A stretch of DNA of 40,035 bases, from IMG/VR virus record IMGVR_UViG_3300013137_000043, positions 1 to 40,035 of that record, one strand, 5' to 3'. Made by a program: the position numbers and the translations under genes. Positions within the stretch are counted from its first letter, which is position 1, and every line of letters starts with the position of its first letter. This document shows, piece after piece, positions 1-40,035 of this stretch. This DNA comes from a virus. A model generated the notes under the pieces. That model ran no database searches and was not told where the DNA came from. It saw nothing but the letters and a program-made list of their open reading frames with translations.

Positions 1-131
1 GTGAAAGAACGACTATAAGGTAAACCGATATATTTTTTACATTTCCAACATATTCCTGTAACTGTGTGCCAGCATTCACCCAGTATTTCTTTGGTGAGCC
101 ACTTCTTAAATTCTGGTTTAAGTTCGGTCAT
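1..131 (-). CDS. Partial phage ABA-sandwich-like protein, tandem paralogue
   Basis: The gene runs off the left edge, so only its N-terminal 43 residues are visible. They begin MTELKPEFKKWLT and are nearly identical to the N-terminus of the gene at 445..786, which shows a tandem duplication. The sequence then diverges but keeps the plan GECWH...CWKC, resembling small phage proteins of the BC1872 / ABA-sandwich type, where Cys and His residues come before a central domain. The start codon overlaps the stop of the upstream gene as ATGA, so translation is probably coupled. Function unknown. Confidence 0.7.
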   Translation of the reverse strand, partial: MTELKPEFKKWLTKEILGECWHTVTGICWKCKKYIGLPYSRSF

Positions 132-334
132 TTCCCCTCACTTTTTAAAACACGGTACAACGAAACAGAGAATTTCTCACAGAATGATTGTGCTGTTTTT
201 TTATCCGTTTCTTTGCACAGAACAATATTAAAATTTTCATGGTCACTATAAAAAACACCGATATATTTATTGTTTCCTACATGGCAAACCTGTGTGTACT
301 TTTCCATTAATTCTTTTTCTTTTTGTGTTATCAT
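128..334 (-). CDS. Small hypothetical protein (68 aa)
   Basis: I do not recognise this 68-residue protein. It starts MITQKEKELMEKY and has a predicted beta-rich middle (KYIGVFYSDHENFNIVLCKE). The open frame extends 15 codons further upstream, but AAGGAGGAGAAA lies directly before this ATG and would otherwise be coding, so 334 is the better start. It sits between a small membrane peptide gene and the edge gene, which it overlaps by ATGA. Confidence 0.7.
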   Translation of the reverse strand: MITQKEKELMEKYTQVCHVGNNKYIGVFYSDHENFNIVLCKETDKKTAQSFCEKFSVSLYRVLKSEGK

Positions 335-345
335 TTTCTCCTCCT

Positions 346-444
346 TCATAAAAAAGATAACGCTATTAAAATCAAGCAAACAATAGGAATCAAAGCTATT
401 GTCCCCAATATCATAACTAATATTAGTTTATAAAAGTTCCACAC
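346..444 (-). CDS. Tiny single-pass membrane protein (32 aa, GTG start)
   Basis: A GTG codon directly follows the TAA stop of the upstream gene and is preceded by AGGAGGGGAAATAA at good spacing. The frame codes for 32 residues, almost all hydrophobic after an aromatic N-terminus (WNFYKLILVMILG), so it is a single membrane helix. It belongs with the other one-helix peptides of this phage (1403..1507, 31064..31171, 33512..33601). Function unknown; such phage peptides may act on the host envelope. Confidence 0.6.
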   Translation of the reverse strand: MWNFYKLILVMILGTIALIPIVCLILIALSFL

Positions 445-786
445 TTATTTCCCCTCCTGTTCCCACCACTCTTGCAACGCAAGAAAGAAAGAACTTACCA
501 TTAACATTTCACTTAAATAATGAAGTTGTTTATTCATCATCCACGACAGTATTTCCTCAAAATTATACTTTGATGAAATCTGTAATGATGAAATCTGTAA
601 TGCATTCACCACATCCCCATAGTCTTGCCATGTGGTGAAGGAACGGTTAATAATGTATGGAATAAACTTACTGCACTTTATACAGTAGTTTCCCCCAAGC
701 TTATTAGGCAACTTAAACTTATGCAAGCACTCACCCAGTATTTCTTCGGTGAGCCACTTCTTAAATTCTGGTTTAAGTTCGGTCAT
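445..786 (-). CDS. Phage ABA-sandwich-like protein (113 aa)
   Basis: The N-terminal 20 residues match the partial gene at the left edge. Next comes a possible metal site (GECLHKF...YCIKC) and the pattern TTWQDYGDVVNAL, which resembles the BC1872-like phage ABA-sandwich family (Cys/His start, then W-x-D-x3-A). The start is chosen at 786 because GGAGAAGGAGTTAAA precedes it; the frame is open 7 codons further upstream. Function unknown; this family is common among early phage accessory genes. Confidence 0.7.
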   Translation of the reverse strand: MTELKPEFKKWLTEEILGECLHKFKLPNKLGGNYCIKCSKFIPYIINRSFTTWQDYGDVVNALQISSLQISSKYNFEEILSWMMNKQLHYLSEMLMVSSFFLALQEWWEQEGK

Positions 787-809
787 TTTAACTCCTTCTC
801 CCACCATCC

Positions 810-977
810 CTATCGTAAAACCTTATCACAGAAAATAACAATCTTGCCGTTCTCTACTTTACATGAAACTCCACAAACATTATATACGTTTGCATTTCTC
901 CCATCCCAAAACATTACTTCAACCTCTGTTTCTGGAGTACCTTCTTTCAGTTTATCTTTTAATTCTTGTACTTTCAT
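810..977 (-). CDS. Small hypothetical protein (55 aa)
   Basis: 55 residues starting MKVQELKDKLKEG, with an alternating beta pattern (TEVEVMFWDGRNANVYNV, then GKIVIFCDKVLR). The start is fixed by GGAGAAGGAG just upstream and by an ATGA overlap with the upstream gene. It resembles short phage proteins with an N-terminal helix and a small beta sheet, but I cannot assign a function. Confidence 0.65.
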   Translation of the reverse strand: MKVQELKDKLKEGTPETEVEVMFWDGRNANVYNVCGVSCKVENGKIVIFCDKVLR

Positions 978-1303
978 ACTTTCTCCTTCTCCAGCACCCA
1001 CAGCACCATGTCAGCCATGGCATTTGATAGTGTGTCTGCTTGAAACCCTTTATAATCAGTATCATAAATCTCAAACAAGAATCCTTCTTCGTTAATCTCG
1101 AAACTAAACCCCTCATATTTTGAATTTTCCGCAAGCCACTCCACCATTTCCTCGACTGTAGGGGCTGCGGTAAAAAAATCTTTATGATACCATCCGGGTT
1201 CATATTGAAGAATCTCTCCAACATAATAGGCTATGGTATTCTTTTGTGGAAACCCGCTTTCTTTGAGTTTCCTGCATCTGCCTATGTCTGATACTATTTG
1301 CAT
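974..1303 (-). CDS. Conserved phage protein of unknown function (109 aa)
   Basis: The pattern is seen in many phages: an N-terminal segment with RCRKLKESGFPQ, a central YYVGEILQYEPGWY, a hydrophobic APTVEEMVEWL helix, and an F...A.TLSNAMADMVLWVLE ending. The frame is open back to 1354, but an AGAGG-like SD and the match to the usual N-terminus favour the ATG at 1303. It overlaps the downstream gene by ATGA. No function is known to me. Confidence 0.65.
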   Translation of the reverse strand: MQIVSDIGRCRKLKESGFPQKNTIAYYVGEILQYEPGWYHKDFFTAAPTVEEMVEWLAENSKYEGFSFEINEEGFLFEIYDTDYKGFQADTLSNAMADMVLWVLEKEKV

Positions 1304-1334
1304 ATAAACAACCTCTTTTTGCAGTCTGGATATT

Positions 1335-1385
1335 TCATCCGGCGATAAAAACAAATATCACTAAAGCTATTTCTTCTTGATTCAT
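1335..1385 (-). CDS. Possible 16-aa hydrophobic peptide, truncated paralogue
   Basis: AAAAGGAGAAAA precedes an ATG that encodes MNQEEIALVIFVFIAG and then TGA. The peptide aligns almost residue for residue with the start of the 35-aa membrane peptide at 31064..31171, which continues GWIAG where this one stops; at the same codon TGG corresponds to TGA. It may be a real micropeptide or a decayed copy. It is too short for confidence. Confidence 0.3.
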   Translation of the reverse strand: MNQEEIALVIFVFIAG

Positions 1386-1402
1386 TTTTCTCCTTTTCTG
1401 GA

Positions 1403-1507
1403 TTACTCATTTTCATCTTGTTTAGACCAAGAAATACATATAGCTAAACCAACCATACCAAAACAAGAACCAATAAATAGCCCTATAATTAAACCATGCC
1501 AAAACAT
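1403..1507 (-). CDS. Small DUF3789-like membrane protein (34 aa)
   Basis: The start ATG overlaps the TAA of the upstream helix-turn-helix gene as TAATG, with GGAGGATAATAGATA before it. The 34-residue product (MFWHGLIIGLFIGSCFG, then a second hydrophobic stretch and a polar tail) has the look of the very short phage proteins of the DUF3789 kind, with a glycine-rich membrane helix and a charged C-terminus. Location in the inner membrane is likely; role unknown. Confidence 0.65.
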   Translation of the reverse strand: MFWHGLIIGLFIGSCFGMVGLAICISWSKQDENE

Positions 1508-1935
1508 TATCTATTATCCTCCATTTTCAATATATAAAATTCAATAATATGTTTTATTTGCTCCTCTATGGAACGACGTTGCTTTTCAGCCACAGTAACA
1601 ATTAAATCATATAATTCACGGTCTTTAGTAAAATCTAATAGAACTTGTTTTGTTAAAAGTTCTGTTGGTTCATTATCATATTCTTTTATTGAAGGTATAG
1701 AATGTAATTTTCTTTCATTTTTTTCTATATCTAAGGCACGTCTTAATGACATTCTTGATACCCTTGGAGGTATTAAATTATGTTTTCTTATAAAGTATGA
1801 AATTGTATTTTGATTAACCCCATATATAGAAGATATTTCTTTAATAGTTTTTCCTTCTTCTATAGCTGTTTGAACTTCTATCTTTTTTTGTTCTTCATCA
1901 GCAGGAGACTTTATAAATTTTTGTTTTAAAATCAT
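1507..1935 (-). CDS. Helix-turn-helix DNA-binding protein (142 aa)
   Basis: Residues about 27-52 (EGKTIKEISSIYGVNQNTISYFIRKH) form a clear helix-turn-helix of the resolvase/transposase type. Residues about 105-135 (LYDLIVTVAEKQRRSIEEQIKHIIEFYI) look like an Arc/MetJ-type ribbon-helix-helix or other dimerisation helix. There is no SD of its own; the ATG overlaps the stop of the upstream selenoprotein ORF as ATGA, so its translation should depend on ribosomes that read through that ORF. Probably a regulator; target unknown. Confidence 0.7.
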   Translation of the reverse strand: MILKQKFIKSPADEEQKKIEVQTAIEEGKTIKEISSIYGVNQNTISYFIRKHNLIPPRVSRMSLRRALDIEKNERKLHSIPSIKEYDNEPTELLTKQVLLDFTKDRELYDLIVTVAEKQRRSIEEQIKHIIEFYILKMEDNR

Positions 1936-2219
1936 AGATTTTTCAATTTATCAATAACATCTTGTCCGAAGTATTTTTCAGCCGTAAAATTATTGTCATT
2001 TTTATCTATTACAAGAATAGGAACTACACCATCTTTTCCTTTATCTACTAACTGATACCAAGCCATTTCAGTAAGGACTTCTCTTGCTTCATCTAAATCT
2101 GATGAATCGACAGGGTATATACGCCTATCTTCTTCTTTAATAAATGGAAGAAGCTGAACTGCTTCTTCGCATGCAATTCACTTTATATGCCCTTTATACT
2201 TGACGAAAAGCTTTATCAT
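1932..2219 (-). CDS. Probable selenocysteine-containing glutaredoxin-like protein (95 aa, UGA at codon 14)
   Basis: From an ATG preceded by AAAGGAGAATATA the frame is open for 95 codons except for one TGA at codon 14 (2178..2180). The product reads MIKLFVKYKGHIK-U-IAC, giving a UxxC redox motif where glutaredoxins and NrdH-like proteins have CxxC. It continues with GVVPILVID, the cis-proline segment typical of the thioredoxin fold. An 8-bp hairpin with a GU-containing loop lies 9 nt after the UGA (see SECIS entry). The true stop overlaps the next gene as ATGA, and that gene lacks an SD, so the full frame is evidently translated. The alternative is a nonsense mutation of a CxxC thioredoxin-like gene. 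UGA is used as an ordinary stop elsewhere, so codon reassignment is excluded. Likely role: thiol-disulfide exchange, for example electron supply to a reductase. Confidence 0.75.
2147..2168 (-). promoter_or_regulatory. Bacterial-type SECIS element (predicted)
   Basis: Immediately downstream of the in-frame UGA, the RNA forms GAAGAAGC-AGUUCA-GCUUCUUC: a perfect 8-bp stem with a 6-nt apical loop. The loop has G in its second position followed by U, and starts 17 nt after the UGA. These match the known bacterial SECIS rules (upper stem of at least 4 bp, loop of 3-14 nt, G in the first two loop positions, 16-37 nt from UGA). It would recruit host SelB with Sec-tRNA. Confidence 0.65.
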
Positions 2220-2247
2220 TATATTCTCCTTTGTTGTGTATGTAAAT

Positions 2248-2276
2248 ATTATATATTACTTTTCCGAAATTGAGAA
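2248..2276 (-). promoter_or_regulatory. Class 2 phage promoter (TTCTCAATTT / TATAAT)
   Basis: Minus strand: TTCTCA at 2276..2271 followed by ATTT, a total of 17 bp, then TATAAT at 2253..2248. This is one of five copies with the same layout (also 8636, 13014, 24707, 29297). It lies about 30 nt before the start of the selenoprotein gene and should transcribe the block to the left edge. Confidence 0.7.
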
Positions 2277-2284
2277 AAAAACAA

Positions 2285-2375
2285 ATTTATGGCCCACGGT
2301 TGTACAAAATAAGAGTCATTGACCATGAACATAAACAATTAGTGGTTAATGTTTTATTTTCCGTGGGCCATAAAT
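2285..2375 (-). terminator. Long hairpin with 15-bp arms, probable terminator
   Basis: Arms at 2285..2299 and 2361..2375 are perfectly complementary over 15 bp (ATTTATGGCCCACGG type). The enclosed 61 nt extend the stem with a 7-bp helix (AAAATAA/TTATTTT) and a 9-bp helix containing one wobble pair. On the minus strand the hairpin is followed by TTTGTTTTTTT, so it can terminate transcripts coming from 2377..2802, just before the class 2 promoter. The loop is larger than in ordinary terminators. Confidence 0.5.
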
Positions 2376-2376
2376 G

Positions 2377-2802
2377 TTAGATTGATTCAACTATCTGACA
2401 TCCATTTTTCTCTAAAAATTCCTTCAGTCTTTCAAGAGCTCTTTCGGCTGTATAATTTGTATCTGTGAATTCAGGACGAAATTTGTGGAGCTCTCCTCCT
2501 TTCATTTTAGCCGATAATAACCATCTTACTTCCTTTAAATCGTAGAAAGTAGAAAAAGATTCAATCTCGCTCATTCTGATGAATCCTTTTTCTGAGCGAA
2601 GAAATATATCTCTAACTTCGATAAGCTGAGACTCCTCTTTCTTTTCTGAATCTCTATAAAAAATATTCTTGAATGGAATCCCAATCCCCTCTGAAGGGAG
2701 ATTATTTGACCTGATATCAAAAACAAATCCGCAATCGGAGCAGATAAGATTGTATTCTCCTTGAGATATTGCAATCCACATTACATTATCGTGCGGGCAC
2801 AT
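2377..2802 (-). CDS. Hypothetical protein with N-terminal zinc motif (141 aa)
   Basis: The protein begins MCPHDNVMWIAI and has CSDC at residues 22-25, giving a CPH...CxxC set that could bind zinc. The rest is mixed alpha/beta, with an acidic region and a C-terminal helix (ERALERLKEFLEKNG). SD TAGGAGAAAATA before the ATG. No function recognised. It is the last gene before the long hairpin at 2285..2375. Confidence 0.65.
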   Translation of the reverse strand: MCPHDNVMWIAISQGEYNLICSDCGFVFDIRSNNLPSEGIGIPFKNIFYRDSEKKEESQLIEVRDIFLRSEKGFIRMSEIESFSTFYDLKEVRWLLSAKMKGGELHKFRPEFTDTNYTAERALERLKEFLEKNGCQIVESI

Positions 2803-2811
2803 TATTTTCTC

Positions 2812-2970
2812 CTATTTCACAATTTCAATCCATACTTCGTTTGTATTTACAGGGATAATTTTCATATGACCATTGCTTGTCTGTATTATCAGAGTTCCAT
2901 CTCTTTCAGAGAATGTCACATCCATTATTCCACAAGAAGCATTGATTGTCTCTACAATTGAATCTTTCAT
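2812..2970 (-). CDS. Small hypothetical protein (52 aa)
   Basis: Short protein with an N-terminal helix (MKDSIVETINASCG) followed by beta strands (GTLIIQTSNGHMKIIPV...EVWIEIVK). An in-frame ATG 18 codons upstream would place the GC-rich hairpin at 2986..3011 inside the gene; the ATG at 2970, after the hairpin and with AAGAG ahead of it, is preferred. Function unknown. Confidence 0.5.
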   Translation of the reverse strand: MKDSIVETINASCGIMDVTFSERDGTLIIQTSNGHMKIIPVNTNEVWIEIVK

Positions 2971-2985
2971 TGATTCTCTTAAACA

Positions 2986-3011
2986 ATCCACGGGCATCTC
3001 TGCCCGTGGAT
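2986..3011 (-). terminator. GC-rich 11-bp hairpin with GAGA loop
   Basis: Perfect 11-bp stem ATCCACGGGCA / TGCCCGTGGAT closing a GAGA tetraloop of the GNRA type on the minus-strand RNA, followed by TTGTTTAAG. It lies between the genes at 3040 and 2970. The U-tract is poor, so it may be a weak terminator or an mRNA-stabilising/processing hairpin. Confidence 0.5.
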
Positions 3012-3039
3012 TTCCACTATACATTTGAGCAATGTTTCG

Positions 3040-3414
3040 TTATGCCGGCGGAGCTGGTGCCGCAATCGCGTCGAGTTTTTCTTTGATTCCCTGCGCCTTC
3101 ACAGCCATTGCATCGAGCTGCTCCTGAGAGACAGGAGTCCCGGAAGCAATCTGCTCTTTCAGCGCGGCAATCGTGGCAAGCTGCTCTGCTTCTGTCTGCA
3201 CTATGATAGCTGCATCCGCCGCGATTCCATCCAGAGTTGTCTGAAGTTCTTCTACTGAAGCCATAAGTTTTTCCTCCTTTCTTTTGATTTCATCTACTTG
3301 AATCTGCAAACTTTCATACAGATTCAGCAGAACTGTAAGAGATAGCTCAATTCTATCAAGACTCTCTCTTGTTGTCCTATCCGGAAATGAAATCCATGGA
3401 ATTTCTATATACAT
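3040..3414 (-). CDS. Coiled-coil protein with probable second internal start (124 / 74 aa)
   Basis: The long form has 124 residues. An in-frame ATG at 3264 is preceded by the best SD of the region (AAAGGAGGAAAAACTT) and would give a 74-residue form starting MASVEELQTTLDG. That form resembles a common phage protein: an Ala/Glu-rich helix, then GTPVSQEQLDAM, a second helix and a Pro/Ala tail. The upstream 50 codons stay open and look coding, but their ATG has only a weak SD. Either two products are made or only the short one is real. Function unknown. Confidence 0.6.
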   Translation of the reverse strand: MYIEIPWISFPDRTTRESLDRIELSLTVLLNLYESLQIQVDEIKRKEEKLMASVEELQTTLDGIAADAAIIVQTEAEQLATIAALKEQIASGTPVSQEQLDAMAVKAQGIKEKLDAIAAPAPPA

Positions 3415-3418
3415 AATT

Positions 3419-3811
3419 TTATTCCCATTCTGCTATGGTAACTTCGGTTGTCCAACAGCGCATGACATTTTTAGCCTTGTATATATCAAGAGTGTTTTTA
3501 ATAGGGTACTTTTTCCCATTCTTGGTAACAAAATTGCCAGTCTTGCATTGGAGCTCAACTCGTCCATAGCCACGAATATAGAGGGGCTGGCCGTACTGAA
3601 GATTGAACTTTTCGATAATATCTTTAGAAGCTGCGCAGTAACCATCTCTCGGCCTTTTCCCCGATGCTGTTAATTTATTCGGGCATTGACTTTTATCATT
3701 CCAATTACAAAAACTAATTCTTGCTTTGAACTTTATTTCTGCACCTTCTGAATTAATGTAGCCAGCCATTAGCGACATCAGAATGGCACAGGCTATGAAT
3801 ATCTTTCTCAT
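3419..3811 (-). CDS. Secreted 3D-domain (RlpA/MltA-like barrel) protein
   Basis: Residues 1-24 form a signal peptide (MRKIFIACAILMSLMAGYIN). The rest shows the features of a double-psi beta-barrel 3D domain: TASGKRPRDGYCAASKDII, then GQPLYIRGYGRVEL and NTLDIYKAK near the end. Such domains occur in cell-wall-active or wall-binding proteins. It has a good SD (AAAGGAGG). A role in host envelope modification or release is likely but unproven. There are several cysteines, consistent with export. Confidence 0.65.
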   Translation of the reverse strand: MRKIFIACAILMSLMAGYINSEGAEIKFKARISFCNWNDKSQCPNKLTASGKRPRDGYCAASKDIIEKFNLQYGQPLYIRGYGRVELQCKTGNFVTKNGKKYPIKNTLDIYKAKNVMRCWTTEVTIAEWE

Positions 3812-3983
3812 AGTCAGTGTCCTCCTTTGTGGATTTGGTTATGGTTGAGTTCTCACCTCCTTTCTTCTGACATGCCCTACAAGGTTCATATCTTGAGACA
3901 ATCTTGTTTCTCACTATATCGTACACATAGAGGACGATATGAGTGTCTCGACAGACTTCGCAATCAAAGATAGATTTTCTCAT
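3753..3983 (-). CDS. Small CxxC...CxxC zinc protein
   Basis: Begins MRKSIFDCEVCRDT and has a second pair in YEPCRACQKK, the spacing expected of a zinc finger similar to DnaJ-type CxxC repeats found in phages. The C-terminal part overlaps the 3D-domain gene by 59 nt in another frame. The ATG has no SD of its own; instead GAGGAG lies upstream of a long hairpin at 3989..4100 that would bring it within 11 nt of the ATG (separate entry). Confidence 0.55.
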   Translation of the reverse strand: MRKSIFDCEVCRDTHIVLYVYDIVRNKIVSRYEPCRACQKKGGENSTITKSTKEDTDYEKDIHSLCHSDVANGWLH

Positions 3984-4112
3984 AATAAATATTGGGAGGG
4001 CAATGGAGTCCCCTCAGACATCAGCCAGGCTTATTGTTTCGCCTATTGTCCTTCTTATCCCCAGCAAATTCGTTGGCGGTGGATGATAACCTCCCAATAT
4101 AACATTCTCCTC
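3984..4112 (-). promoter_or_regulatory. Candidate split ribosome binding site bridged by a hairpin
   Basis: On the minus-strand RNA GAGGAG (4112..4107) is followed by AATGTT and then a stem: ATATTGGGAGG at 4100..4090 pairs perfectly over 11 bp with CCTCCCAATAT at 3999..3989, closing a 90-nt loop. After the stem come TTATT and the ATG at 3983. With the hairpin folded, the SD-to-ATG distance is 11 nt. A second SD-like GGGAGG is hidden within the stem. The layout matches the clearer case at 8491. Confidence 0.5.
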
Positions 4113-4311
4113 ATTGCTGTTCTATCTTTTCTTGTTTCTGGTTAACTCTTTCCGTGCGGTAAATATAATACCCATCATTCGACTGCTCACAGGGGTAGAC
4201 GCAAGGGTAAGGCTGAGGGTAGGGGTACATATACCCTCTCGGATTAGCTGCCAGCAGACCGCAGCCTCCACATGATAACGCGAGAATAACGAAGAGAAGT
4301 ATCTTTTTCAT
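4111..4311 (-). CDS. Small lipoprotein-like protein (66 aa)
   Basis: The start at 4311 is set by AAAGGAGG; the open frame upstream is the overlapping tail of another gene. The product begins MKKILLFVILALSCGGCGLL, a type II signal peptide with a likely lipidated cysteine, followed by a Pro/Tyr-rich mature part (YMYPYPQPYPCVYPC). It is probably a membrane-anchored lipoprotein; phage lipoproteins can block receptors or mediate superinfection exclusion, but nothing here proves that. Confidence 0.65.
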   Translation of the reverse strand: MKKILLFVILALSCGGCGLLAANPRGYMYPYPQPYPCVYPCEQSNDGYYIYRTERVNQKQEKIEQQ

Positions 4312-4664
4312 TGTACAAGAACCTCCTTTCTTGAAATATCGAGAAGAAGGGGCTGAAAGTATTTTTTTGGAAGCTCCCTCGATAAAATCTTCTTGACAAT
4401 CAAATTGCTCTCCGGATTGAAAGGCCACGACGATTTTCTTGTTGAGAGAAGAGAATCAGATTCTTTCAATTCAATTACTTTCATTGTCGAATTGCTCGTG
4501 CACCTTGGGCATTCGAGCCCGTTGAAGTAATCAGAATATACATAATCGCAATTTGCGCATATCCTTGAATGAACCTTCACATCTCCTGCGAACTGCTCAG
4601 ACAGAATTCGAGCAGTTTCCTCTCTTCTTATTTTCTTCTCATGTCTCTTCACGAAAAAAATCAT
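4308..4664 (-). CDS. Zinc-ribbon hypothetical protein (118 aa)
   Basis: Contains CANCDYVYSDYFNGLECPRC in the middle, a zinc ribbon with two CxxC pairs. Basic N-terminus (VKRHEKKIRREE). The start at 4664 follows TTGGAGGTTCAA. It overlaps the nuclease gene upstream by 26 nt and the lipoprotein gene downstream by 4 nt. Function unknown. Confidence 0.65.
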   Translation of the reverse strand: MIFFVKRHEKKIRREETARILSEQFAGDVKVHSRICANCDYVYSDYFNGLECPRCTSNSTMKVIELKESDSLLSTRKSSWPFNPESNLIVKKILSRELPKKYFQPLLLDISRKEVLVQ

Positions 4665-5229
4665 TTGAACCTCCAAGCGAATGAATTGTCATAGGGTCAA
4701 GGTACTCAAGAAATTTCTTGAAATCAACAATAACAAGACTCAACCCTCTTCTTTCATCGAGAATTCTCAATCTCTGCCCTTCGTATTCTCCATTCTCTGG
4801 TTCACAATCGCAGAAGAACTGATAATCGAACATCAGAAGGATTCTCTTCCTTTTTCTTCCAAATATCAGCCATGAATATTTTCTTCCAGCAATCTCTCTG
4901 TCTCTCTCTGCTTGAGTCCAGTGAATATAAAGAAGATTTGTCGTCTTTGTATTTTCGAAAAACTCAAGAGGATTTGTATCATGGGTATATCCTTTCTTAG
5001 CCTCGAGAAGAATCAGCTTGATAAGAGGCCTTCCTTCCGGCTTTCGATGAGTTATATCTCCGAACAAATCAGGCTCAATTATTCCTTTTTTGCTCTTCGA
5101 TGTAGCTCTTCCGCCACTTGTATCCGAGCGCCAGAACAGTCCGTCATCTTTTCTGTAAGAAAACCATTTACTGAGAAGATAGCAGACTTCTCTTTCGTGC
5201 TCGTTGCCTATTTCTTTTCCTCCTCGCAT
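4639..5229 (-). CDS. PD-(D/E)XK-type nuclease, possible Holliday-junction resolvase-like protein
   Basis: The N-terminus GNEHEREVCYLLSKWF is the helix typical of restriction-like and RecU/Hjc-like nucleases. It is followed by RSDTSGGRAT, EPDLFGDI and ILLEAKKGYT, which give the acidic-x(n)-E-x-K catalytic pattern. This supports a Mg-dependent endonuclease working on phage DNA, perhaps on recombination intermediates, given the adjoining SbcC/SbcD-like genes. Start at 5229 with AGAGGATG ahead; an SD-like AGGAGG lies just inside the gene. Confidence 0.65.
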   Translation of the reverse strand: MRGGKEIGNEHEREVCYLLSKWFSYRKDDGLFWRSDTSGGRATSKSKKGIIEPDLFGDITHRKPEGRPLIKLILLEAKKGYTHDTNPLEFFENTKTTNLLYIHWTQAERDREIAGRKYSWLIFGRKRKRILLMFDYQFFCDCEPENGEYEGQRLRILDERRGLSLVIVDFKKFLEYLDPMTIHSLGGSNDFFREET

Positions 5230-5263
5230 TCTTTCATCCTCTCAAGAAAAACAACATCTTCAT

Positions 5264-5344
5264 TTAGTAAATTTTTTCTTTTTGAGATTCGATAAACCCT
5301 GTTTTATCCTCTACTTTTGAGCCTAACTCAATCTTTTTACTCAT
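5264..5344 (-). CDS. Possible 26-aa peptide
   Basis: A strong AAAGGAGGTCGGTA precedes an ATG that overlaps the end of the Rad50 C-terminal gene. The peptide is short and charged (MSKKIELGSKVEDK...). It is too short to classify, but the SD spacing is ideal and it fills an otherwise empty gap. Confidence 0.4.
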   Translation of the reverse strand: MSKKIELGSKVEDKTGFIESQKEKIY

Positions 5345-5948
5345 TACCGACCTCCTTTACTTTTGATATTTTTCCTGCTTTTCTCACGAGAAATGTCCTG
5401 TCCGCATTTATATTAATATCTTCTTGGTGGGATACCATTAAAATCTGCAGTCCAAGACTCTCGGAAACTTCCTTTATCATCTCCGACGCCCTACTCTGCA
5501 AATCTGCACTCAAAAACTTAAACGGCTCATCCAGGACAAATGTTGGCCTATTTTTTTTCAGAGACCAATAGGCAATTCTCAGAGCAAAAGAGAGGATATC
5601 GAGAGCTCCTCCTCCATAGGCATCTGTTGGCTTCATATCATCAAGAAATAAATCACATTCAGTCTGGTTCCGCCTAACCTCAAATCTTACCGAGAAGGCC
5701 GGCGAGTTGGGGATTACAGCAAGGAGCGCCATGTTCCCAAGGTTCGTAATGTGGTATTCAAGTTTCTGCTGCGTCTGCTGGCCAACTGCTACTACTATCT
5801 CTCTTGCCTTTTGAGAACTTTCCAGCTTCTCTTTTATCGATTGTAGCTTCTCTTTTTCAGAAGAGAGCTGTTCAACTTTTGCCTTTTTTCTGGCAATAGT
5901 CTCGACGAATGAGTCTTTCATTATCTCGAATTGTTTTACATCTACCAC
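5337..5948 (-). CDS. Rad50/SbcC-like ATPase, C-terminal half
   Basis: N-terminal third is coiled coil (KKAKVEQLSSEKEKLQ). The C-terminal part carries the ABC/SMC elements that complement a Walker A half: the signature region GGGALDILSFALRIAYW, Walker B FVLDEPFKFLS with its D-loop, and an H-loop (LMVSHQED). There is no Walker A here; that lies in the gene at 7256..8491. Together with the coiled-coil gene 5942..6187 and the nuclease 6184..7086 it should form a gp46/gp47-like recombination complex that resects DNA ends. Confidence 0.75.
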   Translation of the reverse strand: MVDVKQFEIMKDSFVETIARKKAKVEQLSSEKEKLQSIKEKLESSQKAREIVVAVGQQTQQKLEYHITNLGNMALLAVIPNSPAFSVRFEVRRNQTECDLFLDDMKPTDAYGGGALDILSFALRIAYWSLKKNRPTFVLDEPFKFLSADLQSRASEMIKEVSESLGLQILMVSHQEDININADRTFLVRKAGKISKVKEVGNE

Positions 5949-6187
5949 TGGAATGATTCCTTGAGCTCTGAATATTCTTTTTCGAGGAGTTTTTCTTTCT
6001 TAGACTTCTCATCTTCGAGTTGAGCAATTGCATTTTCTGCTTCCTCGATGGATGAGAATCCAAACTCTTTTTTTAGTTGACTCATAAGAGTTTGATATGA
6101 ACCTTCTGCTCTTTCCTTTTCAGATTTTGTCTTTTCGAGCTTCTCTTTGAGAGATTCTAAATCTTTGATGATATCAGATGTGCTCAT
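5942..6187 (-). CDS. Coiled-coil protein, likely part of a split Rad50/SbcC
   Basis: 81 residues, almost entirely coiled coil (SLKEKLEKTKSEKERAEGSYQTLMSQL, then EEAENAIAQLEDEKSKKE). The sequence FGFSSIEEAENAI is typical of small phage proteins next to gp46-like ATPases. It lies between the nuclease and the Rad50 C-terminal half, overlapping both, and has no cysteine, so no zinc-hook motif. It probably supplies part of the returning coiled coil. Confidence 0.6.
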   Translation of the reverse strand: MSTSDIIKDLESLKEKLEKTKSEKERAEGSYQTLMSQLKKEFGFSSIEEAENAIAQLEDEKSKKEKLLEKEYSELKESFQW

Positions 6188-7086
6188 TTTGAAATCCTTT
6201 CGAGAGATTCTCCTATTATCAATTTGACAGATAGAGGGATATCATCCTCTTCCATCTTCCTCTTTAGATTAGCAACGAAATCGAAATCAATCTTGTCGGG
6301 ATTTTTTAATCCGGAAACGAAAGATTCAAGCTCTTTATTTTTCTTTCTTTCGTCTACAACTCCCATGTCGAATACATCGATTCCAGGAGATATCGGAAGA
6401 TTAATTTTTTCGTATGTTCTCGATTCAGTATCGAAGATAGCAATGCTTGGCTCAAAATCTATCTGGTCAATCCCCATTCTCATTACAGAGCCCATATTGA
6501 AAAGAAATCTTCCTCCTCTCTCTTCCTGGATTATTGTCTTATGATTATCTCCACTTATAATCAAATCATATTTGAGTGAGCGAAGGAATTTTCCTGCATA
6601 TTCAAAATTCTCCTGCCCTTCCCATATTTTTTCAGAGACAATCATCTTATGAATAACAAGAACATTGAATTTTTTCTCATCGCGGATTTTCGGAATCTCC
6701 TCTCCCCAAGAAGCTCCATAGAAATCAACACCGTTAGAAGTTCTAAAAGGAGATTTTCCAAGAACAATCACCATATTTGATTTTGCCATTACATTAAGAG
6801 GAGTATTGCTAAAATCAAGAGAATGATATCTCATGTCATGTTGTCCATAGACAGAAAATTTAAGATATGAGCATGACGAAAAAAGACAAGAATAATTTGC
6901 AAGAAGTCTATGAGATATTCTAAAGCTATCAAATACATCTCCAGGAAAAACGACCAGAGCTGCATATTTTTTTGAAGTTTCAAGAATGAATTTAACTTTT
7001 AGTGCCTGTGCAAGGGAGAAATCATCCACTCTACTTGAAGGAGCAGTATCTCTGAGATGGAGGTCTCCGCAGATAAGTATTTTCAT
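6184..7086 (-). CDS. SbcD/Mre11/gp47-like nuclease (metallophosphoesterase)
   Basis: The protein starts MKILICGDLHLRD with the first phosphoesterase motif (DxH), followed by FPGDVFDS, VYGQHDMRYH (GNHD-type motif with Gln for Asn), VLVIHK and SGDNHK. These metal ligands define the calcineurin-like fold of SbcD/Mre11. It should act with the split Rad50 partner as an end-processing exo/endonuclease in recombination-dependent replication. The frame is open 46 codons upstream through the preceding zinc-ribbon gene; the start at 7086 has GAAAGGGAAGGG before it and fits the family. Confidence 0.85.
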   Translation of the reverse strand: MKILICGDLHLRDTAPSSRVDDFSLAQALKVKFILETSKKYAALVVFPGDVFDSFRISHRLLANYSCLFSSCSYLKFSVYGQHDMRYHSLDFSNTPLNVMAKSNMVIVLGKSPFRTSNGVDFYGASWGEEIPKIRDEKKFNVLVIHKMIVSEKIWEGQENFEYAGKFLRSLKYDLIISGDNHKTIIQEERGGRFLFNMGSVMRMGIDQIDFEPSIAIFDTESRTYEKINLPISPGIDVFDMGVVDERKKNKELESFVSGLKNPDKIDFDFVANLKRKMEEDDIPLSVKLIIGESLERISK

Positions 7087-7256
7087 CCCTTCCCTTTCTT
7101 CGCTTTTATTTGAAATCTGAAATATCCACAGCACGGGAAATATGCTTGAATTTCCTCTCCTCTCAAAAGAACAGCGAAATCTGAAGAAGAATAAGTAGAA
7201 CCAAAATTTCCACATTTCGGGCATCTTATCTGGAAGCTAAATATTACTGGAGCCAT
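7083..7256 (-). CDS. Small zinc-ribbon protein (57 aa)
   Basis: Begins MAPVIFSFQIRCPKCGNFGS and has a second cysteine pair in YFPCCGYFRF, so a zinc ribbon is likely. Its ATG overlaps the stop of the Rad50 N-terminal gene as TGATG, preceded by TTGGAGAAG. It sits inside the recombination operon; function unknown. Confidence 0.6.
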   Translation of the reverse strand: MAPVIFSFQIRCPKCGNFGSTYSSSDFAVLLRGEEIQAYFPCCGYFRFQIKAKKGKG

Positions 7257-8491
7257 CACTTCTTCTCCAAAAGATTTGTTCCGCAAAGAGGACAGATATC
7301 GGGAAATGATTCCTTGAATTTCCTTTCCAGCATCTTTTCTTTTTTCTCAAGAACTTCCTTCTCATCTCTTAGCCCACTAATTTTTTCACAGAAAGATGAA
7401 AGGAGATTTCTTTCCTTCTCAATGAAATCTACTCTACAAGCAAGCTCGAGACATGAAGAGTACTTCTTCTCTTTTTTAAGAAATTCATCGAGGAGTTTAG
7501 ATTTAGTTCTTGCATCTATAATTTGAAAATAAAGTGTTTTTATCTTTGAAACTTCTTCTTCAAGAGAAATGATTTTGTTTGAGTTTTTTATCAATAAATT
7601 ATACTTCTTTTCAGAAAGAAGGAATTTAGTGCACAAATCTGAATTTTTCTTCTGTGATTTTAAATTCCCTACTATTTCTATCATCTTCTTCCTTGTCATC
7701 TCCTCGACATCTATGAGAGATAACAAATCTTCTATTCTTCGGACATTTTTTTCTGCCTCGAGAAGCCCTTCACATTTAGCAATCTTCTCTTTATATTCTT
7801 TAGCAAGAGAGATGATTCTTGCCATCTCATCTTTTTTGATTTGAATGGAGAGAATTTCTTCTATTCCTTTTTCAACTTTTTTCATCAAAGGAGCAATTTT
7901 ATCGACCCATCCATATCCTTTGACGTCCTCTTCGAGAGCTGAAATCGCAAGCTCAGATGTTTTCACATCACGAGAGAGACTTGAGATAGAAGAAGAGACG
8001 TCCGATATCATTCTGTCTATAATATCGAGTCCGACAACGGAATTCAATTTCTTTGCAACATCTCCTGCACTATCATTCAGAAGAAAATACCCGTCATGCT
8101 GACAGCTAATATTTCTCTCATCCATCATCAGAACATCTGAAATCTCTCTGGGGACATCTCCTCTTAAAGCCTCAAATTCCTCATTGTCGTAAAATCCATC
8201 TTTTCCTTGTCGAGAAATAACATATCTATTTTGCTTGTTGTCTCTTTCTCTCTCAACGTGATGAGAAGAATCGAGGAAAGAAATATCAACGGAAGTTACA
8301 TCAGAAGGATTTGAAAAATTGCTCTTGAACCCGAATCCTGAAGGTCGATTAAGAATTGCCCATCTGAGGAATCTTACAATAGAACTCTTTCCGGAATTTG
8401 ATTGCCCCTTTATAACATTCACTCCAGGAGAGAGATTTATTTCTGTGTTGAGATGGCTTTGAAAATTAGTCGAAGATATCTTTCCTAACAT
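7256..8491 (-). CDS. Rad50/SbcC-like ATPase, N-terminal half ending at the zinc hook
   Basis: Residues 1-45 hold the SMC/Rad50 N-terminal domain (KISSTNFQSHLNTEINL, Walker A VIKGQSNSGKSSIVRFLRWAI). A long coiled coil fills about residues 170-395, and the protein ends a few residues after DICPLCGTNLL, a CxxC zinc-hook motif. The C-terminal ATPase half is a separate gene (5337..5948), so this Rad50 is split at the hook. The ATG has no adjacent SD; a strong AAGGAGG lies 96 nt upstream across a long hairpin (separate entry). Confidence 0.8.
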   Translation of the reverse strand: MLGKISSTNFQSHLNTEINLSPGVNVIKGQSNSGKSSIVRFLRWAILNRPSGFGFKSNFSNPSDVTSVDISFLDSSHHVERERDNKQNRYVISRQGKDGFYDNEEFEALRGDVPREISDVLMMDERNISCQHDGYFLLNDSAGDVAKKLNSVVGLDIIDRMISDVSSSISSLSRDVKTSELAISALEEDVKGYGWVDKIAPLMKKVEKGIEEILSIQIKKDEMARIISLAKEYKEKIAKCEGLLEAEKNVRRIEDLLSLIDVEEMTRKKMIEIVGNLKSQKKNSDLCTKFLLSEKKYNLLIKNSNKIISLEEEVSKIKTLYFQIIDARTKSKLLDEFLKKEKKYSSCLELACRVDFIEKERNLLSSFCEKISGLRDEKEVLEKKEKMLERKFKESFPDICPLCGTNLLEKK

Positions 8492-8590
8492 GAGATTGAC
8501 ATGAAGAGAAGCCGGGACGGAGACAGTGGGGGATTAGGGACGAGAATTCTCCGCCCCAGCTTCTATGGACTACTTCATATCTTCCTCCTT
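8492..8590 (-). promoter_or_regulatory. Split ribosome binding site: SD brought to the start codon by a long hairpin
   Basis: Minus-strand RNA: AAGGAGGAA (8590..8582), then a composite stem. Its outer 9 bp pair 8581..8573 with 8506..8498 (one G-U); its inner 17 bp pair 8564..8548 with 8523..8507 (two G-U). An 8-nt bulge and a 24-nt loop complete it. After the stem come AATCTC and the ATG at 8491. Folded, the GGAGG-to-ATG distance is 8 nt, which is optimal. All three wobble pairs are G-U only on this strand. The arrangement is like that described for T4 genes 25 and 38. Confidence 0.65.
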
Positions 8591-8635
8591 CCTCATCATA
8601 TAAAAATATCGGTCAATTTATTTATCTACATTTTC

Positions 8636-8664
8636 ATTATATATTCTTATTTAGAAATTGAGAA
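8636..8664 (-). promoter_or_regulatory. Class 2 phage promoter
   Basis: TTCTCA at 8664..8659, exactly 17 bp, TATAAT at 8641..8636 on the minus strand, with the extended TTCTCAATTTC and AATATATAAT shared with the copies at 2248 and 13014. It lies after the sigma-like gene and would produce the mRNA beginning just upstream of the split ribosome binding site of the Rad50 N-terminal gene. Confidence 0.75.
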
Positions 8665-8670
8665 ATATTT

Positions 8671-9249
8671 TTATCTACTCAAGAAATATTCGATGACCTG
8701 CTTATAAATATTTTTCGCCTCACAGTATTTATAGTAAGATGTAAAGCTCTCTTCTTGTCTCTTCATTCTATTCTTTCTTTCAGGATTCATGCTTAGAAGA
8801 GCATCATCAAATATTATTTTGTAGTTTTCAGATAGTCGAGAGCGAAACTCGGAAATCTCAGAAAAGAAGAGTCTAACATCCTCTCCTCCTTCATCCGTAT
8901 ATTCTTTCTCGTCGACATACTCCTCGAAATCAGGAGTATGGTTTTCGCTCACAATCTTTGTCAGGACACAATAAACAATATATCGATAGAAGTGCTGAGG
9001 AATTGGGATTTTCTTCTCCTCATTGAATCTATCAAGGCAAAAAAGAAAGCAATCCCACATGAATGAAACAAATTCTGTCGATTCAAGAAATTGCCCTTTT
9101 TTCTTTAGAGCTGCTCCAACCCATCTTTCCAGGTATGGCGCTAATTCATCGAACAATATGTTTCGTATTTGACTTTTTTGTAAATCTGTTTTAGCAGATT
9201 TATATCTACATATCAGTACTGTTGTTCTCGAAATCGCTTCTTTATCCAC
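8671..9249 (-). CDS. Sigma-factor-like protein (192 aa)
   Basis: The central part (LFDELAPYLERWVGAALKK, then FLFCLDRFNEEKKIPIPQHFYRYIVYCVLTKI) has the order and spacing of sigma70 region 2: a helix, a CxxxFD-like stretch, then an F..Y...... helix. A C-terminal helical part (FTSYYKYCEAKNIYKQVIEYFLSR) could act as region 4. Phages often carry small divergent sigma factors of this size. If it is one, the class 2 promoters of this genome are its natural targets. The family assignment is tentative because the sequence is very diverged. Confidence 0.5.
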   Translation of the reverse strand: MDKEAISRTTVLICRYKSAKTDLQKSQIRNILFDELAPYLERWVGAALKKKGQFLESTEFVSFMWDCFLFCLDRFNEEKKIPIPQHFYRYIVYCVLTKIVSENHTPDFEEYVDEKEYTDEGGEDVRLFFSEISEFRSRLSENYKIIFDDALLSMNPERKNRMKRQEESFTSYYKYCEAKNIYKQVIEYFLSR

Positions 9250-9270
9250 CTCTTATCAATCTTCCTCCGC

Positions 9271-10113
9271 TCACAAGCTTTTAGAAAAGAACCTCTTCCA
9301 CTTCCTGTCATTTAGAAACGAATTGAATCCAAGAGACCTCGAAATTTCCTCAAACCCTGCAAATGAAAGATTGTCCTCTTGTATTCTAAACTCAGGACAT
9401 CCTTCAAGAGGAAGACTTACAAGCGCTCTATTTCTCTCTATCACATCCTTTCCGTCAACGATGGACGAATAAGATTTATAATGAGAAGGAAGCTCTCCTC
9501 TGAGATATTTTATCGCTGTCTCTTCTCCTACTCCTTTTATTCCAGGAACTGTATCGGAAGTGCACCCTGCAATAGATTTTACGTCTATCCATTGCTCCGG
9601 CACTATTCCTCTATCTCTAACAAATTCTTTCTCTCCATATTCTTCTTTCTTATCTACAAAATACATCTTGACTGTAGAAGAAAGAAGCTGAAGCAAATCA
9701 TTGTCTTTTGAGACGATAAGAAACGCCTCGTTTTTTTCTCTTTTAATAATTGATGCTATTATGTCATCTGCCTCGTATCCGTGAGAATAAAAAATATTTC
9801 TAAATCCGCAGAGAGGAAGATATAAAGTTCTAAGCTTCAAAAATTGTCTGAATGTGGCACTATCGATTAGTATTTCTTCTGCCGTCTGCTCTTTCTTATA
9901 TCTCGCCTTATATTTAGAATACATTTTCTTTCTGATACTATGCTGAGAATCCCAAACAAAGACAAACTTGGCCCCGTAGTATTTAGTTGAAAGAGAAAGA
10001 ATATTCCGAAAAAAACCAAACACAATCCCTGTCTGCTTCTCCCCATACGTTAATCCGAAGAGCTTGTGCTTAAGCATATGACCGATTGAGTGGCTATCAA
10101 CTATTATTATCAT
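9271..10113 (-). CDS. 5'-3' exonuclease / flap endonuclease
   Basis: A FEN-type nuclease related to phage T5 D15 and the PolI 5' nuclease domain. Visible motifs: N-terminal IIIVDSHSI, FVWDSQHSIRKKMYSKYKARY, GYEADDIIAS (acidic metal cluster), LIVSKDNDLLQLL, and the helix-hairpin-helix GCTSDTVPGIKGVGEETA. Length (280 aa) is normal. It should remove RNA primers and flaps during replication. SD AGAGGAAG precedes the ATG. Confidence 0.9.
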   Translation of the reverse strand: MIIIVDSHSIGHMLKHKLFGLTYGEKQTGIVFGFFRNILSLSTKYYGAKFVFVWDSQHSIRKKMYSKYKARYKKEQTAEEILIDSATFRQFLKLRTLYLPLCGFRNIFYSHGYEADDIIASIIKREKNEAFLIVSKDNDLLQLLSSTVKMYFVDKKEEYGEKEFVRDRGIVPEQWIDVKSIAGCTSDTVPGIKGVGEETAIKYLRGELPSHYKSYSSIVDGKDVIERNRALVSLPLEGCPEFRIQEDNLSFAGFEEISRSLGFNSFLNDRKWKRFFSKSL

Positions 10114-10163
10114 CTTCCTCTAAACATAACTATACATGAGAAAAAGAAGAGTTTAAAAAAAAA

Positions 10164-10358
10164 TTAAATCAAATCTTTTTCTAATGCAAGCCAGACAGGA
10201 ATTGTTATTTCGAAAATATTCCCGTCTATTCCATCTATTTGAATTTGAGAATTAGGAAGCCAGATTTCTTCCTCTCTATCTTCCGGAGAGAAAAGAATAG
10301 CGAGTGCCGTCTTCCTAACTATCTTCCCTGTAAATGTGACGTCTCTTTCAAAGCTCAT
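10164..10358 (-). CDS. Small conserved phage protein next to the recombinase (64 aa)
   Basis: A short beta-rich protein (VTFTGKIVRKTALAILFS, EEIWLPNSQIQIDG, EITIPVWLALEKDLI). Small phage proteins with the ...WIP.S.I...I.IP.WLA..K.L pattern commonly neighbour replication genes and may be OB-like. It directly follows the RecA-like gene in the operon. Function unknown. Confidence 0.6.
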   Translation of the reverse strand: MSFERDVTFTGKIVRKTALAILFSPEDREEEIWLPNSQIQIDGIDGNIFEITIPVWLALEKDLI

Positions 10359-10373
10359 TTTTATTTCAAATCC

Positions 10374-11453
10374 CTACTCCTGGTACTTATTTTTTCTTCC
10401 GGTAGAGATAGCATCTTCTATCTCTCTCCATCGAGAAGAAACAATCTCTGTGAGCTTCGGAACGAGCTTTTGCGATTCTATATGAGAAATCAAATCTCCG
10501 ATTTTCGCAGATATGAAATCGCCTTTCGTATCGATAGCTCCTTTGACTTTTTTCGGCTTTCCATCATCTCCAGTCTCTTCTATCGTCTCAACGGTCCAGA
10601 ATTTCCACGAAACCATCCAGTTAATCATCGAAGTAATATCGTCTATCCCGAAATCGAAGTAGATTGGAAATTCAGCCTCTCTCAACTTTCCGGTCAATTT
10701 ATTTTTCTTTACTGCGACACGAGCATTGATTCCGACGTCAATCTCTTTGCTCCTGTATGTTCGCTTCATGTGAGAAGCAACTGCCATCCACAATTCGTGT
10801 GAATTCCAGAAGTGCATCGCATTCCCGCCGGAGCGAGTCTTTGAGGGTCCAAACATCACTCCAATATTATCTCTTGTCTGTGAGATAACAATCAGATATG
10901 AATTTGTTTCAGAAATCTTGCTCATCGCCTTTCTAAATATACGGCCGCTGACAGTGGCTCCCTCGGTCATATATCCGCCCTTCTTCGCCTCCTTCTTTAT
11001 CTCCTCATCGCTTGTCAATCCATCCCAACTATCGAGTCCGAGAATAAAGGGCTTTCCTTTTTGAGCAAGAGTCATGACGTTGTCGTGAAAATCTTGAACG
11101 GTATACGAACAAATGCTCCTCTTTACTCTTTTCTCAACTTTTTCTCCGAAAAGAAGAGGAATGTTTATTTTAAGAGAAACCTCAGGCTCATCGTAGTAGA
11201 TATCGTATTTATCGAATGCCTTGTTGTAGGCAGCCTCTGCGAACATGTGCCAGAGAAGGAATGTTTTTCCGGCACTATGGTCTCCTACTATATTGACAAA
11301 TGTCCCAGAATCTACTCCTGCATCGCTCCTGTCAGAAAGAGCAAGATTTAACATGACGGAGCCTGTTGTGAGCGAGAGAGGAGTCGAAGTCTTAACTTTT
11401 TTCTTCGACTCCTCTTCTACCTGTCGAGCAATACTTGCGGTACTCTCTTCCAT
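10374..11453 (-). CDS. RecA/UvsX-like recombinase
   Basis: RecA-fold ATPase with Walker A GDHSAGKT (residues about 57-64), an acidic DEPEVSLK segment at the RecA catalytic-Glu position, Walker B PFILGLDSWDGL and LIVISQTRDNIG (motif 3), followed by the DNA-binding loop region SGGNAMHFW. It should load on the ssDNA made by the SbcCD-like complex and catalyse strand exchange. Length (359 aa) matches phage recombinases. AGGAGAAGTAA before the ATG; the start follows directly after the SSB gene stop. Confidence 0.88.
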   Translation of the reverse strand: MEESTASIARQVEEESKKKVKTSTPLSLTTGSVMLNLALSDRSDAGVDSGTFVNIVGDHSAGKTFLLWHMFAEAAYNKAFDKYDIYYDEPEVSLKINIPLLFGEKVEKRVKRSICSYTVQDFHDNVMTLAQKGKPFILGLDSWDGLTSDEEIKKEAKKGGYMTEGATVSGRIFRKAMSKISETNSYLIVISQTRDNIGVMFGPSKTRSGGNAMHFWNSHELWMAVASHMKRTYRSKEIDVGINARVAVKKNKLTGKLREAEFPIYFDFGIDDITSMINWMVSWKFWTVETIEETGDDGKPKKVKGAIDTKGDFISAKIGDLISHIESQKLVPKLTEIVSSRWREIEDAISTGRKNKYQE

Positions 11454-12473
11454 TTACTTCTCCTGGTTCCGAGCTTCTCGAGCGGCCATTCTGTCCCGGA
11501 GTCGTTTTTCTTCGAGCTTTACCATCTCTTCCTCACAAAGGAGATATTTTTTGCAAGTCCCGCCTCCACAGGCATTCCTCTTATCGATGTCGACTCCGAA
11601 AGTTCCGCCGTCCGGGCACTTATTTTCTGACTCTTTTTCCTTCTCAGGCTCCGGGGCTTTCGGAGATTCTGTCCGAGTAGGACTCATCGGAACGTCATCT
11701 TCTTTTTCAGGTGCCGGAGCATCTGCCTTTTTCTTTCCGAAGTGGCATTCGGCAATTTCCTCATATGTCGGAACGTGAAGGATTTCATCAAGACAGAATG
11801 CTTTGTCAATTATCTCGTCCGATATTTTGTAATCTCTCGGAACCAGGCGGTGACCAGAAATCGTCCGATATTTGTCATCTGCAACATCGAATTCAATCGA
11901 CTGTCCGACATCTGTATCGGCATAGAAGACCACTCCGCCTGTTCTCCCGGAGCGAGAGATTTTCTGAAGAATGTCTTCCGAATATTTTCGAGAGACTTCC
12001 CAGATTTGAATCCCTTTCTTCTCCTCTGTCGCATCGTCGTAGCAAACGACATTGTATGCGCATCTGCTCTTCGGAGCGATATCCGCATAATCATCGTACT
12101 CTTTTCCTTCCCGCTCCATCTCTGCGATATCTTCGCAGACGGGACAAGGCAATCCGAAATTCTTTGCCAGGCAGAGAAACCACTTGTCCCCTGACGGCCC
12201 GATATTTTGATGGACGAAGACTTCCGAGACATACATCGGGTCGTTTGGACGAATGACATTCTTCTGACTCACCTGGGGCGGATTTTTTCCTGCGAGATAA
12301 GGGATGATGTCGATGATGTGAGGCTTGTTTTTGGTTATTGTTGCCTTGAAGAAGGGGATATCGACGTCGGTCTTGAAATACTTATATGACTGCTCTCCTC
12401 CCATTCTTTCGTGAGACTCTTGATGTCTCCTCTGAAGGTCCTTTCGTGCTTTTTCTCTGTCAAACTTAGGCAT
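11454..12473 (-). CDS. gp32-like single-stranded DNA-binding protein
   Basis: Features of T4-gp32-type SSBs: a basic N-terminus (KFDREKARKDLQRRH), an OB-fold beginning near IDIIPYLAG, a zinc site in FLCLAKNFGLPCPVCEDIAEM, and a conserved internal GIQIWEVSRKYSEDILQKI. The C-terminus is an unusual extension: a Pro/Glu-rich linker (APAPEKEDD...) then a second Cys cluster (NKCPDGGTFG...ACGGGTCKKYLLC) and a basic tail. Its position directly before recA supports the role. The extra Cys module is atypical and may bind a partner. Confidence 0.75.
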   Translation of the reverse strand: MPKFDREKARKDLQRRHQESHERMGGEQSYKYFKTDVDIPFFKATITKNKPHIIDIIPYLAGKNPPQVSQKNVIRPNDPMYVSEVFVHQNIGPSGDKWFLCLAKNFGLPCPVCEDIAEMEREGKEYDDYADIAPKSRCAYNVVCYDDATEEKKGIQIWEVSRKYSEDILQKISRSGRTGGVVFYADTDVGQSIEFDVADDKYRTISGHRLVPRDYKISDEIIDKAFCLDEILHVPTYEEIAECHFGKKKADAPAPEKEDDVPMSPTRTESPKAPEPEKEKESENKCPDGGTFGVDIDKRNACGGGTCKKYLLCEEEMVKLEEKRLRDRMAAREARNQEK

Positions 12474-12981
12474 TTTCTTTCCTCCTTCTGCTTTCTTCTA
12501 AGCGGTCTGCTGTTGCACCTGTTTTGAGATTTTCTTTATGTGAAGCAGTTCCTTCTTTTGCATCCTCGCTTTTTCTCTGTCTCGGGACAGAATATACCCC
12601 TGAGATATATAAGTCGACAAGCTTCTCTATCATTCGCTTTCTCTGTTCAAATGCTTCCTTTGCAGAACCAAGAAGCTTTGTCCGCTTATTCTTTTCAAGA
12701 AATTCAAGTTCGGCTGCTTTATATCTCTCATCTGTCAATATCAACCCGGCAATTGCAGCTTCTGTGAACTTCTCTATTCCGTATTTTTTCGGGTCTTTGG
12801 AGCGAATTTCCTTGTCGAGGTCCGCTCTTAAAACATCAAGCGCTCTTTTCTTTCTATCTCTTTCATCTGAAGCATCAACTTCTGCCTCTGCATATTTCAT
12901 GAAAAGAACTGACTGCCTCTCAAGCTCCTTGTCGAGATTATAGATGTCTATCTCCAGCTCTTTTTTATAGTTGTATTCCAT
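12466..12981 (-). CDS. Conserved phage helical protein next to SSB
   Basis: Helical protein with the pattern YNLDKELERQSVLFMKYAEAEVDA, IRSKDPKKYGIEKFTEAAIAGLI and AFEQRKRMIEKLVDLYISGVY. Proteins with this pattern sit directly before SSB and recombinase genes in many phages and are thought to help assemble recombination or replication complexes, but no activity is established. It is the first gene after the class 2 promoter at 13014 and overlaps the SSB gene by 8 nt. Confidence 0.65.
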   Translation of the reverse strand: MEYNYKKELEIDIYNLDKELERQSVLFMKYAEAEVDASDERDRKKRALDVLRADLDKEIRSKDPKKYGIEKFTEAAIAGLILTDERYKAAELEFLEKNKRTKLLGSAKEAFEQRKRMIEKLVDLYISGVYSVPRQRKSEDAKEGTASHKENLKTGATADRLEESRRRKENA

Positions 12982-13013
12982 GAGATTTCCCTGGTCTATA
13001 TTTTGATATTATG

Positions 13014-13042
13014 ATTATATATTCTTTTTCTGAAATTGAGAA
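13014..13042 (-). promoter_or_regulatory. Class 2 phage promoter
   Basis: Minus strand TTCTCA at 13042..13037, 17 bp, TATAAT at 13019..13014. It differs from the 8636 copy at only three of the 17 spacer bases. It lies about 30 nt upstream of 12466..12981 and would drive the SSB-RecA-exonuclease block. Confidence 0.75.
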
Positions 13043-13046
13043 TTAT

Positions 13047-13289
13047 TTATAATTTTATTCCCATGTCACAAGCGATTTCCTCAATCGAGGGAAGATTCCC
13101 TATTATCTTTATCTCGGCTCTGAGGCTCCTGAGACATCCTTGAAGCCTCTCGTAATTTTCACTATTTCTCCCTATCTCCTCTCCATTTCTTGATGTCGTT
13201 CTCCAGTAGTAACGAGTTCCATATCTCGTCTTGGTCTCGAGAACTTGTAATTCTCCTGCCTCTGTCTTGTATTTCGCAATAATTGACAT
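13047..13289 (-). CDS. YegP/DUF1508-like small protein (80 aa)
   Basis: Contains a repeat-like core, GTRYYWRTTSRNGEEIGRNSENYERLQGCLRSLRAEI, which matches the DUF1508/YegP fold (F/Y-W-R-L, NGE.I..SE.Y). AAAGGAGGAAAGGAA precedes the ATG at 13289; the open frame runs 13 codons further upstream into the clamp-loader gene. Function of the family unknown. Confidence 0.6.
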   Translation of the reverse strand: MSIIAKYKTEAGELQVLETKTRYGTRYYWRTTSRNGEEIGRNSENYERLQGCLRSLRAEIKIIGNLPSIEEIACDMGIKL

Positions 13290-13312
13290 TTCCTTTCCTC
13301 CTTTTTTATTGG

Positions 13313-14242
13313 TTATTCTTTTTGACAAGCATAGAAGAAAGACTCTATCATCGCAGCTTTTCCGGAATACATCCAGGTATCACGAAAGATAGAGATTGTC
13401 TTCAGAGCTTTCATATTCCCAGCCCCTCCATTTAGAAGGACCTTACTCATATATGTCAAGACGGCATATCTTACTTTCTCCGGGTCATCATCTATCCCTT
13501 TTAAGAGATTCGCTATATACTCCCAGCTCTTACCTTCCAATACCGCCTTGCAGACATCTGTTATAACAACATCATTTATCGTTAAATCAATTATCGTCTG
13601 AAGTGCAATTTCCTTGTCTCCAATATCCATTACCTGGTCAAGCATGACAAGAGCTTGCCTTGGGCTTCCTTCACAACACTCACATATCTTCTGGAGAACT
13701 GAGATGTCAACTTCTGCATTTTCCTTTTGAAGAACTCCTTTCAAGAGCCTGAGAATTTTCGCTCTCTGAAGAGTTGAAACTGAGAAGCAATGACAACGAT
13801 TCTTTATCGTCTTTATCACCTTATCCGGGTCAGTTGTGCAAAGAATAAAGAATACATGAGAAGGAGTATCTTCGAGGATTTTCAGCAATGCGTTTTGAGC
13901 ATCACTTGTTAGCTTGTGACACTCGTCTAAAAGATATATTTTCGATTTTCCATACATTGGAGAGAAAGAGCACTTATTTATAATATCTCTTATTGTGTCG
14001 ATTCCTCTTGCCTCACTTGAATTTATCTCGAAGAATTCCGCTGGGTCACAATCTATCTCTCCTCCAATTACCCTCGCAAGAGTTGTCTTTCCGCACCCTG
14101 AAGGACCTGTAAAAAGGAAGGAATGAGGAACCCCGTCCTTTCTCGAAAAAAGACCAATGAGAGATTCAACTACTCCTTCATTTCCGATAACTTCATCGAA
14201 AGATTTCGGCCTATATCTTATATGAAGAGGATGCATTTTCAT
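13313..14242 (-). CDS. DNA polymerase III gamma/tau-like clamp loader ATPase
   Basis: AAA+ clamp loader: N-terminal RYRPKSFDEVIGNE, Walker A GPSGCGKTT (residues 46-54), Walker B IYLLDECHKL, sensor 1 FILCTT and arginine finger NRCHCF (a variant of SRC). Residues about 200-300 form the collar region (GSPRQALVMLDQ). At 309 aa it lacks the tau extensions. It should load the phage sliding clamp (17778..18794). The start is placed at 14242 after AAAGGACCACA. Confidence 0.88.
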   Translation of the reverse strand: MKMHPLHIRYRPKSFDEVIGNEGVVESLIGLFSRKDGVPHSFLFTGPSGCGKTTLARVIGGEIDCDPAEFFEINSSEARGIDTIRDIINKCSFSPMYGKSKIYLLDECHKLTSDAQNALLKILEDTPSHVFFILCTTDPDKVIKTIKNRCHCFSVSTLQRAKILRLLKGVLQKENAEVDISVLQKICECCEGSPRQALVMLDQVMDIGDKEIALQTIIDLTINDVVITDVCKAVLEGKSWEYIANLLKGIDDDPEKVRYAVLTYMSKVLLNGGAGNMKALKTISIFRDTWMYSGKAAMIESFFYACQKE

Positions 14243-14385
14243 TGTGGTCCTTTCTTTTTCATTATAGAGTAGAAATAGCCAGTAATCATCCCGAAAATTC
14301 CGAAAATCACGATTGCCCATCCCTGAGGCTCAAATCCTTTGAGGACAAGAATAATCCCCGATATAAATAGGATTGTACTTCTCAT
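14239..14385 (-). CDS. Small membrane protein (48 aa)
   Basis: Two hydrophobic stretches (STILFISGIILVLKG and WAIVIFGIFGMITGYFYSI) with a basic C-terminus. AAAGGAGGAGGGGCTGAT precedes the ATG and lies inside the end of the polymerase gene. Two transmembrane helices are likely. Function unknown; its place between polymerase and clamp loader is odd for a membrane protein. Confidence 0.6.
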   Translation of the reverse strand: MRSTILFISGIILVLKGFEPQGWAIVIFGIFGMITGYFYSIMKKKGPQ

Positions 14386-17300
14386 ATCAGCCCCTCCTCC
14401 TTTCTCATCATAAGAACTGAAACTTTCTGTGCAAATGTTTTTATCCCTTCTCTCCATTTCTCTTTCTTATCTTTTTCCTGCCCATATAAAAGAGAGGCAG
14501 GATGAATACAATAGCAAATCCAGCAGCCATACTTAAAGCTCCACTTTGCAGTTCCGCTCAAATCGTATATTCCGGATGTCTTATTTTCGAAGAAATGAAC
14601 GCATGAATTTCCTATCCCGAGAGCGACTCCAGGATTCAGCTCTTTAAGCTCTTTATCTAAATGCTTCCAGCACATTTTCGTCTTCGTTAAATCATATTTT
14701 TCTTTCGAGGAACCTGGAAAGCATTTATAGACATTTGTCACATGACAATATTCTCTTTTTATTCCATGCTTGTAGCATTCTTCCCATAGAAGCCCACCGG
14801 AGTCTCCAATGAATCCAATTCCTTCTCTGTCTTCATCCCTTCCTGGAGATTCTCCGATGATTGCAATATTATATCTTCCGAGAGATGGAAGAACAGGTGC
14901 TCTTGCGAATTCTCTTAAAGGACAATCATTACACTTGCTTACAGATTCGTCTCGATAGCTTATCTTTCTAAGCTTCAATTCTTTCTTTCTCAGGTCTTCT
15001 TTCAAGAGAGAGAAAGAAAATAATCCGCTCAATTCCATCAATTCATCAAACGAAGGTTCATAATCTGGCTCAAAGGAATGCATTTTCTGAAGAAGAGAGT
15101 TGAGAGAGTTTCCACCCTCCATCACCTTTACTTCTTTTTTCTTCACAGGCTCTTCTTTTTTCTGAGAGAAAAATCCTTTTATCTTCGGACCTTGCGGTTC
15201 CTCTTTTTTCTTCCTCTCTACAGTTCTTATTTTTTCTCCTATATCTCCTCGAAAGATTCTTTCACTCTGTTTTTCACCAAGCCCTTTAACTTCGATAAAT
15301 GGACAGTAAATTTCATCCCCTTTCACAATCCAGAGCTTTGAATGGCTGATTCCTACTTTCGGAAGTTTTATTTTCAATCCCGATGCATATACTTCCTCCA
15401 CTATCTCTTCCTTCTTCCCTTCGCTTCCGTATGAGAGAGAAGCAGAATAGAATTCATTTGGAAAGTAGTGCTTAAAATACATGCACCAGTACCCAATCAT
15501 CGTGTATTCAACGGCGTGGCTACGATTAAATCCATACGCGCCGAAATTATTCATTTCGTCGAAAAAATCTTCTGCCTGTTTCCTCGACAAAGTCCCTTTT
15601 TCTTCGCATCCTTTGACAAATTCTTCTTTGAATCTATTGAATGCCTCCAATCCTTTCGATTTTCCGACAACCTTTCTTATCTTCTCTATTGTCGTCCATG
15701 AAAGCCCTGCGAGCTCGTAGAGCGCAAGCATGAGCTGCTCTTGATAGACGATGATTCCGTGGGTATCTTTTGTTATTTTCTCAACAATAGAATGTATAGG
15801 CTCCCACTTTTCTTTCCCTCTCCTTCTCATAACAAATTTATCGACCATTCCACTCCTCAGTGTTCCAGGTCGATAGAGAGCATTTATCGCAACGAGGTCC
15901 TCGAAGCTTGATACTCTCATGTCTTTACAGAGCTTTGTAATTCCATGAGAGTTGAATTGAAAGCAACCAGAAGTATCGCCTTGAGCGAACCTTTTGAGGA
16001 TTTTCTTGTCATCGAGAGGAATTTTGTGGAAGATTATCTCAGGCTTTCCATTCAGTGCAATGAGCCTGTTCGCTTCCGAAAATACAGAGAGAGCATTGAG
16101 TCCAAGAATATCCATCTTCATCAATCCCATTTTCTCTGCATCGTCTTTTTCCCAGCAGACAGCAAGTTCTCCTCCTTTGCAGTAGATAAGATTTCCTCTC
16201 TTTCCTTCTCTTAAATCATCCTCTGAAATAACACAAGCAGCAGCATGAGTGCCCGTTCCTCGTATGTTTCCTTCAAGCCTCATTGCTATATCAGACTGGA
16301 GAGGATATTTTTTTGCAAAATCTCTTCCTTCAGATGTCTCATCAAATGATGATTTTAAGATGTCCGTGTCAACTTTTGTATATTCAAGAGATTTTGCAAA
16401 TTCATCTACATCCTTTGAAGGCAAGTCAAATACTCGTCCGACATCTCTTATTACAGACCTTCCTTTCAGATACATGAAAGTACTAACGGATGCGACATTA
16501 TATTTTCCATATAGCTCTCTTATGTGCTCAAATACAAGGTGCCTTTTTGAATCTTCAAAATCAATATCGATATCTGGCAAGTCATTCCTGTCAGGACTTG
16601 TAAATCTCCAGAAAAGAAGATTGTATCTGAGAGGGTCTACCATCGTTATCCCCATCAGATATGCAACAATGCTTCCTCCAACAGACCCTCTTCCTGGACC
16701 AATCATGATATTATTTTCTTTACACCAATTTACAATTTCCCAAACAATTAGAAAATATTTTATGAATCCTTTTTTCTTGAGAAGGTCGATTTCCTCTCGG
16801 AGTCTCTTCATGTAAGGCTTTTCATCTGGAACCTTCTGCCATATTTTTTCGAGATATCCTTCATCGACTATTCTCAAAAAGTCTTCTTCTGTGAGAGCTC
16901 CATTTTTCGATTTCGGGTCAGGAAGATTAACAGAAAGACTTTTTATTCTAAATGAATTGCACTGCTCTGCTATCCTTAGAGAGTTCTCTATAAATTCATC
17001 TCCCTGAAGATTGAGAGTCCTCGAGCAAGCTATTTTCATCTGATTTGCACTCTTTAGAAACAATTCATCCGTATCGAATTTCCATCTATCTTTGTCTGTC
17101 CATTTCGCATTCGATTGAATAGAGAGCATTGTTTCCTGAGCAGTCGCATCATCTGAATTGACATAGTGGCAATCATTTGTGAGAACAACAGGAATATCTC
17201 TTACATCCCTCAACGATTCTCTCATTGATAAAACAAGAGAATTATATCTCTCCTGAAATCTTGCCTTTAAAGGCATCACCTCAAACGCAAGACAATCTTT

Positions 17301-17777
17301 CGGTAAAAGTCTTCCGAGCTTTCCGAGAAGAGAGGCACCCCATTCTGTAGAGATAAATCCGTTATGGCACGCAGTCATAATAACAATTCCCTCTAAATCC
17401 TCACAAAGAATTTGAGGGTCTATTCTCGGCTTATAGTAGAATCCTTCAGTGTTTGCTATCGTGAGCATAGTGAGGAGATTTTTCCAGCCTGATTCGTTCT
17501 TGACAAGAATCGTTATGTGCTTTCTCTCCTCATTTTTTTCTTTCTTCTTGATATTCTCAACTATATACATCTCACATCCAATTATCGGAGAAATCCCTTC
17601 CTCAAGACAAGCCTCTTGCCACTTTATCACTCCTGCTACATTTCCGTGATTCGTTAAGGCAAGAGATTTGAATCCCATCCCTTTTGCCTTCTTTGCCCAT
17701 TGCTTGGCCGAGCCGAGACCGTCAAGATATGAGTATTCATTATGAACGTGAAGATGGACGTAATTTTCGTTATTCAT
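14382..17777 (-). CDS. DNA polymerase III alpha subunit fused to a family-4-like uracil-DNA glycosylase domain
   Basis: 1131 residues. The PHP domain starts HLHVHNEYSYLDG (8-20). The polymerase core has GPGRGSVGGS (360-369) and the catalytic aspartates in PDIDIDFED (401-409), later THAAACVIS, GCFQFNS and a helix-hairpin-helix-like GAYGFNRSHAVEY. From about residue 949 a second module begins: CNDCPL, GESPGRDEDREGIGFIGDSGGLL, VYKCFPG, a fourth Cys in MCWKHL, and HPASLL. These are the Fe-S ligands and both active-site motifs of family 4 (UDGa-like) glycosylases. The phage replicative polymerase therefore carries a uracil glycosylase fold at its C-terminus, which may remove or sense uracil or, as with poxvirus D4, serve processivity. 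Confidence 0.88.
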   Translation of the reverse strand: MNNENYVHLHVHNEYSYLDGLGSAKQWAKKAKGMGFKSLALTNHGNVAGVIKWQEACLEEGISPIIGCEMYIVENIKKKEKNEERKHITILVKNESGWKNLLTMLTIANTEGFYYKPRIDPQILCEDLEGIVIMTACHNGFISTEWGASLLGKLGRLLPKDCLAFEVMPLKARFQERYNSLVLSMRESLRDVRDIPVVLTNDCHYVNSDDATAQETMLSIQSNAKWTDKDRWKFDTDELFLKSANQMKIACSRTLNLQGDEFIENSLRIAEQCNSFRIKSLSVNLPDPKSKNGALTEEDFLRIVDEGYLEKIWQKVPDEKPYMKRLREEIDLLKKKGFIKYFLIVWEIVNWCKENNIMIGPGRGSVGGSIVAYLMGITMVDPLRYNLLFWRFTSPDRNDLPDIDIDFEDSKRHLVFEHIRELYGKYNVASVSTFMYLKGRSVIRDVGRVFDLPSKDVDEFAKSLEYTKVDTDILKSSFDETSEGRDFAKKYPLQSDIAMRLEGNIRGTGTHAAACVISEDDLREGKRGNLIYCKGGELAVCWEKDDAEKMGLMKMDILGLNALSVFSEANRLIALNGKPEIIFHKIPLDDKKILKRFAQGDTSGCFQFNSHGITKLCKDMRVSSFEDLVAINALYRPGTLRSGMVDKFVMRRRGKEKWEPIHSIVEKITKDTHGIIVYQEQLMLALYELAGLSWTTIEKIRKVVGKSKGLEAFNRFKEEFVKGCEEKGTLSRKQAEDFFDEMNNFGAYGFNRSHAVEYTMIGYWCMYFKHYFPNEFYSASLSYGSEGKKEEIVEEVYASGLKIKLPKVGISHSKLWIVKGDEIYCPFIEVKGLGEKQSERIFRGDIGEKIRTVERKKKEEPQGPKIKGFFSQKKEEPVKKKEVKVMEGGNSLNSLLQKMHSFEPDYEPSFDELMELSGLFSFSLLKEDLRKKELKLRKISYRDESVSKCNDCPLREFARAPVLPSLGRYNIAIIGESPGRDEDREGIGFIGDSGGLLWEECYKHGIKREYCHVTNVYKCFPGSSKEKYDLTKTKMCWKHLDKELKELNPGVALGIGNSCVHFFENKTSGIYDLSGTAKWSFKYGCWICYCIHPASLLYGQEKDKKEKWREGIKTFAQKVSVLMMRKEEGLI

Positions 17778-18794
17778 CTACTCTACTGGAAGCGCCATGA
17801 CATGAAGAAATGAGCCAGAAGAAAAGAGAGCTTTTGATTTTCCGACTGTGATTTTAGTTAAATGCTCGAGAACCTGAGACATGAAGAAGGGATTTGCATA
17901 GAATGAAAACTCAGGTCCATCGTAATCTATTTTCATTTTCTTTATGAGCTTTCCTGTCTGATTCTCAGACTTGCAAGAAATCTTTCCTTTTTTAACATCT
18001 ATCGAAATAACCCTGTCGAGCTCCGTCATTCCTTCAGAGAATATAGATGTCGATGTTATGGCATCCTTCATCTCTTTCGGCAATGAGAGATTGACTCCTT
18101 CGACTTCGAAAGCCTCCGCACACTCAGGAAATTCATCCGAAAGAATTCTTGAGCTGAAAACAACATTATCTTCTGTAAAAAAGTGAATCCAAGAAGAATC
18201 GATAATGAATTGCTTCACTTCATACTGGATAAGCTTCGATGCAGAGACGAGAGGAATAAGAACAGACCTCATCTTTCCTTTCATCTTGTACCAACTTATT
18301 CTACAGTCGTCAGATGAAAGAACCGAATCCTCATTTATGCTTACACAGCTCAGAAATCCCCTGGTAATATCCCTCGAGACAGAAAAGAGGCAGAGCTTTA
18401 CTCCTTCGATGAATCCTTCTGGAATCTCCTCTCGAACTGTAATCTCAATATCGTCTAAGAATTTGATGTTTGAGAAGATATGTCCTTCCTCCTTTATCGA
18501 AATTTCAGCTGTTGTCGATTCAGTCTCTATTTTCATCTTTCCTTCTGAAATAGTGACTTCTATCTCCTCTTCTTTTATTCCGGAAAGAATCGAGAAGAGC
18601 TCGTCCGATGGAGCAGAGAAGGGAGTTATGTCTCCGCACGGAAATGGGTGGGAGACACATATCTGGTCGTTGAATGTCACAATTCTTTTCGGCGTAAAAA
18701 CGAAGTGATTTGCCTGCTCAATAACAGATTTTCCTCCTAATCCAGGCATCACCATTTTAAGAGTTCTCACAAGCTCTTTAACATCAAATTCCAT
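17778..18794 (-). CDS. DnaN-like sliding clamp
   Basis: 338 residues with the three-domain beta-clamp rhythm: N-terminal MEFDVKELVRTLKMVMPGLG, FSAPSDELFSILSGI, a middle domain (CVSINEDSVLSSDDCRISWYKM, where bacterial clamps have L..VaTDghRla), and a C-terminal domain (ISIDVKKGKISCKSEN...FYANPFFMSQVLEHL). It directly precedes the polymerase in the operon (adjacent stop and start), as expected for a processivity clamp. It is diverged, but length and order agree. AAAGGAG before the ATG. Confidence 0.75.
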   Translation of the reverse strand: MEFDVKELVRTLKMVMPGLGGKSVIEQANHFVFTPKRIVTFNDQICVSHPFPCGDITPFSAPSDELFSILSGIKEEEIEVTISEGKMKIETESTTAEISIKEEGHIFSNIKFLDDIEITVREEIPEGFIEGVKLCLFSVSRDITRGFLSCVSINEDSVLSSDDCRISWYKMKGKMRSVLIPLVSASKLIQYEVKQFIIDSSWIHFFTEDNVVFSSRILSDEFPECAEAFEVEGVNLSLPKEMKDAITSTSIFSEGMTELDRVISIDVKKGKISCKSENQTGKLIKKMKIDYDGPEFSFYANPFFMSQVLEHLTKITVGKSKALFSSGSFLHVMALPVE

Positions 18795-18804
18795 GATTCT
18801 CCTT

Positions 18805-19773
18805 TCACATACTAAAAATACTACTCTTCGGTTTAAATGTCAGAGTCTTCTTCTTCTCATTTATCCATTTTTCGAGATGCAAGAAGAATTTCATATTTGC
18901 CCTACATCTCTCCTCCCATGTTGTTGAGAGCTTTTCGAAAGTATACCCTGTCTCCTGGAGCTCTTCTTCGAAGATTCCATAAAATTGAAACTGCTCTTTT
19001 GTTGTCTGTTTATCTGAAATCTTCACAACGACAGGAGGCTTTGAGAAATCTGGATTCTTGTATCCTCCGACAGGGAAATACGCACATCCGAATCCGGCAG
19101 CAATTCTCCATGTAGCGGCATCGCAGCTTGTCCAAGGAAATTCAAGAATCATAGATGAACCGAAAACAGCAAACCCATGAGTCTTCACCTTGATATTATT
19201 TTTCGCAAGATATGAAAATGCTCTATCCATCCAGAGCTTCTTCTGGTCAGGAGGAACGTCGTTTGCAGGAGAGATTCCAATATAATCTGTCTTCTCAACC
19301 ATCTTGTCGAGCCATTTGAAATGCTCTCCTTGGTGAAAGACATGTATCGGAGTAATTCCATCCTCGAGAAATCGGCAGAGGTTTTTATATCCATCCTCTG
19401 CCGCTTTTTCAATTATTGCCTTGTCCTCTTTCTTCACAGAAGAGTTGAGATTTATCGTCTCGCCTTTCTTTCCAGGAATGACATCGAGATTGACAACTCT
19501 CACTATCTTGTTTCTCTTCTCTCCTTCAGATATTGCTCCGTGGCAATATCTAATATATTTTTCGAAGTCAATCTGGTCGCCTTTATTCCAGGCAGAGAAG
19601 GCGCCTGAATCAATTAATACTTTTCCAGGTGTGTCCCCAGAGACATCCATCCAGCTCTCGAATTGTTTCGGATAGACGAATGAGCAGAGCTTATTTCTCA
19701 CTCCTATCTCATACTCTTCCGGAGATGCCTTCCCATCCCAACATCCCGCAAAATACATCGTAACTTCGTTCAC
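18805..19773 (-). CDS. dpdA: DpdA-like DNA guanine transglycosylase (7-deazaguanine insertion)
   Basis: A member of the tRNA-guanine-transglycosylase superfamily that acts on DNA. Visible: MYFAGCWDG at the N-terminus, VLIDSGAFSAWN (residues 52-63, with the probable catalytic Asp), VVNLDVIPG, PIHVFHQGE, DYIGISPANDV, and KTHGFAVFGSSMILEFPWTSCDAATWR. This last region is highly characteristic of phage DpdA proteins. The enzyme would exchange guanine in phage DNA for a 7-deazaguanine base made by the upstream Que enzymes, protecting DNA from host nucleases. It starts at GTG, overlapping the queF stop as GTGA, with AAAGGAG ahead. Confidence 0.8.
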   Translation of the reverse strand: MNEVTMYFAGCWDGKASPEEYEIGVRNKLCSFVYPKQFESWMDVSGDTPGKVLIDSGAFSAWNKGDQIDFEKYIRYCHGAISEGEKRNKIVRVVNLDVIPGKKGETINLNSSVKKEDKAIIEKAAEDGYKNLCRFLEDGITPIHVFHQGEHFKWLDKMVEKTDYIGISPANDVPPDQKKLWMDRAFSYLAKNNIKVKTHGFAVFGSSMILEFPWTSCDAATWRIAAGFGCAYFPVGGYKNPDFSKPPVVVKISDKQTTKEQFQFYGIFEEELQETGYTFEKLSTTWEERCRANMKFFLHLEKWINEKKKTLTFKPKSSIFSM

Positions 19774-21218
19774 GGCCGATACTCCTTTGAGTGATATTCT
19801 GCGACGACGTCAGTTGTAATTCCCCCACGAGCATTGAAGCTTCCTACAACCTTCATCCAGAGAGGGTCACAAGTATCAACCAGGTCTTCGAGGATTTTAT
19901 TGGTTATCGTCTCCATGAATGAGCCGTGGCCTCTATAGGAAAAGAGATAGAGTTTGAGAGATTTTGATTCGATGCACTTCTTTCTCGGGATATATTCTAT
20001 CTCGATGGAGGCGAAATCCGGTTGGCCGGTTTTTGGGCAATTATGAAGCACTACTCCATTTCCAAAAAAGTTTTCTATGTCCTCGACCTCGAGATTGTAT
20101 ACATCTTGCCTTCCATGAGGCTCAACGGAAACAACTCGATGATTAAGAGAAGGTAGCTCGGAAACTCTTTTTCGAAAATCTTTTGTTTCGAGAGAAGTTC
20201 GAACTTTTCCTCCTGATTTAATAATCCATTGAGAGATTGTCGTTCCATCAACTCCGTAGAACTCAGAGAGCTCAAGAATAGTATATCCTCTCTGATAATA
20301 TTGAGAGCACTCTTTCATCAATTTTCTATGAATAATGCTCTCAGGCTTGGCCAAAAGAGATTCTTTCTGAGTTCTTTTGTCAACCAGATGTCCAATTCTC
20401 GATTCAATTGTTGAAAAATCGCACTTGAATTTTTTAGCTAATGAATTAAAATTTTCTCCGGAATTGTACATTTCGATGAGCTCTTCTACCGAAGGAAGAG
20501 ACGAAGAATATCCATATTTCATTGATTGGTGATGACTGAAATGAGAAGACTGATTTTTTATTTCAAGATTTTCAATTTCATTATTAAAATGGCAATGGTC
20601 TTTGTGGTGAATCAGCTCATCCTCGAGATATCTCCCGAGAAAGCATTCCATTATGAGTCTGTGACGAGCCTTTCCTCGAATACAATCGAAAGATTTCTGG
20701 TCAGCTACTAACCTCATCCCCGGCTCCAGCTCCGAAGCCAATATCCAAGAAGTCTTTCCCCACCCCGTCGATATTAGAACCGGATGGTCTGGAGTCACTA
20801 CAATCTCTTTCGGGATTCGAGTTATATGGTCGTCTCCTTCTTTTCCGCTGCAGTGCAAGTGCTCAAGATTGATTTTCACGACAGAAGCATCTTCTCTTGT
20901 TTTTCTTACAGAGTGATATTTTCTCGCAACTGGTTCTCTTGTCTCTAAATCAAATCCGAAAATAATACCCTCAGTCCCCACCAAATCTTTTATAGGGATT
21001 CCATCAGGATATTTTTCTTCGTTGCGAGAAATATCCATCAAAGTATCTCCGGAAACGCAAAGAGAAGAAAATTCATTTGTCCGGAAGAGAATTCGATATT
21101 CCCTCAACTGAAACTTATTCTCGAATGTCTCGAGAATTTTAGTATTCGGCCCGCCGAGCTTGTAGATTGTTTTCTTTGCGCCGAGACTTTTGAGATGATT
21201 TGTCTTGTCTTTTTTCAT
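19770..21218 (-). CDS. queF: QueF, NADPH-dependent preQ0 reductase, interrupted by an intein
   Basis: The N-extein (residues 1-53) ends FRTNEFSSL and the C-extein (394-482) begins CPKTGQPDFASIEIEYIP and continues ESKSLKLYLFSYRGHGSF and FNARGGI. Joined, they read as an unbroken 142-residue QueF with EFSSLCPKTGQPDFASI, in which the Cys is the nucleophile that forms the thioimide with preQ0 and the Asp of GQPD is the acid. A 340-residue intein sits between (next entry). QueF reduces preQ0 to preQ1, implying that preQ1 is the base inserted by the neighbouring DpdA. SD AAAGGAGAAA; the first 80 nt overlap the previous gene. Confidence 0.88.
   Translation of the reverse strand: MKKDKTNHLKSLGAKKTIYKLGGPNTKILETFENKFQLREYRILFRTNEFSSLCVSGDTLMDISRNEEKYPDGIPIKDLVGTEGIIFGFDLETREPVARKYHSVRKTREDASVVKINLEHLHCSGKEGDDHITRIPKEIVVTPDHPVLISTGWGKTSWILASELEPGMRLVADQKSFDCIRGKARHRLIMECFLGRYLEDELIHHKDHCHFNNEIENLEIKNQSSHFSHHQSMKYGYSSSLPSVEELIEMYNSGENFNSLAKKFKCDFSTIESRIGHLVDKRTQKESLLAKPESIIHRKLMKECSQYYQRGYTILELSEFYGVDGTTISQWIIKSGGKVRTSLETKDFRKRVSELPSLNHRVVSVEPHGRQDVYNLEVEDIENFFGNGVVLHNCPKTGQPDFASIEIEYIPRKKCIESKSLKLYLFSYRGHGSFMETITNKILEDLVDTCDPLWMKVVGSFNARGGITTDVVAEYHSKEYRP
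20040..21059 (-). mobile_element. Intein with HNH homing endonuclease inside queF
   Basis: 340 residues (54-393 of the precursor). Splicing block A is CVSGDTLM with the nucleophilic Cys1; block B contains VTPDHPVL (TxxH); blocks F/G are DVYNLEVEDIENFFGNGVVLHN, with the penultimate His and terminal Asn, followed by the +1 Cys, which is also the QueF catalytic Cys. The middle carries an HNH endonuclease (LIHHKDHCHFNNEIENLEI, then HFSHH) and helix-turn-helix-like segments (TILELSEFYGVDGTTISQWI) that may recognise DNA. All splicing residues are present, so it should be active. Confidence 0.88.
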
Positions 21219-21582
21219 TCATTTTCTCCTTTGATTTTAAAAATCTTCCTATATCCTTTTTCTCTTTGTAGATTTCCTTGAATTTTCTAAGCATTCCTCG
21301 AGTTACAATATTTTCATAAATATATTTTCCTTTAGAAATTTCCCGGAATGCTCCAATTCTCGGGTCTGAAAACGTCCTCAGCGTGTCGCCGAATTTCGCA
21401 TTTCCTTTATCAAAAAACTCTTTTTTTATCTCATCATCTGTCATTTCAGGATTCATAACTCTCGCAAGAGATATCTTGAACCAATGAGATGGAAATCGAA
21501 AAGGAGGTCTAACCACCGACATCAAGATAAATGTCTTTGCTGCTAAATCGGTCATCACAATTCTCCCGAAAAGTCTTCCCAT
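21139..21582 (-). CDS. Unknown protein within the deazaguanine operon (147 aa)
   Basis: Not recognised. The N-terminus is hydrophobic (MTDLAAKTFILMSVVRPPFRFPSHWFKISLARVM), the middle has DDEIKKEFFDKGNAKFGDTLRTFSDPRIGAF, and the C-terminus is strongly basic (KSKEKMNEKRQDKSSQKSRRK). It sits between the folE fusion and queF, and its tail overlaps queF by 80 nt. Position suggests a role in DNA modification or substrate handling, but that is inference. Confidence 0.6.
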   Translation of the reverse strand: MGRLFGRIVMTDLAAKTFILMSVVRPPFRFPSHWFKISLARVMNPEMTDDEIKKEFFDKGNAKFGDTLRTFSDPRIGAFREISKGKYIYENIVTRGMLRKFKEIYKEKKDIGRFLKSKEKMNEKRQDKSSQKSRRKENNLQARRAEY

Positions 21583-21585
21583 AAC

Positions 21586-22518
21586 TTATCTCCTTTGAAT
21601 TCTTGACATGAATTCATCTTTGCATCCGTCTTTATTTGTTGAAAAGCATCCCCTTACAGCTATCACCTCGAAAGGAGAATCGAATTTTTTCACTCCTCTC
21701 ATTTCCTTGCAGAGATGCCTTCCGCTCATTATCAATATCAATCCTTTCGGAGAAAGTGTTTCTTGCATGCAATCTACTATTTCATGAACGAGCCTTTCGG
21801 CTATCTGGAGTTTGTGAGAATAGAAATCAATCACTCTCGATATCTTACTTGCCCCAATCAAGACCTTGTCGGGGATGTACCCGAAGCTGAATTTTCCAAA
21901 GAAGGGAACGACATGATGCTCGCAGTGTGAGAAAAAATACCCACTATCAATTATCATGTCGTGGTAGAGTATTCCGTCTTCTCCGTTGTTAATTGTCGTT
22001 ATCTTCGGAAATTTATTCTTATCATATCCCTCGAACACCTCTTCCCACATCTTGACAACTCTCTCCGGAGTTTCTCTCAGCCCTGGACGATTCAGATTTT
22101 CTCCGATGAATTCGAGCATCCTCCTGACGATATCTTCTCCTTTATTCTCCTCTTCTTTCTCCCACGGATAACACACCCATCTATCCTCTACTCGAAGACA
22201 AAGGGTTTTTTCAAAGGAATTTTCGACTTCGGGTCTTATGTGAATAGAGACAAAATGATTGTAAGGAAATCTCCTTCTTGTTTCTCCGGAATCAATTATA
22301 TCGTCAACAACAAGAACTCCCGGAGAATCAGCGAAAGCTCTGTGGACCTTTTCAAGTGAGAGCAATCTACTCAGCCTGTCAGCAAGAAGATTTCCGCCAT
22401 TAGGGACTCCATAAATTCCAGAAACTTTTCCTCGAACCCCAGAATTCGAAATCACTCTCGAGAGCTCAACACAATCATCATTGAATTCGTCCCATGTATA
22501 ATAATGTTTTTTCCTCAT
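21586..22518 (-). CDS. folE: Phosphoribosyltransferase-GTP cyclohydrolase I fusion
   Basis: Residues 1-125 are a type I phosphoribosyltransferase: TWDEFNDDCVELS, GIYGVPNGGNLLADRLS and the PRPP-binding loop VLVVDDIIDSGETR (68-81), ending near WVCYPWE as in Gpt-type xanthine/guanine PRTases. Residues 130-300 are GTP cyclohydrolase I: NRPGLRETPERVVKMW, FFSHCEHHVVPFFGK (zinc Cys199 and the catalytic His pair), VLIGASKISRVIDFYSHKLQIAERL and SGRHLCKEMRGV (zinc Cys270). FolE makes dihydroneopterin triphosphate, the first intermediate of the preQ0 pathway. The PRTase half could regenerate GMP from guanine. GAGGAGTAAG before the ATG. Confidence 0.85.
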   Translation of the reverse strand: MRKKHYYTWDEFNDDCVELSRVISNSGVRGKVSGIYGVPNGGNLLADRLSRLLSLEKVHRAFADSPGVLVVDDIIDSGETRRRFPYNHFVSIHIRPEVENSFEKTLCLRVEDRWVCYPWEKEEENKGEDIVRRMLEFIGENLNRPGLRETPERVVKMWEEVFEGYDKNKFPKITTINNGEDGILYHDMIIDSGYFFSHCEHHVVPFFGKFSFGYIPDKVLIGASKISRVIDFYSHKLQIAERLVHEIVDCMQETLSPKGLILIMSGRHLCKEMRGVKKFDSPFEVIAVRGCFSTNKDGCKDEFMSRIQRR

Positions 22519-22519
22519 C

Positions 22520-23209
22520 TTACTCCTCGAATTTTAGAATTAACGGGTCCATGAGTCCAGCCTCCTCGAATCCCTTTGCTCTCAACTTACAGGCAGGACA
22601 GACGCCACATGGAGGCTCTTTTCCTTCATAGCAGGTAAGAGTGTGCTCATACCATTCGAATGTTTCCAGTCTCGCCATAAGAAGGACAGTCTCTGCCTTT
22701 GTGAGCCACATGAGAGGAGTGTGGATATCAAGATTGCAATCTCCAGCAAGAGAAATCGCCACATTCGCTGCCTTGATAAAGACGTCTCTGCAGTCAAAAT
22801 ATCCTGAGAAATCAGTGGAACATACCCCTGTCATGAGATTCGCTATCCCTTTTCTATACGCAATGGCGGCAGCAGATGAAATGAAGAAAAGATTTCGAAA
22901 CGGAACAAATGATGCAGGGACAGAATCATCAAATTTGCATTTCTCAGAAATATCCGAATTTGAATCCATCAATGAAGATTCTGTCACCTGAGAGAAGAGT
23001 CCCGCAATATCGACAACTGCGTGAGATTTCGCTCCTGCTATTTCGCTCAATTTCTTCGCCTTCTCAAGCTCCAGCTTATGCCTCTGTCCGTAGTAGAAGC
23101 TTACAGTATGGACCTCGATGAATGTCTTCATCGCAATAGAGAGACAGGTTGCAGAATCCTGCCCGCCCGACAATAAAACAATTGCTCTTTTTTCATCTAA
23201 ATTTCTCAT
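22520..23209 (-). CDS. queC: QueC, 7-cyano-7-deazaguanine (preQ0) synthase
   Basis: ATP-pyrophosphatase with SGGQDSATCL (14-23), FYYGQRHKLEL, VPFRNLFFIS, GVCSTDFSGYFDCRDVF and the C-terminal zinc cluster CYEGKEPPCGVCPACKLR. All QueC hallmarks are present and the length (229 aa) is standard. It converts 7-carboxy-7-deazaguanine to preQ0 using ATP and ammonia. It overlaps the upstream unknown gene by 4 nt. Confidence 0.92.
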   Translation of the reverse strand: MRNLDEKRAIVLLSGGQDSATCLSIAMKTFIEVHTVSFYYGQRHKLELEKAKKLSEIAGAKSHAVVDIAGLFSQVTESSLMDSNSDISEKCKFDDSVPASFVPFRNLFFISSAAAIAYRKGIANLMTGVCSTDFSGYFDCRDVFIKAANVAISLAGDCNLDIHTPLMWLTKAETVLLMARLETFEWYEHTLTCYEGKEPPCGVCPACKLRAKGFEEAGLMDPLILKFEE

Positions 23210-23652
23210 TCAATTTTTCCTCCCATTTTTGAAAGAAGTTTTCTCTCCGGGTCTCCATAGAGCTTATCTCCCCACTTATTTTTAGCACCAAATCCGTGAA
23301 GAGGAGAAAGGTTTTCAAATGAGAGAAGCATATCGAAAAACTTTTGATGAAACTCCTCTACACTCTGAATCGATTGAAATCTCGCAATGAACCTATCCAT
23401 CTTCATCTGCCATTTTCGATATTCTTTTGTGAGTTCCGGATTTGTGACAAGTGGGCTTTTCTTTAGTTCAATGAAATTCTCTTTTGCCATTTCACAAATT
23501 TCAATAAAATTGCCCTTTAATGTTTCGAGAGGAGAGAATTGATATTTTCCAGTAAAATCAAAAATCGAAATAAGTGCTTTGAAAATTTCCTCAGGAGATT
23601 CTCCCAAGTAATATGTTCCACCATTTATCTTCACATCTACAATCACTGACAT
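23206..23652 (-). CDS. Unknown protein between queE and queC (148 aa)
   Basis: Not recognised. It begins with a beta-hairpin (MSVIVDVKINGGTYYLGESPEEIFKAL), is helical in the middle, and ends HGFGAKNKWGDKLYGDPERKLLSKMGGKIE. It overlaps queC by 4 nt and follows queE by one base, so it is a firm member of this operon. A role in the modification pathway is possible. Confidence 0.6.
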   Translation of the reverse strand: MSVIVDVKINGGTYYLGESPEEIFKALISIFDFTGKYQFSPLETLKGNFIEICEMAKENFIELKKSPLVTNPELTKEYRKWQMKMDRFIARFQSIQSVEEFHQKFFDMLLSFENLSPLHGFGAKNKWGDKLYGDPERKLLSKMGGKIE

Positions 23653-23653
23653 C

Positions 23654-24331
23654 TTAGACCTCTTTCTCGCCGGCTTCCGGCCATATATACTTATGGATTT
23701 GAAGATTAACTATACAGTCTGTGATTCTGTCATTCTTCATCTCTTCTATCAATTTCGCAGCATCAAATTTCCCTCCATGGCAAGGACTAAATGCAAACTT
23801 CGCTTCGCATCCTTGAAGTCTAAGCCGCCTCATCACCTCCTTTGCTTGAGAATAATCCGCAATGCTTGTAATGACAAATTTAATAAAATCATTTTTCCAT
23901 AAAGGAACGAAATTCTCGTCCTTCATATGCCCATCCATCCCTGAGCCTTTCAGCTTATAATCCATTACGAATGAAACATCGAATCTGAATTCCTCATAGG
24001 GCTCGACAGAGAAAAATCCATTCGTCTCAATTGAAACTTTAAAGCATCTCTTCTCTGTCAGCTCCCTAAGAAGGTACTTTAAATCATCTTGAGATTGATA
24101 GAGAGGGTCCCCTCCGGTAAGAGTGACATTTTCGCATCCTTCAGCAATAATAGAATTGACGATTTCATCGACGGTCATAATTCTTCCAGAATCTTTCTTT
24201 TGCGCCCTCCTTGTATCACAGTATGAACATCTGAAAGGACATCCTGCAAACCTGACAAATGTCGCCATCGAGCCCTGGAGGCTTCGATTTACTTCTCCAT
24301 TAATGCTTCGAAATACGCTCAAAACTTTCAT
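23654..24331 (-). CDS. queE: QueE, 7-carboxy-7-deazaguanine synthase (radical SAM)
   Basis: Radical SAM enzyme with the cluster motif CPFRCSYCDT (CxxxCxxC) near residue 30, preceded by FRSINGEVNRSLQGSMATFVRFAGC and followed by VTLTGGDPLYQ and SIETNGFFS, as in QueE. It converts 6-carboxytetrahydropterin to 7-carboxy-7-deazaguanine. The start is set at 24331 (MKVLSVFRS) because TGGAGAAAAG directly precedes it; the frame is open 6 codons further upstream. It overlaps queD. Confidence 0.9.
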   Translation of the reverse strand: MKVLSVFRSINGEVNRSLQGSMATFVRFAGCPFRCSYCDTRRAQKKDSGRIMTVDEIVNSIIAEGCENVTLTGGDPLYQSQDDLKYLLRELTEKRCFKVSIETNGFFSVEPYEEFRFDVSFVMDYKLKGSGMDGHMKDENFVPLWKNDFIKFVITSIADYSQAKEVMRRLRLQGCEAKFAFSPCHGGKFDAAKLIEEMKNDRITDCIVNLQIHKYIWPEAGEKEV

Positions 24332-24686
24332 CTTTTCTCCATTCGGCATAGCTGTTAGTTGTTTCGTATAATCTCACTCTTACAAGACCAGGAAGGAAAG
24401 GAAGAAGCATTATTGCGATATCTTCAACCATAACCTCTGCTGTTGGATTTTCCCATACATCGTTGAGGAGCTCATGGTCTAATTTTTCTATAACAACCTT
24501 ATCGACCGATATTTTCAACTCACCGAAGTCCATTATCATTCCTGTTTTTGGACCTTGGGCTTTTATCTTTCCTGCAACTTCAACTTCGAGAATATAGGTG
24601 TGACCATGCTGGCGGGAACATTTTCCATCGTAATTTGGAAGATAGTGGGCAGAATGAAACTCGAATTTCCGCGTAATAGAAATCAT
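24300..24686 (-). CDS. queD: QueD, 6-carboxy-tetrahydropterin synthase
   Basis: 128-residue PTPS-fold enzyme. It has FEFHSAHYLP and CSRQHGHTYILEVEV (zinc His ligands and the catalytic Cys), TGMIMDFGELK, KLDHELLNDV, NPTAEVMVEDIA and VRLYETTNSYAEW. It converts the FolE product to 6-carboxytetrahydropterin. It is the first gene after the class 2 promoter at 24707, with GAAGGAGAAAAATA before the ATG. Confidence 0.92.
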   Translation of the reverse strand: MISITRKFEFHSAHYLPNYDGKCSRQHGHTYILEVEVAGKIKAQGPKTGMIMDFGELKISVDKVVIEKLDHELLNDVWENPTAEVMVEDIAIMLLPFLPGLVRVRLYETTNSYAEWRKDESFERISKH

Positions 24687-24706
24687 TATTTTTCTCCTTC
24701 ACAAGA

Positions 24707-24735
24707 ATTATAAGGCATTTTTATCAAATTGAGAA
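24707..24735 (-). promoter_or_regulatory. Class 2 phage promoter for the deazaguanine operon
   Basis: Minus strand TTCTCA at 24735..24730, 17 bp, TATAAT at 24712..24707. The 29-bp core is identical to the copy inside the helicase gene (29297..29325) except for one base. Transcription would start only about 15 nt before the queD start codon. Confidence 0.75.
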
Positions 24736-24747
24736 TTTTTTCTTTGA

Positions 24748-26274
24748 TTATCTTAAAATTTCCGAGTCGAGAGCAATCTGCCCAACATCGAGCTGCTGGA
24801 GTACATAGCAACTTGAGAGAGAATCGAATCCTTCATCTCTGTCTGCCACTACTCCGAATCTGAAAACCCCTCTTCTTTTTTCCTCTGGAGTCTGATTTAT
24901 GGTATACATCTTGTCAACATGAGCATTTTTTCTTACATCTCCCGCAGCGTCTGACTGTTGAAGAATTTTCTTATCGAGAGACTTCTTCTCTCCTGTCTGA
25001 CTGACAGTGACAACGCATGCGTGTTTCTCGTCTCCTTGCCCTTTCAGCATTTTCCATCTTTTATCGATTTTCGACCTTTCATCTCCATTATCTCCGGATT
25101 CGTCTCCAAATATTTCTGCGTAATCATAAAGGAGAATGTCGCCATGAAATCCCTCAACAACCTCTAATTTTTCCAGGTCTCTTTTCATCCTCGAGAAGTT
25201 TGCAGAAAAAGCAGGATATGAAAAGATTCGAAAATTGTCTCCGTACATCTTGACAAGTGCATCAATTATTGGCTTTGTGGTTGAGTATTTTATTTTCTCA
25301 ACCCTTCTATTCATCCACCAGAATCCGAGTCGGAAATCCCTCGTCCCTCTACAAAGAGAGCAGGCTTCATATTCGAGTTCTGGCTGCCACTTCGGAAGCT
25401 CCTCATCTAATGATTTCACGAGAGATGATTTGTTTTTTCTTATCTGTTTTGAGCAAGACCCATCTTGATTTTCGAGGCAATCAAATACCGGATAGAGATA
25501 GTTCCCAGTTTCTTTCTTCGCAAGCCCTGTCAGCCTTCTGTAAATTCTTTGCGAGATTTTTCTTGCACTCATTTCGAGAGAGAAAAGAACAACTTTTCTC
25601 TTCTCAAGAATCCCCTGGATTGCAATCTCCTCTAAAATCCAGCTCTTATACCTTTTCATTGGAGCAATAATTCCGATGAGATTCTCTCTTTCAAACCACC
25701 CTGTCACCTCCCCTAACGCACCCGGAAGCTTAAAAAGATGATATTTCTCGTCGTTGTACTCTGAAAAGATTTTCTTGACATATTCCTTCTCAAATGGATT
25801 TACCCAGGAGGCCGTCTCGGCAATTACCTTTTTGTAAGAGCTGAATTCATCCTCCGCTGCATCAACCATATCGAGTTCAAGGTATGAGGAGACTTTTTCA
25901 GATGTGAGCTTCAACTTTCTCTTCTTAATGTACTGGATTGCCTTGTCTGTGAGGTATTGGTCGTTGATTTGCCCTTCAAAAGATTCATATTTTTCTGAGA
26001 GGCTATTGAGAAAATTTCTAATTATTTCTTTTTCTTCATCTGAGATTTTCGACGATTCGATGTTGAAGATATGCTGAATTGATTCCTTCGGAGAGGATTT
26101 GTATTCCGAGAAGTAATCGATACACCACCTCGATACCCTCTTAACAAAATCAACCTCAAAAATTTCTGGAGCCATGATTCCGACAATGCTCTTCATAAAC
26201 TCCGTTGAGACAATCATTCCTGTAATGATGAGCTCTTCAATATAGGTATCGATTTTTCTTCGTCTAACGGACAT
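24748..26274 (-). CDS. DnaB-type replicative helicase with divergent Walker A and zinc insertion
   Basis: 508 residues. The N-terminal helical domain (EELIITGMIVSTEFMKSIVG) is followed by the RecA-fold: Walker A region GIIAPMKRYKSW (201-212), where Tyr replaces the usual Gly before Lys-Ser; VVLFSLEMSARKISQRIYRRLTG (motif typical of DnaB); Walker B DILLYDYAEIF; and VVTVSQTGEKKS. Between them lies an insertion with CLENQDGSC and CSLC (Cys 266, 274, 305, 308), a probable zinc finger. It unwinds DNA at the phage fork and lies directly after the initiator gene. AGGGATAAA precedes the ATG. Confidence 0.82.
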   Translation of the reverse strand: MSVRRRKIDTYIEELIITGMIVSTEFMKSIVGIMAPEIFEVDFVKRVSRWCIDYFSEYKSSPKESIQHIFNIESSKISDEEKEIIRNFLNSLSEKYESFEGQINDQYLTDKAIQYIKKRKLKLTSEKVSSYLELDMVDAAEDEFSSYKKVIAETASWVNPFEKEYVKKIFSEYNDEKYHLFKLPGALGEVTGWFERENLIGIIAPMKRYKSWILEEIAIQGILEKRKVVLFSLEMSARKISQRIYRRLTGLAKKETGNYLYPVFDCLENQDGSCSKQIRKNKSSLVKSLDEELPKWQPELEYEACSLCRGTRDFRLGFWWMNRRVEKIKYSTTKPIIDALVKMYGDNFRIFSYPAFSANFSRMKRDLEKLEVVEGFHGDILLYDYAEIFGDESGDNGDERSKIDKRWKMLKGQGDEKHACVVTVSQTGEKKSLDKKILQQSDAAGDVRKNAHVDKMYTINQTPEEKRRGVFRFGVVADRDEGFDSLSSCYVLQQLDVGQIALDSEILR

Positions 26275-26275
26275 T

Positions 26276-27628
26276 TTATCCCTCGATTACGTTTTGCTCA
26301 GTCAAATATGTCGGAAGTCTTCGATTGAAAGTTGTGTTCGAGCATAACCAGGCAGGAGTGATACTCATATCTCCTTTATCTTCAAGGACTGATTCTACAA
26401 CCATTCCTGCAAGGTCTTTTGGTGTCCTTACAAGAATGGAGTTCATCTTCCCTCGGTGCTTGGAGAAGAATTCATTTGTACGTATCGCTGAGAGTCGGAA
26501 GCAACTTTCCTCTGACTCTGAATACGAAGGATGAATGTCTCCGAGCAATTTCTCCTCGTAGATTTTCTTGAATGTTTTTGTTAGCTCCGGAAATTTATCT
26601 TCGACTACTCTTGTTGATTGTTTTGGTGAATTGAGATAGATGAGAAAAAAACTTCTTTCTGATTTTGAGAAAGGATTGTAGAGAAAGTCTGAAAAGCTCA
26701 TCTTACTAATTCTCTTCTTTTGCTCAGGATTTGATGGCTCATACATTTCATCAAAGGCAGAAAGAGAAAAATTCACAATTGATGTTTTCATATCATCGAG
26801 TGTATAGGTGCATCCTTTGAAAAGAGTTCCTCGCAAGATTTTTCTGAGGCTCCTTATCGAGTCGGCGAAAGTTTTTGTATCGCGAGCAGTTTTATGCAAT
26901 CCAAGACTTTCCCAGTACTCGACAATTTTCTTTTCATCATCTGATATTTGTATCTGAGCAGGCTTTGATTGCTGAGCAGCTTCTTTTCTTTTTTCTTCCT
27001 GCTTTTGTTTTAGAAGAGAAACCTTGGTAGGGAGAACGGTGGGTTCCGAAGGAACCTCCTCTATTTCTTTTTGAGAAGAATATGTAATATTCTTCGAAGA
27101 AGAAATAGTATTAACATTATATTCATCATTTATATTTATATGTCCTGCCGAAGAGAGAATACTGTTCCCTCCCTTCTCTCGATACTGTTCCCGCTCTTCT
27201 ACGGGTACTGTTCCCTCCCTTCTCTCGATACTGTTCCCGCTCTTCTCCGTATGCCTCATACTCTCTTCATCGGGAGGATGAGGCAATTTTCCTCCTTTCC
27301 ACATCACTCTCATCACTCTATTTCTTCCATCGAAGCTCGTTTTTTTCACATATCCTAATCTCCCAAGCTTTGCAACTCCTGTCGAAACAACATCAATTGA
27401 GAGGCCTAAATCATCTGCCAATCTCTGGTTACTTGCGAAGCAGCCTCTTTCATTATCGAGGAGATTTATGAGTGCATAGAGGAATTTTTCATTTGCTGTG
27501 AGTCTTTTGTCTTTGTAGATTTCGATGGGGATGTTGAAGTACTTGATGTAGCATTTTCCTATTTCTCTTGCAAATGCTACATCTGGGTCCTCTTCTTGTT
27601 GAGAGGAGTAGAGATGGTCAGATTCCAT
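26276..27628 (-). CDS. Replication initiator / helicase-loader-like protein with winged helix
   Basis: 450 residues. The N-terminal domain is a winged helix of the HTH_36 type: LTANEKFLYALINLLDNERGCFASNQRLADDLGLSIDVVSTGVAKLGRLGYVKK (about residues 43-97). A low-complexity linker (about 115-230) contains repeated GNSIERRE/GNSILSS-like segments encoded by four DNA iterons. The C-terminal part is unassigned. A DNA-binding N-domain, a linker carrying iterons, and a DnaB-like gene directly downstream are the plan of lambda O / DnaD-type initiators. SD AGGAGGCTCT. It lies downstream of the structured RNA at 27655..27823. Confidence 0.7.
   Translation of the reverse strand: MESDHLYSSQQEEDPDVAFAREIGKCYIKYFNIPIEIYKDKRLTANEKFLYALINLLDNERGCFASNQRLADDLGLSIDVVSTGVAKLGRLGYVKKTSFDGRNRVMRVMWKGGKLPHPPDEESMRHTEKSGNSIERREGTVPVEEREQYREKGGNSILSSAGHININDEYNVNTISSSKNITYSSQKEIEEVPSEPTVLPTKVSLLKQKQEEKRKEAAQQSKPAQIQISDDEKKIVEYWESLGLHKTARDTKTFADSIRSLRKILRGTLFKGCTYTLDDMKTSIVNFSLSAFDEMYEPSNPEQKKRISKMSFSDFLYNPFSKSERSFFLIYLNSPKQSTRVVEDKFPELTKTFKKIYEEKLLGDIHPSYSESEESCFRLSAIRTNEFFSKHRGKMNSILVRTPKDLAGMVVESVLEDKGDMSITPAWLCSNTTFNRRLPTYLTEQNVIEG
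27075..27251. repeat. Candidate replication origin: four 23-bp-phased iterons plus AT-rich palindrome
   Basis: TACTGTTCCC occurs four times, at 27160, 27183, 27206 and 27229, exactly 23 bp apart. Alternate spacers agree, giving a near-perfect 46-bp direct repeat. 23 and 46 are not multiples of three, so the repeat is maintained as DNA, not protein. Directly beside it (27080..27142) is an AT-rich stretch with the perfect 9-bp palindrome GAAGAATAT-GTA-ATATTCTTC (27075..27095). Four iterons plus an AT-rich unwinding region inside the initiator gene is the layout of the lambda origin within gene O. Confidence 0.65.
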
Positions 27629-27654
27629 AGAGCCTCCTATTTTGAAAAATAAAA

Positions 27655-27823
27655 AAGCCTTTTTGAAGGTGGGTAGAAATTGAGTTTGCCGACCAAGGAA
27701 AACTCAAATCTACTTTGGTGAATAAAGAAGAGCAGCATCTAAAGTATCTCTACCCACCTTCAAAAAGGCTTCAATATGTCTTGGTCGGCCGGTTAAAATA
27801 ATCAACTTAATGCTGTTCTTCTT
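27655..27823. ncRNA. Structured RNA element with two loop-mediated pseudoknots
   Basis: Arms 27655..27677 and 27749..27771 pair perfectly over 23 bp. They enclose two hairpins: 27680..27687 with 27700..27707 (8 bp), and 27711..27718 with 27739..27746 (8 bp, one wobble). The first loop (27688..27697, GCCGACCAAG) is fully complementary to 27780..27789; the second (27725..27738) is complementary to 27810..27823 with one wobble. Both partners lie outside the main stem, giving a double pseudoknot. The two wobbles are G-U only on the plus strand, favouring a plus-strand RNA. However, on the minus strand the main stem is followed by TTTTTTATTTTT, like a terminator upstream of the initiator gene. It could be a riboregulated attenuator or a free ncRNA. 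Confidence 0.65.
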
Positions 27824-27849
27824 GTATAAATAAACAAGATTTTAATGTT

Positions 27850-28791
27850 CTAAAAAATAAATTCTTTTCTTATATAATCAACATCTTCTTTGCTTAAGAA
27901 CTCAGGTTCTTCGCAATCAATATCAAGAATTTCTACAGACTTAAATTGTCCAGTCAATGAAAGTAGATTAGCTGTGTAATTTGCTCTCACCTTCGCTTCT
28001 GAGTCAAAAAGAATAAAAATATTTTTAACTTTTTTTTCTATCAGCTGAAGAATCTGTTTTCGAGTGATTACTTTACTCATTGAGGCAACCACTCCATCTC
28101 CTATTCTCCATTTATCAAATGGACCCTCAACTACAACGCAAGATTCGTTCACCTCATCTATTCCATAGAGTGTTTCTTTTATTGAGATGATAGATTTATC
28201 GAGAGGACAAGAAATATATCTGCTCGGCCTCATTCCTGTTATATCTCGGGATGTGAAGGAGACAATTTCTCGATTATAGATTATCGGAATGATAATTGAA
28301 TGCTTATAAAAACCGTATGTATGACAGCTATAGAGATGATATTTTTCTTCTATCTCATCTGGATTGAAATTTCTTTCTATTAGATATTCTCGATGTCGAG
28401 GAAGAAGTCCTTTTGTTGCCTGAGAAGGAATAATGTTTGTTCCGTGAGGAACAAGAGGAATATCATCATCAATAATTAATTTAGCTGATTGATGAGATGA
28501 AAGAACTTCGAGCGCATCATAAAACCCACACTTGAGAAGTCTTCTGATGAGAACTATTGTGTTTCCTTTTTCTCCGCAAACCCAGCAACTATAGTTCTTT
28601 TGCTTTAAATTCCATCCAAAATGATTAGATGAATCTCCACAGAAAGGACAGTCAAGGCCAATCCACCCTCGTCCTATGTTTTTTCCTTTTGTAGAGTAAT
28701 CTATGGAATTGGTATCGAGGAAAGAAAAGATATCAAAGTTTTCTATCAGGAGAGGGATTTTGTCGATAAGATTTTTCAAATTCTTTTCCAA
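27850..28791 (-). CDS. DnaG-type primase
   Basis: N-terminal zinc-binding domain with CPFCGDSSNHFGWNL and CWVCGEKGN (CHC2-like, here four Cys), then the primase core and a Toprim domain with CVVVEGPFDKWRIGDGVVAS and FILFDSEAKVRANYTANLLS (acidic residues for metal). It should prime lagging-strand synthesis with the DnaB-type helicase. The start is uncertain: a TTG at 28791 has AGAGGAT at ideal spacing; another TTG at 28830 gives 13 more residues but a weak SD. Both overlap the upstream helicase gene. Confidence 0.85.
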   Translation of the reverse strand: MEKNLKNLIDKIPLLIENFDIFSFLDTNSIDYSTKGKNIGRGWIGLDCPFCGDSSNHFGWNLKQKNYSCWVCGEKGNTIVLIRRLLKCGFYDALEVLSSHQSAKLIIDDDIPLVPHGTNIIPSQATKGLLPRHREYLIERNFNPDEIEEKYHLYSCHTYGFYKHSIIIPIIYNREIVSFTSRDITGMRPSRYISCPLDKSIISIKETLYGIDEVNESCVVVEGPFDKWRIGDGVVASMSKVITRKQILQLIEKKVKNIFILFDSEAKVRANYTANLLSLTGQFKSVEILDIDCEEPEFLSKEDVDYIRKEFIF

Positions 28792-30142
28792 TCCATCCTC
28801 TTTCGAAATAGAGAGAAAGTCTTTCGCCAAAATGCTTCACAAGATAGTACTGGGATGGATTGAAGAAATCAGTAAGAATCAATTCAGTTTTCCCTTCATC
28901 TCTTCTTACACCTCTTCCTATATTTTGAAGAAGAGCAATCTCGTCTTTTCCTTGAGCGGCAAGACTAATATTATTGAGAGAGGGGATGTCGATTCCTTCT
29001 TTCCAGGCAGTCGTTGCTACAACTGCCATTATTTCTTTTCTGTGAAGACTGATTCTAATTTTTTCTCTTTCTTCTCCTGACACATTTCCGTAAACAGGAG
29101 AAGAGGGGATTTCATATCTATTTAAAAGTGCTTGTATTTTGAGAAGGTGGTTAATCTGTGAAACATAGATTAAAGACGTGAGCCCGATGTCTGAGAGTCT
29201 CTTAACTTCCTCCACAACAATTTTATTGTAGAGATAATCCTCGACGATTCCTTGCCTGTAAACATCCTTGTAATTCTTTAGTTGTGCGATATCATTATTA
29301 TAAGGTATTTTTATCAAATTGAGAAATACATTTACAATTATTTTTCTTGAAATCGCCTCAGGATGCATCATCTCTGAGATGATAGGACCAATATGGCCTT
29401 CAAGACAGAGAACTCCTTCTTCATTTAAAGGAGGAGTTGCTGTAAGCCCTATTCTGTAGAGAGCGTTGAGACCTGAGAGAACCTTTGTCCAAACGCCATC
29501 AAACATCCTTACATGATGAGCTTCATCCACAATTATCATGTCGAAGTGGTCTTTCAGAGACTCAACATCTAATCGAGCGAAGCTCTGGATTGTTGAGACG
29601 ACAACATCTGCTGTTATCTCTTTTTTCCCTTCACCTATTGAGCAGATGTTGTTGATTCCGTATTCTTTGAATTTTGTTGTTGTTTGTCGAAGGAGTCCGA
29701 TAGTATTGCAGAGAAAGAGAACTTTCGGTCTGTAGCCAACAATGGATTTAATAGCAAGAGCTGCAATGAAGGTTTTTCCTCCTCCGGTAACAACCACTAT
29801 CACACCTCTCTTGTGATAGAATATTTTTTCGACTGCATCTATCTGATAATCTCTTGCCTGGAGACCGGATAATTCAGATGGAATTCTATATTCGAGAAAT
29901 TTTTCTGGTCCTCCACCTATAACCTCAAAAGGAATATTTTCATTCTTGAGATATTCGATTGCTCGAGGAAGAAGGCCTCTTAGAAATATCCCTTTAGAAT
30001 CAACAAGACTTGAAAGATAGAAACATTGCTCTTTTGAATATTGCTTCTTTCTCCAATACTCTTTTTGATATTGAAGAGCTGGTTGTAGACGCTTGTAATC
30101 ACTTGTATGGCAAAATACAGGGGAGATTATATCAATCTTCAT
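28733..30142 (-). CDS. SF2 DNA/RNA helicase (UvsW/ResIII-like)
   Basis: 469 residues with Q-motif-like LQARDYQIDAVEKI, Walker A VVTGGGKTF (about 117-125), VVVSTIQSF, DEAH box IIVDEAHHV, GLTATP (motif III), and the C-terminal motifs SLIYVSQINHLLKIQALL, VATTAWKEGIDIPSL and LLQNIGRGVRR (motif VI). This is the UvsW/type III restriction helicase family, used in phage recombination-dependent replication and R-loop or fork processing. Start at 30142 after AGGTAGAGAAA. A class 2 promoter lies inside the gene at 29297..29325. Confidence 0.88.
   Translation of the reverse strand: MKIDIISPVFCHTSDYKRLQPALQYQKEYWRKKQYSKEQCFYLSSLVDSKGIFLRGLLPRAIEYLKNENIPFEVIGGGPEKFLEYRIPSELSGLQARDYQIDAVEKIFYHKRGVIVVVTGGGKTFIAALAIKSIVGYRPKVLFLCNTIGLLRQTTTKFKEYGINNICSIGEGKKEITADVVVSTIQSFARLDVESLKDHFDMIIVDEAHHVRMFDGVWTKVLSGLNALYRIGLTATPPLNEEGVLCLEGHIGPIISEMMHPEAISRKIIVNVFLNLIKIPYNNDIAQLKNYKDVYRQGIVEDYLYNKIVVEEVKRLSDIGLTSLIYVSQINHLLKIQALLNRYEIPSSPVYGNVSGEEREKIRISLHRKEIMAVVATTAWKEGIDIPSLNNISLAAQGKDEIALLQNIGRGVRRDEGKTELILTDFFNPSQYYLVKHFGERLSLYFERGWIGKEFEKSYRQNPSPDRKL
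29297..29325 (-). promoter_or_regulatory. Class 2 phage promoter inside the SF2 helicase gene
   Basis: TTCTCA at 29325..29320, 17 bp, TATAAT at 29302..29297 on the minus strand; 28 of 29 bases match the deazaguanine operon promoter. It is embedded in the codons for IPYNNDIAQL of the helicase. It would make a transcript covering primase and the following structured element, initiator and DnaB-like helicase, independent of the upstream promoters. Confidence 0.65.
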
Positions 30143-30185
30143 TTTCTCTACCTGCACAATTAAATCTCGCCGGTGCTATCATGTT

Positions 30186-30596
30186 TTATAGCAGACTGAC
30201 GGCGCGTCTTATTTCTTTGGTTGTGCTCCAGATTTGTTCCCATTTCCATTTCCAGTTATCTCGGATATAAAACTCGACGTTTGTTAGACTTACTTTTTTG
30301 CCCTTCTTGTATTTAGGAGAATGGTATGAACCATCAAGAGTAGAGGCATACGCCATCAACTGCTCTGGTGCATCAAGAATCAATTCAATAACCTTCTGAG
30401 CCTCTTCAGAAAGAGTATCGAGTGCGCTCTTTCTGAAGAGGATATTCTCAGGAGTTTTCTCATCTTCTAAAACGATTGTATTGGCTGCCTCTATCTCATC
30501 AGCAGGAAATTCTTCATATGTAATTTCTCCTCTCCCTGTCATGAGGTTGCAGGCAGTAAGATAATTATACTTCGAATATGCTTCCGGTAATACCAT
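30186..30596 (-). CDS. Conserved phage protein, possibly sigma-like or HTH (136 aa)
   Basis: The middle LFRKSALDTLSEEAQKVIELILDAPEQLMAY and the C-terminal VEFYIRDNWKWKWEQIWSTTKEIRRAV match a phage protein pattern in which a helix (LS..A..V..LIL..P) is followed by a helix-turn-helix-like ending with EIR.A. Such proteins are sometimes labelled sigma-like, but I see no clear region 2 or 4. AAGGAGGGACGAGAA precedes the ATG. Confidence 0.55.
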   Translation of the reverse strand: MVLPEAYSKYNYLTACNLMTGRGEITYEEFPADEIEAANTIVLEDEKTPENILFRKSALDTLSEEAQKVIELILDAPEQLMAYASTLDGSYHSPKYKKGKKVSLTNVEFYIRDNWKWKWEQIWSTTKEIRRAVSLL

Positions 30597-30620
30597 TTCT
30601 CGTCCCTCCTTAAATGATAG

Positions 30621-30824
30621 TTAGGAATCAATCTCTGTTTCTTTCTCTTGTTCCCTTTTCTTCTCTAACCAGCATTTGCAGACAAAGGAAATCTGCGCTG
30701 CCATTGACCGATTCTGTTTCTGAGCTTCCTTAAACATTTCTTCTGCAACTTCCTTGTTAAGATATGTACTAACAACTATCTTTTTGGCATCAGGAGAGCT
30801 CCTCTCAAGTGCTGTATATCTCAT
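30621..30824 (-). CDS. Ribbon-helix-helix DNA-binding protein (67 aa)
   Basis: IVVSTYLNKEVAEEMFKEAQKQNRSMAAQISFVCKCWLEK fits the Arc/MetJ/CopG fold: a beta strand (VVSTYL), helix, the NRSMAAQI turn, and a second helix. It is likely a small dimeric repressor. It has its own class 1 promoter 30 nt upstream and an excellent SD (AAAGGAGGTGATGAG), as expected for an early regulator. Confidence 0.75.
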   Translation of the reverse strand: MRYTALERSSPDAKKIVVSTYLNKEVAEEMFKEAQKQNRSMAAQISFVCKCWLEKKREQEKETEIDS

Positions 30825-30857
30825 CTCATCACCTCCTTTCTTTTATAATATATAAGA

Positions 30858-30886
30858 ATTTTATGATAAATTTTTTAAAATGTCAA
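30858..30886 (-). promoter_or_regulatory. Class 1 (sigma70-like) promoter
   Basis: Minus strand TTGACA at 30886..30881, 17 bp spacer, TAAAAT at 30863..30858, in a strongly AT-rich context with A/T runs upstream. It drives the ribbon-helix-helix gene and whatever follows. Confidence 0.7.
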
Positions 30887-30915
30887 GTTATTTTTTTAAT
30901 ATTATCAATTTTCTT

Positions 30916-31089
30916 TCATATAGAGGCGCTTATCTTCTGCTCAAGGCCAAATCGAAATCCATATCCGAAGGCTCTTGAAAGGGCAGAAGAGAGGACTGCG
31001 TAGTCAGATTGTGTTTTGATTATGTTGCATTCCTTGAGCTCTGCAAGGATTTTTTCGAGCTCTTCATTTGATTCTTTTTGATTTTTCAT
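30916..31089 (-). CDS. Small hypothetical protein (57 aa)
   Basis: Helical protein (ESNEELEKILAELKECNI, then YAVLSSALSRAFGYGFRFGLEQKI). The glycine-aromatic C-terminal helix suggests a small domain that might contact membrane or protein. GGAAGGAGGGAAA precedes the ATG at 31089. It overlaps the one-helix membrane peptide gene upstream by 26 nt. Function unknown. Confidence 0.6.
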   Translation of the reverse strand: MKNQKESNEELEKILAELKECNIIKTQSDYAVLSSALSRAFGYGFRFGLEQKISASI

Positions 31090-31171
31090 TTTCCCTCCTT
31101 CCATTCAAATTACCTGCTATCCAACCTGCTACAAATACAAATATAACTATGGCTATTTCTTCTTGAGTCAT
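31064..31171 (-). CDS. One-helix membrane peptide (35 aa)
   Basis: Starts MTQEEIAIVIFVFVAGWIAG and ends in a polar tail. A single membrane helix is clear. Preceded by AAAAGGACGAGAA. A shortened copy exists at 1335..1385. Membership of a group of tiny membrane peptides in this phage suggests an envelope function, unproven. Confidence 0.6.
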   Translation of the reverse strand: MTQEEIAIVIFVFVAGWIAGNLNGRRENEKSKRIK

Positions 31172-31193
31172 TTCTCGTCCTTTTTGAAAAGAA

Positions 31194-31257
31194 GAAGCGG
31201 GAGGCTAACGGGTTAGAGATGCCCCTGTCTGCCTTGCGATTGAGACCCTCCCGCTTC
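31194..31257 (-). terminator. Hairpin with 11-bp GC-rich arms, probable terminator
   Basis: GAAGCGGGAGG (31257..31247 on the minus strand) pairs perfectly with CCTCCCGCTTC (31204..31194), enclosing 42 nt. It is followed by TTCTTTTC on the minus strand. It directly follows the DUF932-like gene, so it may terminate or stabilise that mRNA. The long loop resembles the other long-arm elements of this genome. Confidence 0.5.
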
Positions 31258-31263
31258 GCAAAA

Positions 31264-32313
31264 CTAATTATTGATTACACTCCAGTCTTTCTCCGAAAGC
31301 TCGATTATGTTTCCGCCAGTCCTTTCCAAGAATGCCGCTCTATCTGCATTTTCGACTTCTCTGCCGACTGCTGTGATGGCGTTTGCGAGTCCCCACCGAG
31401 TCAAGTCTCCATCTGAAATCAGATTCTTGAACATCTGGTCTTTCTCGTCCGCCGAGAAAGAGAAGCGAGTTGTAACATTTTCGATAACGCTTTCCAGTTT
31501 TCCGGAAATTGGGATTCCAGAAGCAACCTTCAGCTTCTCAACTCCTGCCTGGAAGAGAGAGACGTCTGAGACAGCAGCCTTCACCATATCTCTGACCGTC
31601 ATCATGAACGCCTTCATATCAGCGGCAATGGTTTCCTGCTGAAAGTATTTTGTATCGACATATCCATCTTCTCCAAGTTTTCTGCCGATATGGGCTTTCC
31701 GGAGAGTTTCAGAAAGAACCATTCCGTTAAGACATTTGAGGCGCCAGACGAGAGGTTCTACTCGGACAGCACCGAGTCCGATTTCTGAATTTGAAACCAT
31801 GATGCCGGCTTGAACGATGTCGTTTACTTTCACCATGTCCTGGATTCGAGGAGAAACGACCTGGATGTAAAGATTTGTATCTGTCAGGTTAGCAGATTGG
31901 ATTTCCAGGTCTTCGATGCCCTTCAGACCTTCCATTACGCCAAGCGCAACCGGGTAATTATCGTATGGACGATACCGGTCCGATAGAATAGCCCGGACTC
32001 TTCCGTCCAAGGTGCGAACCAGGCGCTTCTCGGATTCTGGCTTCTTCAGCCACTGATTGACGTTGAGGCACAGAAGGTCAGGAGCCTCTGTCCTCATCCG
32101 GTCGTAATACTTCTTCGGAATTTGGAGCCTCTCCGCCATCTGCAGATGAGCGTGTTCTGTGAGACCGAACTTTCCGATAGAGGGGATGTCCAGGAGTGGA
32201 AGTTCTTCCTGCTCGACCATCGAGAGAGACTGTGAGGAGATGATGAAATCTTGCTTCGCCTGTTCCACTCTCTCTACCTCTTGCCACAGTGTGTTGATAG
32301 ATGAACCCTTCAT
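31264..32313 (-). CDS. DUF932-like phage/plasmid protein (349 aa)
   Basis: The core YYDRMRTEAPDLLCLNVNQWL, RTLDGRVRAILSDRYRPYDNYPVALGVM, GIMVSNSEIGLGAVRVEPLVWRLKCLNGMV and KAHIGRK match the DUF932 family common on phages and plasmids. The biochemical role is unknown; members often occur in early accessory regions. The start is at 32313 after AAAGGAGGAAAAGAA; it overlaps the preceding small zinc gene as ATGA. Confidence 0.75.
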   Translation of the reverse strand: MKGSSINTLWQEVERVEQAKQDFIISSQSLSMVEQEELPLLDIPSIGKFGLTEHAHLQMAERLQIPKKYYDRMRTEAPDLLCLNVNQWLKKPESEKRLVRTLDGRVRAILSDRYRPYDNYPVALGVMEGLKGIEDLEIQSANLTDTNLYIQVVSPRIQDMVKVNDIVQAGIMVSNSEIGLGAVRVEPLVWRLKCLNGMVLSETLRKAHIGRKLGEDGYVDTKYFQQETIAADMKAFMMTVRDMVKAAVSDVSLFQAGVEKLKVASGIPISGKLESVIENVTTRFSFSADEKDQMFKNLISDGDLTRWGLANAITAVGREVENADRAAFLERTGGNIIELSEKDWSVINN

Positions 32314-32477
32314 TTCTTTTCCTCCTTTTCTTTTATGACGGAAATTGTTCCGCCGCATCCGTTGTGAACGTAATAGCTCTCTTTCTCAATCCCCTTGCCC
32401 TCGCTTTCGATTCTACACTGTGAGAGACTGACAAGATAGCCGCATTCATTACATCTGAAGAGGCAAGTGTTAAGCAT
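32310..32477 (-). CDS. Small zinc-ribbon protein (55 aa)
   Basis: Begins MLNTCLFRCNECGYLVSLSQC and later has HNGCGGTISVI; CxxC plus HxxC could bind zinc. It ends with a lysine/glutamate tail that contains the SD of the next gene. It overlaps the KOW-like gene upstream by 8 nt. Function unknown. Confidence 0.6.
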   Translation of the reverse strand: MLNTCLFRCNECGYLVSLSQCRIESEGKGIEKESYYVHNGCGGTISVIKEKEEKK

Positions 32478-32709
32478 TTTCTGCCTTTCTCAATCCGTTT
32501 CCGCCTTGCATTACTATTCTCTTCCCGCCTTTGAGTTCGACTGTGTAGTAAGTGTCACGGAATTTTTTCCAGGACTCTTTCACCCTGACTCTTATTTCGA
32601 CGATGGTTCCTTCTTTCCCTGCATATTTCCCTTTGCCGACAATCTTGTCGCCGGGCTGAAAGGCGAATCTTCTTGTGTCTCTTGGATATTCCCAATATCT
32701 CTCTGTCAT
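32470..32709 (-). CDS. KOW-like small protein (79 aa)
   Basis: FQPGDKIVGKGKYAGKEGTIVEIRVR resembles a KOW/SH3-like barrel (GD.V.G..G..G.V), followed by a strand (YYTVELKGGKRIVMQGGNGLRK). Such a fold can bind RNA or protein. The start at 32709 has AAAGGAGAAGAAT. Function unknown. Confidence 0.6.
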   Translation of the reverse strand: MTERYWEYPRDTRRFAFQPGDKIVGKGKYAGKEGTIVEIRVRVKESWKKFRDTYYTVELKGGKRIVMQGGNGLRKAENA

Positions 32710-33014
32710 ATTCTTCTCCTTTCTCCTAAGAATTCCCATCCAAAGGTTCCGCATGAAAAGAATCCGTCTTCTGTCTCGACGATATCGCCGACGCTCATCG
32801 AGGTATGGTATAATCCTGCTGCCTCGATGAAGGGACGAGCTTCTCCTCTTGGCGACCAGACTTCACCTTGCATTTCGATGAAAACTTTTTCGATGTCTTT
32901 TGCTATTACGGTTCCGAGATAGACGTGGGTGTTTTCGATTTTGTCCAAAGAGTAGATTGTTCCCGGAAGATGGAAGTGAGGGTCTTTCTGATAATAGACT
33001 TTGTACTCTTTCAT
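32706..33014 (-). CDS. Conserved phage protein (MQGEVWSP...HTSMSVGD family, 102 aa)
   Basis: Contains the strongly conserved block IEMQGEVWSPRGEARPFIEAAGLYHTSMSVGDIVETEDGFF, recognisable from many phage early genes of unknown function. The start at 33014 follows AAGGAGGATAAA; the frame is open upstream but would consume the SD. First gene after promoter copy 1. Confidence 0.75.
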   Translation of the reverse strand: MKEYKVYYQKDPHFHLPGTIYSLDKIENTHVYLGTVIAKDIEKVFIEMQGEVWSPRGEARPFIEAAGLYHTSMSVGDIVETEDGFFSCGTFGWEFLGERRRI

Positions 33015-33034
33015 TTTATCCTCCTTGGTTGACA

Positions 33035-33162
33035 TTAATTTTTAAATTTAATAATATTGTAGGATATTTTAAAACCTTTGTCAACCATTATTTTTAATTT
33101 TTATAAAATTTTTTTAGTCAATAATGACGGGACTGGAAATGGTATTTTATTTTTTATGAAAA
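33035..33162 (-). promoter_or_regulatory. Class 1 promoter repeat, copy 1
   Basis: A 128-bp intergenic repeat differing from copy 2 (34579..34706) at only two positions. It holds TTGACA at 33084..33079, a 17-bp spacer and TACAAT at 33061..33056 on the minus strand, with a long A/T-rich segment upstream resembling an UP element. It feeds the genes from 33014 leftward. Confidence 0.85.
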
Positions 33163-33168
33163 TAAATT

Positions 33169-33354
33169 TTAAATTTCTCCTTCTGCTCCACAGCCAGAAC
33201 ATTTATAAATCGTCCTCCATATTCTTCTGTCCGGGTCTGTGTATTCGAAGAAGACTTCGTATTCTGAGAGCTCTTCTCTATCGGTTCTTCTTGTGTTGAG
33301 CCAATCTGGAACTGCTCTTAGCTCTTTCTTGCAGGAGGGGCAGAAGTAGTTCAT
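33169..33354 (-). CDS. Small zinc-ribbon protein (61 aa)
   Basis: MNYFCPSCKKELRAVPDW...YKCSGCGAEGEI: two CxxC pairs at either end of the chain, a classic zinc ribbon. GGAGATAAGG before the ATG at 33354. Between two promoter repeats in the early accessory region. Function unknown. Confidence 0.65.
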   Translation of the reverse strand: MNYFCPSCKKELRAVPDWLNTRRTDREELSEYEVFFEYTDPDRRIWRTIYKCSGCGAEGEI

Positions 33355-33356
33355 CC

Positions 33357-33515
33357 TTATCTCCATTCAGGCCAGGCCATATTTATTTCGAAATATGGAA
33401 ATTCGACTTTGACCGAGGAGATTGCTTCGAGAAAGCTATCAGCAAGTACTTCGACTCTCTTGTTCTCGAAACTCCTCTTCCTATATCTACTCAAATGAAA
33501 TATATACTTTTTCAT
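33357..33515 (-). CDS. Small hypothetical protein (52 aa)
   Basis: Basic N-terminus (MKKYIFHLSRYRKRSFENKR) and a mixed C-terminus (EVLADSFLEAISSVKVEFPYFEINMAW). It overlaps the stop of the membrane peptide gene as ATGA, with GAGGAAGAG before the ATG. Too short for a family assignment. Confidence 0.55.
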   Translation of the reverse strand: MKKYIFHLSRYRKRSFENKRVEVLADSFLEAISSVKVEFPYFEINMAWPEWR

Positions 33516-33601
33516 CTCTTCCTCGTATCCCACCAGGTCTTTGCGATTATTAAGAGTGCCACGAAAAGAAACACGACGAGAAATTCTTGCCCGTCAATCA
33601 T
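33512..33601 (-). CDS. One-helix membrane peptide (29 aa)
   Basis: MIDGQEFLVVFLFVALLII followed by a basic tail: one membrane helix. CAAAGGAGAATGAAA precedes the ATG, which lies within the last codons of the upstream gene. One of several such peptides in this phage. Confidence 0.55.
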   Translation of the reverse strand: MIDGQEFLVVFLFVALLIIAKTWWDTRKR

Positions 33602-33881
33602 TTTCATTCTCCTTTGATAATTTGAGTTGAGATTCGAGTTGTTCTATCCTCTCTTTGAGAATTTTATTCTCTATTGAGAGTTCTTGAACTTTTTTCATTG
33701 CCAGAAAGAGAGGATGCTTCTGCCTTTTTTCTTCCTCGAGTTTTTCAGACTTCTCTGCTCTCCTATTTTCTGAATCGGGATGGTGAATCATACAATAGCC
33801 ATCTTTTACAACTTTGTTGCGACATTGATGCCGGTGCCATCCATCAGTAGATACGTTCTTTTTACATCTCCCTTCTATCAT
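33594..33881 (-). CDS. Zinc-binding and coiled-coil protein (95 aa)
   Basis: The first third holds GRCKKNV...HRHQCRNKVVKDGYCMIHHP, the Cys/His pattern (C-x(n)-C-x(n)-C-x2-H) of a small zinc domain common in phages. The rest is coiled coil (NKILKERIEQLESQLKL). It could dimerise through the helix. Function unknown. Confidence 0.65.
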   Translation of the reverse strand: MIEGRCKKNVSTDGWHRHQCRNKVVKDGYCMIHHPDSENRRAEKSEKLEEEKRQKHPLFLAMKKVQELSIENKILKERIEQLESQLKLSKENEND

Positions 33882-33883
33882 TT

Positions 33884-34075
33884 CTATTCTCCTTTTGCAT
33901 TCTTGATAAAAAACTCTACCATTTCTTTTGTTTCAATTGAATAGTGCCACCATTGTTTGTGACGCCCATACCATCTGTAAACAACCATTCCTTCGATGAC
34001 GGCAAGAATGTGTATCTTGTATATATTCATTCCTTGGATGGCTGCTCTATAGGTCTGCCCCTTTTTGAATTTCAT
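33884..34075 (-). CDS. Small hypothetical protein (63 aa)
   Basis: MKFKKGQTYRAAIQGMNIYKIHILAVIEGMVVYRWYGRHKQWWHYSIETKEMVEFFIKN: an SH3-like or other small beta barrel is plausible. Preceded by AAGGAGCAATGAAG; an ATG two codons upstream is less well spaced. Function unknown. Confidence 0.55.
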   Translation of the reverse strand: MKFKKGQTYRAAIQGMNIYKIHILAVIEGMVVYRWYGRHKQWWHYSIETKEMVEFFIKNAKGE

Positions 34076-34077
34076 CT

Positions 34078-34548
34078 TCATTGCTCCTTCGACCAGTATC
34101 CGTAGACACATCGTTTCTGTATACTTACGTTGCCACAGCCATCGACGACGTGAGTCTCTCTCTGTGGGTTGTGATTGTCGTGTATTACTCCATCGATTAC
34201 CGCAGTAATGTGTCTTGAGAGTCGACAGATGATTCTCCCTCCAGGCAATTCTCCTTCTGTGAGATGGACCTTACACCCTGAGCCGATTTTCATTGTAGGA
34301 GTCCACTTCCATCCGAGAGAGAAAAGATATTTTTCGTAGGTCTTCTTATAGACTCCTTCTCGAGAAGAGGAGCGGCGCTGCATCGATTTGGTTACTCTCT
34401 CTTTAAGGCTGAGAGAGTTAATTGCGTCATATACTTCCTGGTAGGGTAGTCCGGATGCGATAGCGATGGCTCTGACAACGCAATCGTTTGCGAGCCCTTT
34501 ATACCCTGCTTCTGCTCTTCCTCCGTCATCGTGGATAAATGGCATCAT
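34078..34548 (-). CDS. Possible papain/C39-like cysteine peptidase family phage protein (156 aa)
   Basis: GYKGLANDCVVRAIAIASGLPYQEVYDAIN places a Cys at the start of a helix, and later CRLSRHITAVIDGVIHDNHNP provides His and Asp/Asn, the order Cys-His-Asp of papain-like folds. Proteins with NDCVVRA...SRH...DG..HD are common in phage early regions but uncharacterised. First gene after promoter copy 2. Enzymatic activity is inference. Confidence 0.55.
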   Translation of the reverse strand: MMPFIHDDGGRAEAGYKGLANDCVVRAIAIASGLPYQEVYDAINSLSLKERVTKSMQRRSSSREGVYKKTYEKYLFSLGWKWTPTMKIGSGCKVHLTEGELPGGRIICRLSRHITAVIDGVIHDNHNPQRETHVVDGCGNVSIQKRCVYGYWSKEQ

Positions 34549-34578
34549 ATCTGATTCTCCCTATGCAACATCGACATA

Positions 34579-34706
34579 TTAATTTTTAAATTTAATAATA
34601 TTATAGCATATTTTAAAACCTTTGTCAACCATTATTTTTAATTTTTATAAAATTTTTTTAGTCAATAATGACGGGACTGGAAATGGTATTTTATTTTTTA
34701 TGAAAA
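34579..34706 (-). promoter_or_regulatory. Class 1 promoter repeat, copy 2 (full consensus)
   Basis: TTGACA at 34628..34623, 17 bp, TATAAT at 34605..34600 on the minus strand, with TG one base before the -10 (extended -10). Both hexamers are perfect sigma70 consensus. It is nearly identical to copy 1 over 128 bp. The left end feeds 34078..34548. Confidence 0.88.
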
Positions 34707-34865
34707 ATTTTTTTTCGGCATTCGTTTGATTTCTTCCTTCTTAATAATTATTTTTTTCCTGCTTACAAGAACTGCTTCGAATCTTTCTCTCTTGAGTTCT
34801 TTGATTGAGATTGCATATCGAAATTGACCTTTGTACCAGACAATCCCTAAGTTTTCAGGCGGCAT
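34698..34865 (-). CDS. Small basic hypothetical protein (55 aa)
   Basis: MPPENLGIVWYKGQFRYAISIKELKRERFEAVLVSRKKIIIKKEEIKRMPKK: beta-rich N-terminus, basic C-terminus (many Lys/Arg), maybe nucleic-acid-binding. AGGAGATTGAACG before the ATG; overlaps the DUF6891-like gene by 11 nt. Function unknown. Confidence 0.55.
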   Translation of the reverse strand: MPPENLGIVWYKGQFRYAISIKELKRERFEAVLVSRKKIIIKKEEIKRMPKKNFS

Positions 34866-35295
34866 CGTTCAATCTCCTGAAGGCAAAGACTTCGATTCTA
34901 ATTGATGTATCTTCAGGCCACTCAACATCGAGCCCTTTTTCTCTCAATACCTCGACAACTCTCTTTCCGACTTCGAGGGTTCCAATTCCGATATCTCCTA
35001 TCTGTTGTGAATGAAGATTTCCGAAAGAGAGGAATAAAATCCCTCTTCTGTTGAAGCTTTCATCGTCTTGGTTGTGCCAGAAGACACATCCTTTGATTTC
35101 TTCTTTTTTCTTTTTCCCTAATTCAACATCTTCCGTCGCCTTCTCTGTTAAATTGTATCCGGCACAATTTGAGCAGCAGAGATGATTCGCTCTTGCGATG
35201 AACCCTTCTTTTCTGAGCTGGCGAAATGCCTCTTTGACTTTTATTCTTGTCTCTGACATGAGATTTATCTCTGTGATTGTAAGACGTGGATTCAT
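34855..35295 (-). CDS. DUF6891-like protein (146 aa)
   Basis: The pattern FIARANHLCCSNCAGYNL, GCVFWHNQDDESFNRRGILFLSFG and VVEVLREKGLDVEWPEDTSIRIEV matches DUF6891-type proteins (CC..C, H.QD, L.WNG-like end). The start is at 35295 (MNPRLTITE) after AGGAAGGAG; the frame is open 53 codons upstream through other genes. Function unknown. Confidence 0.65.
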   Translation of the reverse strand: MNPRLTITEINLMSETRIKVKEAFRQLRKEGFIARANHLCCSNCAGYNLTEKATEDVELGKKKKEEIKGCVFWHNQDDESFNRRGILFLSFGNLHSQQIGDIGIGTLEVGKRVVEVLREKGLDVEWPEDTSIRIEVFAFRRLNDAA

Positions 35296-35522
35296 TTTTT
35301 TCTCCTTCCTCTTAATAGATGACTTGAAATTTCTACTCCGCAGATTGAGCAGACGATTTTTTTCTCTCCCTTCTTCTCTACTTCGACGGGGGAGTGAGTA
35401 CAGGTTTTGTGAAGGAAGCAATATCTGCTTCCTTCGACTTTGCTTCTCGGGCATCTAACGAATATTAAATCGCATTCGACGAATTCGTCGAATATTTTCG
35501 CTTCACATCTGATGGAGCTCAT
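35292..35522 (-). CDS. Zinc-binding small protein (76 aa)
   Basis: Two Cys/His clusters: IRCEAKIFDEFVECDLIFVRCP...RYCFLHKTCTH, and KKIVCSICGVEI. It resembles small phage zinc proteins. AGAGAACGAT before the ATG at 35522. Function unknown. Confidence 0.55.
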   Translation of the reverse strand: MSSIRCEAKIFDEFVECDLIFVRCPRSKVEGSRYCFLHKTCTHSPVEVEKKGEKKIVCSICGVEISSHLLRGRRKK

Positions 35523-35755
35523 ATCGTTCTCTTTCTCTTCTTCTCGATGATGATATCTTTCTTGCACTCTCTGCAAAAGAGCGAGAGACCTTTCTGATAA
35601 TGTGAGAAAAGAAATTCGACTCCTTGGGGAGATATGGATTGTTTCGAGTAATCTGTTGACTGGATATGTCCGTTTTTGCACTCGAACGTCATCTTCATTC
35701 CCTCAAGCTTGATAGCCCTTCCCCTTGTTATTGTTGCTCCGGTGTGTTGAATCAT
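35519..35755 (-). CDS. Small zinc protein (78 aa)
   Basis: Contains FECKNGHIQSTDYSKQSI and LFCRECKKDI, giving C, H, CxxC as possible zinc ligands. AAGGAGAAGAAAA precedes the ATG at 35755; an alternative in-frame ATG (KLEGMKMTFEC) has GAGGGAATGAAG. Function unknown. Confidence 0.55.
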   Translation of the reverse strand: MIQHTGATITRGRAIKLEGMKMTFECKNGHIQSTDYSKQSISPQGVEFLFSHYQKGLSLFCRECKKDIIIEKKRKRTI

Positions 35756-35766
35756 TTTTCTTCTCC

Positions 35767-36192
35767 TTAGAATGTAGAAATTTTGAATTCTTCGCAACGA
35801 CCGAGTTTATAGAGTTTCCAAAAGACCTCTTCCGGCTGAAAGAAATCTGCATCCCCTCTTCCAAGGTCTTTTCTCTGAATGAAAACATCTATCCACTCAA
35901 GTTTCTTGTGAGAAAGATAGGAGACTGTCAGCTCGATTCCGAACATTCTCTTATTCTCTTCCTCGACCGGAATTCCGATGACTACTTCTTTGTGTGAGTC
36001 GGATGAGCGCATCGGGTGGGTCTTTGCGACGTATTTATATGTCGCCATCAGCTTGCAGAGGTGCGCCCGGATGAGAGCTTTTTCTTCTGGAGAGTTGAGG
36101 AGGTATCCGGAGTCGCATGCATCCGGAAAGATTCTTGTTTGCTTCTTTGCCAGCTCTTCGAAAAAAATTAAGCTTTCTTTTGATACCATCAT
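35767..36192 (-). CDS. Hypothetical protein (141 aa)
   Basis: Mixed alpha/beta protein: helix ESLIFFEELAKKQTRIF, then EKALIRAHLCKLMATYKYVA and HKEVVIGIPVEEENKRMFGIELTVSYLSHKKLEWIDVFIQ. AAGGAGACCCAGACA before the ATG at 36192. No family recognised. Confidence 0.6.
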   Translation of the reverse strand: MMVSKESLIFFEELAKKQTRIFPDACDSGYLLNSPEEKALIRAHLCKLMATYKYVAKTHPMRSSDSHKEVVIGIPVEEENKRMFGIELTVSYLSHKKLEWIDVFIQRKDLGRGDADFFQPEEVFWKLYKLGRCEEFKISTF

Positions 36193-36263
36193 TGTCTGGG
36201 TCTCCTTGTAGTTAGTTGTTACTGAATCCAAATTTTGTCTTCGTCAGTTACTTGAAAAAATCT

Positions 36264-36470
36264 TTATCTGGCCCACTGAAATGTGAACTTGGAAATATGA
36301 ATCTGATTGTTTCTCGAAATCGTTTCTGCCTCGGCCTCGCATATTGCTCCGCATTCGCACTCCTTGTCAAATTTCTGTCTCGGGCAATCTGGAAATATTT
36401 TTACTCTATGAGACCTTCCGCAGAATGTGCATTTGAAAGAATGTGTTTTTTTGAATGGGAGCGATTTCAT
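36264..36470 (-). CDS. Zinc-ribbon protein (68 aa)
   Basis: FKCTFCGRSHRVKIFPDCP...ECECGAICEAEA: two CxxC-type pairs. TTGGAGGAGAAG precedes the ATG at 36470. First gene after promoter copy 3, so probably the first early gene of this unit. Function unknown. Confidence 0.6.
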   Translation of the reverse strand: MKSLPFKKTHSFKCTFCGRSHRVKIFPDCPRQKFDKECECGAICEAEAETISRNNQIHISKFTFQWAR

Positions 36471-36487
36471 CTTCTCCTCCAATAAGA

Positions 36488-36576
36488 TTAATTTTTAAAA
36501 TTAATAATATTGTAGGATATTTTAAAACCTTTGTCAACCATTATTTTTAATTTTTATAAAATTTTTTTAGTCAATA
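36488..36576 (-). promoter_or_regulatory. Class 1 promoter repeat, copy 3
   Basis: The same repeat as 33035 and 34579 over 89 bp: TTGACA at 36537..36532, 17 bp, TACAAT at 36514..36509 on the minus strand. It directly follows the terminator of the late block. In copies 1 and 2 the sequence beyond this point differs and no terminator hairpin is present. Confidence 0.85.
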
Positions 36577-36579
36577 AAA

Positions 36580-36601
36580 ATGGGACTAAAATTAGTCCCA
36601 T
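36580..36601 (-). terminator. Intrinsic terminator after the head-adaptor gene
   Basis: ATGGGACTA-ATTT-TAGTCCCAT forms a perfect 9-bp stem, followed by TTTTTATT on the minus strand. On the plus strand it is followed by GATATTTTTTT, so it may work in both directions. It separates the late block from the early promoter copy 3. Confidence 0.85.
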
Positions 36602-36632
36602 GATATTTTTTTCAATTTTTTTTATTTTTTTC

Positions 36633-36959
36633 TTATTTTATTTCTTGTAATTTAATTTCTAAAAACCAATTCTGCTCTCCTGGATTTATTATCTCTCTGA
36701 TATTGAAAATCCTGCTTCCAAGGATAAATCTATCCTGTTCCGTTATGGAATATTTCATAAAGGGATATTTCAGATAGAACATATGAGTTGAGACAACTTT
36801 CAATCCAAGAGCATCAAGAGCTTCCTTCCCTTCGAGTTTCTGAATGACTCCTGTGAGAGAAGCAACGGTAGCCCATGCATCTTCAACTCCTCCTTCTGAA
36901 TTAACAGTCGAGGAAAATTTTTGAAGATAGAGAGTTGAAGAAGGTCCAATCATGCTCAT
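36633..36959 (-). CDS. Head closure / head-tail adaptor protein
   Basis: 108 residues. The C-terminal RFILGSRIFNIREIINPGEQNWFLEIKLQEI is the typical ending of SPP1 gp16 / phage_H_T_join proteins, with the earlier half SSTLYLQKFSSTVNSEGGVEDAWATVASLTGVIQKLEGKE as the barrel start. It should seal the connector after packaging and join the tail. It overlaps the connector gene and is followed by the terminator. Confidence 0.7.
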   Translation of the reverse strand: MSMIGPSSTLYLQKFSSTVNSEGGVEDAWATVASLTGVIQKLEGKEALDALGLKVVSTHMFYLKYPFMKYSITEQDRFILGSRIFNIREIINPGEQNWFLEIKLQEIK

Positions 36960-38170
36960 ATCAATGTCTTCCTGTATCTATTGAGAATTGTTTTTGCTTC
37001 CATTGGAATCTCAGAATCATCCAGAGTCATCGAAATTCTGTCAACTGAGTAATTCCTCACTCCGAATGTATCCTGCATTGTTGCCCCGTAGAGCGTCTTC
37101 GTTATTATTTTTATTGCAAGCTTCAAGTCAGCGGGCATATTGGCAGATGTGTATCCGGCAGTGTAATTCACAAAGATATTTCTATTCCCTGTCGGGAACA
37201 CTAAATTACAATATGAATCCCAATGAGGGTTATCTTCATAGTTTACAGCCATTGCGCGAGCATCTCTCAAGAGAGAATCACTCCGTCCCGGTAGAACTAT
37301 TTGCCCTCTTTCTGCATAGACATCAAATGTATCCTCGGGCTTGTCTGGGACCTGGAGATATACCCAGTTACTATCAATGCAATTTGCTCCCATCATGTCA
37401 ATGAGCTCTGTCGACTTATAATTATCATAGATGCTACAGAGAGATGATGCACTCCATGAGTTTCCGAGTGCGTTAATTGCATTTACAACTTTTCCTATTG
37501 TGTCATAAGTTAGAAAGACAATAGAAGAATCGACAACATCATCTTTCATGAGATTGAGACCTGTAGATGAAACAGAAACAGTGGAGGAGGTATAAGAAGA
37601 AGTATTGCAAACTTTTACAACATCAACTGTTCCTATAGAGAGCTTCGTGAGGGAGACGACAGGAGCATTCTTCAGAGTAAGAGTTCTGGTTCCTTTCCCG
37701 TCATATCTTTCTTTGTAACTTGTGAGTTCGAAGTTTCTCCTGCAATATACATTCTGCACATATTCCTCTGCTGCATCTCTAATAGAAAGAAGAACAGAAT
37801 TCTGCGCTCCTGCCTCTATGTCACTTGTAAGAGAGGTGGCAGCTGTATGGTCCTGAGTAAATCCGAGAGTATATCCTCCATCAGAGCCTGTGTTGATATA
37901 GGCAAGAGTTCCAGCAGAAGGAGTTATAGTAAATTTACAAGTATCTGAGTCGTATGAAACTGTGAATGTTAGAGGAGTGAAAGCCGTATCGAGGCATGAT
38001 TTTACAGCCGCACACAATTCGGTCGCACCATATGTTCCATCAGGAATGTCGATGGGAGTGTTTGTCACAGATACTCTGAACACTAATGCGTCATTGACAG
38101 ATGTTATGATAAAATACGGATTTGAAATTCCAAGATAAGTAAGCATTTCATCATTAGACACGATAGCCAT
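36956..38170 (-). CDS. Head-tail connector (gp6-like) with two inserted domains
   Basis: The gp6/connector helix bundle is visible in pieces: NDEMLTYLGIS (7-16), then LLSIRDAAEEYVQNVYCRRNFELTSYKERYDGKGTRTLTLKNAPV (127-171), and the C-terminal FVNYTAGYTSANMPADLKLAIKIITKTLYG. Two extra segments interrupt it: about 19-115 (IPDGTYGATELCAAVKSCL...FTVSYDSDTCKFTITP...GGYTLGF), a domain type seen in many virion proteins, and about 192-330 (SSIVFLTYDTIGKVVNAINALGNSWSAS). At 404 aa it is at least twice the usual length. AAAGGAGAAATAAA before the ATG. Confidence 0.75.
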   Translation of the reverse strand: MAIVSNDEMLTYLGISNPYFIITSVNDALVFRVSVTNTPIDIPDGTYGATELCAAVKSCLDTAFTPLTFTVSYDSDTCKFTITPSAGTLAYINTGSDGGYTLGFTQDHTAATSLTSDIEAGAQNSVLLSIRDAAEEYVQNVYCRRNFELTSYKERYDGKGTRTLTLKNAPVVSLTKLSIGTVDVVKVCNTSSYTSSTVSVSSTGLNLMKDDVVDSSIVFLTYDTIGKVVNAINALGNSWSASSLCSIYDNYKSTELIDMMGANCIDSNWVYLQVPDKPEDTFDVYAERGQIVLPGRSDSLLRDARAMAVNYEDNPHWDSYCNLVFPTGNRNIFVNYTAGYTSANMPADLKLAIKIITKTLYGATMQDTFGVRNYSVDRISMTLDDSEIPMEAKTILNRYRKTLI

Positions 38171-38189
38171 TTTATTTCTCCTTTAGCAC

Positions 38190-39005
38190 TCAAGGAACTT
38201 CTTCAAGTGCATCAGTATCAAACATATCAGTTAATAGTACAAGATATTCAGATTTATTTCCCATAACTCTAAATAAATCCCTATTATTTTGTGCAGATAT
38301 ATCTGTTGCTGTTGTACAATACAAAAAGAAATATTTCGTTGGACAATATGTAATATGGTTTACTAAATATGATAATAATTCAGACCAATCCATACTATCA
38401 GAACCAACTCTCCATTCTTGCATTTCCCCACTTGCTATTTTAGCGAGTGAATAGTCACCGACAGGGCTACTTGTAATTGGATAACAATTAGGGATAATTA
38501 TTTTGCTGGAAAATTCATATTGAATTTGTAGAAGAAACGCTTGAACAAGTTGCCTATAATAAGTTTTGTTTGCAGTAGATATATTCCATGTCAATGTGGT
38601 TGCTTCATATGGAAGTATATCAATAATAAATCCAGCAAAAAGAGAATAATTGGCATAGATATAATCAAGTTCTGTTATTTTATTCGCTACATAATCAGGG
38701 TCACTCAAGTTCATTATGTATCTATGTTCACTTAATGTCGTAGTATCCTCAGAATCATTCGAGGTATCTTTATCAGGAAATATCATACCTGAATCAATAT
38801 CCCCCCATGCATTTGTTTTAGTTGTCGGAACAGTCATAGATAAACTTCCAAATGTTCTATAAAGTAGCGTAGCACTTGGAGCACTTGTGATGGCACTGTT
38901 ATAATTTACAACAGAAGAAACAAGCCAATCACATTTTTCAGCTATTTCTGTCCATTTTCCGTTATACGTTGAATTTGTACTGTAAAGAGTAGTTCCTATT
39001 TTCAT
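38190..39005 (-). CDS. Putative TIM-barrel/glycosidase-like protein (271 aa)
   Basis: MKIGTTLYSTN, CDWLVSSVVNYN, IMNLSDPDYVANKITELDYIYANYSLFAGFIIDIL and IIIPNCYP have the alternating strand/helix order of glycoside-hydrolase-like TIM barrels (for example the putative GHL15 type), in which FAGFIIDIL ends a strand with an acidic residue. No catalytic pair can be fixed. It sits between endolysin and connector genes, so a virion or lysis-associated role is possible. AGGATATAGACA before the ATG. Confidence 0.4.
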   Translation of the reverse strand: MKIGTTLYSTNSTYNGKWTEIAEKCDWLVSSVVNYNSAITSAPSATLLYRTFGSLSMTVPTTKTNAWGDIDSGMIFPDKDTSNDSEDTTTLSEHRYIMNLSDPDYVANKITELDYIYANYSLFAGFIIDILPYEATTLTWNISTANKTYYRQLVQAFLLQIQYEFSSKIIIPNCYPITSSPVGDYSLAKIASGEMQEWRVGSDSMDWSELLSYLVNHITYCPTKYFFLYCTTATDISAQNNRDLFRVMGNKSEYLVLLTDMFDTDALEEVP

Positions 39006-39008
39006 TGT

Positions 39009-39398
39009 CTATATCCTTCTTTCAAAGTGATAAACATCTTTAACATCCCATCCTTTTCTCAAGGAGTGAATGTTTTCCTTTGACAAACTTTCCCAGTAAT
39101 CACCAAAAGGTTTATAATCGTCAGCATTAATTAATTTATATGAATCATCTTCTTTTTTGAAGATAACAATATCAATAGCAAGTGAATTAAGATGCCTGCT
39201 GTTAAACGTCCAAGAAACACCTTTTTTAACAAGCATTTTTTGAACAGTATTTATCCCACCACAATATATGCAAGGAAGAGGGTCATTATTTCTGCGTAGT
39301 TCTCTTGGGGAAATAAAAAGCCCCTGCTTATCTATTTCATTAAAAAGTAATATTAAATCCATAACAAATTTATGCTGTTCTGGAACTAAACTACCCAT
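39009..39398 (-). CDS. Endolysin: M15-type L-alanyl-D-glutamate / D,D-peptidase
   Basis: SRHLNSLAIDIVIF carries the M15 zinc motif SxHxxxxAxD (His69, Asp76), and the end KDVYHFERRI has the third ligand His124 in the usual W-D-x-x-H-F-E-like context. 129 residues is normal for phage VanY-like endolysins. It should cut peptide cross-links of the host wall after the holin (next upstream gene) opens the membrane. The usual Gly in the motif is Ser/Leu here, but the ligands are intact. Confidence 0.8.
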   Translation of the reverse strand: MGSLVPEQHKFVMDLILLFNEIDKQGLFISPRELRRNNDPLPCIYCGGINTVQKMLVKKGVSWTFNSRHLNSLAIDIVIFKKEDDSYKLINADDYKPFGDYWESLSKENIHSLRKGWDVKDVYHFERRI

Positions 39399-39742
39399 TA
39401 TTTTGTTTCCTTATTTTCTTCAACTGTAGTTTCTTCAATAATATCTTTAGGAAGAAATTTACTTATAAAAAATTTAAGAAGATGCTTCCATCCTATTTCA
39501 TACATTCCGGAAGCTATTATTGCAGTAATAACTATTTCCATGAAAACATTTTCAGCAGTACAATATTTATAGATATAACATTTTATCAACGATAGGGTGA
39601 TGGAAAAGAGCACAAGGAATATTCTCGGGTCATATATTTTTTTATCCGGAGTTATTCTTTTAAAAACTTCCACAAGAATATTCACGAAAAACGCTACAAT
39701 AATTAATCTTGTATCAAATAATAATTTTGCACTCTCTTCCAT
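39398..39742 (-). CDS. Holin-like membrane protein (114 aa)
   Basis: Three hydrophobic segments: LIIVAFFVNILVEVF, FLVLFSITLSLIKCYI, and MEIVITAIIASGMYEIG, followed by a charged C-terminal tail (EETTVEENKETK). Size, topology and position directly before the endolysin gene support a holin. The start at 39742 has AGGTGACTACG; a GTG three codons upstream is possible. Confidence 0.7.
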   Translation of the reverse strand: MEESAKLLFDTRLIIVAFFVNILVEVFKRITPDKKIYDPRIFLVLFSITLSLIKCYIYKYCTAENVFMEIVITAIIASGMYEIGWKHLLKFFISKFLPKDIIEETTVEENKETK

Positions 39743-39758
39743 CGTAGTCACCTATCTA

Positions 39759-40035
39759 TTAAGAAATGTCAGGTAATGTTTTTAACTTATCATTCATATT
39801 GATGAGTTCATCTATCGTACATGAAAACATTGCTTTTGATTCCATTGTTGCCTTCATCTCTTTAGTAGCATTAACTGTTGTATCGGAAGGCTTGTTACTA
39901 TTAATCAAAGTCATTATCTCCTGTATAATCGGCATGACAGATTCTTTTAATGCCAACAGGTCCTTCTCAAGCTGCTCGAAGTTAGTTGGGTCTTTTTTAT
40001 TGTTGTAACAGGCAATAATTGCATCGTTGTAAGAA
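39759..40035 (-). CDS. Partial hypothetical protein, cut by the right edge
   Basis: The frame stays open to the last base of the window, so the N-terminus lies outside. The visible 91 residues are polar and helical (NNKKDPTNFEQLEKDLLALKES, then TVNATKEMKATMESKAMFS and INMNDKLKTLPDIS). Its place before holin and endolysin suggests a virion or lysis-cassette protein. No family recognised. Confidence 0.55.
   Translation of the reverse strand, partial: SYNDAIIACYNNKKDPTNFEQLEKDLLALKESVMPIIQEIMTLINSNKPSDTTVNATKEMKATMESKAMFSCTIDELINMNDKLKTLPDIS

Follow-up and report, generated by a model that had tools for sequence, protein, structure and literature searches.

Does the UGA codon that interrupts a small gene of this phage specify selenocysteine (Sec), or does it end translation? 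The gene lies in a 40,035-nt window, the whole stretch of phage DNA that was analyzed, and the original prediction described its product as a probable phage-encoded selenoprotein, glutaredoxin-like and with a UxxC site, whose UGA is followed by a SECIS hairpin. If this were true, a bacterial virus would be using the 21st amino acid in a gene that functions only in Sec-decoding hosts, with a limited host range and an infection tied to selenium supply. Genes of this kind in phages are easily missed because gene finders stop at UGA.

The UGA-interrupted frame and its signals

The predicted frame of 95 codons with a TGA at codon 14 as its sole break was borne out by direct reading of the sequence. 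The frame extends from an ATG at 2219-2217 to a terminal TGA stop at 1934-1932 (Table 1), and in translation the internal TGA lies within the motif K-U-I-A-C, at the position where a redox-active Cys had been expected. With TGA treated as a stop, no ORF of at least 50 aa overlapped positions 1936-2376 in any frame. The gene calls leave a gap of 441 nt at this locus, against a median gap of 10.5 nt; 19 gaps are longer than 80 nt and three exceed this one, large gaps being due in part to the roughness of the gene caller, which was our own.

Table 1. Features of the locus, with positions in the window
Feature	Position	Strand	Basis or remark
UGA-interrupted gene	1932..2219	minus	95 codons and a stop; proposed selenoprotein of thioredoxin fold with a UxxC site; occupies most of the 441-nt interval between gene calls
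In-frame UGA at codon 14, proposed to encode Sec	2178..2180	minus	sequence read; same bases in the parent contig IMGVR_UViG_3300013136_000004
TGC, Cys17, second UxxC residue	2169..2171	minus	sequence read
SECIS-like hairpin, stem GAAGAAGC/GCUUCUUC, loop AGUUCA (2155-2160)	2147..2168	minus	folding and fit to the model in the available text of PMC13188914
G-V-V-P-I (codons 64-68), proposed to form the cis-Pro loop of a thioredoxin fold	2016..2030	minus	P67 aligned to the Pro that is invariant in phage glutaredoxins; role inferred
Shine-Dalgarno AAAGGAG, 6 nt ahead of the ATG	2226..2232	minus	sequence read
Promoter-like element CTCAATTTC-n2-AAA-n3-AATATATAAT	2248..2274	minus	ahead of the UGA-interrupted gene; ends in TATAAT; repeated in the parent contig; putative function
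Terminator-like 15-bp inverted repeat (2361-2375 / 2285-2299), then a T-run	2285..2375		end of the upstream gene; read from sequence
Downstream gene, 142 aa, helix-turn-helix DNA-binding-like	1507..1935	minus	weak HTH, MerR and terminase-small-subunit-like matches; ATGA overlap; no Shine-Dalgarno

Coding signal was detected beyond the UGA. A run of 81 open codons after the TGA has a P of ~4e-4 at the local base composition, and the codon-usage log-odds score downstream of the TGA was +22.3 bits in frame versus -5.8 and -4.3 bits in the two alternative forward frames. Scores of +3.2 to +10.5 bits were obtained for the three reverse frames of the same stretch, each with 2 to 6 stops. The GC content by codon position was 0.57, 0.25 and 0.17. 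The window is contained in a virus record of 53,700 nt, IMGVR_UViG_3300013136_000004 (the parent contig), from which it differs by 1 mismatch in 40,035 nt, at window position 30122. An assembly error at the codon-14 TGA is less likely because the TGA stands in both assemblies, which represent a single lineage. These results supported a gene that is intact and has good signals, with a single in-frame UGA.

The promoter-like element upstream of the gene was found in two other exact copies (at 31395 and 46223) and one single-mismatch copy (at 35773) on the parent contig, with two looser variants at 15112 and 19702, and a scan for the element yielded matches in the parent contig only. This repeated element is likely to represent a class of phage promoter. 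At the other end of the gene, the stop and the next start codon overlap in the sequence ATGA, and the downstream gene had no Shine-Dalgarno-like motif by a simple test, both as the original prediction had them.

One alternative is that the UGA is a true stop that ends a 13-residue leader peptide, with the remainder of the frame untranslated or separately started. TGA is a usual stop in this phage, as had been predicted, and terminates 34 of 81 plus-strand gene calls on the parent contig, the PolIII gene included; an alternative code in which TGA specifies Trp was ruled out on these grounds. Against termination at codon 14, the next in-frame ATG, GTG or TTG is an ATG at codon 52, which would leave 44 residues, the coding signal is strong across codons 15-95 as a whole, and the next gene is without its own Shine-Dalgarno motif. 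We regard a true stop as extremely unlikely.

A second alternative is a recent nonsense mutation, in which codon 14 was formerly a Cys codon, or another codon one step from TGA, and the product has been lost. In favor of this alternative, the TGA is known from one lineage only, the window and parent contig differing at 1 of 40,035 positions. Against it, the rest of the frame is undamaged, and the promoter-like element and Shine-Dalgarno sequence are intact. Furthermore, a single change would also produce TGA at nine other codons of the gene, so a chance hit would fall on codon 14 about 1 time in 10, and the downstream gene, which has no Shine-Dalgarno motif, would lose its ribosomes if the UGA only terminated.

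The hairpin downstream of the UGA

A stem of 8 bp starting 9 nt after the UGA and a loop, AGUUCA, starting 17 nt after it had been predicted, and both distances were measured as such. The bacterial SECIS model quoted in the available text of a 2026 review (PMC13188914) specifies a loop of 3 to 9 nt, an upper stem of 4 to 16 bp, a G in the first two loop positions, 16 to 37 nt between UGA and loop, and a minimum free energy of -7.5 kcal/mol or lower. We applied our own version of this model, limited to perfect stems. The hairpin agreed with every term of the model as given there, in line with the claim that it matches published bacterial SECIS rules: the loop has 6 nt with a G at position 2 and a U next, the stem has 8 bp, the UGA-to-loop spacing is 17 nt, and the energy is -10.3 kcal/mol when the hairpin is folded alone and -13.1 kcal/mol over 41 nt.

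The selectivity of this test was examined across the parent contig and related phages. On both strands of the 53.7-kb parent contig, 26 of 2141 TGAs passed, the codon-14 TGA among them. There were 11 ATG frames on this contig that were headed by a Shine-Dalgarno sequence and contained a TGA with 40 or more open codons after it; the gene under study was the only one to pass the SECIS test, and only 2 of the 11 had an overlap of at most 4 nt with other gene calls. A wider scan covered 354,667 nt from 18 phage records or parts of them (this one and 17 related records) and combined a Shine-Dalgarno sequence, a UGA with at least 30 open codons, a nearby Cys and a SECIS pass. Three frames were recovered: the gene under study and two more that lie on the minus strand of one related record (G756) and did not look gene-like by eye.

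The stability of the hairpin depended on the length of RNA considered. For the 41-nt stretch, the fold was equalled or beaten by 1 of 200 shuffles (z -3.2), and for 49 nt, 2 of 200 shuffles were as good (z -2.8). At 81 nt a different fold was favored over the hairpin, and 23 of 200 shuffles did as well (z -1.2). The probability of the hairpin in free RNA was 0.05 at 60 nt, 0.22 at 81 nt and 0.97 at 140 nt, another fold winning at 60 and 81 nt. When the UGA was held unpaired, as it is in the ribosome, the probability rose to 0.97-1.0 at all three lengths. Random synonymous versions of the gene were used as a further null: 1695 of 20,000 versions drawn with phage codon usage passed the SECIS test (8.5%) and 848 reached -10.3 kcal/mol, while with local base composition 356 of 20,000 passed (1.8%) and 151 reached that energy. 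The protein sequence itself thus favors a hairpin, and the synonymous null is less impressive than the count over all TGAs.

Sec-containing glutaredoxins of bacteria provided a positive control. A Pfam glutaredoxin search of 99 genomes from the phylum of Desulfopila gave 141 matches, of which 32, by hand count, had one TGA inside, and 24 of these 32 were read (L184, L201, L204, L210 and the range L212-L231). An in-frame TGA is accordingly a common feature of glutaredoxins in these 99 genomes. In all 24, the TGA occupied the first position of CxxC, CxxT or CxxS. Two layouts were seen among the 24, one with UxxC/UxxS and one with UPxT, and most proteins of the second layout end in GFGG. The same SECIS test was passed by 10 of the 24, and by 8 of the 15 that were grouped as CxxC/CxxS type, a group that left out eight CxxT proteins and L225, which has UPFC with the tail of the CxxT group.

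As is proposed for the phage gene, these bacterial genes encode small redox proteins with a UGA at the first Cys of CxxC, and like it they have a SECIS-like hairpin right after the UGA. They also resemble it in the loop, where GUU begins at position 1 or 2 of the best hairpin, passing or not, in 12 of the 15 CxxC/CxxS-type controls and 0 of the 9 others (12 of the 24 read). This likeness, which was noticed after the fact, is not explained by shared protein sequence because the GUU derives from different codons: mostly GAG-TTC or GAG-TTT in the controls and, in another reading frame, GCA-GTT-CAG in the phage gene. A loop GUU was present in 3 of the 26 passing hairpins of the parent contig, that of the phage gene included. 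The distance from UGA to loop differs, being 20 to 23 nt in 14 of the 15 CxxC/CxxS-type controls (those with a hairpin) and 17 nt in the phage gene. A covariance model built from the SECIS elements of the 15 Sec-glutaredoxins scored the phage hairpin at only 5.4 bits, a value exceeded at 26 or more other places in 199 kb, which puts it outside that family as judged by sequence, and an Rfam search gave no SECIS-type match.

These figures bear on the nonsense-mutation alternative, under which the hairpin would be a by-product of the codons for EEAVQLLPF. That 1.8 to 8.5% of synonymous versions yield a passing hairpin is compatible with such an origin. Set against the control rates of 10/24 and 8/15, the same null suggests that the hairpin weighs against the mutation by a factor of perhaps 5 to 30.

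Hairpins that follow stop codons can promote read-through. A third explanation is that some tRNA, whether ordinary or a suppressor (one for Trp, for instance), reads the UGA with help from the hairpin, at a low level of full-length product and without selenium. This phage encodes two paralogous small membrane peptides on the minus strand, one of which, at window positions 1335-1384, has a TGA stop where the other, at 31064-31171, has TGG, and the pair may be taken in favor of such read-through. The TGA-bearing peptide has no SECIS (+1.8 kcal/mol), and no tRNA gene was detected in the window or the parent contig; moreover, ordinary read-through accounts neither for a UGA at the redox position of UxxC nor for a hairpin at SECIS spacing. 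We consider this explanation very improbable.

The predicted protein and the search for relatives

The prediction of a glutaredoxin-like product was upheld as to the UGA at the first position of C/UxxC; the profile match was weak and was mostly lost when codon 14 was masked. The product had no Pfam match up to an E value of 10, no NCBIfam match and no match to phrog_22 (glutaredoxin), so that a significant match to either glutaredoxin profile, PF00462 or phrog_22, was not obtained. Residues 10-54 matched phrog_2670, which is annotated as of unknown function, with an E value of 0.008. In hhalign comparisons with nine phage NrdC-type glutaredoxins, the product scored 41%, the best of 57 proteins (the product, its copy masked at codon 14 and 55 other phage proteins), versus 2% for the masked copy. 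In an hmmsearch with the phage glutaredoxin profile, it ranked first of 3312 read-through ORFs, with an E value of only 0.12, and dropped out of the top 8 of the 3312 when the TGA was masked. Against 21 bacterial glutaredoxins it scored 20% and ranked second of the 57, an unrelated phage protein being first with 33%; with the bacterial profile it was outside the best 8 of the 3312 ORFs.

In the NrdC alignment, C14, C17 and P67 fall on invariant columns. The segment GVVPILVID, proposed to supply the cis-Pro of a thioredoxin fold, is present downstream of the UxxC motif with P67 on its invariant column, and P67 may have the cis-Pro role on the strength of that alignment. An AlphaFold single-sequence model was poor (pLDDT 48), and Foldseek gave no fold match. 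A thioredoxin-fold redoxin would have a layout of beta1-UxxC-alpha1 with a cis-Pro farther on; such a fold is weakly suggested by the layout of the product, the assignment depending mostly on the UGA being read as Cys or Sec.

The closest comparison among phages is T4 NrdC glutaredoxin (phrog_22; PDB 1aaz and 1aba), which is likewise phage encoded and shares K-C/U-x-x-C-[DE] after the first strand and a comparably placed Pro. It differs in having Cys rather than Sec, in its identity of ~25% in the alignment and in a GGF motif that is absent from the product of the UGA-interrupted gene. The bacterial Sec-glutaredoxins are cellular and match PF00462, unlike the phage product with its lack of Pfam and NCBIfam matches, and the GHIK segment before the U is found in the phage product and not in theirs.

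A tblastn search for homologues with a Cys codon, or a TGA with a hairpin, aligned at codon 14 had been proposed as the confirming test, and it provided no confirmed relative in phages or plasmids. Three of the 15 weak phage hits were inspected: one was part of a tail protein, one a protein of 151 aa in which no CxxC was aligned, and one an antisense stretch; the 19 weak plasmid hits covered residues 26-73 only. Among viral contigs the parent contig was the sole match, and the 17 related phage records held no homologue. Six genome searches (49, 395, 299, 288, 301 and 294 genomes; 1626 in sum, a few counted twice) yielded three weak matches in all, one with an E value of 0.036 and two, at 0.002-0.003, that by eye resembled FtsA and XdhC and were taken as chance. 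Overall, no homologue containing Cys or Sec was found in viral contigs, genome contigs, phages, plasmids or ~1626 bacterial genomes, in searches of low sensitivity. This absence is weak evidence because the searches are blind to all but fairly close relatives and were run without a positive control for this query.

The Sargasso Sea survey, in the available text of PMC1088965, accepted candidates only with at least two Cys homologues; by this standard the phage gene does not pass and would not be accepted yet. A later survey of GOS data left orphan TGA candidates undecided, according to the available text of PMC2398784. That no homologue with a conserved TGA was found is also consistent with a nonsense mutation, as is the low prior for selenoproteins in phages, which counts against Sec. 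Together with the state of the frame and the hairpin described above, this evidence leaves a nonsense mutation, in our assessment, an unlikely origin of the TGA, and the strongest rival of Sec decoding.

Proposed Sec decoding and comparison with known systems

We consider it probable that the gene encodes a UxxC thioredoxin/glutaredoxin-like selenoprotein made with host SelA/B/C/D. The original prediction of a phage selenoprotein stood as to the intact gene, the UGA at C/UxxC, the hairpin of the SECIS model and the presence of the TGA in a second, longer assembly; the searches yielded no homologue with Cys or Sec, and the glutaredoxin profile match was weak. Sec insertion, the fold, the redox partner and the use of host machinery are what we infer from these features. 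Host ribosomes would initiate at the strong site at 2219, and host SelB with GTP and host Sec-tRNA would bind the hairpin 17 nt past the UGA, so that Sec is delivered and termination avoided. The product would be a 95-residue redox protein of thioredoxin fold with Sec as the first active-site residue (Sec14-Ile-Ala-Cys17). Ribosomes that pass the UGA would continue across the ATGA overlap into the downstream gene. The probable role of the UxxC site is disulfide reduction in the infected cell, comparable to the role proposed for phage glutaredoxins in reducing ribonucleotide reductase.

A phage contribution to the Sec machinery, which the original prediction had also suggested, was not supported. 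ARAGORN detected no tRNA genes in the window or the parent contig, and no match to tRNA-Sec or SelB was obtained in either record, both of which may be incomplete. Genes for tRNA-Sec have been reported in Basilisk-like Bacillus phages (available text of PMC6145125); these phages share with the present one a gene tied to Sec decoding and differ in that it is a tRNA gene and not a selenoprotein gene. A viral SelA has been reported in a vent virome, in the available text of PMC5513705.

An extension of the selenoprotein reading would make the UGA a selenium gate. Charged Sec-tRNA would be needed to pass the UGA, to make the redoxin and to reach the DNA-binding-like downstream gene by coupling, and phage regulation would thereby report on the host's selenium or anaerobic state. 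On this view the switch would also include the competing fold, in which the SECIS loop is paired with the region around the UGA. We regard this extension as highly speculative and improbable.

Glutathione peroxidase selenoproteins of poxviruses, as described in the available text of PMC8310308, are likewise virus encoded and need host Sec machinery; they differ in belonging to eukaryotic viruses, in using a eukaryotic SECIS and in being another enzyme. No phage-encoded selenoprotein was found in the open-access literature among the matches listed, and the words phage, virus and viral are absent from the main text, as available, of the 2026 inventory of prokaryotic selenoproteins (PMC13188914).

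Other features of the phage were noted in passing. A cluster of 7-deazaguanine genes on the minus strand (window positions 18805-24686) includes a member of the queuine tRNA-ribosyltransferase family (phrog_887) and QueF, with QueC-, QueD-, QueE- and FolE-like genes recognized by eye, and suggests modified DNA or tRNA. The QueF-like reductase gene (19770-21218, minus strand) is split by an intein with an HNH endonuclease. A gene family whose members start with M(T/S)E(L/I)KPEFKKWLT is present in several copies, at window positions 1-807 and at 43649-45485 of the parent contig.
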